In this document: piece by piece, positions 1-64,000 of the stretch
Layout of the letters: each line of letters starts with the position of its first letter
Position numbering within the stretch: the first letter of the stretch is position 1
Source of the DNA: Burkholderia savannae
GTDB taxonomy: Bacteria; Pseudomonadota; Gammaproteobacteria; Burkholderiales; Burkholderiaceae
NCBI RefSeq assembly: GCF_001524445.2
Contig: NZ_CP013418.1
Location: 1,984,001-2,048,000, forward strand
Length of the DNA: 64,000 nt
Direction: 5' to 3'
Program-made: the position numbers and the translations under genes
The notes under the pieces: model-generated
The model's database searches: none
Seen by the model: only the letters and a program-made list of their open reading frames with translations
What the model was told of the DNA's origin: nothing

Positions 1-678
1 CGCATCGTCAACTGGCCGACGGCGAGCGTGCCGCCCGGCGCGTTCAACGACGTCAAGTCGCTCGAAGGCCGCGTCGTGCGCACGAGCCTCGCGCGCGGCG
101 AGCCCGTGCTCGGCTCGAAGCTCGCGCCCGTCGGCACGAAGGGCGGCCTGTCCGCCGTGATCGCCCCCGGAGACCGCGCGATCACCGTGCGCGTGAACGA
201 TGTCGTCGGCGTCGCGGGCTTCGCGCTGCCCGGCAATTACGTCGACGTGATCGTCAACACGCAGGAACAGGCGAAGGCCGATCCGCAGCAGAGCATCTCG
301 AAGATCGTGCTCGAGAAGATCCTCGTGCTCGCCGTCGCGCAGCAAGTGAGCCGCGACGACACCGCACCGAAGGTCGTCAACGCGGTCACGCTCGAAGTCA
401 CGCCCGACCAGGCGGAAAAGCTCGACCTCGCGCGCAGCGTCGGCACGCTGTCGCTCGTGCTGCGCAACCAGGTCGACAAGGACGCGCTGAACACCGGCGG
501 CGCGACGAAGAACACGCTGCTCGGCCAGCCGGCGGCCGCGGCAGCGCCCGTCGCGGCGCCCGCCGCGCAACCGCGCACCGTGCGCACGCGCGTCGTCGTC
601 GCGCATGCGCGCGCGGCGGCCGGCCGCGACTGCGTCGGCGTGCTGTCCGGCGTGACGGGCAGCGTCGAATGTTTCTGA
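1..678 (+). CDS. cpaB: Flp pilus assembly protein CpaB/RcpC (5' partial)
   Basis: Inner-membrane/periplasmic component of the tight-adherence (Flp) pilus machine, thought to help the secretin assemble or stabilise. The frame is open from the first base of the window, so the start and N-terminal membrane anchor lie upstream. The visible part carries the SAF-type region (VPPGAFNDVKSLEGRVVRTS then ARGEPVLGSKLAP) and the CpaB/RcpC region (GDRAITVRVNDVVGVAGFALPGNYVDVIV), then an Ala/Pro-rich stretch before the C-terminal Cys-containing end. It is followed after 113 bases by the secretin gene on the same strand, the usual tad order. Family assignment is confident; the N-terminus cannot be judged. 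Confidence 0.9.
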   Translation, partial: RIVNWPTASVPPGAFNDVKSLEGRVVRTSLARGEPVLGSKLAPVGTKGGLSAVIAPGDRAITVRVNDVVGVAGFALPGNYVDVIVNTQEQAKADPQQSISKIVLEKILVLAVAQQVSRDDTAPKVVNAVTLEVTPDQAEKLDLARSVGTLSLVLRNQVDKDALNTGGATKNTLLGQPAAAAAPVAAPAAQPRTVRTRVVVAHARAAAGRDCVGVLSGVTGSVECF

Positions 679-791
679 CATAAGCGGCAAAGCACTGACG
701 ATGCCTGGCGTTTCCGCTGCCCGCTTGCGTTCCGGCAGCTTTCGATAGTCAAACCCGGCGCACTGCGCCGGGCACTGGGGGACCACACGAA

Positions 792-2888
792 ATGGACACC
801 AAATCGCAACTTTCCCGGCCGACGCCGACGCGCATGCGCGTCGTGCGCGGCGCGGCGCTCGCCGCCGCGTGCTGTGCCGGGCTCTTCACCGTCTTCGCCG
901 CGTCCGCGCAGGACGCCGTCGAGAACGCCGCAATCGCGAAGGGCGCCTCGGCCGCGCCGATGGCGATCGGCCGCGGACCGATGCAGATGACGATCAGCAT
1001 GGCGCCCGCGCCCGTCGCCGGCGCCGCGGGTGCGGCGGCCGCCGCGCCGCTGCGCGGCCCGAACTGCGTCGGCGAGATGCGCGAATCGACCAGCGTGAGC
1101 GTGCCGCTCGGCAAGTCGCTGCTCGTGCCGCTCGACGAGCCGGTGCGCAACCGCACGATCGGCAATCCCGCCGTCGCGCAGGCGACGATGGTGTCGCCGC
1201 GCACGCTCTATCTCGTCGGCATGTCCGTCGGCACGACGAACATGATCGTCCAGGGCAAGAGCGGCGCGTGCCAGATCATCGACGTCGCGGTGGGCGCGGA
1301 CGCGGGCGGCCTGCAGGCGTCGCTGCGCCAGCTGATGCCGCACGAGCGCGACATTCGCGTGTCGACCGCGGCGGACACGATCGTCCTCGCGGGCAACGTG
1401 TCGAGCGCGCAGGCCGCGCAGCAGGCGGTCGCGATCGCGAAGGCGTACAGCGACCGCACGAACGCCGGCGCCGCCGCCAATGGCAACGGCAACGGCAACG
1501 GCGGCGGCGGCGGCCCGCGCGCCGACGTGCTCAACATGCTGACCGTCACGTCGCCGCAGCAGGTGATGCTCGAGGTGAAGGTCGCCGAGGTATCGAAGAC
1601 GCTGATCAACCAGATGGGATCGGCCGTCAACATCCAAGGCGGCTTCGGCTCGTGGACGGGCGCGCTCGTGACGAGCCTGCTCACGGGCGTGGGCAGCGGC
1701 ATCTCGGCGAGCAAGTCGAACAAGCTGCCGCTGAACGGCTCGATCGACGCGCAGAACACCGACCAGCCGGTGAAGATCCTCGCCGAGCCGCAGCTCGTCA
1801 CGATCAGCGGCCAGGAAGCGACGTTCCTCGCGGGCGGCAAGATCTTCATCCCGGTTCCGCAAAGCAGCGGCATCGGCACGAACACGATCACGCTGCAGGA
1901 AGAGGAATTCGGCGTCGGGCTGAAGTTCACGCCGACGGTGCTGTCGAACGGGCGGATCAGCCTGAAGGTCGCGCCCGAGGTGTCCGAGCTGTCGCCGACG
2001 GGCGTCACGCTGTCCGCGGCGAACGTGGGCAACGTGTCGATCCTGCCGCTCATCACGACTCGGCGCGCGTCGACCACCGTGCAAATGGGCGACGGCGAAA
2101 CGTTCGCGATCGGCGGCCTCATCAAGGACAACGCGCAAGGCTCGCTCAAGGCGCTGCCCGGCATCGGCGAGCTGCCCGTGCTCGGCGCGCTGTTCCGCAG
2201 CACGTCGTTCCAGCAGGACCGCACCGAGCTCGTGTTCGTCATCACGCCGCACCTGGTGAAGCCGCTCGACACCGCCGACGTGCCGCTGCCGACCGACAGC
2301 TTCACGAAGCCGAACGAAATCGACGTCTATGCGACGGGCAACATGGAAGGCCGCGGCGGACTGCGCCAGCACGCAACCGCGCCGGCGAACGCCGCTCCCG
2401 CGAACGCCGCGCCGATGAGCGCCGCGCCCGCCGGTGCCGCGCCGACGGCCACGGCGCCTGCCGCGCCCGCTACGTCCACTGCGCCTGCCACGTCCGCTGC
2501 GCCTGCAGCACCTGCGGCACCGGCGGCCGCCGCGCCGGCGCCTGCCGCGCCGCCCGCCGCGCCGGCGAGCGTCGCGCCCGATGCCGCGCAGCCGGCGAAG
2601 CCCGCGGCACCCGCACCGGCACCGGCGCGCCCGTCGGCGACCGTGCAGGCGCCGCCGCCCGCAACGCCGGCCGCGGCCGCGCTCGCGCAGCGTCAAGGCG
2701 TGCGCGCCGCATCGCCCAACGCCGCCGCCACCGCGGCCGCCGTGCCCGCCGCGCCGGCCGCCGCATCGCCCGCACCCGCCGCGCTCGCGGCGCCGGCCGC
2801 AGCCGGCGCGACCGCGAAGCGCCAGGGCGCGCTGCCGTCGCAACAACTCGCCAACACCAGCGCGATCGCGCAAGACTTCGATCGCTGA
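792..2888 (+). CDS. cpaC: Flp/Tad pilus secretin CpaC/RcpA
   Basis: Outer-membrane secretin through which the Flp pilus exits. The 698-residue product has a signal-like N-terminus (hydrophobic stretch about residues 20-38 ending ASA), an N-terminal RcpA/CpaC domain (about 93-160, with VSVPLGKSLLVPL and VSPRTLYLVG), a BON-like segment (about 160-230), a Gly/Asn linker, and the secretin core from VMLEVKVAEVSKT (about 258) to ELVFVITPHLVKPL (about 493). The last 180 residues are an Ala/Pro-rich tail built from degenerate AP repeats, unusually long for this family. The start has a GGGGA sequence upstream. It lies between cpaB and a lipoprotein gene, so it belongs to the tad operon. Confidence 0.93.
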   Translation: MDTKSQLSRPTPTRMRVVRGAALAAACCAGLFTVFAASAQDAVENAAIAKGASAAPMAIGRGPMQMTISMAPAPVAGAAGAAAAAPLRGPNCVGEMRESTSVSVPLGKSLLVPLDEPVRNRTIGNPAVAQATMVSPRTLYLVGMSVGTTNMIVQGKSGACQIIDVAVGADAGGLQASLRQLMPHERDIRVSTAADTIVLAGNVSSAQAAQQAVAIAKAYSDRTNAGAAANGNGNGNGGGGGPRADVLNMLTVTSPQQVMLEVKVAEVSKTLINQMGSAVNIQGGFGSWTGALVTSLLTGVGSGISASKSNKLPLNGSIDAQNTDQPVKILAEPQLVTISGQEATFLAGGKIFIPVPQSSGIGTNTITLQEEEFGVGLKFTPTVLSNGRISLKVAPEVSELSPTGVTLSAANVGNVSILPLITTRRASTTVQMGDGETFAIGGLIKDNAQGSLKALPGIGELPVLGALFRSTSFQQDRTELVFVITPHLVKPLDTADVPLPTDSFTKPNEIDVYATGNMEGRGGLRQHATAPANAAPANAAPMSAAPAGAAPTATAPAAPATSTAPATSAAPAAPAAPAAAAPAPAAPPAAPASVAPDAAQPAKPAAPAPAPARPSATVQAPPPATPAAAALAQRQGVRAASPNAAATAAAVPAAPAAASPAPAALAAPAAAGATAKRQGALPSQQLANTSAIAQDFDR

Positions 2889-2908
2889 ACCATCGCAAGG
2901 GGACGCTC

Positions 2909-3214
2909 ATGAACCTCGACTACTTCACGCTGACGCGCCGCCTCGTGCTCGCCGCGTCGCTCGCCGCCTCGCTCGGCGGCTGCATGACCAGCACGCCCGT
3001 CTGGGACAGCCGTTTCGGCGACTCGGTTCGCACCGTGATGCAGGCTCAGATCATCGATCCGCACGCGGCCGAACACGCGAAGTCGGCAGCCGGCGTCGAC
3101 GGCCGCGCCGCCGCCGCCGCGCTCGACAACTACGACAAGTCGTTCCAGCAGATCGAGCCCACGCCGAACGCGTTCGTGATCGGCGTCGGCGGCGGCAAGG
3201 CGGGCGGCCAATAA
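2909..3214 (+). CDS. small Tad-locus lipoprotein (CpaD-like C-terminal motif)
   Basis: A 101-residue predicted lipoprotein. The N-terminus is a type II signal (TRRLVLAASLAASLGGC) with lipobox LGGC, giving Cys near residue 26. The segment FGDSVRTVMQAQIIDPHAA resembles the end of CpaD-type pilus proteins, so it may be a shortened CpaD analogue or a secretin pilot-like protein; that role is inference. It starts 20 bases after the secretin stop behind an AAGGGGA Shine-Dalgarno and ends 25 bases before the TadG-like gene, consistent with co-translation in the tad operon. Confidence 0.8.
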   Translation: MNLDYFTLTRRLVLAASLAASLGGCMTSTPVWDSRFGDSVRTVMQAQIIDPHAAEHAKSAAGVDGRAAAAALDNYDKSFQQIEPTPNAFVIGVGGGKAGGQ

Positions 3215-3239
3215 CCACCATTCGCTCAGGGAGACCGTC

Positions 3240-4496
3240 ATGTCTCGCGTCACTTCCTCGTCAGGCGCCGCCCTTCACGGCGGGCGGCGCCGCCAGCGCG
3301 GCGTCGTGTCGATTCTCGTCGCGCTGATGCTCGCGGTGCTGATCGGCTTCGTCGGCCTCGCGCTGGATCTCGGCAAGCTCTACGTGACGCGCAGCGAGCT
3401 GCAGAACAGCGCTGACGCGTGCGCGCTCGCCGCGGCGCGCGACCTGACGGGCGCCATCAGCCTGTCCGTGCCGGAGGCGGCCGGCATCACCGCCGGCCAC
3501 CTCAACTACGCGCTGTTCGAGCAGTTTCCCGTTCAGATGCTGACGAACTCGAACGTCACGTTCACCGATTCGCTCAGCAATCCGTTCCAGCCGAAGAGCT
3601 CGATCGCCTCGCCGTCGTCGATCAAGTACGTGAAGTGCACGACGTCGCGAACGGGCATCGTCAACTGGTTCATCCAGACGCTCAACATGGTGCCGGGCGT
3701 GAGCGTCGCGAACGCGTCGGTGTCCGCGACGGCCGTCGCGACCGTCGGCGCCGCGCAGACCACCTGCGCGATCCCGGTGTTCATCTGCAAGGCCGGCACG
3801 CAAACGAGCCCGCCCGTGGCCGGCGCGTCGTACAACATCGGCGACTGGCTCGCCGCGAAGACGGGCTCGCCGCCGTCGTTCGGCTCGGGCAACTTCGGCT
3901 GGTCGGCGCTCGACGGATCGAACAGCGCGTCGTCGATCGCCAACGAGCTGACGGGCAACTACTGCTCGCTGCCCGCGACCGGCTCGCAGGTCGGCACGCC
4001 CGGCAACAAGGCGGCGACGACGAACGCATACAACACCCGCTTCGGCATCTACGCGAATCCGTACAAGAATCCGTCGTACGGCACGCCCGATTTCACCGGC
4101 TACGCGTACGACGCGACCACGTGGCCCGCGCAGAGCAGCGCGTACTCGGATTTCGTCAGCAAGCGCCTGACGTTTACGAGCTATCAGGGCGACCTGATCA
4201 CCGGCATCAACACGGGCGGCTCGTACAACGCGAGCTACTACCCCGCGGGCGCCGACCGGCGTCTCGCGCTCGCGCCGGAAGTCGACTGCTCGGTGCTGCT
4301 GAACGGCCACAGCGCGCCCGTGCTGTCGTGGGACTGCGTGCTGATGCTCGACCCGATGGGCTCCGGCGGCAGCGCGAGCCCCGTGCACCTCGAATATCGC
4401 GGCTCGTCGACGGCGGCCGGCAGCCCGTGCGCGACGCAAGGCACGCCCGGCAACGGCAGCTCGGTCGGCCCGCAAGTGCCCGTGCTGCTCCAATGA
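3240..4496 (+). CDS. TadG-like pilus/secretion protein
   Basis: A 418-residue protein with an N-terminal Tad_N-type segment: a basic stretch (GGRRRQRGVVSILVALML) running into one membrane helix and then LALDLGKLYVTRSELQNSAD with the family's ADACALAAA motif. The rest is a long extracytoplasmic region rich in Ser, Thr, Asn, Gly and Tyr with several Cys residues. Such proteins are minor pseudopilins or anchors of the Tad apparatus. No complete von Willebrand A motif was recognised, so the call is TadG-like by position and N-terminus. A GGGAGACC sequence precedes the ATG. Confidence 0.82.
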   Translation: MSRVTSSSGAALHGGRRRQRGVVSILVALMLAVLIGFVGLALDLGKLYVTRSELQNSADACALAAARDLTGAISLSVPEAAGITAGHLNYALFEQFPVQMLTNSNVTFTDSLSNPFQPKSSIASPSSIKYVKCTTSRTGIVNWFIQTLNMVPGVSVANASVSATAVATVGAAQTTCAIPVFICKAGTQTSPPVAGASYNIGDWLAAKTGSPPSFGSGNFGWSALDGSNSASSIANELTGNYCSLPATGSQVGTPGNKAATTNAYNTRFGIYANPYKNPSYGTPDFTGYAYDATTWPAQSSAYSDFVSKRLTFTSYQGDLITGINTGGSYNASYYPAGADRRLALAPEVDCSVLLNGHSAPVLSWDCVLMLDPMGSGGSASPVHLEYRGSSTAAGSPCATQGTPGNGSSVGPQVPVLLQ

Positions 4497-4519
4497 ACGC
4501 ATGATCAACCGAGACGATC

Positions 4520-5062
4520 ATGAACCGACTCTCATTGCCTCCCCGCGCGTCGCGCATGCGCGGCGCCGTCGCGGTCGAATTCGCGATCGTGATGATTCCG
4601 CTCGTGCTGCTCGTGACCGGCGTCGCGGAGTTCGGCCGCGCGATCTACCAGTACGAGGCGCTGACGAAAGCGACGCGCGACGCGACGCGCTATCTGTCGA
4701 CGTACCTGTCGACCGACCCCGCGTATCCGGTCGCGCAGGCGCAGTGCCTCGCCGTCTACGGCAGCACGACCTGCGGCTCGACCGGCAGCGAGCTCGCGCC
4801 CGGCCTCACGACGTCGATGGTCGTCGTGTGCGACGCGTCGCACACGACGAACTGCGGCGACGCGTCCGATCCCGCGCAGTTCGCGAACGTGCCGACCTAC
4901 GACACCAACAACGGCTCGCCCGATCCGGCGAACCTCGCGGGCAGCATCAATCTCGTCGAGGTCAAGATCAAGGGCTATCAATACCGCCCGATCCCCGCCT
5001 TCCCGGGGCTGCCGACGCTGACCTTCGGCAACATCGTCACCGTGATGAGGCAAGTGTCATGA
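4520..5062 (+). CDS. tadE: TadE-like minor pseudopilin
   Basis: 180-residue TadE-family protein. The prepilin-like N-terminus reads MRGAVAVEFAIVMIPLVLLV with the conserved Glu after AV (VEFA), followed by one hydrophobic helix and a Cys-containing globular part. Minor pseudopilins of this type are processed by the TadV/CpaA prepilin peptidase and are needed for Flp pilus formation. Its TGA overlaps the ATG of the next TadE-like gene (ATGA), so the two are translationally coupled. Family call is secure; exact role within the pair is not known. Confidence 0.88.
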   Translation: MNRLSLPPRASRMRGAVAVEFAIVMIPLVLLVTGVAEFGRAIYQYEALTKATRDATRYLSTYLSTDPAYPVAQAQCLAVYGSTTCGSTGSELAPGLTTSMVVVCDASHTTNCGDASDPAQFANVPTYDTNNGSPDPANLAGSINLVEVKIKGYQYRPIPAFPGLPTLTFGNIVTVMRQVS

Positions 5063-5520
5063 ACGCGCGCCCCTTCTCCCTCGCCCGGCGCCGTGCGCAG
5101 CGCGGCATGGCGGCCGTCGAGTTCGCGCTCGTCGCCGCGATCCTCTGCACGATCCTGATCGGCATCTGCGAGTTCAGCCGCGTGCTGTTCTACTGGAACA
5201 CCGCGAGCGAGGCGGTCCGGCTCGGCGCACGCACGGCGGCCGTCTGCGACGCCGACGCGTCCGTCGTGAAGACGCGCATCAGCCAGCTGATGCCGCTCAT
5301 CGGCAATGCGAACGTGAGCCTGTCGTACGCGCCCGCCGGCTGCGATTCCGACGCGGCGACGGCGCGCAGCACCTGCACGTTCGTCACCGTGTCGGTCACG
5401 AACGTGACGGTCAAGACGCTGATTCCGTTCGTGCCGCTCACGCTCGCGATGCCCCCCTTCGTCACCACGCTGCCCCGCGAAAGTCTCGCGACGTCGACGG
5501 GCGGCACGGTCTGTCAATGA
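5059..5520 (+). CDS. second TadE/TadF-like minor pseudopilin
   Basis: 153-residue TadE-family protein beginning at the ATG that overlaps the previous stop by four bases. After a short basic leader the prepilin motif is RGMAAVEFALVAAILCTILI, with the conserved Glu, then a single membrane helix and ICEFSRVLFYWNTASEAVRLGAR, a hallmark stretch of the family. Four Cys residues occur in the periplasmic half. It probably fills the TadF position in this locus. The following TadZ gene starts 23 bases downstream. Confidence 0.88.
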   Translation: MNARPFSLARRRAQRGMAAVEFALVAAILCTILIGICEFSRVLFYWNTASEAVRLGARTAAVCDADASVVKTRISQLMPLIGNANVSLSYAPAGCDSDAATARSTCTFVTVSVTNVTVKTLIPFVPLTLAMPPFVTTLPRESLATSTGGTVCQ

Positions 5521-5542
5521 AATCCACGCGAGGTCAACGACC

Positions 5543-6751
5543 ATGATCAACATCCTCGTCGCTTCCGAAGACGCATCGCGGCTCGCGCATCTCGCGCGGC
5601 TCGTCGGCGATGCCGGCCGCTATCGCGTCACGCGCACGGTCGGCCGCGCCGCGCAGATCGTACAGCGCACCGACGGCCTCGATGCATTCGACATCCTGAT
5701 GATCGACGGCGTCGCGCTCGACACCGCCGAGCTCGCCGCGATCGAGAAGCTGAGCCGCCTGCATCCGGGCCTCACGTGCATGCTCGTGACGACCGACGCG
5801 TCGTCGCAGACGCTGCTCGACGCGATGCGCGCCGGCGTGCGCGACGTGCTGCCCTGGCCGGTCGAGCCGCGCGTGCTCGACGCCGCGCTCGAGCGCGCGG
5901 CCTTGCAATGCACGCAGCGCGACACGCCCGACACGCGCGTCGTGTCGTTCATGTCGTGCAAGGGCGGCGCGGGCACGAGCTTCATCGCGGGTAACGTCGC
6001 GTACGAGATCGCCGAAGACTCGAAGCGCCGCACGCTGCTCATCGACCTGAACCAGCAGTTCGCCGACGCCGCGTTCCTCGTCAGCGACCAGACGCCGCCG
6101 TCGACCATCGCGCAGCTCTGCGGGCAGCTCGAAAGACTGGACGGCGCGTTTCTCGACGCGAGCGTGGTGCGCGTGACCGAAACGTTTCACGTGCTCGCGG
6201 GCGCGGGCGATCCGCTCAAGGCCGCAGACCTGCGCGAGGACGCGCTCGAATGGATTCTCGGCGTCGCCGCGCCGCGCTACGACTTCGTGATCTTCGATCT
6301 CGGCGTGAGCCTGAACGCGGTGTCGATGGTCGCGCTCGACCGCAGCGATCACATCGAAGTGGTGCTGCAGCCGAGCATGCCGCACGTGCGCGCGGCCCGG
6401 CGCCTGCAGGAGCTGCTCGTGTCGCTCGGCTGCCCGCTCGATCGCATCCAGCTCGTGTTGAACCGGCAGACGCGCGCGTCCGAGCGCGCGCGCGCGGCGC
6501 TCGAGGAAGTGCTGAGCATGCGCGCTTCGTATGTGATACCCGACGATCCCGCTGCGGTCGGCGAGGCCGTCGACCAGGGCGTGCCGCTGTCGCGGCTCGC
6601 GCGCGGCTGCGCCGTCGCGCGCAGCCTGCAGGCGTTCGCGAAGCATCTCGTCGACGGCGCGCAGCGCCCGCGGCGCGACGCCGAGCACGACGCGCCGCTG
6701 TTCGCCCGGCTCTTCAGCCGCGGCGCGACGCCCAAACTCAAATCGATGTAA
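5543..6751 (+). CDS. tadZ: TadZ/CpaE pilus localisation ATPase-like protein
   Basis: 402-residue member of the MinD/ParA-related TadZ/CpaE family that places the Tad machine in the cell. The N-terminal 120 residues resemble a response-regulator receiver (INILVASEDASRLAHLARLV). The P-loop domain begins about residue 130 with the deviant Walker A SCKGGAGTSFIAGNVAYE, in which Ser replaces the usual Thr after GT, and continues with RTLLIDLNQQFADAAFLV and DFVIFDLGVSLNAVS. Located directly upstream of the TadA ATPase. The start is chosen for its GAGG sequence. Confidence 0.9.
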   Translation: MINILVASEDASRLAHLARLVGDAGRYRVTRTVGRAAQIVQRTDGLDAFDILMIDGVALDTAELAAIEKLSRLHPGLTCMLVTTDASSQTLLDAMRAGVRDVLPWPVEPRVLDAALERAALQCTQRDTPDTRVVSFMSCKGGAGTSFIAGNVAYEIAEDSKRRTLLIDLNQQFADAAFLVSDQTPPSTIAQLCGQLERLDGAFLDASVVRVTETFHVLAGAGDPLKAADLREDALEWILGVAAPRYDFVIFDLGVSLNAVSMVALDRSDHIEVVLQPSMPHVRAARRLQELLVSLGCPLDRIQLVLNRQTRASERARAALEEVLSMRASYVIPDDPAAVGEAVDQGVPLSRLARGCAVARSLQAFAKHLVDGAQRPRRDAEHDAPLFARLFSRGATPKLKSM

Positions 6752-6772
6752 TACCCGTTCGAGGAGACCATC

Positions 6773-8140
<1,368 letters not shown>

Positions 8141-8167
8141 AGCCCGCGCCGCATGAAGGAGCCTGTC

Positions 8168-9145
8168 ATGGACCCGATCTTCTACGGTTTCATCCTGCTG
8201 CTGTTCGTCGCCGTGGTGCTGGCGTTCGAAGGCGTCTATCAATGGTGGAACGCCCGCCACGGGCCGGCCGCGCGCCGCATCGAGGCGCGCATCCGCGCGA
8301 TGTCGGCGGGCGGCCAGGTGCAGAAGGAGCGGCTGTCGATCCTCAAGGAGCGGATGCTCAACGACGCGAAGCCGTTCGACCGCCTGCTGATGCGCCTGCC
8401 TCGCGTGCAGACGCTCGACCTGATGATCGAGCAATCGGGCCTCGCGTGGTCGGTCGTGAAGCTCGCGTGGATTTCGCTGGCGATGCCGTTCGTCGTGTTC
8501 GTCGCGCTCAGCTTCGCGCCGCTGCCGCTGTGGGCCGCCGCCGCGGTGTCGGTCGCGATGGTGAGCCTGCCGACGCTGTTCGTGCTGCGGTGTCGCACGC
8601 GCCGCCTGCGCAAGCTCGAACGCCAGCTGCCGGACGCATGCGACATGATCGCGCGCGCGCTGCGCGCCGGCCACGCGTTCTCGAGCGCGATCTCGATGGT
8701 GGGCGGCGAATTCGCCGAGCCGATGGGCGGCGAGTTCCGGATCACGTTCGACGAGATCAACTACGGCGTGCCGCTTCAGGAAGCGCTGCTGAATCTCGCG
8801 ACGCGCGTGCCGGTGCCCGACCTGCGCTACTTCGTGATCGCGGTGCTGATCCAGCGCGAGACGGGCGGCAACCTCGCCGAGCTGCTCGACGGCATTGCGC
8901 TGCTGATCCGCGAGCGCTTCAAGCTGTTCGACAAGATCCGTGTGCTGTCGGCGGAAGGCAAGCTGTCCGCGCTGATCCTGACGCTGCTGCCGTTCGGCAC
9001 GGCGGGCCTGCTGTCGATCATGAATCCCGACTTCATCGCGGTGCTCTGGCAGGACCCGGCCGGCATGCTGCTCGTCGGGGTCACGATCGCGTCGATGGCG
9101 TTCGGCATCCTGTGGATGCGGCACATCATCCGCATTCGCGTGTGA
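8168..9145 (+). CDS. tadB: TadB inner-membrane platform protein
   Basis: Inner-membrane protein of the T2SSF family that forms the pilus assembly platform with TadC. Hydrophobic helices occur at the N-terminus ([17 protein letters not shown]), mid-protein and C-terminus; the cytoplasmic domain carries [26 protein letters not shown] and [12 protein letters not shown] typical of T2SSF repeats. The first in-frame ATG is 15 bases upstream, but AAGGAG lies between the two ATGs at ideal spacing for 8168, giving 325 residues. Confidence 0.92.
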
Positions 9146-9203
9146 AGCGGCGCGCGGCACATCCGGCAATCAATCATTCGTTGAACGACATTCGGGGACT
9201 GTC

Positions 9204-10160
9204 ATGGAAAATCTCAACGTCACGCAAATCCTGCTGCTGTTCGGCCTGTTCGCGGTCGTCGTCGCGGGGGTGATGGGCGCGTGGCTCGCGCTCGCGCCGC
9301 GCGGCTTCGCGCGCCGCCTCGAGCAGATCGGCGGCGCCGCGGTTGCGACGGGCGACGGCCCGGCGCCGCCGGCCGTCTGGGTCGAGAAGCTCGCCGAAAT
9401 CTCGCAGCCGATCTCGAAGCTGTCGCTGCCGAAGGCCGGCTGGGAGAATTCGCCGCTGCGGCTGCGCCTCATCAACGCCGGATGGCGTTCGCCGGGCGCG
9501 GCGCACCTGTACTTCGCCGCGAAGACCGTGCTCGCGCTCGCGCTGCCCGCGGCCGCGATGCCGTTCATGATCGGCACCGCGCTCGGCGACAGCCCGTACT
9601 CGGTGTCGGCGATGCTCGTGCTGATCGGCGCGTTCGGCTTCTATCTGCCGAACGCCATGCTGGCGCGCCGCATCGCGTCGCGCCAGCGCATGATCGTCGA
9701 GGATTTTCCGGACGCGATCGATCTGCTGACCGTGTGCGTCGAAGCCGGCCTCGGGCTCGACGCGGCGCTGACGAAAGTCGCCGACGAGCTGCGGCTGCGC
9801 AGCCCGGTCGTCGCGGACGAGCTCGGGCTGATGCTGCTCGAGATGCGCTCCGGCTTCTCGAAGGAAGCCGCGCTGCGCAACCTCGCGCTGCGCACGGGCG
9901 CCGAGGACGTCGACGCGTTCAGCGCGATGCTGATCCAGGCGGACCGTTTCGGGACGAGCATCGGCGCGTCGCTGCGCGTGCTGTCGGACACGCTGCGCAC
10001 GCAGCGGCGGATGCGCGCGGAGGAGCGCGCGGCGAAGATCGCGCTGAAGCTGCTGTTTCCGCTGATCTTCTGCATCTTCCCGGCGCTGCTGACGGTGCTG
10101 CTCGGGCCCGCGTTCATCCATATCTACCGGACGCTGCTGCCGACGATGACGGGCGGTTGA
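9204..10160 (+). CDS. tadC: TadC inner-membrane platform protein
   Basis: 318-residue T2SSF-family protein pairing with TadB. It has an N-terminal membrane helix (ILLLFGLFAVVVAGVMGAWL), two central helices, and the T2SSF core VEDFPDAIDLLTVCVEAGLG, with the SGFSKEAALRNLALRTG and RFGTSIGASLRVL elements, ending in a helix LLFPLIFCIFPALLTVLLG. It is the last recognisable tad gene here; no TadD (TPR lipoprotein) or tadV prepilin peptidase is in the window, and flp is presumably upstream. Confidence 0.92.
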   Translation: MENLNVTQILLLFGLFAVVVAGVMGAWLALAPRGFARRLEQIGGAAVATGDGPAPPAVWVEKLAEISQPISKLSLPKAGWENSPLRLRLINAGWRSPGAAHLYFAAKTVLALALPAAAMPFMIGTALGDSPYSVSAMLVLIGAFGFYLPNAMLARRIASRQRMIVEDFPDAIDLLTVCVEAGLGLDAALTKVADELRLRSPVVADELGLMLLEMRSGFSKEAALRNLALRTGAEDVDAFSAMLIQADRFGTSIGASLRVLSDTLRTQRRMRAEERAAKIALKLLFPLIFCIFPALLTVLLGPAFIHIYRTLLPTMTGG

Positions 10161-10172
10161 GCGGCGCTCGCG

Positions 10173-10209
10173 GCGGCGCCGGGTGGTATCGCCGTGCCGC
10201 CGGCGCCGC
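10173..10209 (+). terminator. GC-rich hairpin after tadC
   Basis: A perfect 10-bp inverted repeat (GCGGCGCCGG at 10173-10182 and CCGGCGCCGC at 10200-10209) with a 17-base loop, 13 bases after the tadC stop. There is no T-run, so it is not a classical intrinsic terminator; it may stabilise the 3' end of the tad message or act with Rho. Confidence 0.35.
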
Positions 10210-10443
10210 GCGGGCGGCCGGCCCGCCGCGCCGACGACAAGAATGCGAAAGCCGCGCGGCGGGCGGGGCGGGGAAAGCCGGCCGCGCGCCGCGTTCGGCG
10301 GCCGCACGTTCGCCGCACGCCCGCGCCGTCCGATTGCACGATCACCCGATCACCCGATCACCCGAAAGAAGACACGCCGCGCATGCGGCGTGAATCACGT
10401 ACGGAAGGCGCTCGCGCTTGCCCCGCCGCGCGCCGCGCTCAGA

Positions 10444-10581
10444 GCCCGTTTGAAAATGGATGAAATGGCGAATTCCAGCTCATCTGGCCCACGCCTGCAT
10501 TCCTTGCCCACGGGCCACTTTCAAAGCAGCGCTCTACATCAGCGTGGCTACGAGGGCGGAAATTTGCATTTCCAAACGGGC
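10444..10581. repeat. 138-bp element with 15-bp terminal inverted repeats
   Basis: The left end GCCCGTTTGAAAATG (10444-10458) and right end CATTTCCAAACGGGC (10567-10581) are inverted copies with one mismatch. The interior is visibly less GC-rich than its surroundings and has no ORF of note. The element ends two bases before the stop codon of the Lrp-type gene. It has the look of a miniature inverted-repeat element; no target duplication was seen. Confidence 0.45.
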
Positions 10582-10582
10582 G

Positions 10583-11059
10583 CTAAGCGGGCTTGGCCGC
10601 GAGATCGAGCACGGAGCCGTCGCGCTTGAGCGTCGCGAGCACGATGCTCGAATTCGTCGACATCACGCCGCGCGCGCGGTGCAGCTTGTTCATCACGAAC
10701 TCGGAGAAGTGATCGAGGCTGCGCGCCCGCACGGTCAGCACGTAGTTCGATTCGCCCGTCACCACCTGCGCGGCGACGACTTCCGGCCACGACTGGATCG
10801 CGGCGACGAACGAATCGTGCCAGTCGTCGATGTCGGGCCGCATCGACACATGCACGAGCGCCTCGAATTCGACGCCGATGCGCTTCGGCGCGATCACGCA
10901 CCGATAACCTTCGATCACGCCCTGCTCCTCCATCAGCTTGACGCGCCGCAAGCACGCGGACGGCGACAGCGCGACCGACGTCGCGAGGTCTTGATTGCTG
11001 ATGCGCCCGTCGCTCTCCAGCTCGCGAAGAATGCGCATATCGGTACGATCCAGGCTCAT
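10583..11059 (-). CDS. Lrp/AsnC family transcriptional regulator
   Basis: 158-residue leucine-responsive regulatory protein family member. The N-terminal winged HTH is clear (LDRTDMRILRELESDGRISN then QDLATSVALSPSACLRRVK) and the C-terminal RAM/effector domain follows (ALVHVSMRP, VVAAQVVTGESNYVLTVRA). It is transcribed away from the aromatic aminotransferase gene, and Lrp-type regulators commonly control adjacent amino-acid genes, so control of the 11.3-16 kb block is likely (inference). Confidence 0.93.
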   Translation of the reverse strand: MSLDRTDMRILRELESDGRISNQDLATSVALSPSACLRRVKLMEEQGVIEGYRCVIAPKRIGVEFEALVHVSMRPDIDDWHDSFVAAIQSWPEVVAAQVVTGESNYVLTVRARSLDHFSEFVMNKLHRARGVMSTNSSIVLATLKRDGSVLDLAAKPA

Positions 11060-11098
11060 TTCGCAGAATCCCGCAAAAAAACAATCTCAATTCGCAGA
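11060..11098. promoter_or_regulatory. possible Lrp-type binding region
   Basis: Two direct copies of TTCGCAGA (11060-11067 and 11091-11098) lie 31 bases apart, about three helical turns, in an A/T-rich stretch between the divergent lrp-like and aminotransferase genes. Such phased repeats fit autoregulation by an Lrp-family protein, but no known consensus was matched. Confidence 0.3.
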
Positions 11099-11296
11099 CT
11101 CTATCACGACGAAACGTAGGCAAGCACGATTTCCGAAGCACATTTCATTTTTTCGTCGATAACATGCGCCCCATGAATCGTGCAGCGGAGGCGGCCCGCA
11201 AGGCCGCACGCGGCGCGGCGGCGCGGCCCGCGGGCGATGCGACGCGCCGCGCCGAGCCGCTGTTTCCGCCACCGTCACCCGCAAGCCGCCTCCACC

Positions 11297-12514
11297 ATGT
11301 TCGAACACATCCACGCGTACCCCGGCGACCCGATCCTGTCGCTGTTCCAGGCGTTCCAGCGCGATCCCGAGCCGCGCAAGGTCAACCTCAGCATCGGCCT
11401 GTATTACGACGAAAGCGGCGCCGTGCCCGTCCTCGACAGCGTGCGCGCGGCGGCGGCGCGCCTGAGCGAGCGGCACGACGCGCACACGTATCTGCCGATG
11501 GAAGGCATGGCCGACTACCGGCGCGCGCTGCAATCGCTGCTGTTCGGCGCCGACAGCACCGCGTTGCGCGACAAGCGGATCGCGACGGTGCAGACGGTCG
11601 GCGGCTCCGGCGCGCTGCGTCTCGGCGCGGACCTGCTGAAGCGCTATTTCCCCGACAGCGCGATCTGGATCGGCGATCCGACATGGGACAACCACCGCGT
11701 GCTGTTCGCGGCGGCGGGCCTCGACGTGCACACGTACCCGTACTACGACGCGGCGACGAACGGCATCCGCTTCGACGCGATGACGGCGACGCTCGACACG
11801 CTGCCCGCGCGCGCGATCGTGCTGCTGCAGCCGTGCTGCCACAACCCGACGGGCATCGACCTGTCGCGCGAGCAGTGGCGCGAGCTCGCCGCGCTGTGCG
11901 GCCGGCGCGGGCTGATCCCGTTCCTCGACATCGCATATCAAGGCTTCGGCGACAGCCTGGACGACGACGCCTGGCCGATCCGCGCGATGACCGACGCGGG
12001 GCTGCCCGTCTTCGTCAGCCATTCGTTCTCGAAGAATTTCTCGCTGTACGGCGAACGCTGCGGCGGGCTGTCGATCGCGTGCGCGAACGAAAGCGAGGCG
12101 GCCCGCGTGCTGAGCCAGATTCAGGCGGGCGTGCGCCGCATCTATTCGAGCCCGCCGCTTCACGGCGCGCGGCTCATCTCGACCGTGCTGAACGACGCAG
12201 CCCTCGCGCAGCAATGGGCGCGCGACGTCGCCGCGATGCGCGAGCGCATCAAGCGGATGCGCTCGGCGCTCGCCGCGCGGCTCGCTGCGCTCGTGCCGGG
12301 CGCGTCGTTCGACTACCTCGTCGAGCAGCGCGGAATGTTCAGCTACACCGGCCTCGCGCCCGCCGAAGTCGACGCGCTGCGCGAGCGCGACGGCGTGTAC
12401 CTGCTGCGCTCCGGGCGCGCGTGCATCGCCGGGCTGAGCGACGCGAACGTCGATCATGTCGCGAACGCGATCGCCGGCGTGTTGAAGACGCGCCGGGCGC
12501 GCGTCGCGGCGTGA
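11297..12514 (+). CDS. tyrB: aromatic amino acid aminotransferase (TyrB-like)
   Basis: 405-residue class I fold PLP aminotransferase of the aspartate/tyrosine group, transferring amino groups from aromatic amino acids (also Asp/Leu) to 2-oxoglutarate. Signature stretches: NLSIGLYYDESG, PTWDNHR, LLQPCCHNPTGIDLS, DIAYQGFGD, and the PLP-lysine region SHSFSKNFSLYGERCGGL (Lys about residue 246); the substrate Arg is in LLRSGRACIAGL. The start at MFEHIHAYPGDPILSLFQAF matches the family N-terminus; an in-frame start 117 bases upstream would add a non-homologous Arg-rich leader. Divergent from the Lrp-type gene. Confidence 0.92.
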   Translation: MFEHIHAYPGDPILSLFQAFQRDPEPRKVNLSIGLYYDESGAVPVLDSVRAAAARLSERHDAHTYLPMEGMADYRRALQSLLFGADSTALRDKRIATVQTVGGSGALRLGADLLKRYFPDSAIWIGDPTWDNHRVLFAAAGLDVHTYPYYDAATNGIRFDAMTATLDTLPARAIVLLQPCCHNPTGIDLSREQWRELAALCGRRGLIPFLDIAYQGFGDSLDDDAWPIRAMTDAGLPVFVSHSFSKNFSLYGERCGGLSIACANESEAARVLSQIQAGVRRIYSSPPLHGARLISTVLNDAALAQQWARDVAAMRERIKRMRSALAARLAALVPGASFDYLVEQRGMFSYTGLAPAEVDALRERDGVYLLRSGRACIAGLSDANVDHVANAIAGVLKTRRARVAA

Positions 12515-12825
<311 letters not shown>

Positions 12826-13224
12826 ATGCCCGCACTGATTCCCGTCGATCTGCCCGCACCCGCACAGCCGTTCTCGTGGGCCACGCACGCGCACGGCCTG
12901 ATGTTCACCGCGCACGGTCCCGTCGATGCGACGGGCGCGATCGTCGGCGGCGACATCGCGCGGCAGGCGCGTCTCACGCTGTCGAACCTCGCCGCAACCG
13001 TGCGCGCCGCCCGCGCGCAGATGCAGGACGTCGCCCAGGTGCTGCTGTACGTCGCCGACGCACGCGACATCCCCATCATCGATGCTGTCTACCGCGAGTT
13101 CTTCGACGCACCGTACCCGAACCGCGCATGCGTCGCGGTGCACGGCTTCGCGCATCCGGACATGCGCATCGAGCTCGTCGCGCACGTCGCGCTCGGCCGC
13201 GCGTCGAGCCGCGCGGCCGACTAG
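12826..13224 (+). CDS. RidA/YjgF family enamine-imine deaminase
   Basis: 132-residue Rid-family protein that hydrolyses reactive enamines and imines released by PLP enzymes. Conserved features: GLMFTAHGPVDATGAIVGGD near the start, QARLTLSNLAATVRAARAQM in the helix, the active-site Arg in PYPNRACVAVHGF, and the C-terminal Glu in MRIELVAHVALG. Length is normal for the family. Position after an aminotransferase gene fits the RidA role of clearing its intermediates. Confidence 0.88.
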   Translation: MPALIPVDLPAPAQPFSWATHAHGLMFTAHGPVDATGAIVGGDIARQARLTLSNLAATVRAARAQMQDVAQVLLYVADARDIPIIDAVYREFFDAPYPNRACVAVHGFAHPDMRIELVAHVALGRASSRAAD

Positions 13225-13393
13225 TTTCGCATTCGATCCACGCGCCGCCGCCCGCCGACGAGGCCGGCGGCGGCGCGCGCGGAGCGCGTCGCAACACGGA
13301 CGGCGGCGGCCCGCTCGCCTCGCCGCGGCAGTTTGCCGCGCGGCGAGGGCTTCCCGCCGTCCGGCACAACGACACATCGACAAGGAAACGAAG

Positions 13394-14467
13394 ATGAACA
13401 GGTTTGGAGCAACGACATGGCCGGTCGCGATCGGCATCGCGCTGTCGGGCCCTGCATTCGCGCAGAGCTCGGTCACGCTGTACGGGATCGTCGATCAGAG
13501 CATCCGCTACACGACGCACGCGGACGCCGCGAACGGCGGCGCCGTGCAAATGGCGAACGGCGCGATCACGAACAGCCGCTGGGGCCTGAAAGGCGCCGAG
13601 GATCTCGGCGACGGCCTGAAGGCGATCTTCCGCCTCGAGAACGGCTTCGAGCCGCAATCGGGGCAAGCGGACGGCGCTCGCCTGTTCGGCCGCTACGCGT
13701 ACGTCGGCCTGTCGGGCCGCTTCGGCACGGTCGAGCTCGGCCGCCAGACCACCGAGGGCTTCAACCTGTTCGGCGATCTCGATCCGCTGACGATCGGCAA
13801 CTACACGGCGAACATGTGGCCGTACTTCCTCACGCAGGGCTACGCGAACAACGTCGTCAGCTATGCGAACACGCTCGGCGGCCTCGCGCTCGGCGCGAGC
13901 TACGGCTTCGGCGGCGTCGCGGGCAGCATGAGCCGCAACGCGTACTGGGGCGTGCGCTCCGCGTACACGCACGGCGCACTGACGATCGGCGCCGTCTATC
14001 AGCAGACGCGCGACGCCGGCGGCCGCGCGCAGCAGATGTGGGGCGCGGCGGGCCGCTACGCCGTCGGCCCCGCGACGCTGTTCGTCGGCTATCTCGGCGG
14101 CAAGGACGCGACGGGCACGATCGATCGCGACTACCTGAACGATCCGGGCCGCACGGTCGCCTACGGCTCGTTCGCCGATCATCCGCGCTACGACACGATC
14201 GGCTACGCGGGCGCCGCGTACCGGATCGATCCGGCGATCACGCTCACGGGCGCGTTCTATTACGATGCGATCCGCAACGTGAACGGCATCGACGGCAACG
14301 GCGGCAAGCGCTACGCGGGCGTGCTCGAAGCGGAGTACGCATTGTCGAAGGCGACGCAGGCGTACGCGAGCGTCGACTACAACAAGGTGTCCGGCGGCGC
14401 CGTCACCGAGATGCCGGGCCGCGGCAATCAGACGGGCGTCGCGGTCGGCCTGCGGCACATGTTCTGA
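13394..14467 (+). CDS. general porin (gram-negative porin_4 family)
   Basis: 357-residue outer-membrane trimeric porin. A 23-residue signal peptide ends GPAFA before QSSVTLYGIVDQS, the invariant start of burkholderial porins. Further signatures: NSRWGLKGAEDLGDGLKAIF, FGRYAYVGLSGRFGTVELGR, and a C-terminal beta strand ending HMF with terminal Phe for Bam recognition. AAGGA precedes the ATG. Likely supplies substrates to the permease encoded next. Confidence 0.94.
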   Translation: MNRFGATTWPVAIGIALSGPAFAQSSVTLYGIVDQSIRYTTHADAANGGAVQMANGAITNSRWGLKGAEDLGDGLKAIFRLENGFEPQSGQADGARLFGRYAYVGLSGRFGTVELGRQTTEGFNLFGDLDPLTIGNYTANMWPYFLTQGYANNVVSYANTLGGLALGASYGFGGVAGSMSRNAYWGVRSAYTHGALTIGAVYQQTRDAGGRAQQMWGAAGRYAVGPATLFVGYLGGKDATGTIDRDYLNDPGRTVAYGSFADHPRYDTIGYAGAAYRIDPAITLTGAFYYDAIRNVNGIDGNGGKRYAGVLEAEYALSKATQAYASVDYNKVSGGAVTEMPGRGNQTGVAVGLRHMF

Positions 14468-14497
14468 CGAACGGTCCGGATCGTTCACGCCAATCGC

Positions 14498-14521
14498 GCG
14501 GGCGCGCCGCAGCGCGCCCGC
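14498..14521 (+). terminator. hairpin between porin and permease genes
   Basis: A perfect 9-bp stem (GCGGGCGCG and CGCGCCCGC) with a six-base loop lies 31 bases after the porin stop and 30 bases before the permease start. No T-run follows, so it may attenuate or process the message and let the porin be expressed more than the permease. Confidence 0.4.
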
Positions 14522-14551
14522 CATCCATAACGACAATCGGAGGAGCATTCA

Positions 14552-15982
14552 ATGAGTTCGGAAGGGCAATTTCACGCGATCGCGGCCCGCGAAGGCGGGT
14601 TGCGCCGCACGCTGAGCGCCAGCCAGATGACGATGATCGCGATCGGCGGCGCGATCGGCACGGGCCTCTTTCTCGGCAGCGGCTTCGCGATCGGTTTCGC
14701 GGGGCCGAGCGTGCTGATCAGCTATGCGATCGGCGCGCTGATCTCGCTGCTGCTGATGGGCTGCCTCGCGGAGATGACGGTCGCGCATCCGACGTCGGGC
14801 TCGTTCGGCGCGCACGCCGAGCACTACCTCGGCCCCTGGGCGGGTTTTCTCGTGCGCTACGCGTATTGGGCGTGCATCGTGCTCGCGGTCGGCACCGAAG
14901 TCACCGCGATCGCGCTGTACATGAAGTACTGGTTTCCCGCGGTGCCCGGCTGGATCTGGATCGCGGGCTTCTCGGCCGTGCTCGTGCTCGTCAACGCGCT
15001 GAGCGTCGACGTGTTCGGCTCGGTCGAATACTGGTTCTCGGTCGTGAAGATCGCGGCGATCGTCGCGTTCATCGCGATCGGCGGCTACGTCGTGTTCGTC
15101 GATCCGTCGCTCGTCGCGGGCTCGAACGCGGGCGCGCCGGGCCTGCGCCATTACGTCGCGCACGGCGGCTTCTTCCCGAAAGGCGCATGGGGGATGTGGG
15201 TCGCGGTGATCGTGTCGATCTTCAGTTACCTGAGCATCGAGATGATCGCCGTCGCCGCGGGCGAGGCGCAGGACCCGGAGCGCGCGGTCACGCGCGCGTT
15301 CCGCTCGACGGTCGTCCGCCTCGTGCTGTTCTACCTCGTCACGCTCGCGCTGATGCTGGCGATCGTCCCGTGGACCGCCGCCGGACGCGACGAGAGCCCG
15401 TTCGTCAAGGTGATGACCGCGATTCACCTGCCGGGCGCGGCGGGCGTCATCAACTTCGTCGTGCTGATCGCCGCGCTGTCCGCGATGAACAGCCAGCTCT
15501 ACATCACGACGCGGATGATGTTCAGCCTCGCGTGCGCGGGCCACGCGCCGCACGGCCTCGGCCGGCTCAGCGCGCGCGGCGTGCCGCTCAACGCGCTGCT
15601 GCTGTCGACGGCCGGCATCGCGATCGCGACGCTCGTGAGCATCGTCTACCCGGACGCGTCGTTCACGATCATGATGGCGATCTCGATGTTCGGCGCGATG
15701 TTCACGTGGATGATGATCTTCGTCACGCACTACTTCTTCCGCCGCAAGCGCGCGGCGAGCGGGCGGCCGGCGGCCGGCTTCCGGATGCCCGGCTTCCCGT
15801 TCGCCACGCTCGCCGGCGCGGCGCTGATGCTCGCGATCATGGCGACGACGTACTTCACGCCCGAGTTTCACATGACGCTCGTGTTCGGCGTGCCGTTTCT
15901 CGTCGCGCTGAGCGTGCTGTATCTCGCGCGATATCGCCGCCGGCCGGAAGCGCTCGCCGACACGCAGACGCTGCCGCGATAA
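14552..15982 (+). CDS. APC-superfamily amino acid permease
   Basis: 476-residue inner-membrane amino acid/proton symporter with about 12 membrane helices. The first helix carries the family motif MIAIGGAIGTGLFLGSG; further stretches SYAIGALISLLLMGCLAEM and SYLSIEMIAVAAGEAQDPER match the AAT family (GabP, CycA, AnsP, aromatic permeases). Specificity cannot be read from sequence; the neighbouring aromatic aminotransferase suggests an aromatic or related amino acid. GGAGGAG precedes the ATG. Confidence 0.92.
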   Translation: MSSEGQFHAIAAREGGLRRTLSASQMTMIAIGGAIGTGLFLGSGFAIGFAGPSVLISYAIGALISLLLMGCLAEMTVAHPTSGSFGAHAEHYLGPWAGFLVRYAYWACIVLAVGTEVTAIALYMKYWFPAVPGWIWIAGFSAVLVLVNALSVDVFGSVEYWFSVVKIAAIVAFIAIGGYVVFVDPSLVAGSNAGAPGLRHYVAHGGFFPKGAWGMWVAVIVSIFSYLSIEMIAVAAGEAQDPERAVTRAFRSTVVRLVLFYLVTLALMLAIVPWTAAGRDESPFVKVMTAIHLPGAAGVINFVVLIAALSAMNSQLYITTRMMFSLACAGHAPHGLGRLSARGVPLNALLLSTAGIAIATLVSIVYPDASFTIMMAISMFGAMFTWMMIFVTHYFFRRKRAASGRPAAGFRMPGFPFATLAGAALMLAIMATTYFTPEFHMTLVFGVPFLVALSVLYLARYRRRPEALADTQTLPR

Positions 15983-16108
15983 GCGCGCCGCCGCCGTGCG
16001 CGAAGCGCGGGGCGCGAGACGTGGAGCGCGAGGCGCGAAACGTCAGACGCACGCCGCACACGCGGCGGCGCGGCGGCGCGGCGGCGCGCATCACGACGCC
16101 CGGCCCGC

Positions 16109-16885
16109 TCAGGCCGGATCGAGGCTCGCCTCGCTGACGGCCGCGCGCAGCGCGACCATCGCCGTGCGCGCGCCGTCCCCGTCGCGGCCGTCGATCGACG
16201 CGACGAGCTTGGCGGCGGCGTCGCGGATCGCGTCGTTGCGCTCCTGCAGCGTCGCCGCGTCGAGATCGATCGCCATCACGCCCGCACGCGCGACCTCGGC
16301 CATCTGCCGGATGAACTGATTGCGGCTCGCCTCGACGATCGACGCATGCAGCAGCTCGAGCGCGCGGCGCAGCGCGTCGGGCTCGATCGCCTCGCGCAGC
16401 GCCGCATGCGCGGCGCGGATCGCGCGCCGCTGCGCGTCGTCCGAATGCACCGCCACCTGCGCGGCCGCCTCCGGCTCGATCAGGTCGCACATCGCGGCGA
16501 CGTCGAGCAGGAAATCCGTGTCCGACGCGATCCGCATCCGCCACTGCATCACGTGATCGTCGAACAGCCGCCATTCGCTGCGCGGCGTGAGGCGCGTGCC
16601 CGCCTTGGTCCGCGCGTGCAGCATCCGCCGCGCGGTCAGCATCCGCGTGACCTCGCGCATCACCGAGCGCGGCACGCCCAGCTCGCGCGCGAGCACGTCC
16701 TGCGGCGGCAGCAGGCCGGACGTGTATTCGCCGTCGACGATGCGCGTGACGAGCTCGTCGAGCACGCGCTGCACGCGCGGGGACGCCTTCAGCGAACGGC
16801 GCTCGGCCGAATCGCCGAACGGTCTCGCCAGCGCGCGCGCCGGGTTAAGGAGATGGTTGGTATCAAAGGAGTTCATCGTACTCAT
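16109..16885 (-). CDS. GntR-family regulator with FCD domain
   Basis: 258-residue FadR-type GntR regulator. The N-terminal winged HTH spans about residues 30-95 (VLDELVTRIVDGEYTSG, LARELGVPRSVMREVTRMLT) and the FCD effector domain follows (LLDVAAMCDLIEPEAAAQVA, LELLHASIVEASRNQFI). Start is uncertain: ATG at 16885 (MSTMNS) or 16876; a much longer in-frame extension upstream has no homology and is rejected. Convergent with the permease gene; it may control permease and porin expression. Confidence 0.88.
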   Translation of the reverse strand: MSTMNSFDTNHLLNPARALARPFGDSAERRSLKASPRVQRVLDELVTRIVDGEYTSGLLPPQDVLARELGVPRSVMREVTRMLTARRMLHARTKAGTRLTPRSEWRLFDDHVMQWRMRIASDTDFLLDVAAMCDLIEPEAAAQVAVHSDDAQRRAIRAAHAALREAIEPDALRRALELLHASIVEASRNQFIRQMAEVARAGVMAIDLDAATLQERNDAIRDAAAKLVASIDGRDGDGARTAMVALRAAVSEASLDPA

Positions 16886-17545
16886 CCAAGTTCGGAACGG
16901 GGTTCCTTCGCTGAAAACGGAAGGCGCGACGACGTGAACGCATCCGCAACGCGACGAACGCATGCGAAGGCGGGACCGGCTGCGACAATCGCTGCCTCGG
17001 GAATAAAAAGCGCGATCGGAGCATGTTCCGATCGCAAGGCCACTGCCGCAGACAACCGGGCCACCGGGCGGCAGATGGGGCGCGACGCGCGCGGAGCGCG
17101 TCGTGACAATCGATTCGATGCGCCCGGGCGCGTGCCGGGCGCGAAGGAGCGGAAAGCGGGCGAGCCGGGCGCGCGCCGGGCCGGCGCGGCGGCATCGGCG
17201 CGCAGCGAGGAAATGACCTGTTCCTGTTCCCGCGCACACGGCGATCGGCGCGCATCCGGCGAGTCCGGCGCGCGCGACGGTTTGGCCGCCGCATGCGCGG
17301 CGCCCGCGCGCGGCACGAGCGCGAGCGCGAACGCGTGGGCCGCGGCCGGACGCTCGCCGCGACCTCGCGCCTGCCTCAGGAAACGCAACGCGCAGCGCCG
17401 TCGCAGCGGCGCGCGCGCGACGAGGCATGGACGTTGCCGTACAATGCCGACAGCCATGGTGGGGTCTTCGCTGAAAGTCTTCCGTGGTCAGGCCGCGCCG
17501 GGTGTTGGCGCACCTTGCGCGGCCGCTCGCATCACTGCATTCGTC
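16886..17545. other. spacer without supported gene
   Basis: 660 bases between the divergently usable GntR start and the M81 gene end. Open frames here are Arg/Ala-rich with no Shine-Dalgarno or homology. Nothing beyond GC-rich spacer was recognised. Confidence 0.5.
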
Positions 17546-19084
17546 CTATATCCGCATCTCTCCCGTGATCCCGTCCGCGTGCGTCGAGCACGGCGCGCCG
17601 CAGCCGAAGAACGGCGCGCCGCACGGGCTCACGCGCATCCCGTCGGCAAGCGACGTCCAGCGCAGATCGGCCGGGTCGGCGGCCATCCAGCCGCCCGCTT
17701 TCGCAATCAGCACGCAATCTGCGATCGCATCGAAATCCGCCCGAAAATGCACGGAGCTCTTGTTAACCAGAATCTTCATCGTTTCCGGCGCGACGCCTGC
17801 GATCCGGTAGAAGCTCCGGTCAGTCATCTGCACGCGCGCCGACGTGACGACGACGCGCACGTCGCCGATCCGCAGGCACGCGGTCGGGCCGAGCTCGAGC
17901 GTCGCGCCCTTGAGCATCGGGCCATGGCAATGGCAGCGGCCGTTCGACAGCGACTCGACGCGAAACGTCCCCGTGAACGGCAGCCCGCTCTCCGCGCCGA
18001 GCGTGATCTCGAGCGACGCGCCGAGCCCCGCCGCGTGCGCGGCGCACGCGGCCGCGGGATCGAAGAACAGCCCGAGCGCCGTATCGGGCGCGCGATGCGT
18101 AACGAGCGCATGCAGCAAACCCGTCGTGTTCGAGCCGCCGCCCGCGCCCGGGTTGTCCTGCGTGTCGGCGATCACGACCGGCTTGTCCGCGCGGCGCGCG
18201 ATCCGGATCGCTTCCGTCACCGCCTCGTCCGCCGACATGAAGCGCACCGACCACTCCGATTCGATCGACACGACGTGCTCGTACAGCGCGTCGACGGCGC
18301 GCGCGAGCTGGACGGGATCGGCGCCGTAGCCCCAGATCGAAGGCCCGCATTCGGCGAAGTCCGCGGCCGGAAAGCCCGGCGCGAACGAAAGCGACCGCAC
18401 GCCGCCCGTTTCCAGCCGGTCGAGCAGCCGGAACACGCTCTTCGAAGGCTCGAGCGACGTGCACATCGCGTTGACCGGAATCAGGAACGGCACGCGCCGC
18501 GCGGCCCGGAAATGGCGATGACGGCCGCGCTTGCCGAGCAGCGTGTCGAGCAGCGCGATCGCGCGGCGCCCGGTGTCCGCCATGTCGACGTGAGGATAGG
18601 TGCGATATGTGACGAGCGCGTCCGCGCTGTCGAGCATTTGCCGCGTGACGTTCGCGTGCAGATCGAGCGACGCGACGATCGGCACCCGCGCGCCGACGGT
18701 CTCGCGCAGCCGGCGCAGCAGTTCGCCTTCGCCGTCGTCGTAATGCTCGGCCGCCATCGCGCCGTGCTGGTCGACGTAGATGCCGTCGGCGTCGCACCGC
18801 TTCGCCGCGTCGACGATCTCGCCCGCGATCCGCTCGAACGCGACCGATTCGACGACGCCCGACGGCGCCGCGTCGGCCCAGATCGCGGGCAGCGCGACAT
18901 GCCCGGCGTCTTCGATCGCCGCCAGCGCGCCCGCGATCGGCAGGTTCATGCCCTTCAGCCGGTGCATCTCCGCGCCGCGCGACAGCGGATAGCGGCCGCC
19001 GTCCGCGACGAAGCTCGCGTAGGACGCCCTGCTCGGTGCGAACGTGTTCGTCTCGTGCCGGAATCCGGCGACCAGGATCTTCAT
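17546..19084 (-). CDS. M81 family (MlrC-like) metallopeptidase
   Basis: 512-residue protein of the M81/DUF1485 family, relatives of microcystinase C. The N-terminus MKILVAGFRHETNTF has the conserved HETNTF; further conserved pieces are YVDQHGAMAAEHYDDGEGEL, VASLDLHANVT, TYRTYPHVDMADTG and the C-terminal ADTQDNPGAGGGSNTTGLLH. These supply metal-binding and active-site residues. The natural substrate is unknown; the family is thought to cut small peptides or amide-like compounds. Its ATG overlaps the TGA of the upstream MFS gene (ATGA), so uptake and hydrolysis are coupled. Confidence 0.9.
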   Translation of the reverse strand: MKILVAGFRHETNTFAPSRASYASFVADGGRYPLSRGAEMHRLKGMNLPIAGALAAIEDAGHVALPAIWADAAPSGVVESVAFERIAGEIVDAAKRCDADGIYVDQHGAMAAEHYDDGEGELLRRLRETVGARVPIVASLDLHANVTRQMLDSADALVTYRTYPHVDMADTGRRAIALLDTLLGKRGRHRHFRAARRVPFLIPVNAMCTSLEPSKSVFRLLDRLETGGVRSLSFAPGFPAADFAECGPSIWGYGADPVQLARAVDALYEHVVSIESEWSVRFMSADEAVTEAIRIARRADKPVVIADTQDNPGAGGGSNTTGLLHALVTHRAPDTALGLFFDPAAACAAHAAGLGASLEITLGAESGLPFTGTFRVESLSNGRCHCHGPMLKGATLELGPTACLRIGDVRVVVTSARVQMTDRSFYRIAGVAPETMKILVNKSSVHFRADFDAIADCVLIAKAGGWMAADPADLRWTSLADGMRVSPCGAPFFGCGAPCSTHADGITGEMRI

Positions 19085-20388
19085 GATGCGGCGGCGCTCC
19101 ATTTCTTCGCGTCGACGCGGTTCGCGAGCAGCACGATCGCGCCCGCGACGAACAGCGCGACCATCACCATCAGCCCGGCCTGCAGGCTGCCCGTCGTGGT
19201 CTTGATCCAGCCGATGACCGTCGGGCTCACGAAGCCGCCGAACAGGCCGATCGAATTGATGAGCGCGATGCCGCCCGCGGCGACGTCGCCCTTCAGATAA
19301 TCGGCGGGAATCGCCCAGAACACCGCGTAGGCCGAATACATCAGCGCGGTCGCCGCGACGAGCGCGACCATCGCGACGACGAAGCGATCGCCCGCGACCA
19401 CCGTGACCGTCAACGCGGCCGCGCTCAGCAGCAGCGCGATCGCGCTGTGCAGACGCCGCTCGCCGCGCTTGTCGGAGCGCCGGCCGATCACCTGCATCGC
19501 GACGATCGCCGCGAGATAGGGCAGCGCGGTCAGCGCGCCGATATGCAGCAGGTTCTTCACGCCGGCGCCGCGCAGCAGCGTCGGCAGCCAGAAGCTGACC
19601 GCATAGAGACCGCAGATGATCGCGAAATAGGAGAACGCCATCGCATAGATTCGTGGATCTTTCAGGACCTCGCGAAACGCGGTGTGCCGGCTTGCCGCAC
19701 GCGGCGCCGAACCGATCTCGGCGAGCAGGATCGCCTTCTCGCTCTCGCTCAGCCACTTCGCGTCGGCGGGCCGCTCGCTCAGCGTGAAGAACAGCACGAC
19801 GCCGAGCAGCACCGCCGGCAACCCTTCGAGCAGAAACAGCCACTGCCAGCCGGTCAGACCATACACGCCCGCGAGCTGCGTCATGATGAGCGTCGACACC
19901 GGCCCGCCGATCACGGCGCCGACGGGTCCCGCACACAAGAGCATCGCCATCGCGCGCGCCATTCGCGCCTCCGGATACCAGCGTGTCAGACAGAACAGCA
20001 TGCCGGGGCTGAAACCCGCCTCGAACACGCCGAGCAGGAAACGCAATGCGTAGAACGTCGTCACGTCGGTGGCGAACATCATCGCGACCGATGTCAGCCC
20101 CCACAACACCATGATGCGGCTCAGCGTGAGCCGCGCGCCGATACGGGTGAGCCAGAGATTGCTCGGCACCTCGAACGCCATGTAGCCGAGAAAGAAAATT
20201 CCGGCGCCGAGGCCGTACACGGCCTCGCTCCATCCGAGGTCCGTCTGCATCGCGAGCTTCGCGAAACTGATGTTGATGCGATCGATATAGGCCGTGACGT
20301 AACAGACTGCGAGAAACCCGAGGATGCGGATGTCGACCTTTCGATAGATTCGCGAGCGCGCGTTTCCGGAAGCGTTCTGTTCTCTCAT
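19081..20388 (-). CDS. MFS transporter, anion:cation symporter (ACS) family
   Basis: 435-residue major facilitator with 12 predicted helices. The N-terminus RKVDIRILGFLAVCYVTAYI followed by DRINISFAKL is the ACS signature (phthalate, tartrate, glucarate-type carriers), as are GYMAFEVPSN and FEAGFSPGMLFCLTRWYP. It would import an organic acid or peptide-like anion. Overlaps the M81 peptidase start by four bases and is divergent from a LysR regulator, giving a regulator-transporter-hydrolase unit. Confidence 0.9.
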   Translation of the reverse strand: MREQNASGNARSRIYRKVDIRILGFLAVCYVTAYIDRINISFAKLAMQTDLGWSEAVYGLGAGIFFLGYMAFEVPSNLWLTRIGARLTLSRIMVLWGLTSVAMMFATDVTTFYALRFLLGVFEAGFSPGMLFCLTRWYPEARMARAMAMLLCAGPVGAVIGGPVSTLIMTQLAGVYGLTGWQWLFLLEGLPAVLLGVVLFFTLSERPADAKWLSESEKAILLAEIGSAPRAASRHTAFREVLKDPRIYAMAFSYFAIICGLYAVSFWLPTLLRGAGVKNLLHIGALTALPYLAAIVAMQVIGRRSDKRGERRLHSAIALLLSAAALTVTVVAGDRFVVAMVALVAATALMYSAYAVFWAIPADYLKGDVAAGGIALINSIGLFGGFVSPTVIGWIKTTTGSLQAGLMVMVALFVAGAIVLLANRVDAKKWSAAAS

Positions 20389-20492
20389 ATGGCCCGTATT
20401 GGAATCTGCGTGCGCGTACTCCCGCGCTCATTTGTCGTGGCCATTATCTCCATACTGTATGATCCCAGTGACAGCAACTTTGGTGTACGGCC

Positions 20493-20510
20493 GTTGCTTT
20501 GCAAGGCAAC
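20493..20510. promoter_or_regulatory. imperfect palindrome at LysR start
   Basis: GTTGCTTTGCAAGGCAAC is an 18-base inverted repeat with 16 of 18 positions symmetric, seven bases before the LysR ATG and within the divergent MFS/LysR spacer. It is a candidate autoregulatory site and would also occlude the ribosome-binding region. No consensus is known to me. Confidence 0.35.
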
Positions 20511-20516
20511 AAGTGT

Positions 20517-21431
20517 ATGGATCAATCGTTCCAGGTCAATCTCAACCGCCTCCGCTACTTCCACGCAATCCTCGACCACGGATCGATCCGCGCGGCGGCA
20601 GAACGGCTGAACACCGCGCCATCCGTCGTCAGCCGGCAGTTGCAGCTGCTCGAGAGCGAAATCGGCGCACCGCTGTTCGAGCGCCGGCAGCACGGCATGA
20701 TCGCGACCGAAGCCGCCACCCTCCTCGTCGAATACACGCACGCGTGCCGAATCGGATTAGAGCAATTCCACGAATCCTTGCACGGCGAATTGCGCGGGCG
20801 CGTCGAGATCGCACTGACGGTCGGCTATGTCGAAGACCTGATGGATTCCGTTATCACACGTTTTTTGCATCGGCATCCGCACGTATCGGTCGCATTGAAC
20901 GTGCGCACCGCGGACGGCGTCGTAGATGACGTATTACGCAAACGTGCGCATATCGGCCTCACGTACAATCCGTCGCTGCCGCAAGAGATTCGCGAGTGCC
21001 TGAGCGTCGCGCATCCGACGTTTCTCGCGGTCGCGCCCGATCATCCGCTCGCGAAGCGCGGCGAGCCGCTCGAATTGCGCGAGGCCGTCAGCTATCCGCT
21101 CGCGCTGATGCCCGCGCCGTATTACGGCGTCGGGCAGATCGTGCACACCGTCGCGCATGCGGAGAACATTCCGCTCGCGCCGCGGCTCGTCACGAACTCG
21201 GTGCCCGCGATGCGGCGCTTCGTGCGTTCGGGCAACGGCGTCGCGTTCCTCACGCGCCTGCTGATCGAAGACGATCTCGAATGCGGCGAGATCGTCGCGC
21301 TGCGGATGCGCAATCCGCTGTTCAACTCGCCCTGCGGCAAGGTGCTCGTTCACAACGAGCGCGCGCTGCCGCGCGCGGCGAACGAGATCCTCGCGCAGAT
21401 CGTGCGGGATTTGCCGTCGTTCAAGGTTTGA
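20517..21431 (+). CDS. LysR-family transcriptional regulator
   Basis: 304-residue LysR regulator. N-terminal winged HTH: LNRLRYFHAILDHGSIRAAA, ERLNTAPSVVSRQLQLLESE; the effector-binding domain begins near ELRGRVEIALTVGYVEDLMD. ATG at 20517 is preferred over an in-frame TTG 18 bases upstream because AAGG lies at suitable spacing. Divergent from the MFS/M81 pair, the classic LysR arrangement, so it probably controls that pair. Confidence 0.92.
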   Translation: MDQSFQVNLNRLRYFHAILDHGSIRAAAERLNTAPSVVSRQLQLLESEIGAPLFERRQHGMIATEAATLLVEYTHACRIGLEQFHESLHGELRGRVEIALTVGYVEDLMDSVITRFLHRHPHVSVALNVRTADGVVDDVLRKRAHIGLTYNPSLPQEIRECLSVAHPTFLAVAPDHPLAKRGEPLELREAVSYPLALMPAPYYGVGQIVHTVAHAENIPLAPRLVTNSVPAMRRFVRSGNGVAFLTRLLIEDDLECGEIVALRMRNPLFNSPCGKVLVHNERALPRAANEILAQIVRDLPSFKV

Positions 21432-22268
21432 CGCGCGGCGCGCGAAGCGCCGCCGGCGCGCGATCGTTGATGCGCGCCGACGCGGCACGCGCACGCGCAC
21501 GTGAGCGCGGGAGCGCATGAGCGCCGGCGCGTCGCGCGAACGATGCGCTCGGCCGATGCGGCAATCGAAAACGCTCCGCTCGATCGGTTCTCCGAACGAA
21601 TCCGCACGCCGAAGCGGCCCCGCGATCGGGCGCACGAACGTTCGGGCTGCAACGCGCAGATGCGATCGTCGGGCTTGCCGATCGCGAAGCGTCGTTTTTC
21701 TCAACGCGCCGGCATATGCGAACGTCGAGCGGCGGCATGCATTCGCGGACGGCGCTCGACAGCGCGGCCGACTCGCTCGAAGCCGGCGATGCCCGATATC
21801 CAGCCGAACCGCGATCGCCGCTCGATCTCGCGCCGACGCACGCAATGTGTGCACATTAGCCGTCGCGCCCGAAGCATTAAAAACATATCCGCCGCACCGT
21901 TTCCTGAAATGAAACGATGCGCGCCGTGCGCCCCAACGCCGCATCGTCCCGCAAGCGCGCACAGCGCAAGCCGAGCGTGACCGTTCCCTCGACCATCACC
22001 GCGCGGGCGCGCCCGATTTCGCTCATTCATCTGCGCGCGGAAGAATTTATATGCGATATATGCGACGATGGACATCGCCGCCGTTCGTCGCGACGCACGT
22101 GCGCCTCGCGCGTCGGAACATCCGTTGCCTGCATTCTCGATTCACGGCCGGCCGCCTCGTGGCCGGCCGAACGCCAACGCGGCGAGCGCGCGGCGCGCGA
22201 GCCGAGACTCGCGCATCTCGCGCATCTCGCGCATCTCGCGCATGCTCGCCGCCCGTCAGGAGCACGCG
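21432..22268. other. spacer without supported gene
   Basis: 837 bases with many Arg-rich open frames but no start with a Shine-Dalgarno and no homology I recognise. A fourfold nine-base repeat (TCGCGCATC, last copy ending ATG) lies at about 22208-22243. Two A/T-rich patches near 21875 and 22045 could be promoters. Confidence 0.5.
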
Positions 22269-22553
22269 ATGCGGATATTCGAAACGATCGCCCTGCTGTT
22301 CTCGCGCGCCGCCGGCCGGCGGCCGCGTTCCGAAGGCTTGGCCGGTTCGCGCGTCGGCGCGCGCGCGGCGTGCCGCGCCTGTCCGTCGCGCCGCGCGCAT
22401 GCGGGCCGTCCGCACGCCGCGCACATGCATGCGCCGCAGGCGTCGCGCACGCGGCGGCCGCCGTTCGAGCCTCGGCGTCCCGAGCGGTTCGGCGCCGGCG
22501 ACGTCGAGCCCGGCTCGTCGAACGCGCCCGAGGCGGGCGGCATCAAGCTGTGA
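22269..22553 (+). CDS. possible small protein upstream of DUF3175 gene
   Basis: 94 codons starting MRIFETIALLFSRAAGRRP, with AGGAG six bases before the ATG and the stop seven bases before the DUF3175 start, which suggests coupling. The N-terminus is a short hydrophobic segment; the remainder is Arg/Ala/Pro-rich with four His and several Cys residues. No family recognised. The composition could also be chance, so confidence is low. Confidence 0.35.
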   Translation: MRIFETIALLFSRAAGRRPRSEGLAGSRVGARAACRACPSRRAHAGRPHAAHMHAPQASRTRRPPFEPRRPERFGAGDVEPGSSNAPEAGGIKL

Positions 22554-22560
22554 GCGCGCG

Positions 22561-22938
22561 ATGGCTACCGGCAAGACGCCCGCCCGCAAAAGCGCCCCGC
22601 GCAAGACCGCGCCCCGTCCGCCCGCGTCCGGCCGCAAGCGCGCCCGCACCGCGCAGGAAAAATCCGGCCGTGACTGGTCGAACGACGTGATGCGGCACAG
22701 CAACGCGCTCGATCTCGAACCCGACATCTTCAAGTCCGACGACCCCGAAGCGATCGCGCAATCGCTGAAACGCTCCGCGCTCGACAGCACGCGGCGCAAG
22801 GCCAATCCGTTTCAATCGGCGATGTCGATGCTCAATTTCTACGTGAACCGCGCCGGCCGAAACCTTCCGAAGGCGCGCCGGGAAACGCTCGAGCTCGCGA
22901 AGAAAAAATTGCGCGAGGCGTTCGGCCGCAAGCCCTGA
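22561..22938 (+). CDS. DUF3175 domain protein
   Basis: 125-residue basic protein. The first 35 residues are Lys/Arg/Ala/Pro-rich (KTPARKSAPRKTAPRPPASG), like a histone-type tail; the DUF3175 core follows: RDWSNDVMRHSNALDLEPDI, FKSDDPEAIAQSLKRSALDS, NPFQSAMSMLNFYVNRAGRN. Function of the family is unknown. The basic tail suggests nucleic-acid contact (inference). Start is the ATG seven bases after the preceding small ORF. Confidence 0.85.
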   Translation: MATGKTPARKSAPRKTAPRPPASGRKRARTAQEKSGRDWSNDVMRHSNALDLEPDIFKSDDPEAIAQSLKRSALDSTRRKANPFQSAMSMLNFYVNRAGRNLPKARRETLELAKKKLREAFGRKP

Positions 22939-23021
22939 CGCATCCGCCGAGACGAGCGCCGATCGGCCGTTGCGGACGGCCGGCCGGCGTTGCACCGAGC
23001 GCGCTTTCCCGCTCGCGGCCG

Positions 23022-23135
23022 TCATCGTCGTGCGATGCCCAGCGCGAGCACGACGTGAAAGATCACGGCGAACGCATAGAGCAGGATCTTCGCGATCTCC
23101 GCCGCGCCGCCCACCGGCGGCGACGCGCCACCCCG
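23022..23135 (-). pseudogene. 3' remnant of a DUF1328/UPF0391 membrane protein gene
   Basis: Directly after the TAG of the MipA-like gene, and in the same frame, the reverse strand encodes GGAAEIAKILLYAFAVIFHV then VLALGIARR before a TGA. This matches the C-terminal half of DUF1328 proteins as I know them (AGAAEIAKILFxIFxVIFLV..LG). The N-terminal helix and a start with Shine-Dalgarno are missing; only a GTG at 23105-23107 could start a peptide of about 28 residues. Best read as a truncated gene. Confidence 0.6.
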
Positions 23136-24053
23136 CTAAAACTGGTAATTGATCGACACGTCGACGGCCGAATCCGTCGAGCGCTGCGTGAGCGGACTGC
23201 GCGCGGCGCTGCCGACGAGTTGTTCGACCGCGCCGTCGGCCGTCACGAACCAGTGCTTCGTGACGAACCAGACGAGCGTCACGCCGCCGCCGACCGACTT
23301 CACACCCGCGCTCGGCGCATAGCGCGAATAGCCGGAGCGCGCCGCCTGCGCGTCGTTCACGCCGAACCAGCTGTTCATGTAGCGCGAATCGGCGAACGTG
23401 ACGGTCGGCCCCGCGAACCAGTAGAACGTTTCCGAGCTGCCGGGCAGCGGCATGTACGCGGCGAGATCGGCGACCCACCCGTTCGCGCCGCCGACGCTGC
23501 GGCGAACGTCCGCGCGCAGCACGAGCGGGAAATCGCGCGAGATCACGTAATCGGCCGACAGCTTGATCACCGCCGCCGGATTGACGTTGCCGACGCCCGT
23601 CAGATGACCGCGGTCGTCGGCCTCGCGGCGGCCGAAGTCGTAGCCCACGGAGATCGTCGCGCGCCAGTTCGGCCCGCGCAGCACGTTGACGCCGATCCCC
23701 TCGCCCGTCGACACGAACCACAGGTCGCGATAGCGGACGTCGAGGGTCGGCCCGGCCATCGGACGATACTGGTTCGAGCCGTCGTAGCGCGGCTGCAGCG
23801 TCGCGGCCGCGCCGACCGCGATCTGCCATGCCGGCTGCTGCGGATCGAAAAGCTTGTCGAGCGGCACGCCGGCCGAATACTGCCACTCGGCGGCCGGCGA
23901 CGGCGTCTGCGCGCGCGCCGAAACGGCCGCCGCCGCGCACGCGATGCAGACGATGCCGCGCACGGCGCGATCGATGCGATCGATGCGCCGTCGCGCCGGC
24001 GCGCGGCGCGGTGCGACGGCTCCCCGGATTGGAACGGCTCGTGCGTCGGCCAT
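23136..24053 (-). CDS. MipA/OmpV family outer-membrane protein
   Basis: 305-residue beta-barrel protein of the MipA/OmpV family (murein-hydrolase scaffolding or porin-like roles). A long basic leader with a hydrophobic stretch (IVCIACAAAAVSARA) ends in an AxA-type cleavage site before QTPSPAAEWQ. Family pieces: VGAAATLQPRYDGSNQYRPM, GVNVLRGPNWRATISVGYDF, GRREADDRGHLTGVGNV; it ends in NYQF with terminal Phe. GAGGACAGCAC upstream supports the start. Followed without a gap by a DUF1328 remnant. Confidence 0.88.
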   Translation of the reverse strand: MADARAVPIRGAVAPRRAPARRRIDRIDRAVRGIVCIACAAAAVSARAQTPSPAAEWQYSAGVPLDKLFDPQQPAWQIAVGAAATLQPRYDGSNQYRPMAGPTLDVRYRDLWFVSTGEGIGVNVLRGPNWRATISVGYDFGRREADDRGHLTGVGNVNPAAVIKLSADYVISRDFPLVLRADVRRSVGGANGWVADLAAYMPLPGSSETFYWFAGPTVTFADSRYMNSWFGVNDAQAARSGYSRYAPSAGVKSVGGGVTLVWFVTKHWFVTADGAVEQLVGSAARSPLTQRSTDSAVDVSINYQF

Positions 24054-24195
24054 GTGCTGTCCTCGTTGTTCGGATTGTTGTCGCCGCGGCGAACCCGCGC
24101 GCGAACCAACCTTTGCCGGCACGCGATTGCAGCACATCGCGCGCCCCGACGCCACCGGCGCCACCGGCGCCTCGAGCGCACGCCGGCGCGTCAGC

Positions 24196-24855
24196 TCAAG
24201 CCTCGCGCTCGACGCGATCCGCGAACAGATTCAGCGCGCGCGCGACCTGACGCCCGAAGTAGCCCGGGCGCTCACGCTCGTACGCGCGCAGCAGCGTCGT
24301 GCATTCGCGTTCCGCCCAGCGCCAGTATGGCCCCTGCTTCGCGAAAGCCGGATGATCCCGCAATTCGGCCGGCACCGTGTGCTCGTCGTCCCATCCCCAG
24401 AAATACGCCTGATGCGAACGCGAGAACGACATGCCGACCATGCTCGCGACAATTTCGTCGTGGCGCATCGTGAAGTCGATGACCTCCGTTCGCGCGAGCC
24501 CGGCGGCATCGGTGTGGCGCGCCTCGATCCAGCAGTGATAGCGCGCGAGCTGCGACAGATGCTTCGCGGCGCGGCGCCGCTCGCGCGTCGAGCAGAGCAC
24601 GAAGAGTGTGTCGTCGCCGAAATCCATGACCTCGCCGCCCGCGACGGGCCGATACCGCGTGCCGGTCAGCATGGTCAGCACGCGCGCGCCGACGATCGCG
24701 TAATCGGCGCAGCGCATGTAGCCGTTCTTGGTCGTCGCCTCCGACACGCTTCGATGGACGACTTCGTCGATGACGGGACGCAGCGCCAAGCTGATCGGCA
24801 CGGTCAGAATCGGGGAGTTTGCTGCGGATTCGTGTTGCATCGGGACTGAACGCAT
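24196..24855 (-). CDS. conserved hypothetical protein, transglutaminase-like pattern
   Basis: 219 residues; start at 24855 or the internal Met at 24840. I do not recognise a named family with confidence; DUF2026 is a possibility. The order of residues suggests a papain/transglutaminase-like fold: Cys in MRCADYAIVGARVLTMLTG, His in YHCWIEA and Asp in TEVIDFTMRHDE. The C-terminal third is rich in Trp and Tyr (FWGWDDEHTV, GPYWRWAEREC). No signal peptide, so cytoplasmic. It stands alone between the MipA-like gene and a repeat block. Confidence 0.7.
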   Translation of the reverse strand: MRSVPMQHESAANSPILTVPISLALRPVIDEVVHRSVSEATTKNGYMRCADYAIVGARVLTMLTGTRYRPVAGGEVMDFGDDTLFVLCSTRERRRAAKHLSQLARYHCWIEARHTDAAGLARTEVIDFTMRHDEIVASMVGMSFSRSHQAYFWGWDDEHTVPAELRDHPAFAKQGPYWRWAERECTTLLRAYERERPGYFGRQVARALNLFADRVEREA

Positions 24856-25532
24856 TCAGCCGATCATCGGTCGGCGCGGGTGGGAGCCGCGGAATTATTA
24901 CTTTTCGTTACATTCGGCTGTGTCGATTTTGGAAAAGATCTGTGTACTTTTGTCAAGATCGGCGCACGAAATGCTGCCTGCCGCGACAACCGCTCCGTCG
25001 CACGCCAAATCGTTCGTCGCCGCCCTCATTCGCGGCCGCGGACGGCCCGGCCCGGCCGTTCGTTCGCCCGTTGGCCCGTTGGCCCGTTCGTCCGTTCGTC
25101 CGTTGGTCCGTTGGTCCGTTGGTCCGTTGGTCCGTTGGTCCGTTGGTCCGTTGGTTCGTCCGTTCGTCCGTTCGTCCGTCCGCCCGTTCGTCCGTTGGCC
25201 CGTCCGTCCGTTGGCCCGTCCGTCCGTTGGCCCGTCCGTCCGTTGGCCCGTCCGTCCGTTGGCCCGTCCGTCCGTTGGCCCGTCCGTCCGTTGGCCCGTC
25301 CGTCCGCCGCGCGCCGCGCAAGCGGCCGTGCCGCTCACGCGGCCCCGCGCGGCTCGCTGCTCCATGCACACGCGCGAGAACCTGAAGTTCGACCGCGGAG
25401 CGGCCCTTCGCGCGCCCGCTCGTTGCGCGATGACGGCTGCGTCGCGCATTTTTTTACCAATGCGCTGTAACGAAAGTGTCGGCCGGATGGATCAACGATC
25501 GCACGCTCGGCCACGGCGAACGGATTTCCGCG
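24856..25532. other. spacer dominated by a tandem repeat
   Basis: 677 bases. An A/T-rich patch at 24895-24960 may hold the promoter of the reverse-strand gene. The 25.06-25.31 kb part is the octamer VNTR listed separately. No gene supported; all three forward frames stay open only because of the repeat. Confidence 0.6.
25062..25312 (+). repeat. octamer/16-mer VNTR
   Basis: Arrays of CCGTTGGT/CCGTTCGT octamers pass into seven or so copies of the 16-base unit TTGGCCCGTCCGTCCG. Because eight is not a multiple of three, each 24 bases contains the unit in every frame, so long open frames (RPLVRWSVGPLV-type) occur in all frames on both strands. Likely length-variable between strains. Confidence 0.9.
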
Positions 25533-25886
25533 ATGCCGGCCGAAGAGAAGGCGCGCGCGCCGCGGCCGGTCTCGACATCGCGCACGCACCGCACGCCGGC
25601 GCGCAAGCCGCGCAACGCGATCGGGCACGCGTTCACCCTCGCCGACGATCAGATCGAGGCGGCGCCGTCGCGGCGCACGCCGCGTCACGGCGACGTGCGC
25701 CGCGACGCGCTGCCGCCGCCGCTCGGCGCGACGCTCGCGCGCTCACGGCAGCGCTTCATTGCCGCGTCGCTCGAATACTTCAACGGCGACAAGCCGCGCA
25801 TCGCCAAGGCGCTCGGCATCGGCCTCGAGCCGCTGCACAACCGGCTTACGCCGATGCGCGTGCGCGAGACCGAAGCACCGCGTTAG
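25533..25886 (+). CDS. orphan Fis-type HTH protein
   Basis: 117 residues. The N-terminal 75 residues are Pro/Arg/Ala-rich and not recognised. The C-terminus, ARSRQRFIAASLEYFNGDKP then RIAKALGIGLEPLHNRL, matches the Fis-type HTH that ends NtrC/FleQ-class sigma-54 activators, with no AAA+ or receiver domain. It may be an autonomous nucleoid-type protein or a leftover of a larger activator. An in-frame GTG at 25476 is an alternative start. Confidence 0.6.
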   Translation: MPAEEKARAPRPVSTSRTHRTPARKPRNAIGHAFTLADDQIEAAPSRRTPRHGDVRRDALPPPLGATLARSRQRFIAASLEYFNGDKPRIAKALGIGLEPLHNRLTPMRVRETEAPR

Positions 25887-25992
25887 CGTGGGCGCGGCGC
25901 GCATCGTCTCGCCGGATGCTTTTGAACGAAAGCGCCATGTGGGCGATGCGCCGCCGAGAAACGCTTCGGCATGCAAACGATCCGATCCGAGA

Positions 25993-26478
25993 TCAAGCGG
26001 TCAGGTCGAAACGAAAGACGGTGCCGCCGTTTCTTTCGAGCCACACGACATCGGCCGCGCCGACTGCGGCGATCGCGCGCGGCCAGAAACGCTGCGCGGG
26101 CGCGTTCCCGCGCATCACGCTCACTTCCCAGCGCCCCGGATGCGCGCGCCACAGCGCGCAAGCCGCCGCGGCGCCGCAGCCGTGGCCGCGCGCGTGCGGC
26201 AGGATGAAGAACTCGGCAATCGAATGGTCGACCTCGGGTTCGTCGTGCGCGCGCACGAACGCGAAGCCGATGCGCGCCGTTCCCACGTCGAGCAGATAGG
26301 GCCAGCGCGCTTCGCCGGGCTGCCAGTAAAGATCGAAATAGGGATAGTCGAAACTCACTTCGTCATGCTGACCGAGTTCCGCCAGATAGCGATGCAACAT
26401 CGATCGGACGAGCGGCCGGTCCGCCGCCGAGGCGACCGTCAATGCGACCGGCGGGCCGTTCGGATGCAAGTTCGTCAT
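25993..26478 (-). CDS. GNAT family N-acetyltransferase
   Basis: 161-residue acetyl-CoA-dependent acetyltransferase. The acetyl-CoA site lies in IAEFFILPHARGHGCGAAAA (Q/RxxGxG/A type), preceded by the beta strand ARIGFAFVRAHDEPEVDH. The N-terminus PLVRSMLHRYLAELGQHDEV and YWQPGEARWPYLLDVG match a common GNAT subfamily of unknown substrate. ATG 26478 is taken because upstream codons lack homology. Confidence 0.85.
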   Translation of the reverse strand: MTNLHPNGPPVALTVASAADRPLVRSMLHRYLAELGQHDEVSFDYPYFDLYWQPGEARWPYLLDVGTARIGFAFVRAHDEPEVDHSIAEFFILPHARGHGCGAAAACALWRAHPGRWEVSVMRGNAPAQRFWPRAIAAVGAADVVWLERNGGTVFRFDLTA

Positions 26479-26779
26479 GCGCGGCATCCGTCGCCAATCG
26501 ACGCGGCGCAACGCGCCTGCGCCGCTTCGATCGCGTGCCGGCGAGCCGATCGACGCGTCGGCGGGCTCGCCGATCGATCCGTTTCACGCGCGCCGCACGC
26601 CGTTCGCGCGCGAGCGCGCGCCTGCGAGCTCGCGCGCAAATGCAAACGGCGCGCGGCGCGCCGATCGCGAACGGCCGCGACGATCCACCGTTCGCGCGCA
26701 CGATCCTCGCGTCGAGAGCGGCAAGCCATTGCAAACATGCGGCGCACGTCGCGGCCCATTCGATGCACGCGCGCGCTCG
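26479..26779. other. spacer without supported gene
   Basis: 301 bases between two reverse-strand genes. Arg-rich open frames only; nothing else recognised. Confidence 0.5.
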
Positions 26780-27667
26780 TCAGCCGCCCGCGTTGCGCGC
26801 CGCGCTGCGCGCCTCGATCGCGCGCACGACGGCCGCCATGTCCGCCTGCCCGTGCCCGAGCGCCTCGGTCTCGCGATACAGATCGCGGCAGACGTCGAGC
26901 AGCGGCGACGCAAGATGCGCGGCGTGCGCGGCCTCGGTCGCGAGCCGGCTGTTCTTGAACACGTCGGTAATCGACGCCTGAACTTCGAAGTCTTCGTTGA
27001 CGAGCTTGTCGATCTTCACGCGCGACACGCTGCTCGCCATCGGCCCCGCGTCGAGCACCGCCTGGAACTGCTTCATGTCGAGCCCGAAGCCGCGCGCCGC
27101 GTGCGCGGCCTCGGCGAGCCCCGTCACCATCGAGATCAGGAACGTGTTGACCGCGAGCTTCATCAGCAGGCCGGTCGGCACCGGTCCCGTCACGACGATC
27201 TCGCGGCACATCGGCGCGAGCAGCGAACGCACTTCGTCGACGGCCGCCGGATCGCCCGCCAGCATCGCGACGAGCTGCCCGGCCTCGGCCGGCTTGCGCG
27301 AGCCCGACACCGGCGCCTCGACATAGCGGCCGCCCGCCGCGCGAATATCGGCTTCGAGGCCGCGCGAATATTCGGCGGACACCGTCCCCATATGGACGAT
27401 CGTGTGCTGCGCGACGTTGCCCGCGAACGCGGGCGTGCCGCGGCCGAGCACCGCGTCGAGCGCGGCGTCGGTCGCCATCATCAGGATCACGACGTGCGCG
27501 TGTCGATAGACGTCGGCCGCCGATTCGGCGACCTGCGCGCCGGCCGCGCGCAACGGTTCGCAGCGCTCGGGCGTGCGGTTCCACACGACGAGCTCGGTGC
27601 CGGCGCGCGCGAGATTGAGCGCCATCGGCTGCCCCATCACGCCGATGCCGATGAATCCTACTTTCAT
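26780..27667 (-). CDS. NAD(P)-dependent 3-hydroxyisobutyrate dehydrogenase-like oxidoreductase
   Basis: 295-residue beta-hydroxyacid dehydrogenase. N-terminal Rossmann motif [20 protein letters not shown], substrate-binding [20 protein letters not shown], and the catalytic Lys in [12 protein letters not shown] (about residue 168). Such enzymes oxidise 3-hydroxyisobutyrate or tartronate-type acids or act as imine/glyoxylate reductases. ATG 27667 is chosen over 27679 because GGAGA lies six bases before it. Downstream of the FMN monooxygenase gene on the same strand. Confidence 0.9.
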
Positions 27668-27798
27668 GAGCGTCTCCATGATTTCGCCGCCGCTCGTGGC
27701 GGCGGCGCATCGGATAGGTTGCGGGCGACCGGTGCGCTGGCGCCGGCCGGGCGCCCTGGCTGGCGGCGGGTTGCACGCCGCGCCGCCGGCCAGTTTAG

Positions 27799-29148
27799 CT
27801 AAATTGCCGCAACCTGTGCGTCATGCGCGTAGCGGCTCTCCTTGTAGGGCAGACCGAGATGGTCGCGCAGCGTCGCGCCGCGCAGCACCGGATCGAAGTA
27901 GCCGCGCGCGGTCAGCTCGGGCAGCACGCGGTCGACGAAATCGTCGAGCCCGAAGCCCGTCACCGGCAGGCCGAGCATGAAGCCGTCCGCCGCGCCCTCG
28001 TCGACCCAGCGGATCATCTCGTCGGCGACCTTCTCCGCCGTGCCGATGAACGCCTCGGACGTGCCGATGTTCGAGCGCCGCGTCGCCACTTCGTATGCGA
28101 CCTCGCGCAACGTCAGCTTGCGCTCGCGCGCAAGGCGCTTGATGTTGTCGGTGGTCGACTGGAACCCGTCGCTGCCGAGATTGCCGATGTCCGGAAACGG
28201 GCCGTCGAGCGGATAGGCGCTGAAGTCGTGCTGCTGGAAGAAGTGACCGAGATACGCGAGCGCCTCGCGCGGGGACAGCAGGTCGCGCACCTGCCGGTAC
28301 TTGTCGTCGGCCTCGTCCTGCGTCGCGCCGACGATCGGGCCGATGCCCGGAAACACCTTCACGTGATCGGGATCGCGGCCCGCGGCGGCGGCCGCCGCCT
28401 TCACGCGGCGATAGAAGACGCGCGCGTCGTCGAACGTACCGCCGTTCGAGAACACCGCGTCCGCGCAGCGGCCCGCGAAATCGATCCCGTCGTCCGACGA
28501 GCCGGCCTGGAAGATCACCGGCTGCCCCTGCGGCGAGCGACGGATGTTGAGCGGCCCCTCGACGCAGAAGAAGCGGCCGCGATGATCGAGACGGTGCAGC
28601 TTGTCCGGATCGAAGAAGCGGCCGGCGGCGCGATCGCGGACGAGCGCGTCGTCGTCCCAGCTGTCCCACAGGCCCTGAACCACGTCGAGATGCTCTTCGG
28701 CGATCGCATAGCGCTGTGCATGATCCGGGTGCGGGCGGCCGTAGTTCTTCCCGGTGCCCTCGATCGACGACGTGACGACGTTCCAGCCGGCGCGCCCGCC
28801 GCTGATCAGATCGAGCGACGCGAACTGCCGCGCGACCGTGTACGGCTCGCTGTACGACGACGACACCGTGCCGACGAGACCGATCTTCGACGTGACGGCC
28901 GCGAGCGCGGACAGCAGCGAGATCGGCTCGAGGCGATTAAGGAAATGCGGCGCCGACTTCGGCGTCACGTACGCCGAATCCGCGATGAACGCGAACGCGA
29001 TGCCGGCCGCCTCCGCACGGCGCGCTCGATCCACGTAGAAGTCGAAATTGATGCTTGCGTCCGGGGGCACGCTCGGATGCTTCCATGCGTTCATGTTCGC
29101 CCCTGCCCCTTGAATCAGGACGCCGAAATGGATGTGTTTTCTGGTCAT
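27799..29148 (-). CDS. FMN-dependent monooxygenase, NtaA/SnaA/DszA family
   Basis: 449-residue class C flavin monooxygenase using FMNH2 supplied by a separate reductase. Family features: [19 protein letters not shown] at the N-terminus, [48 protein letters not shown], and [20 protein letters not shown]. Relatives attack nitrilotriacetate, sulfur heterocycles or long alkanes; the substrate here is unknown. A flavin reductase gene lies 3 kb upstream on the same strand and is a plausible partner (inference). Confidence 0.92.
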
Positions 29149-29425
29149 GGGAAGGCTCTATCGAAACGTTCAAACAGCGCGCGCGAACGCCGCGGCGCAG
29201 ATGCCGCCGGGCCGCGCGCCCGGGAAGGCCGCGTGCGACGTCGCGCGGCCTCGCGGCGCCGCCGTCCGCCGAACCCGGACTTCGTCACGCGGCAGCGCCT
29301 GTCTCGAACATCGGGCGAACGTCGCCCATCAGTTCGCGATGCTAAATAAATCGGCAGGACCGCTCCGCTTGCGGTGCGGCCGGCGCTTCGTCAAGCGCTT
29401 TCAGCACATCGGCGCTTCGGCGCGC

Positions 29426-30211
29426 TCAGCCGATCGCGGCTTCGCCGTGCAGGCTCGCCGCCGGGTCCGGCACGATTTCGCGCATCCGGACGTCGAACGG
29501 TCGCGCCGCCGCGTGCGCGTCGCGAATCCCGAGCGCCATCCGATGCTCCGCGCCGATGCCGAGCAGCGCGAATTGCCAATGGCTCGCGTCGTCGTCGACA
29601 TGCCGATCGAACGCGATGCGGATCGGCTGCGCGGGCAGCGCGAACGAGAACTGACCGAGATCGATCGACAACCCGACGCCGCGCGCCTTGATGTACGCCT
29701 CCTTCAGGGTCCACAGCTCGAAGAAGCGCTCGCGCCGCCGCTCGGGCGGCAGCGCGAAGAACGCCGCGCGCTCGCTCGCCGAGAAATGCGACGCGGCGAT
29801 GCCGTCGAGATCGTTGCTGCGCGCCACCTCCTCGACGTCGATTCCCGCATCGGCCGCCCGCGTGACGACGCATGCGACGACGCTGCGCGCGTTCGACAAG
29901 TTGAAGCGCAGCGGCGGCCGCGCATCGCCCGCGTCGATCTCCGGCCGGCCGTGCGCGTTCGCGCGAAACCGCCATTGCGCGGGCGAGACGTCATTGACGT
30001 ACGCGGACAGCACGGTGCGGCACAACGCGCGCGTCACCAGGTACTCGAGCTTCAGGTGATCGAACGCGAAGCGCTCGAGGCGCTCGTGCTCGGCGGCGCT
30101 CAGCAGCGCGCGATACCGTTCGCGCAGCGCGGGCGCATCGCATGCGGCGGTGCGCGCGTACCACACGTGCGCGTCGCGTTCGCCGAGCGGCAGTGCGGTC
30201 GGTGCGTTCAT
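29426..30211 (-). CDS. 4'-phosphopantetheinyl transferase (Sfp-type)
   Basis: Transfers the phosphopantetheine arm of CoA to carrier proteins. Conserved motifs: RPEIDAGDARPPLRFNLSNA with the following VVACVV, then AGIDVEEV (metal-binding Asp/Glu) and FFELWTLKEAYIKARGVGLS with the KEAYxK signature. The Sfp-type length suggests targets in polyketide, peptide or siderophore synthesis. The frame extends to ATG 30301; MNAPTALPLGERDAHVWYAR (start 30211, 261 residues) was chosen because homology begins there. No carrier-protein gene is in this window. Confidence 0.88.
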   Translation of the reverse strand: MNAPTALPLGERDAHVWYARTAACDAPALRERYRALLSAAEHERLERFAFDHLKLEYLVTRALCRTVLSAYVNDVSPAQWRFRANAHGRPEIDAGDARPPLRFNLSNARSVVACVVTRAADAGIDVEEVARSNDLDGIAASHFSASERAAFFALPPERRRERFFELWTLKEAYIKARGVGLSIDLGQFSFALPAQPIRIAFDRHVDDDASHWQFALLGIGAEHRMALGIRDAHAAARPFDVRMREIVPDPAASLHGEAAIG

Positions 30212-30493
30212 CGTCGGGTCGGTCGTCGAAGCGTTTGTCATTCGGGTTGCCGTATCGTGCGCGAGTGCGCCGTTCGCGCGCGCACTCGCGTCCACATTCA
30301 CGTTTTCAGGTTCGCACTCGCGTTTTCGATCGCGATTGCATCCGCGCCGCCGCGTGTACGCACCGCATCGTCACGCATGCGTGCCGGGCGTTCACGTCGA
30401 GCGCGCGGGCGCTGTCCGTCGTGCGCAAGGCGCGAAGGCATCGTCGCACGACTGCGGCGGCGCTCACGTGCGCCGCGGCCCGGCGCATGCCGG

Positions 30494-31747
30494 TCACGCC
30501 CGCGCGAGCGCCGCGCCGCCATGCGCGGGCGCGTCATCGATCGGGAAATGCAGCAGCGCCGCGAACAGCCCCGCGAGCGCCGTCGCGCCCCAGATCAGCG
30601 AATACGACCCCGTCACGTCGAACACGTAGCCGCCGAGCCACGAGCCGAGGAACGACCCGATCTGATGGCTCAGGAAGCAGACGCCGAACAGCGTGCCCAG
30701 ATGCCGCGTGCCGAACACCTTCGCGACGAGCCCGCTCGTCAGCGGCACGGTGCCGAGCCACGTCAGCCCCATGATCGCCGCGAAGACGACGACCGACGCA
30801 TCCGTCTTCGGCGCGAGGAAGAACACCGCGATCGTCGCGCCGCGAATCAGGTACAGCCAGCCGAGCACGTGATGCTGCCGGTAGCGCCCGCCGAGCCAGC
30901 CGCACGCCCAGCTGCCCGCCATGTTGAACAGACCGATCAGCGCGAGCGCCGTCGCGCCGAGCCCGACCGGCATGTGACATAGCAGAAGATAGTTCGGCAG
31001 ATGGGTCGCGATGAAAGCGAGCTGGAACCCGCACGTAAAGAAGCCGACCGTCAGCAGACAATAGCCGCGATGCCGCACCGCGTGCGACAGCGCGTCCTTC
31101 AGCGACACGGCCGCCGCTTCGTGCGCGCTCGCGTGGCCCGCGCCCGCGTTGCGGTCGAGCAGCACGCCGAACGGCGCGATCGCGATCAGGCAGCCGGCGA
31201 GCACGAGGAGCGACGCCATCGTCCCCGAATGCGTCGTGAACCACTGCGCGACCGGCACGAGCGCGACCTGGCCGAGCGAGCCGCCCGCGCTCGCGATGCC
31301 CATCGCCATGCTGCGCTTCTCGGGCGGCGCGCCGCGGCCGACCGCCGTCAGCACGACGCCGAAGCTCGTGCAGCTGATGCCGATGCCGACGAGCACGCCC
31401 ATCCCGAGCACGAGCATCGTGCCCGACGGCACGACCGCCGCGATCGCGAGGCCGAGCGCGAACACGAGCGCGCCGATCGCGACGAGCGGCCCGGCGCCGT
31501 AGCGGTCGGCGGCCGCGCCGGCGAACGGCTGCGCAACGCCCCAGACGAGATTGTGCAACGCGATCGCGAATGCGATCGTCGTGACGGGCAAGCCGTGGTC
31601 GAACGAGAACGGCCCGATGAAGAGGCCGAAGGTCTGCCGCACGCCCATCGCGGCGCTCATGATGAGCGCGCCGGCGAGCACGGCGATCATCGCGGGATTG
31701 AAAATGCGTGGGGAACCGTCGCGTCGATGCGTTTCGGGTGCAAACAT
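30494..31747 (-). CDS. MFS transporter (OFA/monocarboxylate-like)
   Basis: 417-residue 12-helix major facilitator. Start MFAPETHRRD at 31747 has AGGAG six bases upstream; a longer in-frame extension is rejected. Family features: LIMSAAMGVRQTFGLFIGPF, AQPFAGAAADRYGAGPLVAI (motif A) and FLSHQIGSFLGSWLGGYVFD. The pattern is common among monocarboxylate-porter-like proteins and drug exporters; direction and substrate are unknown. Confidence 0.88.
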   Translation of the reverse strand: MFAPETHRRDGSPRIFNPAMIAVLAGALIMSAAMGVRQTFGLFIGPFSFDHGLPVTTIAFAIALHNLVWGVAQPFAGAAADRYGAGPLVAIGALVFALGLAIAAVVPSGTMLVLGMGVLVGIGISCTSFGVVLTAVGRGAPPEKRSMAMGIASAGGSLGQVALVPVAQWFTTHSGTMASLLVLAGCLIAIAPFGVLLDRNAGAGHASAHEAAAVSLKDALSHAVRHRGYCLLTVGFFTCGFQLAFIATHLPNYLLLCHMPVGLGATALALIGLFNMAGSWACGWLGGRYRQHHVLGWLYLIRGATIAVFFLAPKTDASVVVFAAIMGLTWLGTVPLTSGLVAKVFGTRHLGTLFGVCFLSHQIGSFLGSWLGGYVFDVTGSYSLIWGATALAGLFAALLHFPIDDAPAHGGAALARA

Positions 31748-32101
31748 GTCCGCTCCTGTTATGGCGGCTGCCCACGGCGCGCGCGCGTCGCGGGCAACGC
31801 GATTCGTTTTATGTCGATACGGCGTCGCACCCTCGGTCACGCGGCGCGGACAAGTGCGCGTACTCGCGAACGCGGTGGCGCGTCGTGCGGCAAGCGGTTT
31901 GTCGCCGGCCCTCGGTTGCACGCGACGATCTCGCTTGCGCTCGCACCGCGCGCGAGCCTCGGAGCGATCGAAGACTTGGCAGCGCAACAATCCGGCGCGC
32001 ATCGACGCGCCGCGCGGCGGCCAGGGAACCATCGGATGATTCGCTTTGCAGTCTATATGAGCGTTTCGCATTTGTGCAGGAAATCCGCCGTCGGCGTCGT
32101 G
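31748..32101. other. spacer without supported gene
   Basis: 354 bases between flavin reductase and MFS genes (both reverse strand). No gene or clear signal was recognised; it may carry the MFS promoter. Confidence 0.5.
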
Positions 32102-32782
32102 TCATTGCGCATCGTGCGCGATTGGGGTCAGGGCGCGTGCCGCGCATGGTCCGCCGTCCTGCCACAACAGCGGCGCGACGGGCCCGGCGACCCACACCGA
32201 ATCGACCCGGCCGATCACGATCGTGTGGCTGCCGTAGCCGAAATCGCCGTCGACCTCGCACAGCAGCGTCGCCTGCGCGCCGGCGAGCATCGGCACGCCG
32301 TGCGCGTCGCGCCATTCGCCGTGCGCGAAGCGCGCGTCGTGATCGAGCTTGCCGCTGAACGGCGCGATCAGGTCGAGCTGCCGTTCGTGCAGCAGATTCA
32401 ACGAGAAGCGGCGCGTGCGCATCAGCGGCGCATGCAGCGTCGCCGCGCGATTGATGCACACGAGGATCGCGGGCGGATCGGTGCTGACCGCGCTCACCGC
32501 GGTCGCCGCCATTCCGAAGCGCGCGCACGCGTCGCGCGTCGCGACGATCGACACCGCCGACGTCAATCGGCGCATCGCGGCCTTGAAATGCTGCGTCAGC
32601 GCGTCGGGCGCGCGCGATGCGGCGCCGTTCGACGCCGGCGCGTATCCGCTCGGCGCCGATATGCCGTGCTCGGCGCGCGGCGCGTCGCGCCGCTCGCGTT
32701 CCCGCTCGAGCATCGGCAGCTCGAGTGCGGCGTGCGCGTCGGTTGCGGCGCGCGCCGCGCGGTGGGTCCATGGGTTCGCCAT
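32102..32782 (-). CDS. flavin reductase-like FMN-binding protein
   Basis: 226-residue flavin reductase of the HpaC/NtaB type that makes FMNH2 for two-component monooxygenases. The core runs from about residue 65: RLTSAVSIVATRDACARFGM, AATAVSAVSTDPPAILVCIN, RFSLNLLHERQLDLIAPFSG, and VIGRVDSVWV. The first 60 residues are an unconserved leader. The ATG overlaps the stop of the upstream small ORF as TAATG behind GGAGGAG. Probable partner of the NtaA-type monooxygenase at 27.8-29.1 kb. Confidence 0.88.
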   Translation of the reverse strand: MANPWTHRAARAATDAHAALELPMLERERERRDAPRAEHGISAPSGYAPASNGAASRAPDALTQHFKAAMRRLTSAVSIVATRDACARFGMAATAVSAVSTDPPAILVCINRAATLHAPLMRTRRFSLNLLHERQLDLIAPFSGKLDHDARFAHGEWRDAHGVPMLAGAQATLLCEVDGDFGYGSHTIVIGRVDSVWVAGPVAPLLWQDGGPCAARALTPIAHDAQ

Positions 32783-33042
32783 TACGTCTCCTCCTTCGGA
32801 TTTCGGGCGGTCGACGCGACGGGCCCGTCGAACAGCGCGAATTCGCATGCGCCCGGACGCGAAGCCGCGCCGCCGATCAGGAACCAGCCGTCACCGATGT
32901 ACAGCGGACCGGCGGACGCGATGCGGGCGTCGCTTCGACACCGTGCATCGCCCGCCCCCACCACGGCGGCCGACAGCGCGCGCGTTCCCGCGCCGCGCAC
33001 GATCCGCCGCAACCGCCGCGCCCATTCGGTGCATGTCGCCAT
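32782..33042 (-). CDS. small hypothetical protein coupled to flavin reductase
   Basis: 86 codons starting MATCTEWARRLRRIVRGAG. Its TAA overlaps the flavin reductase ATG (TAATG), strong evidence that it is translated. GAGGG lies upstream of the start. The C-terminal half (PLYIGDGWFLIGGAASRPGA then CEFALFDGPV) reads like a folded beta-rich segment; no family is recognised. It may be an accessory to the reductase. Confidence 0.55.
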   Translation of the reverse strand: MATCTEWARRLRRIVRGAGTRALSAAVVGAGDARCRSDARIASAGPLYIGDGWFLIGGAASRPGACEFALFDGPVASTARNPKEET

Positions 33043-33480
33043 CTGACCGGACCCTCGCTGCGAAGCGTCGACGCGGGGCGCGTTCCCGTCGCGATTCAGC
33101 CGACATCGCGCACGGGCGCACGGGCGAACGATGCCGCGCGCGTCCGTGCATTCGTGTGCGCGATCGTTCGTCGATGACTTCCGGCCCCTCGTCGTTCGAT
33201 TGCCTCTCGTTCGAACCTGCTCGTTTCTGTTTCTCGGCGTTCGATGCGGATGCGGATACGGCCCGCGCCGAACGCGCTGCGTCTTTCGTTCAGCTTGAAT
33301 CGTGAAGCAATGGATACGGCGGCAAACTTGACCGCGCATCCGGACGGCGCGCCGCGCGCGTGCGCGGCGTTGGTCCCGAGACGCATCGCGCTTGGCGGCC
33401 GATGCATGCGATACAGGCTAACGGAAAACGCCCGCGTAATGCGTTAGATCGTTTACGGCATATGACGGGCGAGGTTCCGC
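33043..33480. other. spacer without supported gene
   Basis: 438 bases between the small ORF and the LuxR-like gene end. Several short palindromes (for example CATATG near 33460) but nothing that could be assigned. Confidence 0.45.
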
Positions 33481-34617
33481 TCATTTCGAGATATAGCCTT
33501 CGGCGAGCAATCCCAATCGCTTCGCCTTCGTCGCGCTGCTCTTGATGTGCTTGCTGTCCATCTTGCGGTTGATCGCGGTAAACAGCTGATAGACCGCGCG
33601 CTCGTCGAGCCGCAGTTCCTCGGCGACATGACGCGCGCCGCCGCCGCGTGCGACGAGCCGCAGCGCGAGCACGTCCTGCGCGGCGAGCGACAGCTCCTGC
33701 GCAAGCTCGCGCCGTCGCCGCACGACGCGCCATTCGAGCATCTCGTTCGCGAGCCCGCGCAGCAGGCGCCGGTTGCGCCATGGCATGTCCTCGCCCTGCG
33801 GCGCCGGCAGCGGCGTCGCGACGTGCAGCAGTCCGAACGTCGAAACGTCGCGGCGGTGCGCGGGAAAGAACACGTTGCTGCCGAGCCCCTGCGTCTGCGC
33901 GTAATGGTTCAGCCAATGATCGGGCGGCAATTCGGCGAGCGTCGAGCCGCGCAGCGGCTGCGTGTTGTCGCGCGCGTGCGCGACGGCCGGATCGTTCAGA
34001 TACCAGTGCTGATGCACGTAACGCTGCGCCCATGCGGGTGCGCCGCCGATCAGCAGATCGTGGGTCGAGAACTCGTCCGTCTCTTCGTCGACGACGAACC
34101 AGTGATAGAAGCACTGCGTCGCGCCGCACGACGCGCAAATGCGGCGCATCAGCGCGAGCAGCGCGCCGTCGTGCTCGCATTCGGCCGCGAATTCCGGCTG
34201 CGTCGCCGGCGCGGCCGCCGCAGCCGCCGCGCCGGTGCGCTCCGATGTGCGGGATGCATCGAGCGCGTCGTTCGCCGCACGCGCATGTCGCACATCGTGC
34301 GCTGCGTGCGCGCCGTGCGGAGCCGCCGCGTCGGCTCCGCGATGCACGTCGAGCAGCGCCCGGTAGTCGATTCCGAGCTGCGCCGCATACGGATCGTGTT
34401 CGACGAACGCCGCGACGGCCGCCGGGTCGCGCAGGCCGACGCGCTGCGTCGATACCGGCTCGCCGGGGCTCTTGCAGCGTCGCTCGAGCACGAAGCCGCA
34501 CAGCGCGTCGCCTCGGACGCCGAGCGAAATGCGCTTGCCGTCGACGATGCCGTCACGGGTGCGCGCGAGGTCGGGTGAAGAAAGTTCGAACGAAACAGAG
34601 GTGGATTGTCGAGCCAT
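33481..34617 (-). CDS. orphan LuxR-type regulator with autoinducer-binding-like domain
   Basis: 378 residues from MARQSTSVSFELSSPDLART. The segment CFYHWFVVDEETDEFSTHDL and APAWAQRYVHQHWYLNDPAV (about 170-215) has the spaced W, Y and DP of acyl-homoserine-lactone receptors; the C-terminal HTH runs from LSLAAQDVLALRLVARGG to RKMDSKHIKSSATKAKRLGL (about 307-372). About 140 N-terminal residues with an Ala-rich stretch precede the ligand-like domain, more than in typical LuxR proteins (about 240 residues). No luxI homologue is nearby. No Shine-Dalgarno is evident before the chosen ATG. Confidence 0.8.
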   Translation of the reverse strand: MARQSTSVSFELSSPDLARTRDGIVDGKRISLGVRGDALCGFVLERRCKSPGEPVSTQRVGLRDPAAVAAFVEHDPYAAQLGIDYRALLDVHRGADAAAPHGAHAAHDVRHARAANDALDASRTSERTGAAAAAAAPATQPEFAAECEHDGALLALMRRICASCGATQCFYHWFVVDEETDEFSTHDLLIGGAPAWAQRYVHQHWYLNDPAVAHARDNTQPLRGSTLAELPPDHWLNHYAQTQGLGSNVFFPAHRRDVSTFGLLHVATPLPAPQGEDMPWRNRRLLRGLANEMLEWRVVRRRRELAQELSLAAQDVLALRLVARGGGARHVAEELRLDERAVYQLFTAINRKMDSKHIKSSATKAKRLGLLAEGYISK

Positions 34618-35270
34618 GGCGCCGATCCATCGGTTGGGGTAGGAAGGCGATGGCGGTTCGGCCCGACGGCCGCAAAGCGCACGACGACCGGGCGGCTCAC
34701 GGCAGCAGGTCAAATTGCGAACGGTGACGTGAACGCGTCGTGCGGAGTCGGGAAAGAAAAGAGCTGCTCCTGCATCACGGCCACCGGCGGCCATCGGTGG
34801 TGATCAGTCGCGCGGCAGCGGCGCTGCCGTCGTCAAGCGGAGTCGAGCAAAGGAAAAAGGGAGGGCGCGCCCGCGCGATGCGCGGGCGAGTCGAACGCCG
34901 GCGGGCCCGGCGGGCCTCGTTATCGGAGCTGGAACCGGTACGCCGACACGGCGCACCGAAGGCGAAAACGCGCGCGAAGCGCGCGGCAGAGGCTGCGTTC
35001 GCTCACGCCGCACGCCGCCGGCGCGAGGCACGACGCCCCACGCCGGCGGCGCGCGCCGGAATGGCGAACGAAACGCGTCGGCCGGCGCAGCCCGCGACGC
35101 GCGAACGCGTCCGGCACGTCGCCGTACCGCTTAGTTTTCGTCGTAGTGGATGTTGAAGATCGCCATTCGCCCTCGCTCGCCTCTGTGCCTGATGGCCGGG
35201 ATCGCGACGCGTCCCGGCGTCGTTGATATCGGACGCGACCGCGCGGCGTGCGCGATCGCAATTGCGTGCT
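34618..35270. other. spacer without supported gene
   Basis: 653 bases between the LuxR-like gene start and the bkd operon end. No gene supported; a reverse-strand 11-codon ORF (MAIFNIHYDEN, ending at 35131) was seen but is too short to claim. Confidence 0.5.
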
Positions 35271-36671
35271 TCAGATGTGCAACGCGTGGCCGAGCGCGCG
35301 AAGCGCGGCTTCCATCACCGCTTCTCCGAGCGTCGGGTGTGCGTGAATCGTACCACCGACGTCTTCGAGGCGCGCGCCCATTTCGAGCGATTGCGAGAAC
35401 GCGGCGGCGAGCTCGGACACGCCGACGCCGACCGCCTGCCAGCCGACGATCAGATGATCGTCGCGGCGCGCGACGACGCGCACGAAGCCGTCCGCGCTTT
35501 CGAGCGTGAGCGCGCGGCCGTTCGCGGCGAACGGGAACGACGCGCTCAGGCACTCGCCGAACTCGCGCTCGGCTTCGTCGGGTGCGAGCCCGGCCGACAC
35601 GATCTCGGGATCGGTGAAGCAGATCGCGGCAATCGCCGCGGGCGTGAAGTGCCGCCGCTTGCCGGCGACGAGCTCCGCAACCATCTCGCCCTGCGCCATC
35701 GCGCGATGCGCGAGCATCGGCTCGCCCGTCAAGTCGCCGATCGCCCACACGTTGCGCATCGACGTGCGGCACATGTCGTCGATCCTCAGCGCGGCGCCCG
35801 CGCGATCGAGCTGCAGCGCCTCGAGCCCCCAGCCCTGCGTGCGCGGTCGGCGGCCGACCGTCACGAGCACCTGGTCGGCGGCGAGCTCGGTCTGCGCGTG
35901 CTCGCCGTCCTGCACGCGCACCGCGTCGCCGCGCGCGTTCAGCCCGAGCACCTTGTGGCCGAGGTGCACGCGCACGCCAAGGCGCTTGAGCGACGCCGCA
36001 ACGGGCTTCGTCAGCTCCGCGTCGTAGATCGGCAGGATACGCTCGCGCGCCTCGACGACGGTCACGTCGACGCCGAGTTTCCGGTACGCGATGCCGAGCT
36101 CGAGCCCGATATACCCGGCCCCGACGACGACGAGCCGCTTCGGCAGCTTGCCCGGCGACAATGCGTCGGTCGACGAGATCACGCTGCCGCCGAACGGCAT
36201 CGCCGGCAGCTCGACGGGCTCGGACCCCGCCGCGAGCAGCAGGTGCTCGCACTGGATGCGCACGCGCGCGCCGCCGCACGCGTCGACTTCGACGGTCTTG
36301 CCGTCGACGATGCGCGCGTCGCCGTGCACGACTTCGACGCCGTTCTTCTTCAAGAGCGCGCCGACGCCGCCCGTCAGCTTCTTGACGATGTCGTCCTTCC
36401 ACGCAACCGTGCGCGCGATGTCGATCGCGGGCGCTTCCGTGCGGATGCCGAGCGGCGAATCGCCGGCGAAGCCGCGCACCTTGTCGAATTCGCCCGCCGC
36501 GTGAATCAGCGCCTTCGACGGAATGCAGCCGATGTTCAGGCACGTGCCGCCGAGCCTGTCGCGCTCGACGAGAATCGTGCGCACGCCGAGCTGCCCCGCG
36601 CGGATCGCGGCGACGTAGCCGCCCGGCCCGCCGCCGATCACGAGCAGGGTCGTAGTCTTGTTGTCCGTCAT
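35271..36671 (-). CDS. lpdV: dihydrolipoyl dehydrogenase, E3 of branched-chain 2-oxoacid dehydrogenase
   Basis: 466-residue FAD disulfide oxidoreductase that reoxidises the lipoyl arm of E2 with NAD+. FAD motif [20 protein letters not shown], redox-active pair in [21 protein letters not shown]-binding [20 protein letters not shown], and the C-terminal catalytic His region [20 protein letters not shown]. It starts four bases after the E2 stop, the last gene of a compact bkd operon. Confidence 0.95.
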
Positions 36672-36675
36672 CGGG

Positions 36676-38169
36676 TCATTCCACGAAAAGAAGGGCGGGT
36701 TGCTCGAGCCGCGCGCGCACGGCCTGGATGAACTCGGCCGCGTCCATGCCGTCGATCACGCGATGATCGAACGACGACGACAGGTTCATCAGCTTGCGCG
36801 CGACCACCGCGCCCGCGCGGAACATCGGCCGCTCGACGATCCGGTTCACGCCGACGATGCCGACCTCGGGCGAATTGATGACGGGCGTCGACGCGATGCC
36901 GCCGAGCGCGCCCAAGCTCGTGATCGTGATCGTCGAGCCCGACAGCTCGTCGCGCTCCGCGCGGCCCGTGCGCACCGCGTCCGCGAGCCGCGCGATCTCG
37001 GCCGCGAGCGACCACGGATCGCGCGCCTCAGCATGGCGCACGACGGGCACCATCAGGCCCGCCTTGCTCTGCGTCGCGACGCCGAGATGCACCGCGCCGT
37101 GACGCGTGACGACGCCGGCTTCGTCGTCGTAGCGCGCGTTGATCTGCGGGAAATCGCGCAGCGCGATCACCATCGCGCGCGCGAGGAACGGCAGCACCGT
37201 CAGGCGGCCGCGCGACTCGCCGTACGTGCGGTTCAGCTCGGCGCGCAGCGCTTCGAGCTCGGTGACGTCGATCTCCTCGACGTAGCTGAAGTGAGGAATC
37301 CGACGCTTCGCGTCCTGCATCCGCTGCGCGATCTTGCGGCGCAAGCCGATCACGGGCACCGCCTCCTCGTCGTGCCGCTCGACGTAGGCCGCGTGGCCGC
37401 CGCGCGCGCCCTGCGCGGCCGCGCCGCGGCCTTGCAGGTACGCGTCGAGATCCTCGTGCAGGATGCGCCCCGCTTCGCCCGTGCCATGCACGAAGCGCAG
37501 CTCGACGCCGAGATCCCACGCGCGCCTGCGCACCGCGGGCGACGCGAGCGGGCGCTCGCCCGGCCGGCGCGCGGGCGGCGGCGATGCGACATCGCGCGCG
37601 ACGCCGCCGCCCGGCGGCGATGCGCGCCGCGATGCTTCGTCATGCGATGCTTCGGGTTCGGCCCATGCCGCCCGATCGCCGTCCGGATGCGACGCGGCGC
37701 GCGCGTCGTCGGCATCGCGCCCGGCGCGAGCCGCCCTCGCGGCGGCGTTCGCGCGCGCATGCGCCGCGTCGGCGAAGCGTTCCGGCCGCGCCGAGGACGA
37801 GGCCGTTTCGCCGCGCGCGATGTCATTCGAAGCGCTGCTTGCAACTTCATTTGCAACGCCGTTCGCGGCGGCGCCGACGCGATCGTCTCCGTGGCCGCTC
37901 CTCTGATCGCCCTGGTGATTGCCCTCGCCCTCGACCTCGAGCCGCACGAGCTCGCTGCCGACGGCGAGCACGTCGCCTTCCTTGCCGCCCAGCGCGACGA
38001 CGACGCCCGTCACGGGCGACGGAATCTCGACCGACGCCTTGTCGGTCATCACATCCGCGATCGCCTGGTCTTCCGTCACGCGATCGCCGACCTTCACGTG
38101 CCACAGCCCGAGCTCGACTTCCGCGATGCCTTCGCCGATATCCGGCATCTTGATGACGTGGATGCCCAT
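36676..38169 (-). CDS. bkdB: dihydrolipoyl acyltransferase, E2 of branched-chain 2-oxoacid dehydrogenase
   Basis: 497-residue E2 core. Lipoyl domain at the N-terminus with lipoylated Lys44 in [18 protein letters not shown]; a long Ala/Arg/Asp-rich linker (about 95-195); peripheral subunit-binding domain in [20 protein letters not shown]; and the catalytic domain ending [14 protein letters not shown], with His469 and Asp473. Transfers branched acyl groups to CoA. The linker is longer and more degenerate than usual. Separated by one base from the E1 beta gene. Confidence 0.95.
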
Positions 38170-38170
38170 A

Positions 38171-39214
38171 TCAATTCTCCATCACGCGCCGCAACGCATC
38201 GCCGACCCGGTTCGGGCCCGGGAAATACGCCCACTCCTGCGCGTGCGGATACGGCGTGTCCCAGCCCGTCACGCGCTCGACGGGCGCTTCGAGCCAATGG
38301 AAGCAGTGCTCCTGAACGAGCGAGATCAGCTCGGCGCCGTAGCCGCACGTGCGCGTCGCTTCGTGCACGACGACGCAGCGGCCCGTCTTGCGCACCGATT
38401 CGACGATCGTGTCGAGATCGAGCGGCCAGAGGCTGCGCAGGTCGATCACTTCGGCGTCGACGCCGCTCTCGTCGACGGCCGCGAGCGACACGTGCACGGT
38501 CGTCCCGTAGGTCAGCACCGTCACGTCGCCGCCGGGGCGCACGATCGCCGCCGAATCGAGCGGCACCGTGTAGTAGCCGTCCGGCACGAGGCTCGCGGGA
38601 TGCTTGCTCCAGGGCGTCACCGGCCGGTCATGATGGCCGTCGAACGGGCCGTTGTAGAGCCGCTTCGGCTCGAGGAAGATCACCGGATCGTCGTTCTCGA
38701 TCGAGGCGATCAGCAGGCCCTTCGCGTCGTACGGATTCGACGGCATCACGGTGCGCAGCCCGCACACCTGCGTGAACATCGCCTCGGGGCTCTGGCTGTG
38801 CGTCTGGCCGCCGTAGATGCCGCCGCCGCACGGCATGCGGATCGTCAGCGGCGCGATGAACTCGGCCGCCGACCGGTAGCGCAGCCGCGCCGCCTCCGAC
38901 ACGATCTGGTCGGACGCCGGATAGAAATAGTCGGCGAACTGGATCTCGCAGACGGGGCGCAACCCGTACGCGCCCATCCCCACCGCCGCGCCGACGATCC
39001 CGCCTTCGTTGATCGGCGCGTCGAACACGCGCGACTTGCCGTATTTGTTCTGCAGTCCTTCGGTGCAGCGAAACACGCCGCCGAAGTAGCCGACGTCCTG
39101 CCCGAACACCACCACGTTGCCGTCGCGCTCGAGCATTACGTCCATTGCCGAGCGCAAAGCCTGGATCATGGTCATCGGCGAAGCCGCCGGACCTTCTTTG
39201 CTTGCTGTCGTCAT
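38171..39214 (-). CDS. bkdA2: 2-oxoisovalerate dehydrogenase E1 beta subunit
   Basis: 347-residue transketolase-like subunit binding thiamine diphosphate at the alpha-beta interface. Family stretches: LERDGNVVVFGQDVGYFGGV, FDAPINEGGIVGAAVGMGAY, RPVCEIQFADYFYPASDQIV and GGGIYGGQTHSQSPEAMF. ATG 39214 lies five bases after the E1 alpha stop. Works with E1 alpha on the keto acids of Val, Leu and Ile. Confidence 0.95.
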   Translation of the reverse strand: MTTASKEGPAASPMTMIQALRSAMDVMLERDGNVVVFGQDVGYFGGVFRCTEGLQNKYGKSRVFDAPINEGGIVGAAVGMGAYGLRPVCEIQFADYFYPASDQIVSEAARLRYRSAAEFIAPLTIRMPCGGGIYGGQTHSQSPEAMFTQVCGLRTVMPSNPYDAKGLLIASIENDDPVIFLEPKRLYNGPFDGHHDRPVTPWSKHPASLVPDGYYTVPLDSAAIVRPGGDVTVLTYGTTVHVSLAAVDESGVDAEVIDLRSLWPLDLDTIVESVRKTGRCVVVHEATRTCGYGAELISLVQEHCFHWLEAPVERVTGWDTPYPHAQEWAYFPGPNRVGDALRRVMEN

Positions 39215-39219
39215 CGCTG

Positions 39220-40452
<1,233 letters not shown>

Positions 40453-41117
40453 TCAATTGTCTCCACGTTTGATTTTGTCGCACGCTTCGCCGCAGAGCGT
40501 AACAAAGTTATCGCACGTGGTGAAAGTCTCTTCGGACTCGGAGTCGCCCCGATTCTCAAACGGACGCCGGAATGTTATGACGTATTTCAGCACGCTCGTT
40601 CGCGGCGGCGCGATCGCGGCGGCCGGATGCTGCGAATGCGATGCCGCGCCTCGTCTTGCTGCGCGCGCCGCCGGCATGTTCGCCGGGCTGTATTTTGTGC
40701 GACGCGCAAATGCTTGCGGATGAATGCGCGTTCGATGTCGCGGCGCATTCGCGCGCCGATAATCGGCGCGCGCCCCCGCCGATCTCCCCACTCTCGTCAC
40801 GAGTTATTCGCTTGCGCCCGATCGTCGGCGACGCATAGCGATTCGAATATCGCTTATCACCATTTTCAATTTCCGCCGCTTCGCGTTTCGTCCTAGACTC
40901 ACCAAAACATGACATCGATCGATGTAATGGTCGACCGCACGGAGGCCGCGCCGGCCGTTCGCGCCGGTCGCGCGCCGGTCGCGCAGCTCGCACGGCCGCG
41001 CGATATTCGATTCATTCACGACATGGAGACCGCACGAGCGCGCGACGTCGTTCGCATCCCGAATCGTCACGACTTCGCCGCTCGCGCCACCCGCCCGACT
41101 CATCGACCTCTCTCGCC
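40453..41117. other. divergent spacer: bkd promoter side and DUF6670 promoter side
   Basis: 665 bases. Contains a short TAAC-AAA-GTTA inverted repeat at 40500-40510 on the bkd side and the palindromic operator at 40910-40927 on the other side. Open frames present (for example 40909-41121) lack homology and are judged non-coding. Confidence 0.5.
40910..40927. promoter_or_regulatory. palindromic operator, site 1
   Basis: TGACATCGATCGATGTAA contains a perfect 14-bp palindrome (40912-40925) about 190 bases before the DUF6670-like gene. It matches the operator at 43372-43389 at 15 of 18 positions. TetR-type repressors often use such TGACA/TGTCA palindromes; no TetR gene is in the window, so the regulator is unknown. 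Confidence 0.5.
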
Positions 41118-42245
41118 ATGAACACAGTCATCGCCCCGGGCAACGCCCCGCCCACCTCCGCCGCACGCACGAGCCCGCTGATGGCGGCGATCGCCCGGTT
41201 CGTCGTCGCCGCGCTATTGCCGAGAATCGATCGCGCGGCCGACGCGTCGACGCATCCGTTCCGCACGCCGGAGATGCTCGTGCCGCACGTGCGCGAAAAG
41301 CGCTACGGGCTCACGCATTACGGCATCTTCTTTCCGAGCCTGCCCGAGCCGCACCGGTACTGCAACGTGATGACGCTGCTCGGCGCGACGGGCAGCGTCG
41401 CGTTCGACAACGACTATCTGGTCGACGGCGATCCGCGCGACGTCGCGACGGTGCTGTCGTCGACGGCCGCCGACGACGCGCATCACTACCGCGCGTATTC
41501 GATCAAGCGCGAATGCGCGGCGCGGCGCGCGGACACGGTCGTCGCGTTCGGCGACGACCTGACGATCTCGGGCGCGTACCCGCGCTACACGGTGAAGGCC
41601 GACTACGCGCACTTCGGCCTCGATATCGCGATCGATTGCACCGACGTCGTCTCGTGGTTCGTCCGCAATGTCGCTTACGACCACCTGAGCCTGCTCGCGA
41701 CGTGCTCGGGCACGATCCGCCACGGCGATCGCACGATGCCGGTCGACACGATGTGCACGTTCGAATACGCGCGGATGACGACGCCGCAAGCGTGGTTAGC
41801 GCGGCCGTTGAGCGAGCGCTGGAAACTGCCGCTCGATTTCTTCACGTACCAGATCGTGAATCTCGACGAAGGCGTGCAGTTGCTGCTGACCGAAGTCCGC
41901 GTGCTCGGCGAGAAGGCGTTCAAGGGCATCCATCTGCGCGCGCTCGACGGCACGGCCGAGATTCACGAGCGCGGCGTCGCGTTCGTCGTCGACGAATATC
42001 GGGACGCGCTCGCGACGTCGCCGGACGGCAAGCGCATGCGGCTGCCGCATCGCTTGTCGTGGACCGCGCGCGACGACGCGGGCCGGCCATGGCTCGAACT
42101 GCACGGCACGATCGACAGCCCGTGGCGCTTCGGCCACGGGCGCGGCTACGTCGCCAGCTATCGCTTCGAAGGAAGCGTCAAGGGCCGCGCGTACAGCGGG
42201 CGCGGGTACATCGAGTACGTCGATTGCGAGGTGTCGTATCGCTGA
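41118..42245 (+). CDS. DUF6670-like protein of unknown function
   Basis: 375 residues. Stretches such as KRYGLTHYGIFFPSLPEPHR, YCNVMTLLGATGSVAFDNDY and the beta-rich remainder (AFGDDLTISGAYPRYTVKAD, SPWRFGHGRGYVASYRFEGS) match what I recall of DUF6670 proteins; the Trp/Gly-rich beta pattern suggests a lipocalin-like or CrtC-like lipid-binding fold (inference). The first 40 residues carry an amphipathic hydrophobic segment rather than a clear signal peptide. It is followed by a membrane protein gene on the same strand and preceded by palindromic operator site 1. Confidence 0.75.
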   Translation: MNTVIAPGNAPPTSAARTSPLMAAIARFVVAALLPRIDRAADASTHPFRTPEMLVPHVREKRYGLTHYGIFFPSLPEPHRYCNVMTLLGATGSVAFDNDYLVDGDPRDVATVLSSTAADDAHHYRAYSIKRECAARRADTVVAFGDDLTISGAYPRYTVKADYAHFGLDIAIDCTDVVSWFVRNVAYDHLSLLATCSGTIRHGDRTMPVDTMCTFEYARMTTPQAWLARPLSERWKLPLDFFTYQIVNLDEGVQLLLTEVRVLGEKAFKGIHLRALDGTAEIHERGVAFVVDEYRDALATSPDGKRMRLPHRLSWTARDDAGRPWLELHGTIDSPWRFGHGRGYVASYRFEGSVKGRAYSGRGYIEYVDCEVSYR

Positions 42246-42431
42246 TGCATCGCGTTGCGTTGCATCGCCTCGCGTCACGTGGCTGCACGTCGCATCGATC
42301 GTGAGACGCTCCTCCGCGCGCGTCTCGCGCTTCTCGCGCGCCCGCTCGCCGGCGCGGTGGAACCGGATCGGATCGCGCGCCGCGACGGTATCAAAGACGG
42401 CATTTCAACGTCATCAACAGGGAGAGAAAAC

Positions 42432-43049
42432 ATGGAGACTTCAGTCGTTCCGGCCGCTCGTCAACCGGCCGCGCAATCGCCGGTCATGGGGCGCGCCGTC
42501 GTCGCGGCGCTGATCGCGGGCCTCGGCATCTTCAGCGTCGGCGATCACTTCTATCACGTGTGGAACGGCATCCTCTGGTACAACTGGGCGCCGCGGCTCG
42601 ACGGTCAATCGCTGCTCGTGTGGCCGATCTTCGTCGCCGGCGCGGGCGCGATACTCGCCGTGACGTATCCGTTCACGCGCGGCACGGCGCCGCCGCCGGC
42701 TTCGAGGCTCATCGCGCTCGTCGCCGTCTCGCATCTCGTCTATGCGGCAACCGGCGTGTTCGGCAATACGCATCCGCTCGCGCTGTCGATCGCGCTCGTC
42801 GCGCTGTGGCTCGCGCGCATCGCCGCGACGGCCGAACATCGCGCGCGGATCGCCGCGCTGTCCGTCATGGTGGCCGCGACCGGGCCGCTGATCGAGGGAT
42901 TCGTGTCGTCGCTCGGCCTGTTCGACTACGCGTTGCAGCAGTTCGCGCGCGTGCCGTATTGGCTGTTCGCCGCTTATCTGCACGCCGGCCCGCTCGCGTT
43001 CGCATTCGGCCGGTGGGTGCGCAACGGCCGGCTTGGCGGCGGCGCCTGA
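42432..43049 (+). CDS. multi-pass membrane protein, unknown family
   Basis: 205 residues with about six hydrophobic helices (VVAALIAGLGIFSVGDHFYH, LLVWPIFVAGAGAILAVTYP, LIALVAVSHLVYAATGVFGN, ALSIALVALWLARIAATAEH, IAALSVMVAATGPLIEGFVS, PYWLFAAYLHAGPLAFAFGR). His residues sit at helix ends (DHFYHVW, SHLVY, YLHAG), which may matter for metal or haem. GGAGAG precedes the ATG. No family recognised; probably works with the adjacent DUF6670-like protein. Confidence 0.75.
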   Translation: METSVVPAARQPAAQSPVMGRAVVAALIAGLGIFSVGDHFYHVWNGILWYNWAPRLDGQSLLVWPIFVAGAGAILAVTYPFTRGTAPPPASRLIALVAVSHLVYAATGVFGNTHPLALSIALVALWLARIAATAEHRARIAALSVMVAATGPLIEGFVSSLGLFDYALQQFARVPYWLFAAYLHAGPLAFAFGRWVRNGRLGGGA

Positions 43050-43173
43050 ACACCGCGTTCGCGGCTTCGCGGCCGCCACGGCTCGCCATGCGCGTGCGGT
43101 CCGCCGCGCGTCGGATGCGATGTCACGCGGCGCGGCGCTTGCTTGCTCGGGCATACGGGGCCGCGGCGGTTTT

Positions 43174-43308
<135 letters not shown>

Positions 43309-43365
43309 CATGCACGCACCGCGCTTGCGATACGACCCCGCATTCGCACGCGCAATCACCCCGAT

Positions 43366-43395
43366 TGACGATGACATTGATCAATGTCATCGTCA
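43366..43395. promoter_or_regulatory. 30-bp perfect palindrome, operator site 2
   Basis: The half-site TGACGATGACATTGA is followed immediately by its exact reverse complement, centred at 43380/43381. The inner 18 bases TGACATTGATCAATGTCA match site 1 at 40910-40927 in 15 of 18 positions. It lies about 120 bases before the SRPBCC gene. A 30-bp perfect palindrome by chance in a 64-kb window is extremely unlikely. Confidence 0.7.
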
Positions 43396-43515
43396 TTGCA
43401 TGCGCGACAACACCGGCCATCGTGACGCACCGCAGCATCGGCCGCCGCCCGATCGAGCGACACGCCGCTCGACCGCCCGCCGGCCGCTCCTCAACCCTCG
43501 ACAAGCGACCTTCGT

Positions 43516-43956
43516 ATGAAACAGCAACGCATTGAAATCGCAGAAGAGTTCGACGCCCCGGTCCAGCAGGTCTTCCGCTTCTTCAGCGAGCACGAGAATC
43601 TCGGGTCAATCTTCTCGCCCGCGAAGATCCGCCGAATCAGCGACGGCGAGCCGGCGCGCAACGGCGTAGGCTCGGCGCGCGAAATGCGCGTGCCCGGCGC
43701 GCCGCCGTTCGTCGAGACGGTGACCGCCTATCTGGAGAACGAACTGATCGAATACCGGATCACGCGCGGCAGCCCCCTACGCGACCATCACGGCGTGATG
43801 CGCTTCGTTCCGATCGACGAGCGCCGCACGTATTTTCATTACGTGATCACGTTCGAAGGCAAGGTGCCGCTCGTCGCGCCGATCGTGCGGCACGTGCTCG
43901 AGGGCAGCATTCGCCGCGGGATCGGAAAAGTGACGCGGCGGCGGCTCTGGGCATGA
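43516..43956 (+). CDS. SRPBCC family protein (START-like fold)
   Basis: 146-residue SRPBCC protein. KQQRIEIAEEFDAPVQQVFR opens with the beta1-alpha1 pattern of polyketide cyclase/dehydrase-like proteins; VGSAREMRVPGAPPFVETVT and LIEYRITRGSPLRDHHGVMR continue it, and a C-terminal helix (VRHVLEGSIRRGIGKVTRR) closes the cavity. Such folds bind hydrophobic ligands. A related domain is fused to the hydroxylase encoded nearby on the other strand, so both may handle the same substrate class. Confidence 0.88.
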   Translation: MKQQRIEIAEEFDAPVQQVFRFFSEHENLGSIFSPAKIRRISDGEPARNGVGSAREMRVPGAPPFVETVTAYLENELIEYRITRGSPLRDHHGVMRFVPIDERRTYFHYVITFEGKVPLVAPIVRHVLEGSIRRGIGKVTRRRLWA

Positions 43957-44191
43957 GCGTGCGGGATGCGGCAATGGGCGTGTCCGCCGCGCGGCGCGCG
44001 GAGGACACGGAGGGCGCGGAGCGCGCGACGTGCCGAAGGTGCGAAACACGCGCGACGCGGGCAGCCGGAACGATTCGAGCGACGCAAGGGGCAACATACG
44101 CAACATACGCGACATGCGCAACATTGCACCTTGCCCGGCATGCGTCGCCGCGCCGGCGAACGCATCGTCGAACGGCCGCGCGCGCCCGACG

Positions 44192-45307
44192 TCATTCGTC
44201 GCGCGCCTCTTCGAGCCGCCGCTTCAGCAGCATGAGCGAATGCGCGGACTCGCGTTCGACGCGCCTGCGCATCACGAGCGCATTCGCGAGCCGCAGCAGC
44301 GGATTCGGCGAATGATAGTGCAGCGTGCGGACGAAACGCGCGCCGTGCGCGCCGCCGCGACACTCGTAGGTCAGCAGGATGCGCAGGCTGCCAGCCGCGT
44401 TCGCCGCGCGCGCCTGCCAGATCACGCCGGGCTCGTGGCGAACGACGTCCCAGCGCAGATGATCGACGCGCCCGGCCGCACGCACGTCCTCGTCGAAACG
44501 GCTGCCCGCCGCGAGCGATCCCGCCGGCCCGTCGACGCGCAGCGACGACGGATGCCATTGCGGCCAGCACGCCGCGGTGCTCGCATACGCGAGCACGTCC
44601 TCGGGGCGGCGCGCGATATCGATCTCGTGCCGCATGCGCGTCGAGAACTCCGCGCCGGGCTCGGCGCTCCAGCGCAGCGTGCCGTGCAGCCAGTCCATCA
44701 GCGGCCAGACGACGTCGAAGTTGCACGCGCGCATCAGGTCGCGGCGATGATGAATCCGGTGCAGCGTGCGCATCTGCCGAATCCATGGCCAGTTCGCGAG
44801 CGGATGCGCATCGGGCAAGTGCTCGCACGCGTGCATGCATTCGTAGAGCAGATAGCCGCCGAGCATCGTGCTCGCGAAGAGCCCCGCGACGTTCGCGTCG
44901 ACGCGGCTCAGCAGCGCATGCGCGACGAACAGCCCGATGCTGAACGCGACGATCAGCCAGGCCGGGAACAGGATCACGCGCCAGTCGCGCGCGTCGCGGT
45001 ACGTCATCTGTTCGTTCACGAAGAAGCTGTGATGATCGCCCGTATGCCGCCGATAGAACATCGCGCCGAAGCGGCGCTTGAAATGGCCCACATGCCGATG
45101 AATCGAGAATTCGAGCCAGTTGAACAGCAGGAACGCGACGGGCACGGTCGCCCATTGATATGCGCTCACGTGCGCGACGCCCTTCAGGAAAAACGCGATC
45201 GCCGCCGCGCCGTATGCGAACACGAAACCGCCGTGCCGCCAGGCGTTGTAGCGCGAATGAACGTTCGCGCGATAGTGCGTCCGGAACGCGGTCACGTCCT
45301 GGGTCAT
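44192..45307 (-). CDS. fatty acid hydroxylase/sterol desaturase fused to SRPBCC domain
   Basis: 371 residues. The N-terminal half is a membrane di-iron enzyme with His clusters EFSIHRHVGHFKRRFG, YRRHTGDHHSFF, YECMHACEHL and LHRIHHRR (about residues 66-190) plus four hydrophobic helices. From about residue 225 an SRPBCC domain follows (EFSTRMRHEIDIARRPEDVL, SSLRVDGPAGSLAAGSRFDE, RILLTYECRGGAHGARFVRT). Hydroxylates or desaturates a lipid-like substrate at the membrane (family knowledge); the fused domain probably holds it. Divergent from a LysR gene with a palindrome between them. Confidence 0.88.
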   Translation of the reverse strand: MTQDVTAFRTHYRANVHSRYNAWRHGGFVFAYGAAAIAFFLKGVAHVSAYQWATVPVAFLLFNWLEFSIHRHVGHFKRRFGAMFYRRHTGDHHSFFVNEQMTYRDARDWRVILFPAWLIVAFSIGLFVAHALLSRVDANVAGLFASTMLGGYLLYECMHACEHLPDAHPLANWPWIRQMRTLHRIHHRRDLMRACNFDVVWPLMDWLHGTLRWSAEPGAEFSTRMRHEIDIARRPEDVLAYASTAACWPQWHPSSLRVDGPAGSLAAGSRFDEDVRAAGRVDHLRWDVVRHEPGVIWQARAANAAGSLRILLTYECRGGAHGARFVRTLHYHSPNPLLRLANALVMRRRVERESAHSLMLLKRRLEEARDE

Positions 45308-45386
45308 CGTCGTCTCCTGTCGTCGGGCAAGCGCGGCGCATCCGATGCGCGCCGGCTTGACGGCAGATTAGAGTAGCCTCGATGAT

Positions 45387-45401
45387 TTCTCCAATGGAGA
45401 A
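45387..45401. promoter_or_regulatory. LysR-type operator candidate
   Basis: TTCTCC-AAT-GGAGAA is a perfect 6-3-6 inverted repeat, 80 bases upstream of the hydroxylase start and 183 bases before the LysR start, in the divergent spacer. Position and symmetry fit the recognition-binding site of the adjacent LysR protein. Confidence 0.5.
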
Positions 45402-45583
45402 TCGTGATTTGACTTATTCATCGACCTGAATTCGATCATGCGCCGCTCCGATATGTCGAACGATGCATTCGATTGCGAACGTCCGCCGCCCGTGTCGGCG
45501 CGACGGCGCAACGCGCGCTCGCGCCGTCGCGCGAGCGGCGGGCGTTGCGCGAGCGGCGCGCGCACGCTCCGGAGCGCCGCCGA

Positions 45584-46519
45584 ATGATCCGGAACCTGCG
45601 ACAACTGGACTTGAACCTGCTGCTCGTCTTCGACGCGCTGATGCAGGAGCAGAACCTGTCGCGCGCCGCGGTGCGGCTGCACATGAGCCAGCCGGCCGTC
45701 AGCAACGCGCTGACGCGGCTGCGCCAGCAGCTCGGCGAATCGCTCTTCACGCGCACCGCGCGCGGGATGACGCCGACCGCGCAGGCGCGCGCGCTGTACG
45801 AACCGGTGCGTCAAGCGCTGTATCTGCTGCAGATCGGGCTCGGCCCGCAATCCGGTTTCGAGCTCGACACGCATCACTTGTTCAGGCTGTCGATGAACGA
45901 CTACGGACAGGCCGTGCTGCTGCCCGATCTCCTCGCGCACATCAAGGCGCGCGCGCCGAACGTGATGCTGTCGGTGCAGAGCGACGACGCCGGCTCCATT
46001 CCCGCTCAGCTGACGACGGGCACGCTCGATCTCGCCATCGACTACCTGCATTTCGACAATCCCGAGCTCTGCTACGAGCCGCTGCACGAGGAGCATCTCG
46101 TCGTGATCGGGCGCGACGGCCATCCGGCGTTCACGAACGGTCTCACGCTGCGCGGCTACGAGGAAAGCGGCCACGTGTCGATCCAGCCGCGCGACCGGCG
46201 CGGCTCGCCGCTCGAGATCGTGCTCGGTTCCGCCCGCGTGCGGCGCGTCGTGCATCTGCAGGTGCCGCACTATCTGACGATTCCCGCGCTCGTCGCGAAA
46301 TCGGACTTGCTCGGCACGATTCCGCGCCGGCTCGCCGAACGGTTCGCCGACGTCTACGCGCTGCAGATCGCGCCGCTGCCGGTCGATATCGCGCCGATCC
46401 AGGTAAGCCTCATCTGGCATCGGCAGCAGGATGCGCAGCCGGGCCTTCGCTGGTTGCGCGAGCAGATCGTGCACACGCATCGTGCGATCGTCGCGAATGC
46501 CGAACGCGCGACGGCGTGA
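45584..46519 (+). CDS. LysR-family transcriptional regulator
   Basis: 311-residue LysR regulator of the NodD/LeuO-like branch (RQLDLNLLLVFDALMQEQNL SRAA type N-terminus). HTH: VRLHMSQPAVSNALTRLRQQ; effector domain from FELDTHHLFRLSMNDYGQAV. ATG 45584 has GGAG upstream; an in-frame start 111 bases earlier adds an Arg-rich leader and is rejected. Divergent from the hydroxylase-SRPBCC gene, its likely target. Confidence 0.92.
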   Translation: MIRNLRQLDLNLLLVFDALMQEQNLSRAAVRLHMSQPAVSNALTRLRQQLGESLFTRTARGMTPTAQARALYEPVRQALYLLQIGLGPQSGFELDTHHLFRLSMNDYGQAVLLPDLLAHIKARAPNVMLSVQSDDAGSIPAQLTTGTLDLAIDYLHFDNPELCYEPLHEEHLVVIGRDGHPAFTNGLTLRGYEESGHVSIQPRDRRGSPLEIVLGSARVRRVVHLQVPHYLTIPALVAKSDLLGTIPRRLAERFADVYALQIAPLPVDIAPIQVSLIWHRQQDAQPGLRWLREQIVHTHRAIVANAERATA

Positions 46520-46540
46520 CGCGCGCCGCGGCGGCGGCGC

Positions 46541-46987
46541 TCAGGCGTGCCGCAGCGCGACGACGGTGTAGCCGATCGCGAACAGCGCGATCAGCACCAG
46601 GCCCGCGATGTCGCCCGCGCGCAGGCTGCGCGTCTCCGGCGTCGGCCGCTGCGCGGCCGCGAGCGCGCGCTCGCGATGGATCAGGAACAGCGGAAACGCG
46701 ACGCTGATCGCAACGGCCACGCTCAGCACGATGTAGATCCACGCGCCGCGCATCGCGAGACGGCGCGCTTCGAGCACGAGCCACAGAAACAGCGCGAGCC
46801 CGAGCAGCACGATGTCGACCGTGATCGATCGGCTTGCGGGATTCGCGAGCGTGTCGAGCAGGAAGCGCGGCCCGGCGTTCGCCGCGCCGAGCGGCAGATA
46901 TTGCAGATTGTTGGCCCACGTGCCGATCAGCGCGACGAGCGCGATCACGCCGTAAGCGGTGCAAAGCAGTTTCCTCGAGATGGGCAT
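46541..46987 (-). CDS. DUF2834 membrane protein
   Basis: 148 residues with four hydrophobic helices. ITVDIVLLGLALFLWLVLEA followed by RRLAMRGAWIYIVLSVAVAI, SVAFPLFLIHRER is the DUF2834 pattern, with Asp, Trp-Glu and the PLFL..RE element. An extra C-terminal helix (IAGLVLIALFAIGYTVVALR) follows. Function of the family is unknown; it often lies near oxidoreductase genes. MPISRK at 46987 chosen; MTA at 46996 is possible. Confidence 0.8.
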   Translation of the reverse strand: MPISRKLLCTAYGVIALVALIGTWANNLQYLPLGAANAGPRFLLDTLANPASRSITVDIVLLGLALFLWLVLEARRLAMRGAWIYIVLSVAVAISVAFPLFLIHRERALAAAQRPTPETRSLRAGDIAGLVLIALFAIGYTVVALRHA

Positions 46988-47382
46988 GGCGGTCATCGTT
47001 CGTGTGGTGGCGGCAAATTCCGCATCGGGCTGATGCTGGTGCAGGAACCCTAGATCAACACGGCCCGGCCGGCAAGCGCGCGCGCCGATCCGGCCGAACG
47101 CTTCGTCGCCGCCCGTTTGAATCGCCGCGTAAACGAATTCGAATTCAATGCGATAACGCGCGCGCCGTGTTTCGAATTGATGCTCGGCGAAAGGCGCTCG
47201 AAACTAAACGGTTCGCGCGGGCGGACGCGCATCGGATCGACGCGCATGTGCGTAGCGCATGCGCATCCGGCGCCCGGCGCGCGTCGTGCGCCGGATCGCG
47301 CGACGAAGAAGACAGGGAGACGAACCGCACGCGCGTCGTCGCGCACGCCGGGCAGTTCGAACAATCATAAAAGGTGAACCGA
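46988..47382. other. divergent spacer upstream of GMC oxidoreductase
   Basis: 395 bases between divergent genes. Contains a 12-bp palindrome GAATTCGAATTC at 47135-47146 in a locally A/T-richer patch, possibly a promoter or operator. No gene supported. Confidence 0.5.
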
Positions 47383-49038
47383 ATGAAGCAGCAGTCCTAC
47401 GATTACGACTACGTCGTGGTCGGGTCCGGCTTCGGCGGCAGCGTGTCGGCGCTGCGTCTGGCCGAGAAAGGCTATCGCGTGCTCGTGATCGAGCAGGGCC
47501 GTCGCTGGACGCCCGAGAACCTGCCCGAGAGCACGTGGAACCTGTCGCGCTGGCAATGGCGCCCCGCGCTCGGGCTGCGCGGCTTCTTCAGCATGCGCTT
47601 CTTCAAGCACGTCGTCGTGCTGCACGGCAATGCAGTAGGCGGCGGCTCCATCACTTACGCGAACACGCTGCTCGTGCCGCCCGACAAGGTGTGGCGCGAA
47701 GGCACCTGGGCGGGCCTCGCGGACTGGGAGCGCGTGATGCCCGCGCATTACGCGACCGCGAAGCGCATGCTCGGCGTCGTCACGAACCGGCGAATGGACG
47801 CGGCCGATTTCCGGCTCAAGGAGATGGCGAAGCTGATCGGCGTGGAGAAGAGTTTTTATCCGACCGAGGTCGGCGTGTTCTTCGGCGACGACGCGCACGC
47901 GCCCGGCACGCGCTACGCCGATCCTTACTTCGGCGGCGCGGGCCCGGAACGCACGTCGTGCATCGGCTGCGGCGGCTGCATGGTCGGCTGCCGCCACGGC
48001 GCGAAGAACACGCTCGATCGCAATTACCTGTATCTCGCCGAGCGCCTCGGCGCGCAGGTGGGCGAGCAGACGAAGGTCGTCGACGTGAGCCCGCTCGGCG
48101 CGCGCGACGACGGCGCGGCGGGCTACGCGGTGCAAACCGTGTCGCTCGCGGCCGGCACGCGCGGCGCGAAGCGCCGCATCACGTGCCGCGGCGTCGTGTT
48201 CGCCGCGTCGTCGCTCGGCACGCAGGATCTGCTGATGCGCCTGCGGGAGAAGCGCTCGCTGCCGCATCTGTCGGGCGCGCTCGGCAAGCGCGTGCGCACG
48301 AACGCCGAATCGCTGATCGGCGTGCGCTTTCCGAAATCGAGCGTCGATCTTTCGAAGGGCGTCGCGATCGGCTCGGGCATCTATATCGACGAGCACACGC
48401 ACATCGAGGCCACCCGCTATCCTTCGGGCTCCGATACGATGGGACTGCTGACGACCGTGCTCACGCGCGGCGCGCCCGGCGGGCTGCGTCCGCTCGTGTG
48501 GCTCGGCTCGCTCGCGAAGCTGCTCGCGACGCGGCCGCTGACCGCGCTGCGGATGATCGATCCGCGCGGCTTCGCGCGCGAGACGATGATCTTCCTGTGC
48601 ATGCAGACGCTCGACGGGCACCTGACGATGCGCCTGAAGCGCCGCTGGTTCTGGCCGTTCTCGAAGCAGCTCGCGACGTCGGGCGCGAAGATCCCCGCGT
48701 ACATCCCGGCCGCGAACGACTTCGCGCAGAAGGCGGCGCGCGCGCTCGGCGGCGTGCCGATGACGTCGCTGACCGAGATCCTGCTGAACGTGCCGATGAC
48801 CGCGCACTGCATGGGCGGCGCGGCGATGGCGCGCAACGCGCGCGACGGCGTGTGCGACGGGCGCAACCGCGTGTTCGGCTATCACAACATGTACATCTGC
48901 GACGGCTCGGTGCTCGGCGCGAATCTCGGCGTGAACCCGAGTCTCACGATCACCGCGCTCGCCGAGCACGCAATGAGCCACGTGCCCGCCGCGGGCGAGC
49001 AGCGCTGGGACAGCATCGGAGAAGAGCTCGCGGCGTGA
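47383..49038 (+). CDS. GMC oxidoreductase, ChoD/cholesterol-oxidase-like
   Basis: 551-residue FAD oxidoreductase. FAD-binding DYVVVGSGFGGSVSALRLAE at the N-terminus; GNAVGGGSITYANTLLVPP; the Cys-rich stretch RTSCIGCGGCMVGCRHGAKN then TLDRNYLYLAE, as in the ChoD group; and the C-terminal GMC part AHCMGGAAMA and YICDGSVLGANLGVNPSLTI with the conserved His and Asn. Likely oxidises a hydroxylated lipid or sterol-like alcohol. AAGG precedes the ATG. Fits downstream of the hydroxylase in a lipid pathway (inference). Confidence 0.9.
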   Translation: MKQQSYDYDYVVVGSGFGGSVSALRLAEKGYRVLVIEQGRRWTPENLPESTWNLSRWQWRPALGLRGFFSMRFFKHVVVLHGNAVGGGSITYANTLLVPPDKVWREGTWAGLADWERVMPAHYATAKRMLGVVTNRRMDAADFRLKEMAKLIGVEKSFYPTEVGVFFGDDAHAPGTRYADPYFGGAGPERTSCIGCGGCMVGCRHGAKNTLDRNYLYLAERLGAQVGEQTKVVDVSPLGARDDGAAGYAVQTVSLAAGTRGAKRRITCRGVVFAASSLGTQDLLMRLREKRSLPHLSGALGKRVRTNAESLIGVRFPKSSVDLSKGVAIGSGIYIDEHTHIEATRYPSGSDTMGLLTTVLTRGAPGGLRPLVWLGSLAKLLATRPLTALRMIDPRGFARETMIFLCMQTLDGHLTMRLKRRWFWPFSKQLATSGAKIPAYIPAANDFAQKAARALGGVPMTSLTEILLNVPMTAHCMGGAAMARNARDGVCDGRNRVFGYHNMYICDGSVLGANLGVNPSLTITALAEHAMSHVPAAGEQRWDSIGEELAA

Positions 49039-49163
49039 GTGGGGGCGGCGTGGGGGGGGTGTCGACGCGGCGCATGGCGCACGGTGCGTGTGGTGCGTGG
49101 CGATCGACGTGCACGCATGAAACCCAGGCGCGACGGTATCGCGCGCGGCGTCCGCCGCGCGCG

Positions 49164-49302
49164 ATACACGTCACACGTCACACGTCACACGTCACACGTC
49201 ACACGTCACACGTCACACGTCACACGTCACACGTCACACGTCACACGTCACACGTCACACGTCACACGTCACACGTCACACGTCACACGTCACACGTCAC
49301 GT
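49164..49302 (+). repeat. heptamer VNTR (CACACGT)
   Basis: About 19 near-perfect copies of the seven-base unit CACACGT between the convergent GMC oxidoreductase and FAD-patatin genes. Because seven is not a multiple of three, the array reads as a HVTRHTS heptapeptide repeat in every frame. It just overlaps the last codons of the reverse-strand gene, so copy change could alter its terminus. Confidence 0.9.
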
Positions 49303-51570
49303 GCCGCGACGCCTGCGCCGATGATTCGCGCGGCCGTTCGCGAGCGCGACGAGCGCCGCGTCGTAGCCCTGCTTCTGCAATTGCGCGACCGCGTCCGACG
49401 AAAAATCGTAGTCCTCGATGAACGACAGCCGCCCGTCCCGATTCAGCGTGATCCGCGCAATGTCGAGCGCCCCGCGGTTGCCCATCAGCCGGATGTACAG
49501 CGGCTGCTGACGGATCTCGTTCGCGCTCTGCGCGTCGACGTGCGCGAGGATGCCGTCGACGAGATCGCCGAAATCGCTCGCGTATTCCTCGAAGCGCAGA
49601 TCGTTGCGCACGCGGTCCATGTAGGCGATTTCCTCGCGGCGCAGCATCACTTCGACGACGTTCGTCGGCAGCGTCTTCGTGCCCGAGAACAGATCGACGA
49701 TGAATACGCGCCCGCCGATCTGCCCGCACCGCTCGATCACCAGATCGAGCGGCGAATTGCTGACGACGCCGCCGTCCCAGTACGGCCGGCCGTCGACGAC
49801 GGTCCACGGCATCCCGGGCGGCAGGCTGCCGCTCGCGAGCAGATGCGCGGGGCTCAGGCGATCGACGTAGCTGTCGAAGATGCGCGGCTCGCCCGTCTCG
49901 ACGTCGACCGCGCTGATCAGCAGCCGCGTCGGGCTCACGCAGAGCGAATCGAAATCGACGTAGCGCGTGATCAGCTTCTCGATCGGCGATGCGTCGAAGA
50001 AGCTCGTCCATTTCGCGCGCAGCCGGTCGAGGTCGAAGCCGAGCCGAGACCATTGCGGCTTCAGGAAATTCGGCACGCCGAACCACAGCACGTAAGTGGA
50101 CAGCCACGCCTCATGCCACTGCGAGCCGTACGGCGACGGCAGCGCGATCGACAGCTCGCGCCAGAACGCTTCGAGCGCCTTCGCCGCGCCCGTCGGATGG
50201 CTCGCGACGATCGCGCCGTTGAACGCGCCGATCGACACCGCGGAGATCACGTCGGGCCGCACGCCGTGCTGCTCGAGCGCCTTGATCGCGCCGCATTCGA
50301 ACGCGCCGAGCGCGCCGCCGCCCTGCAGGATCAGCATCGTCTGCACCGGCAGCTTGTCGAGCGAAAAGTTCGGATCGCTCAATGTCGCCCGCTGCGCGGC
50401 GACGTTCACGTGCAGCCTGATCGCGTCGCTCAGCGCGGCGATCTCCACGGCCGGCCGGTCGATCGTGAACGCGGCGCGCAGCACGTCGTCGGCGAGATAG
50501 AGCAGCGCGTACGAGCGATCGTCGAACGCGCCGCGCTCTATCGTCTCCGTCGCGCCGACCGGATAGCCGACCAGGTTGTACGACAGCCCGAACACGCTGC
50601 CGTAAAAGATCGATATGTCGCGATACGGCAGCCGGTGGCCGAGCATGTTGCGCGCCGCGATCTTGCCCTGCCGCACCGCGTTGTCCCAATGCTCGATCCG
50701 CCGCCGCACGCCGAAGATCGGATCGTCGAAGTGCGCGGCGTCGCCCGCCGCGAACACGTTCGGATCGGCCGTCTGCAGGAACGCGTCGACTTCGATCCCG
50801 TTGCCGAGCGCGAGGCCGCTGCCTTCGAGCCAGCCGCAGTTCGGCGCGACGCCGACCGCCGCGACGAACAGGTCGCACGGCCGCGTCTCGCCGTCGCTCG
50901 TCTCGACCGCCTCGACGCGCTGCGCGCCGAGCACGCGGCGCACCTCGCGGCTCGTCAGCACGTCGATGCCGCGCGCCGTGCACAGCGCCTCGAAATGGCG
51001 CGCGAGCGCCGGCGCGCGCAGCGGCGGCATCAGCTCCGGCGCATGCTCGACGAGCGTCACCTGCAGGCCGAGCGCCTGCAGCGTCGCGGCGATCTCGACG
51101 CCGAGGAAGCCGCCGCCGAGCACGGTCGCGCGGCGCGCGTGCGCGGCTGCGTCCTTCAGCGTCTGCGCCTGCGCGATCGTGTGCAGCACGTGCACGCCGT
51201 CGAGCTCGATGCCCGGCAGCGCGGGCACCTTCGCGCTCGCGCCCGTCGCGATCAGCAGCTTGTGATAGCGGTACGCCGCGCCGTTCGACGCACGCACGAC
51301 CCGCTTCGCGAGATCGAGATGCTCGGCGCTCGCGCCGAGCACGACGTCGATGCGCTGCGACGCGTAGAACGCCGCGTCGTGCAGCGCGATGCTCGCGGCC
51401 TGCGCGGTGCCCATCAGGAATTCCTGGCTGAGCGGCGGGCGCTGATACGGCAGCACGGGTTCGCCGCACAGGATCGCGATACTCGCCGAAGCGTCCTCGC
51501 CGCGCAGCGACCGCGCGGCGGTGACGCTCGCGATGCCGCCGCCGACGAGCAGATAGTCGAATTCACGCAT
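49297..51570 (-). CDS. FAD-dependent oxidoreductase-patatin-like phospholipase fusion
   Basis: 757 residues. Residues 1-400 form a rubredoxin/ferredoxin-reductase-like FAD enzyme: YLLVGGGIASVTAARSLRGE, LIATGASAKVPALPG, ATVLGGGFLGVEIAATLQAL and NVFAAGDAAHFDD. From about 410 a patatin domain follows: LILQGGGALGAFECGAIKAL, the Ser segment ISAVSIGAFNGAIVASH (Ser about 445; GxSxG here is AVSIG) and the Asp of YWDGGVVSNSPLD (about 598). GGGAGG precedes the ATG. It follows the DksA-like gene by 60 bases and so probably shares its FNR-type promoter. Confidence 0.88.
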   Translation of the reverse strand: MREFDYLLVGGGIASVTAARSLRGEDASASIAILCGEPVLPYQRPPLSQEFLMGTAQAASIALHDAAFYASQRIDVVLGASAEHLDLAKRVVRASNGAAYRYHKLLIATGASAKVPALPGIELDGVHVLHTIAQAQTLKDAAAHARRATVLGGGFLGVEIAATLQALGLQVTLVEHAPELMPPLRAPALARHFEALCTARGIDVLTSREVRRVLGAQRVEAVETSDGETRPCDLFVAAVGVAPNCGWLEGSGLALGNGIEVDAFLQTADPNVFAAGDAAHFDDPIFGVRRRIEHWDNAVRQGKIAARNMLGHRLPYRDISIFYGSVFGLSYNLVGYPVGATETIERGAFDDRSYALLYLADDVLRAAFTIDRPAVEIAALSDAIRLHVNVAAQRATLSDPNFSLDKLPVQTMLILQGGGALGAFECGAIKALEQHGVRPDVISAVSIGAFNGAIVASHPTGAAKALEAFWRELSIALPSPYGSQWHEAWLSTYVLWFGVPNFLKPQWSRLGFDLDRLRAKWTSFFDASPIEKLITRYVDFDSLCVSPTRLLISAVDVETGEPRIFDSYVDRLSPAHLLASGSLPPGMPWTVVDGRPYWDGGVVSNSPLDLVIERCGQIGGRVFIVDLFSGTKTLPTNVVEVMLRREEIAYMDRVRNDLRFEEYASDFGDLVDGILAHVDAQSANEIRQQPLYIRLMGNRGALDIARITLNRDGRLSFIEDYDFSSDAVAQLQKQGYDAALVALANGRANHRRRRRGT

Positions 51571-51630
51571 CGGCGCCTCCCGTCGAGCAGACGCGCGCGG
51601 CGAATGCGGCGGGCGGCCGGGCCCCGCCGC

Positions 51631-52026
51631 TCACAGCGACGACCTCGGCAGCGTCGCGAACCGCCGCTCGTGCGCGTGCTGGCACGGCGCGCAACGCGAC
51701 GCGGTCGGACGCGCGAGCAGGCGCTCGTATTCGATCGGCTGCCTGCAGTCCGCGCAGTAGCCGTAGCCGCCCCGCGCGAGCCGCTCGAGCGCGGCGTCGA
51801 CGGCGCGCAGCTCGGCGAGTTTCATGCCGATCAGCGCATGGTCGACGTCGACGAACAGATTCGCGTTCGCCTCGTCGCCTTCGTCGGGCGCCGTGCCCGC
51901 GAGGTTCGCGTACGGTTCGTCGGCGCGCTGCCGCTCGCATGCGCGCACGTCGGCCTGGAGCACCTGCCTGCACGCATGCAGCAGATCGCTTAGAACCTGG
52001 AGTTGATGCTCGTCGAACGCTGCCAT
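51631..52026 (-). CDS. DksA/TraR-type zinc-finger protein
   Basis: 131-residue small DksA/TraR-family protein. N-terminal helices MAAFDEHQLQVLSDLLHACR; the DVDHALIGMKLAELRAVDAA segment; and the C4 zinc finger GYGYCADCRQPIEYERLLAR then SRCAPCQHAHERR. Family members bind RNA polymerase through the secondary channel and tune stress promoters. GGAGG before ATG 52026. First gene of a probable two-gene unit with the FAD-patatin fusion under the FNR-type box at 52305-52318. Confidence 0.88.
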   Translation of the reverse strand: MAAFDEHQLQVLSDLLHACRQVLQADVRACERQRADEPYANLAGTAPDEGDEANANLFVDVDHALIGMKLAELRAVDAALERLARGGYGYCADCRQPIEYERLLARPTASRCAPCQHAHERRFATLPRSSL

Positions 52027-52304
52027 CCGATCCTCCGCGTATTGCGTTGCCGCATCGGGTCCGCACCGACGGGCGGACGAGGCGGGCTGGTTGCTAGCCG
52101 CTCGTGCGCGTGTTTCGTGCGCGCGACAGGTTCGCGGCGCATGCGCCGCCCCTGTCGCGCGCGCCGCATGCGCCGCGCCCGACGAACGGGCGCGCCGGAA
52201 CGCCGGACGCCGATCCGTTTCCGTTTCCGTTTTTCGGACGCGGCGGCTCGGCGCGGCCTTCGGCCGATTGCTGCGCAAGCGTATGCCGAGCCGGCCCGCC
52301 GGCG

Positions 52305-52318
52305 TTGACTTGAGTCAA
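52305..52318 (-). promoter_or_regulatory. FNR/ANR-type box A
   Basis: TTGAC-TTGA-GTCAA, symmetric in both half-sites. On the reverse strand, with the centre at -41.5, the predicted start is near 52270 and the hexamer TACGCT stands close to the -10 position. Would drive the DksA-like and FAD-patatin genes under oxygen limitation. Confidence 0.6.
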
Positions 52319-52622
52319 TCGGCGCTCGCCGATGCGGCGGCTACGCGCCGCACCGCAGCGCGTTCCCGCCACGATGCCACCGCGCCGCGTCCGCCGCAAC
52401 GTGTCGCGCCGCATGTGCGCGGTGCAGCCCGCCGCCGCTTGCCGTCCGCGGCGCGGCGGCGCCGCCGCGCCGTATCGCCGCGCGGCCGTTCGCAGCGCCG
52501 CGACCGCCTGAACGCGAGGCGAAGCGCGACGCCGGTCCCCGCCGCGTTCCGCCGAGCCGAGGCCGCAACGGCGCGTCACAGCCAGCCGCCGCGCGCCGCG
52601 GCGAACGTCATCCGCCGCCTGC

Positions 52623-52636
52623 TTGACGATCGTCAA
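52623..52636 (+). promoter_or_regulatory. FNR/ANR-type box B
   Basis: TTGAC-GATC-GTCAA, a perfect palindrome. With the centre at -41.5 the start would be near 52671 and TAATCT (52658-52663) falls exactly at -10. Predicted to drive the PHB depolymerase and the ribonucleotide-reductase homologue. Confidence 0.7.
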
Positions 52637-52908
52637 AAACCCCGCGAGCCCGGCTTTTAATCTGGTCATGCGGCGCCCGCCGGCCTATTCTTTCCCCATC
52701 CGATGCGCAGCAAATCCGGCGCGCGGCGGCAGGCGCGCGGCGCTTGGCCGCCATCGCCGATGTCGCCTCGCGACAGCGGGCGCTTCGGCGCCGCAAGCGC
52801 CCCGCCCGCCGCAAGCGCCGCCCTCGCCGTCGCGCGCATGCCGCCACCCGCGGCCTACGCGCGACGCGGCCGCGGCGCCCGATCCCGCGCCGCCAGTAAG
52901 GAGATTCG

Positions 52909-54144
52909 ATGCTCTACGCGTGGCTTGAAGCGCAACGTGAATTCGTCCGGGCATGCCAGCCCTGGGCGGGCGCCGCGCAGCGCGCGGACACCAACTCGCG
53001 CCCGGCCGGCTGGCCGACATGGGGCCCGATGGCGCGCGCGGCCGACGCCGTGCCGGTGCCGCCGCCGTTCGCGATCGCGGCGGTCGCGAGCGGCGGCGCG
53101 GTCGTCCCGATCGACGAGCGCATCGTCGGCGACACACCGTTCTGCGCGCTGCGCAAGTTTTCCCGCCGGCTCCAGGGCGCAGCCGCCGCGCGCCCCGCGG
53201 TGTTTCTGTGCACGCCCCTCGCCGGGCACCACGCGGTGATGCTGCGCGAGACCGTCGAAACGCTGCTCGCGACGCGCGACGTCTACGTGACCGACTGGCG
53301 CAACGCGCGCGACGTCCCGCCCGAGGCGGGCGCGTTCGGCCTGGACGACTACGTGCTCACGCTCGAACGCTTCATCGCCGGCGCGAACGCGAACGGGCTG
53401 CACGTGATGGCGGTCTGCCAGGCGACGGTGCCCGCGCTCGCGGCGGCCGCGCTGCTTGCCGCGCGCGGCGTCCACGTCGCGAGCGTCGCGCTGCTCGGCG
53501 GCCCGATCGACACGCGCACGAGCCCGACGCTCGTCGATCGCTTCGCGCTCGAGCACGACCTCGACTGGTTCCGCCGTGCGGCGATCGACGTCGTGCCGCC
53601 GCCGTACGCGGGCGCGGGGCGGCGCGTCTATCCCGGCTTCGTTCAGCACGCGGCGATCGTCGTCGCGCACCCGCAGCGGCGCGTGTCGCTCGAAAGCCGC
53701 CTTTGGGCCGCGTGGATGACGGGCGACTTCGCGGGCGCCGCGCGCTGCCTGCGCGAGATGAACGAATACGGCGCGGTGCTCGACATGACGGAGCGCTATT
53801 TCCTCGACACGATCCGCGTGATCTTTCACGAATGCCTGCTCGCGGAGGGCCGCTGGTCGATCGGCCGCCGCCGCGTCGCGCCGGAGCGGCTCACGCGCAC
53901 CGCGCTCTGCACGATCGAAGGCGGCCGCGACGACATCTCCGGCGCCGGCCAGACGCACGCCGCGCAGCGGCTGTGCAACGCGCCGCCCGACGCCGCGCGC
54001 GAGCGGATCACCGAGCCGGACTGCGATCACTACGATCTCTTCCTCGGCCCGCGCTGGCAGCGATCGATCTATCCGGCGCTGGAGGCGTTCTGGACGCGCG
54101 CCGAAACGCCGGACTCGGACCACGCGCGCCGCGCCGCGCATTGA
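52909..54144 (+). CDS. phaZ: intracellular polyhydroxyalkanoate depolymerase (PhaZ1-like)
   Basis: 411-residue intracellular PHB depolymerase (PhaZ1 of Ralstonia/Burkholderia is about 420). N-terminus MLYAWLEAQREFVRACQPWA matches the family start; VFLCTPLAGHHAVMLRETVE and VYVTDWRNARDVPPEAGAF follow; the nucleophile is Cys170 in HVMAVCQATVPALAAA, a Cys replacing Ser as known for this group; the C-terminal region CDHYDLFLGPRWQRSIYP carries the catalytic His. Releases 3-hydroxybutyrate from storage granules, which would supply carbon and reductant under low oxygen. Confidence 0.9.
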   Translation: MLYAWLEAQREFVRACQPWAGAAQRADTNSRPAGWPTWGPMARAADAVPVPPPFAIAAVASGGAVVPIDERIVGDTPFCALRKFSRRLQGAAAARPAVFLCTPLAGHHAVMLRETVETLLATRDVYVTDWRNARDVPPEAGAFGLDDYVLTLERFIAGANANGLHVMAVCQATVPALAAAALLAARGVHVASVALLGGPIDTRTSPTLVDRFALEHDLDWFRRAAIDVVPPPYAGAGRRVYPGFVQHAAIVVAHPQRRVSLESRLWAAWMTGDFAGAARCLREMNEYGAVLDMTERYFLDTIRVIFHECLLAEGRWSIGRRRVAPERLTRTALCTIEGGRDDISGAGQTHAAQRLCNAPPDAARERITEPDCDHYDLFLGPRWQRSIYPALEAFWTRAETPDSDHARRAAH

Positions 54145-54267
54145 ATCGAGCATCGCGCCGCGCATCGGGCCGCCCGGCCCGGCCCGCGCACACGCCGCTT
54201 GCGGACGATCAACAAACGCACGCGCGCCGCTCGCCACACGGATTCGTTCGTCCGCATGATCGGCGTC

Positions 54268-56070
54268 ATGGACGACCAACCGATCTGCGACGCCGTATTC
54301 GCCGACCGCTATGCGCTGCCGGGCGAGAACTCGCGCTCCCAGGCGTTCGCGCGGGTCGCTCGCGCGCTCGCGCTCGCGGAGCCGGTCGCGACGCGCCCGG
54401 GCACCGCGCGGCGCTTCTACCGCAATCTGCTGACCGGCGCGCTCGGCGCGGGCAGCATCATGGCGCGCGCGGGCGCCGCGCAGGATCAGACGATGGCGAG
54501 CTGCTTCGTTCATCCGATCCGCGCGCCCGCCGCGCTCACGCGCTTTCATCCGGACCTCGACCAGGCGATCGACGAGGCTCGCCTCACGCTCGCGATGGGC
54601 GGCGACATCGGCTACGACTTCTCGGAGATCCCGCCCGCGAGCGCGCGGCCCGAAACCGACCGGTCGACGTCGCCCGGCGTGTGCGCGGCGCTCGACCGGT
54701 TCGACCGCATCGGCGCGCAGGCGGGCGAGCGCGACGGACGCCGCCGCGTGCAGCTCGCGGTGCTGCGCTGCGATCATCCGGACCTGCTCGCGTTCGCCGC
54801 CGCGAAGCGGGAGCACAAGCGGGAGCGCGCGTGCCGGGCGACGCTCGATCTCGCGGTGGCCGCCACCGATGCGTTCATGCTGGCGGTCGAGCAGGATCTG
54901 CCGTGGACGCTGCGGCATCCGGCGCCGCCGCAGGGCGCGCCGAGCGGCGCGCTGCCCGCCGCCGACGGCGCATGGACATACGCGACCGTGCCCGCGCGAC
55001 ATCTGTGGCGCGAGATCGTCGCGGCGGCGCGCGACGGCGCGGGGCCCGGGCTCGTGTTCGTCGACGCGATCGACGCCGCCGGCCCGCTGCGCGGCCGCGA
55101 GCGGATCGACGCGACGAGCCCGTGCGGCGCGCAGCCGCTGCCGCCGTACGGCAGCAGCATGCTCGGCGCGATCGATCTGTCGCGGTTCGTGCGCAATCCG
55201 TTCGGCGTCGGCGGCGAGCCGCGCTTCGATTTCGCCGCATTCGACGCGGCGGTGCGCGTCCAGGCGCGCTTTCTCGACAACGCGCTCGACGTCACGCGCT
55301 GGCCGCTCGCCGCGCATGCGCGCGAGTCGTATCAAAAGCGACGGATCGGCGTCGGCGTGACGGGGCTCGCGGACATGCTCGCGATGATGCGGCTGCGCTA
55401 CGACTCGCCGGCCGCGCGCGAGATGGCGCGCTACATCGCGTCCGATCTGCGCAATCATGCGTATGCGGCGTCGGCCGAGCTCGCCGCCGAGCGCGGCGCG
55501 TATCCGCTGTGCGACCGGCACGCGCACCTCGACGCGCTGCACGCGGGGCCGCCGCTGCCGCACGCGGTTCGCCACGCGATCGAGCGCGACGGGCTGCGCA
55601 ACAGCCATCTGACGTCGTTCGCGCCCGCCGTCGGCGTGAGCCTCGCGTTCGGGGACAACTGCTCGCCGGGCGTCGAGCCGGCGCACGCGTGGATCGAGCA
55701 CCGGGCGGTGCGCGCGGGCGCGGCGGGGATGCGCGCGGAGAACCACGCGCACCGGCTGTTCCGGTCGCTGCGCGGCGATCGCGTCGCGCTGCCCGACTAT
55801 TTCGCGACCGATGCGGACGTCGCGCCGAGCGAGCGCCTCGCGATGCGCGCGGCGCTGCAGCCTTATGTCGACGCGGGGGTCGAGAGCACGCTGACGCTCG
55901 CGAAGCATTACTCGCTCGAAGAGATCAATGCGCTGCTGTTCGGCGCATGGCGCGCGAAGCTGAAGAGCGTCGCGATACGGCGCACGGATCTCGCGCGCGA
56001 CGCGGGGGCGGGGGCGGGGGCGGGGGCGGGGGCGGGGGCGGGGGCGGGCGGCGAAGGCAGCGGCGTCTGA
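54268..56070 (+). CDS. class II (B12-dependent) ribonucleotide reductase homologue, degenerate active site
   Basis: 600 residues from MDDQPICDAVFADRYALPGE (other in-frame starts: ATG 54256, TTG 54199). Overall NrdJ-like: MASCFVHPI, AMGGDIGYDFSEIPP, QPLPPYGSSMLGAIDLSRFV, RRIGVGVTGLADML, SHLTSFAPAVGVSLAFGDNC. The radical-Cys loop, N-P-C-x-E in functional enzymes, reads SPCGA, so the catalytic Asn and Glu are replaced; a C-terminal CxxC is also absent. The end is a (Gly-Ala)n tail made by a GGGGGC hexamer repeat. Follows phaZ by 123 bases. Probably not a normal reductase. Confidence 0.8.
   Translation: MDDQPICDAVFADRYALPGENSRSQAFARVARALALAEPVATRPGTARRFYRNLLTGALGAGSIMARAGAAQDQTMASCFVHPIRAPAALTRFHPDLDQAIDEARLTLAMGGDIGYDFSEIPPASARPETDRSTSPGVCAALDRFDRIGAQAGERDGRRRVQLAVLRCDHPDLLAFAAAKREHKRERACRATLDLAVAATDAFMLAVEQDLPWTLRHPAPPQGAPSGALPAADGAWTYATVPARHLWREIVAAARDGAGPGLVFVDAIDAAGPLRGRERIDATSPCGAQPLPPYGSSMLGAIDLSRFVRNPFGVGGEPRFDFAAFDAAVRVQARFLDNALDVTRWPLAAHARESYQKRRIGVGVTGLADMLAMMRLRYDSPAAREMARYIASDLRNHAYAASAELAAERGAYPLCDRHAHLDALHAGPPLPHAVRHAIERDGLRNSHLTSFAPAVGVSLAFGDNCSPGVEPAHAWIEHRAVRAGAAGMRAENHAHRLFRSLRGDRVALPDYFATDADVAPSERLAMRAALQPYVDAGVESTLTLAKHYSLEEINALLFGAWRAKLKSVAIRRTDLARDAGAGAGAGAGAGAGAGGEGSGV
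55998..56049 (+). repeat. coding hexamer repeat (GGGGGC)
   Basis: Seven to eight tandem GGGGGC units within the last codons of the ribonucleotide-reductase homologue, encoding a Gly-Ala tail. Six-base units change length without frameshift, so strains may differ in tail length. Confidence 0.85.
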
Positions 56071-56095
56071 GGCCACGGGCGGCGCGCGCGAGCGC

Positions 56096-56109
56096 TTGAC
56101 CCACGTCAA
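56096..56109 (+). promoter_or_regulatory. FNR/ANR-type box C
   Basis: TTGAC-CCAC-GTCAA. Centre at -41.5 predicts a start near 56144, and TCGAAT (56132-56137) lies exactly at -10. This also argues that translation starts at 56238 and not at the upstream ATG 56136. Confidence 0.7.
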
Positions 56110-56237
56110 GCCGGCGCTCGCCGCAATCGGGTCGAATGACAACGGGCGCAATCGCGGCGCGGCGGTTTCCATGGCACGTCGACCGCGCGGCCGGCTGCGT
56201 CCCGTCCCGCGTGATCACGAACCCCGGAGGTGACGAG

Positions 56238-57935
56238 ATGCGCCGTGCGCGCCGACCGAAGCTCGCGCAATCCGCCGACATGCCGCGCCGCGCGCGCGCA
56301 GCCGCCATGCGCGGCAACGGCCCGCAGCGGCGGGCCGTGCGCGAGCGTGCGGCCCGCCGCCTGTCGCGCGACATCGACGCGACGCTGCGCCGCGCGTCGA
56401 CATACCCGCATCCGGCCGGCCGCATCGTGCGCATCGAAACGCACATCTCCGTCGTCTACCTTGTCGGACGCTTCGCGTACAAGCGCCTGAAGCCGTTCGA
56501 CTTCGGCTTCGCGAACTTCGGCGATCTGGCCGCGCGCCGCCGCGCGTGCGAAGCCGAGCTCGCGCTGAACCGCCCGCTCGCCGCGCCCATATATCTCGCG
56601 GCCGGCCCGATCGTGCGCCGCGCGCGCGGCCTTCGCCTGTTCGACGCGGGCGTCGCCGTCGATCATGTCGTCAAGATGCGCCGCTTCGACGAACGGATGC
56701 TGTTTTCCCGATTGCTCGCGCGCGGCGAGCTCGGCGCGGCGGACATCGACGCCGCCGCGACGCGCATCGCCGCATACCATCTGCACGCGCCGCGCGACGT
56801 TCCGCGGCGCGAGTACGGCGGCGCGCGCGAGCTGCGCAGGCAGATCGCGGACGTGTTCGCGCCGCTCGAGCGCGCACTCGGCACGGCGCTGCCCGCGCCG
56901 CTGCGCGCGTGGTGCGTGCGCCGCTGCGACGAGCTCGCCGCGCATCTCGACGTACGCCGCGCGAGCGGCTATGTCCGCGCGTGCCACGGCGACCTGCATC
57001 TCGACAACGTCGTGAAGCACGGCCGCGACGCGCTGATGTTCGATTGCATCGATTTCGACGACGCGCTGCGCTGGATCGACGTGATCAACGACCTGTCGTT
57101 TCTGCTGATGGATCTGCACGCGCACGGTCGCGCCGATCTCGCGCACCGGCTGCTGAACCGCTGGCTCGACGAGACGGGCGATTTCGCGGGCCTCGCCGCG
57201 CTGCCGCTGTACGTCGCGTACCGGGCGCTCGTGCGCGCGCTCGTCGCGACGATGCGCGGCGGCGGCGACGCCGCGGCGCGCGCCGCGCACATCGAGCGCG
57301 CGCGCAGGTATGTCGACGTCGCCGCGCGCGAGGCCCGCGCGCGCCGCCCGTGCCTGCTGCTGTGCCACGGCTATTCGGGCTCGGGCAAATCGGTGGCGAG
57401 CCGCGCGCTCGCCGACGTATGCGGCGCGATCCGGCTGTCGAGCGACAGCGAGCGCAAGCGCGCGCGACCGTTCGCGGCGGTCGACGCGCGGCCGCTGCCC
57501 GCCGCCGCGTACACGCCGCAACAGATCGATGCGCAATACGAGCGCCTGCGCGCGCTCGCGCGCGACGTGCTGCGCGCCGGCTACACGGCGCTCGTTGACG
57601 CGACGTTTCTCTCGCAGGCGCGCCGCGCGCGCTTCGTCGCGCTCGCACGCGAAATGGGCGTGCCCGTCTTCATTCTCGATTTCCGCGCGAGCCGCGCGTG
57701 TCTCGAAAAGCGCGTCGACGCGCGCGCCGCCGCGCAAAACGACCGTTCGGACGCGGGCGCGGCCGTGCTCGCGACGCAGCTCGCGAGCGCCGATCCGCTC
57801 GACGCCGACGAACGCGCACACACGATCGGCTTCGATACCGACGTGCCGCTGCAAGCAATCCGGTCGGCCGAATATTGGCGGCCGGTGCTCGACGCGCTCG
57901 ATACGGCCTCACTTGATGCCGCGACGACGAGTTGA
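56238..57935 (+). CDS. aminoglycoside-phosphotransferase-like and P-loop kinase fusion
   Basis: 565 residues, GGAGGTGACG before the ATG. The N-terminal half is a COG2187-type kinase-like domain: VVYLVGRFAYKRLKPFDFGF, catalytic loop VRACHGDLHLDNVV, metal-binding FDCIDFDDALRWIDVIND. The C-terminal part (from about 370) is a zeta-toxin/gluconate-kinase-like P-loop domain with Walker A LLCHGYSGSGKSVASRALAD, RLSSDSERKR and LVDATFLSQARRARF. Substrate unknown. The family occurs near universal stress and low-oxygen genes; FNR-type box C upstream supports that. Confidence 0.85.
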   Translation: MRRARRPKLAQSADMPRRARAAAMRGNGPQRRAVRERAARRLSRDIDATLRRASTYPHPAGRIVRIETHISVVYLVGRFAYKRLKPFDFGFANFGDLAARRRACEAELALNRPLAAPIYLAAGPIVRRARGLRLFDAGVAVDHVVKMRRFDERMLFSRLLARGELGAADIDAAATRIAAYHLHAPRDVPRREYGGARELRRQIADVFAPLERALGTALPAPLRAWCVRRCDELAAHLDVRRASGYVRACHGDLHLDNVVKHGRDALMFDCIDFDDALRWIDVINDLSFLLMDLHAHGRADLAHRLLNRWLDETGDFAGLAALPLYVAYRALVRALVATMRGGGDAAARAAHIERARRYVDVAAREARARRPCLLLCHGYSGSGKSVASRALADVCGAIRLSSDSERKRARPFAAVDARPLPAAAYTPQQIDAQYERLRALARDVLRAGYTALVDATFLSQARRARFVALAREMGVPVFILDFRASRACLEKRVDARAAAQNDRSDAGAAVLATQLASADPLDADERAHTIGFDTDVPLQAIRSAEYWRPVLDALDTASLDAATTS

Positions 57936-58314
57936 TGCCGAAAAGGCCCCGCGCCGGAAACGCTCGCCACTGTCGGATGAACCGCCTGGGTCTGATCAAT
58001 TGCGCTGCCGCGGCCGCCCATTTCATACCGGCAATACGTCGTACCGGATCGTATGATCTGACGAAGCGCGCCGCAGCGATACAGCGCATCCCGCCGACTG
58101 GCTCTGGTGCGACGCGAGCGCTCGCCCAACAGCTCAGCCATGCGGGCCGACGTTATCCACGACCCAGCCTTTGCAGGTCATCTCGACAACGTGCCGGTGC
58201 CCGTCGCACCCTATATGGAACCTTCCATTGCACGACATCGCTCGGATATAAAAAATATTCATCGAAGTCAATTCTTGGATTCTTGTTATTTCGATACGCG
58301 TACCTCGCGATTTT

Positions 58315-58473
58315 TTATTTAATCTCCTGTCGCGTCGTATCGGGGCAAACTCCATCGCCTCCGTCGCAGACTTTCGCGTACATCATGGCAATCACCAACC
58401 CGGCAATCGCCATAACAAGAACAACGGCGGGCCCGTCACCAATTTTGCCTTCCGGGATCGATTTGAATTCAAT
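58315..58473 (-). pseudogene. 5'-truncated small membrane protein fragment
   Basis: Reverse-strand frame reading IEFKSIPEGKIGDGPAVVLV then MAIAGLVIAMMYAKVCDGGD, GVCPDTTRQEIK and TAA. It has one membrane helix and a two-Cys tail, and protein-like composition, but is closed upstream by a stop at 58474 with no ATG/GTG/TTG before the internal Met at 58413 (32 residues). Probably a leftover of a transferred gene; family unknown. Confidence 0.35.
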
Positions 58474-58751
58474 TTACCATCCATCAAAGCAATTCACTCA
58501 CCGTCACACAATTCAAATCCACGCCCCCCGAAATACCTGACTTCCCGTCAAAGTTCGAATGAATCCCTCAATCGCATATGAAGCATTACAGGCCCGCTTT
58601 CCATATTTACCACCTCAATTAAAACAGATCGGTCTCGATGAGAAACGCACGCACCTTTGCTCCGGTTACAACGGGCGTCCATTCGGGCAGAAAGACATGC
58701 GTCCGCCAGCCCTACGACCGAGTGCGCGCTCCACCCGCCGCCCATCCCCCG

Positions 58752-58765
58752 TTGATCTGGGTCAA
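58752..58765 (+). promoter_or_regulatory. FNR/ANR-type box D
   Basis: TTGAT-CTGG-GTCAA. Centre at -41.5 predicts a start near 58800; TAGACT (58788-58793) is at -10. Upstream of the Acg-type nitroreductase and the overlapping SulP gene. Confidence 0.7.
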
Positions 58766-58888
58766 GCTCCGCCGGACGGCCGCTCCATAGACTGAAATCG
58801 GTCCTACACGATCCGCCCCGCCCTCGAATTCCGGCGCGTCGTACCCGCCCGCGCGCGGCCCCGCGCTTCCCGACAGGAGACCTGCAAC

Positions 58889-59920
58889 ATGGAAACATCC
58901 CCGCTCCAGACGACGACGCACGACGACATCCCCCCGTTCGATCCGTCGGCGAGCGTCGAGGACCAGCTGCGCCTCGCGATCCGCTACGCGATCCTCGCGC
59001 CGTCGAGCCACAACACGCAGCCGTGGCGCTTCATCCTCGGCGACGCGTCGGTGATGCTGTGCGCGGACCGGCTGCGCGCGCTGTCCGTCGTCGATCCGTA
59101 CGATCGCGAGCTGCTCATCAGCTGCGGCGCGGCGCTCTTCAATCTGCGCGTCGCGTTGAGCCGCTTCGGGTTCGCTTACTCGATCGACATGTTCCCGTCG
59201 ACGTCGGACCCGGACGTGATCGCGCTCGTGCGGCTCGATCCCCACGGCTACCACGACGAAAGTCTCGTGCCGCTGTTCGACGCGATCGTCGAGCGCGTGA
59301 CGACCCGCGCGCCGTTCGCGAGCGAGGCGGTGTCGTGCGAGGTCCAGCGCGCGCTCGTCGACGCCGGCGAGGCCGAAGGCGCGGAGATCGCGTGCGTGGA
59401 CGCGCCCGGCGCGCGCGACGAGATCGCCGAGATGATCGCCGACGCCGACCGCCTGCAGTTCGCCGATCCGCGCTTTCGCCGCGAGCTCGCGAACTGGGTG
59501 CATCCGCGCCGCCGCGACGACGGGATGCCGGCGTTCGCGGCCGGCGTGCCCGCGCTGCTCGACTTCGCGACGCCCGTCGTCGCGTCGGTGGTCCGCACGT
59601 TCGATCTCGGCGGCGGCATGGCGGCGATGCATCACAAGCTCGTCGACGGCTCGCCGCTCATCGTCGGCATCTCGACGGCGAGCGACGATCGCGACGCCTG
59701 GGTCGCGACCGGCCAGGCGCTCGAGCGCGTGCTGCTCGTCGCGACGGCCGCGGGGCTCACCGCGTCGTATCTGAATCAGCCGATCGAAATCGACACGCTG
59801 CGCGAGCGGCTGCGGCCGCTGCTGCACGTCGACGCGCATCCGCAGTTGCTGCTGCGCGTCGGACGCGGCCCGGTCGTCGCGCACGCGCCACGGCGTCCGC
59901 TGACGGACGTCGTGTCTTGA
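58889..59920 (+). CDS. Acg-type nitroreductase family protein
   Basis: 343 residues resembling the Acg family of mycobacterial dormancy genes, two-lobed nitroreductase-fold proteins that bind FMN. LAIRYAILAPSSHNTQPWRF is the family hallmark; RELLISCGAALFNLRVALSR and VATGQALERVLLVATAAGLT, ASYLNQPIE follow. In Acg itself the fold sequesters FMN instead of reducing nitro compounds (family knowledge). ACAGGAGACC precedes the ATG. Its TGA overlaps the TTG start of the SulP gene. Confidence 0.88.
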   Translation: METSPLQTTTHDDIPPFDPSASVEDQLRLAIRYAILAPSSHNTQPWRFILGDASVMLCADRLRALSVVDPYDRELLISCGAALFNLRVALSRFGFAYSIDMFPSTSDPDVIALVRLDPHGYHDESLVPLFDAIVERVTTRAPFASEAVSCEVQRALVDAGEAEGAEIACVDAPGARDEIAEMIADADRLQFADPRFRRELANWVHPRRRDDGMPAFAAGVPALLDFATPVVASVVRTFDLGGGMAAMHHKLVDGSPLIVGISTASDDRDAWVATGQALERVLLVATAAGLTASYLNQPIEIDTLRERLRPLLHVDAHPQLLLRVGRGPVVAHAPRRPLTDVVS

Positions 59921-61923
59921 TCGAGCGGGAACGCGCCGCGCGCGGACGGGACGCCGCGCGGCGCGGCGGAAGCGGCGGAAGCGGCGGAAGCGGTGGTGGC
60001 CGCGGCGATAGAGGAAGCGGCGGAAGTCGCGGCGATAGCGATCCTAGTGGCGGCGGCGACAGCGGTGGCAGCAGCGGCGGTAACGGAAGTGGCGGAAGTC
60101 GCGACGATAACCGCCGTATTGGCGGTAGCGGTGGCAGTGGCAGTGACAACCGCGGCGGCGGCACCGAATCATGGCGCCGCTGGCTGCCCGGCGTCGCGAC
60201 GCTGCGCACTTACCGGCGCGCGTGGCTCGCGCGCGATCTGTTCGCGGGCGTCGCGCTGACCGCCGTCCTCGTGCCGGTCGGCATGAGCTACGCGCAGGCG
60301 GCCGGCCTGCCCGTCGTCTCCGGCCTGTATGCGACGATCGCCGCGCTCGTCGGCTACGCGATCTTCGGGCCGAGCCGGATTCTCGTGCTCGGCCCCGATT
60401 CCGCGCTCGCCGCGCTGATCGCCGGCGCGGTCGCGCCGCTCGCGCACGGCGATCCCGCGCACGCGGTCGCGCTGTCGGCCGCGCTCGCGCTGATGTCGGG
60501 CGGCTTCTGCGTGCTCGCCGGGCTGCTGAAGCTCGGCTTCGTCACCGATCTGCTGTCCAAGCCGATTCAATACGGCTATCTGAACGGGCTCGCGCTGACG
60601 CTGATCGCGAGCCAGCTCCCGAGCCTGCTCGGCGCCGCGCCTTGCGGCGGCACGTTCGTCGACGAAGCGGCGAGCATCGCGGGCACCGTCGCGCAAAGCC
60701 GGATCGATATCGCATCGCTCGCGCTCGGCGGCGGCTGTCTTGCCGCCATCGTGTTGCTGCGGCGCGTCGCGCCCGCGTGGCCCGGCATTCTGATCGCGGT
60801 CGCCGCCGCGTCAGTGGCCGCCGCGTGGCTAGGGGCCGCGCCGGATCTGCACGTCGCAAACGCGCATGTCGCAAACGCGCACGTCGCAAACGCGCATGTC
60901 GCCCTCGTCGGCTCGCTTGCCGGCGTCATGCCGCCGCCCGGCCTGCCGTCGATCGCGCTCGCCGATGCGAGCCGGCTCGTCGCCGGCGCGCTCGCGATCG
61001 CGCTGGTGTCCGTTGCCGACATCAGCGTGCTGTCGCGCGTGTTCGCCGCCGACGACGGCCGCGAGACCGACCGCAATCAGGAGCTGATCGCGCTCGGCGC
61101 GGCGAACCTGCTCGCCGGCGCGCTGCGCGGCTGCGCGGTCAGCAGCAGTTCGTCGCGCACGCCCGTCGCGCTCGCGGCCGGCGCGCGCACGCAGCTGACG
61201 AGCGTCGTCGCGGCCGGCTGCATCGCGCTGCTGCTCGTCGCGCCGCTGCTGCTCGCCCGCGTGCCGCTCGCGGCGCTGTCGGCGGTCGTCGTCTATTCGG
61301 CGAGCGGCCTCGTCGACGTGCGCGCGATCGTCCGGCTCTACCGCGTGCGGCGCGGCGAGTGCGCGGTGTCGCTGCTGTGCTTCGCGGGCGTCGTGCTGCT
61401 CGGCGTGGTGCCGGGCATCCTGCTCGCGGTCGGGCTCTCGCTGCTGTCGTTCGTCTGGCGCGCGTGGCATCCGTATGACGCGGTGCTCGGCCGCGTCGAA
61501 GGCATGCACGGCTTTCACGACGTGTCGCGCCATCCGGACGCGGCTCTCACGCCCGGTCTCGTCGCGTTCCGCTGGGACGCGCCGCTGTTTCATGCGAACG
61601 CGACGATCTTTCGCGACCACGTGCGCGACGCGATCGCCGATGCCGATGCGCCGGTGCGCTGCGTCGTGATTGCGGCCGAGCCGATCACCGACGTCGACGT
61701 CACCGCCGCCGACATGCTCGCGACGCTGCGCGACGAGCTCGCCGCGCGCCGCATCACGCTGTACATCGCGGAGATGAAAGGGCCGGTCAAGGACCGGCTG
61801 CGCACGTACGGGCTCTTCGACAAGATCGGCGCGGATCACTTCTTTCCGACTGTGACGGACGCGGTTGCGCGCTTCGCGCAGGTGCGCAAGGACGCGGCGG
61901 CCGCGCGGCGGGCGCGGCGATGA
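59917..61923 (+). CDS. SulP family anion transporter with STAS domain
   Basis: 668 residues if started at the TTG overlapping the nitroreductase stop (TTGA). The first 85 residues are Gly/Ser/Asp/Arg low-complexity (RRGGSGGSGGSGGGRGDRGS), then the SulP core: LPGVATLRTYRRAWLARDLF, AGVALTAVLVPVGMSYAQAA, GLPVVSGLYATIAALVGYAI, FGPSRILVLGPDSALAAL. A C-terminal STAS domain spans about 545-650 (GLVAFRWDAPLFHANATIFR, DVDVTAADMLATLRDELA). An HVANA pentapeptide is repeated three times near residue 312. Carries sulfate, bicarbonate or a carboxylate; substrate not deducible. Confidence 0.9.
   Translation: MIERERAARGRDAARRGGSGGSGGSGGGRGDRGSGGSRGDSDPSGGGDSGGSSGGNGSGGSRDDNRRIGGSGGSGSDNRGGGTESWRRWLPGVATLRTYRRAWLARDLFAGVALTAVLVPVGMSYAQAAGLPVVSGLYATIAALVGYAIFGPSRILVLGPDSALAALIAGAVAPLAHGDPAHAVALSAALALMSGGFCVLAGLLKLGFVTDLLSKPIQYGYLNGLALTLIASQLPSLLGAAPCGGTFVDEAASIAGTVAQSRIDIASLALGGGCLAAIVLLRRVAPAWPGILIAVAAASVAAAWLGAAPDLHVANAHVANAHVANAHVALVGSLAGVMPPPGLPSIALADASRLVAGALAIALVSVADISVLSRVFAADDGRETDRNQELIALGAANLLAGALRGCAVSSSSSRTPVALAAGARTQLTSVVAAGCIALLLVAPLLLARVPLAALSAVVVYSASGLVDVRAIVRLYRVRRGECAVSLLCFAGVVLLGVVPGILLAVGLSLLSFVWRAWHPYDAVLGRVEGMHGFHDVSRHPDAALTPGLVAFRWDAPLFHANATIFRDHVRDAIADADAPVRCVVIAAEPITDVDVTAADMLATLRDELAARRITLYIAEMKGPVKDRLRTYGLFDKIGADHFFPTVTDAVARFAQVRKDAAAARRARR
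59960..60165 (+). repeat. Gly/Ser-coding low-complexity repeat in SulP N-terminus
   Basis: Degenerate GGCGGAAGC/GGCGGTAGC nine-base units. They would encode the Gly-Ser-rich N-terminal extension of the SulP protein if the TTG start is used. Confidence 0.7.
60849..60902 (+). repeat. 15-bp coding repeat (HVANA)
   Basis: Three and a half copies of a 15-base unit encoding HVANA inside the SulP gene, between predicted membrane helices. Units keep frame, so copy number may vary without loss of function. Confidence 0.85.
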
Positions 61924-62854
61924 AATTTCGCCGAGCGTGCGGCGCAGGCGCGGCGCGTTGCGTTGCGCACGCATGCCTGCGATCGCGCGCGGCGGAATCG
62001 GTCGAAACCGCGTTGTTTCGCTCGTCGAACACCACCCGGATCGCATGGCGCGCATGCGGCTCGCGACGGCAGTGCGGCCGCCGCGCCGATTTCGGCGCGC
62101 CGCGAAGGCGTGACGGCGATTGCCTGATTCAGGCCGCGTCGGGCGGCGGTCCGCCCCTCGCTCCGCGAGGATGAAACCGGTTGCTCGCATGCGGCCCGCG
62201 GCAACGCATCGTGCATCGTTCGCAAGACCGCAGCACCGCAACGAAGCCCGGCGGCGGCGCTCGGCGGCGATCGCGCGAAACAGATGAGATCGATTGCAGA
62301 CATGCCTCCGTCATCCGCGAGCACGAAACGATCGCGTGAAGGCGGCGCGCGCGATCGCGCCGCGCACGGCGTCCGCGCAGGGTGCGACGGGACATACGAC
62401 CACGACCGCGCGACACGGCACGCATCGATCTCCGGCGAATCGCCCGCAATCCGCGGACATGGAACCGGTTGCGCGAACGCAGCGCGAAACCGACCGGCAA
62501 CGGCGCTCGCGCGCAGGCGATCGATGCGGCGGCGAGACTGGCCGCGCGGCGCCCGCGACGCAACGCCATTCCAGCGAAACCGCTCCGCGCATTCGCTGGC
62601 GAAGCCGCGGCGATGACGGCGCGCGGAACGTCGCACCCGGCCAGAGCCGGGTCACGCTGATCGCAGGTTCTGGCGGGCGGTTGAAAACGGGGTTGCGAAG
62701 TGCTCGCATGCGGTTTTTGGGGCTTCCTTACCGACGCCGCACGAGCAATTCGTCGCGCATTCCGAGAGGTCGACAATTTTCTCCGGCATCTCGCCGCAGA
62801 GAATATCTATCGCCTGCCGGAAGCGCACCCGCTCGCCTTCGCCCCGCGCGCGCG
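61924..62854. other. spacer without supported gene
   Basis: 931 bases between the convergent SulP and CBS genes. Many overlapping Arg-rich frames on both strands; none has a Shine-Dalgarno plus homology. A CCTGATTCAGG inverted repeat near 62123 is the only structure noted. Confidence 0.5.
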
Positions 62855-63304
62855 TCAACTCCGCGCCTTCTCCTCGAAGTGAATCTGGCGCCGGGAGATC
62901 GACGCGATCTCGTCGAACAACGACGCCGCGCACGCCAGCACGTCGTCCACGGACACCATGCCGACGAGCGCGCCGCCCGCGCTCACGACCGGCATCCGGC
63001 GCGCGCCCGTCAGCCGCATCCGGTGCGCGATCGTCCACAGGCTGTCCTGCTCGTGCACGACGGTCGCCGGCGCGGACATGATCTCGCCGACGAACAGCGC
63101 GGCGGGGTCGATCTCCTTCGCGATCAGCGACAGCACGATGTCGCGGTCGGTCAGCATGCCGACCGGCTCTTGCGCGCGCCCCGCGTCGTCGACGACGATC
63201 AGGTCCCCGACATGGCGGTCGCGCATCAGGTGCGCGGCGTCGAGCACGGTGTCGGTGCGGCGACACACGGCGACGTCGCGGGTGCAGATTTCGGCAGCGT
63301 TCAC
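62855..63304 (-). CDS. tandem CBS-domain protein
   Basis: 149 residues starting at GTG (GGAGG five to seven bases upstream). Two CBS motifs: VCRRTDTVLDAAHLMRDRHV, GDLIVVDD...VGMLTDRDIV, and ATVVHEQDSLWTIAHRMRLT, GARRMPVVSAGGALVGMVSVDDVL. CBS pairs bind adenosine nucleotides and serve as energy or redox-state sensors. Such two-CBS proteins are frequent members of low-oxygen regulons, consistent with this neighbourhood. Confidence 0.92.
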   Translation of the reverse strand: MNAAEICTRDVAVCRRTDTVLDAAHLMRDRHVGDLIVVDDAGRAQEPVGMLTDRDIVLSLIAKEIDPAALFVGEIMSAPATVVHEQDSLWTIAHRMRLTGARRMPVVSAGGALVGMVSVDDVLACAASLFDEIASISRRQIHFEEKARS

Positions 63305-63660
63305 GATCGGCCTCCGTTTTCATATGCAGGGCGCCCGCGCGCGGCGCGGCCGGCGCGCGACGGCGTTCCGGCAGCGCGGCGCGCAACGGCACGACACGAA
63401 ACGAAACGAGATGCGGTGAAGTGCCCGGTCCTGCGAGCGCTAAAGCGAACGGTCAGCGTCGCACGCGCGACCTTCGCGCATTCTGACGCACATCAACGTC
63501 AACGTCGGCGTCGGCGTCGGCGTCGACGTGGCGACGCGCACGCGCCGGCGCGCGACGCTTGATCGGGATCAGTTCGGCATCCGGCACACTCGCTATCGTT
63601 GACGAACGGACGCGCTCGCGCGCGGGTGCGGCGCGGCTTTCCCCTGTCTTGGAGACGGAC
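63305..63660. other. divergent spacer with weak FNR-like box
   Basis: 356 bases between the CBS gene and the nitroreductase gene. Contains CTGAC-GCAC-ATCAA at 63483-63496, one base short of the box consensus on the reverse strand, followed by a short GGCGTC hexamer repeat (63505-63525). No gene. Confidence 0.45.
63483..63496 (-). promoter_or_regulatory. weak FNR/ANR-like box E
   Basis: Reverse strand TTGAT-GTGC-GTCAG, nine of ten consensus positions. No good -10 hexamer is found at the expected distance in either direction, so it is only a candidate for the CBS and nitroreductase genes. Confidence 0.3.
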
Positions 63661-64000
63661 ATGAGCGAACCCGAATTGCTGACTTATCAACCGATCGCCG
63701 TAGCATTGCCCGCGCCTGCCGAAGCGCAGGCGCCCGCGATCATCGACCTGCCGCAACCCGATCTCGGCGCGGGCCTGCCGCTGATGGCCGCGCTGTCGCT
63801 GCGGGCGAGCGCGCGCGAATTCTCGTCCGCGGCGCTCGCGCCGACGACGCTCGGCGAGCTGCTGTGGGCGGCCGACGGCGTCAACCGCCCGGCAACGGGC
63901 GGCCGCACCGCGCCGTCCGCGCATGCGTTCAACGAAATCGACGTTTACGTCGCGCTGCCGGACGGCGTCTATCGCTACGACGCGCCGCTGCACCGGCTGC
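63661..64000 (+). CDS. nitroreductase-family protein (SagB-like), 3' partial
   Basis: First 113 codons; the gene runs out of the window. GGAGACGG precedes the ATG. IDLPQPDLGAGLPLMAALSL then RASAREFSSAALAPTTLGEL, LWAADGVNRP match the SagB/ThcOx-like nitroreductase branch, which begins with this RxSxRxF element that binds FMN. Later AHAFNEIDVYVALPDGVYRY is also typical. Divergent from the CBS gene. Confidence 0.85.
   Translation, partial: MSEPELLTYQPIAVALPAPAEAQAPAIIDLPQPDLGAGLPLMAALSLRASAREFSSAALAPTTLGELLWAADGVNRPATGGRTAPSAHAFNEIDVYVALPDGVYRYDAPLHRL

What the first reader, a model, noticed from the sequence alone, without database searches (positions are those of the whole stretch)
51631..61923. 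Compact FNR/ANR-type regulon with promoter geometry conserved at four sites
Four boxes TTGAY-N4-GTCAA (52305, 52623, 56096, 58752) each precede a gene or gene pair. Taking the box centre as -41.5, three have a recognisable -10 hexamer at the right place (TAATCT, TCGAAT, TAGACT) and the fourth has TACGCT close to it. Together they cover a DksA-like protein, FAD-patatin fusion, PHB depolymerase, ribonucleotide-reductase homologue, kinase fusion, Acg-like protein and SulP. This looks like a hypoxia survival locus comparable to the lxa locus recalled from Burkholderia cenocepacia.
Basis: partly seen in the sequence, partly recalled or inferred. Interest (0 to 1): 0.75.

Follow-up and report, generated by a model that had tools for sequence, protein, structure and literature searches.

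The report
Low-oxygen gene island, inactive-looking reductase
Four predicted oxygen-sensor binding sites in a Burkholderia chromosome look like real, precisely spaced promoters of a known kind of low-oxygen survival gene island, and one of the genes behind them is a nucleotide-building enzyme that has lost catalytic residues yet still appears to be preserved.

Summary
The four TTGAY-N4-GTCAA boxes exist exactly as described (4 found, 0.08 expected) and look functional. The genome has 68 such sites against 9 for the reversed pattern. In this genome and relatives a TANNNT hexamer sits 22-23 nt after such boxes far more often than at other offsets. All four boxes recur in one close relative and three of four in another. 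The genome encodes three ANR/FNR-like regulators. The island resembles the published lxa locus: its RNR-like gene is the homologue of lxa gene BCAM0310.

The unexpected part is that gene. In 27 of 27 other Burkholderia loci examined it has its own imperfect box (TTGCG/TTGAG-N4-GATCAA) plus TANNNT. In the window's clade (Burkholderia pseudomallei complex) that box remains (54199-54212) but the -10 is gone, and the protein has lost the conserved Asn and Glu beside the thiyl cysteine, usually a redox cysteine, and the C-terminal CxxC. Its frame stays open in 3 of 3 species with dN/dS 0.33-0.38. Best reading: an ordinary ANR-controlled hypoxia island holding a retained class II RNR pseudoenzyme. 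Expression and function are untested.

The parts
49297..51570 (-). FAD-dependent ferredoxin-reductase-like + patatin fusion, second gene behind dksA-like
   Evidence: Pfam Pyr_redox_2, Patatin, DUF3734; 90% identical in G021 and G017
51631..52026 (-). DksA/TraR-like C4 zinc-finger protein (131 aa), ATG 52026 behind GGAGG
   Evidence: PF01258; start and Shine-Dalgarno
52305..52318 (-). FNR/ANR box 1 (TTGACTCAAGTCAA read on minus) for dksA-like/FAD-patatin
   Evidence: present in G021, not in G017
52278..52283 (-). -10 TACGCT, offset 22; predicted start near 52271
52623..52636 (+). FNR/ANR box 2 for phaZ (and RNR-like gene)
   Evidence: conserved in G021 and G017
52658..52663 (+). -10 TAATCT, offset 22; predicted start near 52671
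52909..54144 (+). PhaZ-type polyhydroxyalkanoate depolymerase
   Evidence: TIGR01849 over cut-off, PF06850
54199..54212 (+). imperfect box TTGCGGACGATCAA: the likely ancestral promoter box of the RNR-like gene, whose -10 is lost in this clade
   Evidence: 3 of 3 species of the clade; 27 of 27 other loci keep box and TANNNT
54268..56070 (+). class II RNR-like protein (PRK06948) without several catalytic residues; ORF also open from TTG 54199
   Evidence: NF005401 1068 bits; PF02867; residue losses
55117..55131 (+). SPCGA in place of NPCGE (residues 307-311 from TTG 54199): Asn and Glu next to the thiyl Cys replaced
55156..55158 (+). Ser (residue 320) in place of the redox Cys (C333 of T. maritima RNR by alignment)
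56004..56045 (+). (GGGGGC)7 repeat coding an Ala-Gly tail where most relatives have CxxC
56096..56109 (+). FNR/ANR box 3 for the kinase fusion
   Evidence: conserved in G021 and G017
56132..56137 (+). -10-like TCGAAT, offset 23; predicted start near 56144
56238..57935 (+). kinase fusion: APH-like N-terminal part (motifs read by eye) + AAA_33 P-loop kinase
   Evidence: PF13671; sequence; start behind GGAGGTGA
58752..58765 (+). FNR/ANR box 4 for acg (and perhaps sulP)
   Evidence: conserved in G021 and G017
58788..58793 (+). -10 TAGACT, offset 23; predicted start near 58800
58889..59920 (+). Acg-family FMN oxidoreductase
   Evidence: NF047509 over cut-off; PDB 2ymv E 4.7e-33
60172..61923 (+). 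SulP/STAS transporter; start codon not resolved
   Evidence: PF00916, PF01740
62855..63304 (-). two-CBS-domain protein, same neighbour in G021 and G017
   Evidence: PF00571; Rv2626c among 29 PDB matches

Best explanation
The stretch is one of two dense clusters of ANR/FNR-type promoters on this replicon. Inferred mechanism: when oxygen falls, one or more of three ANR/FNR-like regulators regain their iron-sulphur cluster, bind the palindromic boxes centred near -41.5 and, as class II activators, recruit RNA polymerase to the -10 hexamer 22-23 nt downstream. This turns on short units: dksA-like/FAD-patatin, phaZ/RNR-like, the kinase fusion, acg (perhaps with sulP) and, just past the window, an Hsp20/DMSO-reductase region, serving survival without oxygen (stored-polymer use, redox enzymes, transport, transcriptional braking). 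Shown here: the sites, spacing, conservation, regulators' cysteines and gene families. Inferred: binding, oxygen response, physiology. Within the island the RNR homologue descends from an oxygen-independent class II reductase that other Burkholderia drive from its own ANR-type promoter. In the pseudomallei-complex lineage it sits behind phaZ, has lost its own -10 and has lost catalytic residues, while the genome also carries class I, long class II and class III reductases. It is most likely kept as a non-catalytic protein, perhaps a nucleotide-binding or partner-binding regulator (this last step is a guess).
For: Boxes and enrichment: (68 in the own genome, the highest of 65 genomes searched). 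Spacing: (own genome, 29 of its 68 boxes: 9 of 58 sides at offset 22, 1 at 23, six hits in all at the other 34 offsets; other loci, 72 boxes: 21 of 144 sides at 22, 2 at 23, seven elsewhere); without the window's boxes (7 of 25 boxes). Conservation. Regulators: (three proteins with C-X2-C-X5-C). lxa kinship. RNR promoter in relatives: 27 of 27 loci; 26 at offset 22, one at 23; 6 of 13 further Burkholderiaceae loci. Loss in the clade. Active-site loss. Constraint. Rate shift in the RNR gene but not the kinase fusion. Other RNRs.
Against: No expression, binding or oxygen data exist here. Box 1 is absent in G017 and box 3 lacks a TANNNT. The loci compared are related, so counts across species are not independent. 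In 7 of 13 further Burkholderiaceae loci and in 3 of 3 Achromobacter loci no such promoter was seen before the RNR-like gene. Its dN/dS inside the clade (0.33-0.38) is higher than in 12 pairs of other copies (0.15-0.25), so constraint is relaxed and slow decay is not excluded. One genome with class III RNR (G013) keeps an intact copy, and the DPCSE clade eroded without class III, so redundancy alone does not explain the loss.
Confidence: 0.8

Rival explanations
1. The RNR-like gene is a slowly dying relic: after class II and class III reductases made it redundant, its catalytic residues and promoter decayed and the rest is still on the way out.
For: Promoter -10, active-site residues and C-terminal tail are all lost. 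dN/dS is higher than in other copies. Copies elsewhere are reduced to a fragment (G058) or split over two frames (G063). Clade genomes also carry long NrdJ and NrdD.
Against: Frame open in 3 of 3 species; a rough neutral simulation at an assumed 0.1 changes per site gave 2.6 stops per branch and a chance of no stop in three branches near 0.00015. dN/dS is like that of neighbouring genes. The long branch lies on the stem, with low divergence after it.
Confidence: 0.3
2. The boxes are read mainly by a DNR-type (nitric-oxide-responding) or another CRP/FNR regulator rather than by oxygen-sensing ANR, so the island answers NO or nitrate.
For: Ten places pass the PF13545 cut-off in this genome, and the half-sites are shared by FNR, ANR and DNR (recalled). 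In B. pseudomallei RegAB and nitrate modulate FNR-family genes (PMC8191878, passages).
Against: Three cysteine-bearing ANR-like proteins are present. lxa is induced by low oxygen in B. cenocepacia (PMC6127331, PMC9733578, passages).
Confidence: 0.15
3. The RNR homologue is still a working reductase with unusual chemistry that does not need the conserved Asn, Glu and redox cysteines.
For: The thiyl cysteine and the first redox cysteine are kept; G021 also keeps the second redox cysteine; the model has mean pLDDT 79.
Against: 76 of 82 best-listed family members keep all five residues; 25 of 199 otherwise invariant columns changed, including a loop I take (from recall) to bind substrate phosphate.
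Confidence: 0.07
4. The four boxes are a chance cluster with no regulatory role.
For: Four in 6.46 kb arises somewhere in about 0.2% of random placements of 68 sites.
Against: Conservation of boxes and -10s in relatives and the sharp spacing peak.
Confidence: 0.02

Closest known systems
lxa (low-oxygen-activated) locus of Burkholderia cenocepacia, BCAM0275a-BCAM0323
   Same: RNR-like gene (BCAM0310 homologue); sulphate transporter, Hsp20 and polysaccharide deacetylase by family name; FNR boxes in relatives' RNR loci; ANR/CRP-type regulators proposed for it
   Different: Genes scanned in the island are PhaZ, FAD-patatin, kinase fusion, Acg and DksA-like, with no USP or PHA-synthesis gene among those scanned; the RNR homologue is catalytically depleted; a separate USP-bearing cluster lies 1 Mb away
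FNR/ANR class II promoters
   Same: TTGAY-N4-RTCAA palindrome, box about 41 bases upstream of the predicted start, -10 at a fixed place
   Different: Nothing fundamental; the RNR genes of relatives use a box with an imperfect left half (TTGCG in 26 of 27 loci)
Class II ribonucleotide reductase (NrdJ/NrdZ, e.g. Thermotoga maritima 1xje)
   Same: Homology over most of the length, thiyl cysteine and first redox cysteine kept
   Different: Asn, Glu, second redox Cys (most copies) and C-terminal CxxC lost in the window's clade
Mycobacterial DosR dormancy regulon
   Same: Class II RNR (nrdZ is in DosR: PMC4428469, passages), Acg-type oxidoreductase, CBS protein like Rv2626c, Hsp20
   Different: Different regulator (FNR/ANR against DosR) and different DNA sites; shared families suggest convergence. 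DosR membership of Acg and Rv2626c is recalled

Membership tests
FNR/ANR class II promoters | FNR-type palindrome | tested here: met
   4 of 4 exact; 68 against 9 in the genome
FNR/ANR class II promoters | Box near -41.5, i.e. fixed spacing to a -10 | tested here: met
   Offsets 22, 22, 23, 23; TANNNT in 3 of 4; peak at 22 in the boxes examined
FNR/ANR class II promoters | Cysteine-bearing FNR/ANR regulator in the genome | tested here: met
   Three proteins with C-X2-C-X5-C; two shown with the E-T-V-S-R recognition helix
FNR/ANR class II promoters | Oxygen-dependent transcription | not testable with these tools
   Needs expression data
lxa locus | Shared marker genes | tested here: inconclusive
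   RNR-like gene is the BCAM0310 homologue; SulP, Hsp20, polysaccharide deacetylase match by family name only; the other lxa genes were not searched for
lxa locus | Conserved gene order with lxa around the RNR-like gene | tested here: not met
   FtsH-RNR-PfkB order occurs in L068 but not in the window; G019 has RNR-kinase-SulP order as in the window
lxa locus | Strong low-oxygen induction | not testable with these tools
   Needs expression data
Class II ribonucleotide reductase as an enzyme | Thiyl Cys and first redox Cys | tested here: met
   C309 and C102, aligned to C322 and C134 of 1xje
Class II ribonucleotide reductase as an enzyme | Asn and Glu of the NxCxE active-site motif | tested here: not met
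   S307 and A311
Class II ribonucleotide reductase as an enzyme | Second redox Cys and C-terminal CxxC | tested here: not met
   Ser at 320 and no CxxC in the window copy; 63 of 82 family members have a C-terminal CxxC
DosR regulon | Control by DosR and its box | not tested
   Only gene families were compared

The most novel reading that the evidence does not exclude
A class II ribonucleotide reductase has been turned into a selected, non-catalytic protein inside an oxygen-controlled survival island of the Burkholderia pseudomallei complex: catalytic residues and its own promoter were lost in one burst, transcription passed to the phaZ promoter, and the fold is now kept to sense or bind nucleotides or to modulate another reductase under hypoxia.
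Probability: 0.4. Interest if true: 0.7.

Novelty: new variant of a known kind. Interest (0 to 1): 0.5.

Why it matters
The island extends the lxa-type low-oxygen programme to the pseudomallei complex with exact promoter predictions that one RNA-seq experiment can test. It may also offer a bacterial case of a ribonucleotide reductase large-subunit homologue stripped of catalysis but apparently retained, with an intact sister copy in a similar gene neighbourhood (G019) for comparison. Two questions become testable: what a reductase fold does without catalysis, and why hypoxia programmes keep recruiting RNR genes (BCAM0310 in lxa, nrdZ in DosR).

Tried and rejected
Rejected: a chance cluster. 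Rejected: that the exact TTGAY box upstream of the RNR gene in the cepacia-type genomes drives that gene. In 18 of the 23 loci with such a box a TANNNT lies at offset 22 on the far side, away from the RNR gene; that the far gene is pfkB was checked by Pfam in L068 only. The RNR gene has its own imperfect box. I first read the exact boxes as RNR promoters (note) and corrected this.

Considered: loss of the RNR active site because class III NrdD arrived. All three clade genomes have NrdD, but only 5 of 65 genomes have it, G013 has it with an intact copy, G028 has it without the RNR-like gene and the DPCSE genomes have none, so this is at best partial.

Led nowhere: nearest named records were missing from genome contigs and plasmids; PDB gave no match for the kinase fusion; structure comparison of the model could not be run; Sass et al. 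2013 is not held and is cited only through other papers. Literature searches for an inactive class II RNR or an RNR pseudoenzyme in bacteria listed one paper each, neither on point by title (listings only); a search for the RNR-like protein in Burkholderia listed two papers, of which PMC4981469 was read in part. This is not proof of absence.

Rows dropped or not examined: L026 (distant) and L060 (split gene) were left out of the tree. 29 of 68 genome boxes (those in fetched loci) entered the spacing test. The second RNR-like copies in G059 and G062 and the fragment in G058 were not fetched, so the 27 loci are not all copies in the genus. The family table covers 82 of the 120 listed proteins (of 2159 hits).
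Full report
What is there. The window is G000:C2:1984001-2048000 of a 7.43-Mb genome in three contigs. Protein names put it in the Burkholderia pseudomallei complex: the RNR-like protein is 87% identical to records named B. mayonis, B. pseudomallei and (partial) B. thailandensis. The four boxes are exact and enriched. The same pattern occurs 68 times in the genome against 9 for the reversed control, the highest count among the 65 genus genomes searched. Two more boxes lie 1.3 and 6.6 kb past the window end, near Hsp20, a DMSO-reductase-like operon and a polysaccharide deacetylase. A second cluster of seven boxes lies 1 Mb away at C2:1026826-1038940, with three universal stress proteins, a zinc alcohol dehydrogenase, DUF1488 and a response regulator. 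Random placement of 68 sites gave four in 6.46 kb in 42 of 20000 trials, six in 18.3 kb in 1, and seven in 12.1 kb in 0.

Promoter geometry. I counted TANNNT at every offset from 10 to 45 after the box on both sides. In 29 boxes of this genome (of 68) there were 9 hits at offset 22 and 1 at 23 among 58 sides, and six hits at the other 34 offsets together. In 72 boxes from 20 other loci (16 stretches of unnamed genus genomes, one of them this genome's own long-NrdJ region, and 4 named relatives) there were 21 at 22 and 2 at 23 among 144 sides, and seven elsewhere. Leaving out the window's own boxes, 7 of 25 boxes of this genome still have the hexamer at 22-23. Related loci are not independent, and only identical cores were removed; the 72 include the window's orthologues in G021 and G017. 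The window's four sites sit at 22 (TACGCT, TAATCT) and 23 (TCGAAT, TAGACT). Box and -10 are kept in G021 (four of four) and G017 (three of four); in G017 no box with up to two mismatches lies before dksA.

Regulators. PF00325 finds three proteins. All three have C-X2-C-X5-C near the N-terminus as in FNR/ANR, and two are shown with the E-T-V-S-R helix. B. pseudomallei is reported to have three FNR-type paralogues (PMC8191878, passages seen). B. cenocepacia H111 has two, and their double deletion abolishes anoxic survival (PMC9104464, abstract and passages).

Relation to lxa. PMC4981469 (Table 2 and passages) lists the lxa genes with expression changes between two isolates. BCAM0310 is a ribonucleotide reductase-like protein between a cell-division metallopeptidase (BCAM0309) and a phosphofructokinase (BCAM0311). 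In L068 (G033, a genus relative) the RNR-like gene lies between FtsH/M41 and PfkB genes, so that gene is the BCAM0310 counterpart. In G019 the RNR-like gene is followed by the kinase fusion and SulP, as in the window, and its NPCGE, redox Cys and C-terminal CxxC are intact. The window's arrangement is therefore best read as a remodelled relative of lxa, not lxa itself. The lxa low-oxygen induction and persistence role are taken from PMC6127331, PMC9733578 and PMC3759415 (passages); the original report is not held.

The RNR-like gene. It matches NF005401 with 1068 bits and aligns to T. maritima class II RNR (1xje). By that alignment the window has S307, A311 and S320 where the solved enzyme has N320, E324 and C333; C309 (C322) and C102 (C134) are kept. 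The catalytic roles of these residues are recalled. Among the 82 best-listed family proteins 76 keep all five residues, five (the window's own, B. mayonis, B. pseudomallei, a partial B. thailandensis and an unnamed 85%-identical partial) lack Asn, Glu and the second Cys, and one (B. ubonensis name) has Asp and Ser. In the genome set G021 keeps that second Cys while G017 and the window do not. Of 199 columns invariant in 16 other rows, 25 changed in all three clade rows; single other rows changed 0 to 13 columns that are invariant in the remaining 15. The C-terminal CxxC is gone, and in the window a (GGGGGC)7 repeat encodes an Ala-Gly tail.

Its promoter history. In 27 of 27 other Burkholderia loci fetched (L034-L060) a box TTGCG-N4-GATCAA (26) or TTGAG-N4-GATCAA (G019) precedes the gene with TANNNT at offset 22 (26 loci) or 23 (1). 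The exact TTGAY box seen in 23 of them has its TANNNT on the far side in 18, in L068 towards the divergent pfkB gene. Six of 13 further Burkholderiaceae loci have a one-mismatch box with TANNNT at offset 22; the other seven and three Achromobacter loci do not. In the window's clade the imperfect box persists at 54199-54212 in 3 of 3 species, but offset 22 reads CCACAC or CCACGC. The gene now begins 123 bases (from ATG 54268) behind the stop of phaZ, under box 2; co-transcription is inferred.

Selection. dN/dS inside the clade is 0.33, 0.34 and 0.38, against 0.12-0.41 for seven neighbouring genes and 0.15-0.25 for 12 pairs of other copies, four of them from the lineage that lacks the CxxC. A rough neutral simulation at an assumed 0.1 changes per site predicts 2.6 stops per branch; none is seen. 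In the tree the clade (support 100/100) hangs on a stem of 0.72 changes per site next to G019 at 0.26. G019 is 65-68% identical to three outgroup copies (two of them close to each other) but the clade only 56-59%, whereas for the kinase fusion, with one outgroup copy, G019 is no closer (50%) than the clade is (51-52%). The speed-up thus looks specific to the RNR gene. The AlphaFold2 model has mean pLDDT 79.2 and pTM 0.83; residues 1-24 and 598-623 are among the stretches under 50, which fits a later start codon and a loose tail. The structure comparison could not be run.

Other reductases. The genome has three PF02867 proteins: class I (C1), a long class II copy with NPCGE, YGCC and a C-terminal cysteine cluster (C2:1459742) and the window's, plus NrdD. 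The long class II copy has no exact box in the 19.5 kb around it and none with up to two mismatches just upstream. NrdD occurs in 5 of 65 genus genomes.

Conclusion. The regulon reading is sound and largely expected from lxa and ANR biology. What appears new is the promoter map for this clade, the imperfect but rigidly spaced promoter of the RNR-like gene in relatives, and the evidence that this gene became a retained, catalytically depleted protein. Function, oxygen response and enzymatic inactivity remain to be measured.

Noticed in passing
56004-56045: (GGGGGC)7 repeat coding the C-terminal tail of the RNR-like protein; the record P0003 (100% match, sources not shown) ends differently, so the repeat may vary between strains.
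   Followed up: partly
L016 (G000:C2:1022000-1041500): Second cluster of seven FNR-type boxes with three universal stress proteins, Zn-alcohol dehydrogenase, DUF1488 and a LuxR-type response regulator.
   Followed up: partly
L018 1714-7360 (just past the window): Hsp20 and a DMSO-reductase-like operon diverge from one FNR box; its TANNNT at offset 22 points towards Hsp20.
   Followed up: partly
L037, L039, L040 and P0012: A second RNR-like lineage (B. ubonensis type by name) has DPCSE instead of NPCGE and no C-terminal CxxC while keeping its ANR-type promoter: possible independent erosion.
   Followed up: partly
G058, G063, second copy in G062: Reduced RNR-like genes: a fragment (G058), a copy split over two frames (G063), and a copy whose match contains one TGA (G062:C3; position not looked at).
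   Followed up: no
65 genus genomes: Genomes with the RNR-like gene (31, counting the fragment and the split copy) have more FNR boxes (median 43) than those without (34, median 23), Mann-Whitney p 4e-9, not corrected for relatedness.
   Followed up: no
56136: The listed ATG of the kinase fusion lies inside its own -10; the start at 56238 has a strong Shine-Dalgarno sequence.
   Followed up: yes
63559-63572: One-mismatch box with TATCGT at offset 22, overlapping the listed TTG start of a nitroreductase-family ORF at the window end: a possible further promoter.
   Followed up: no
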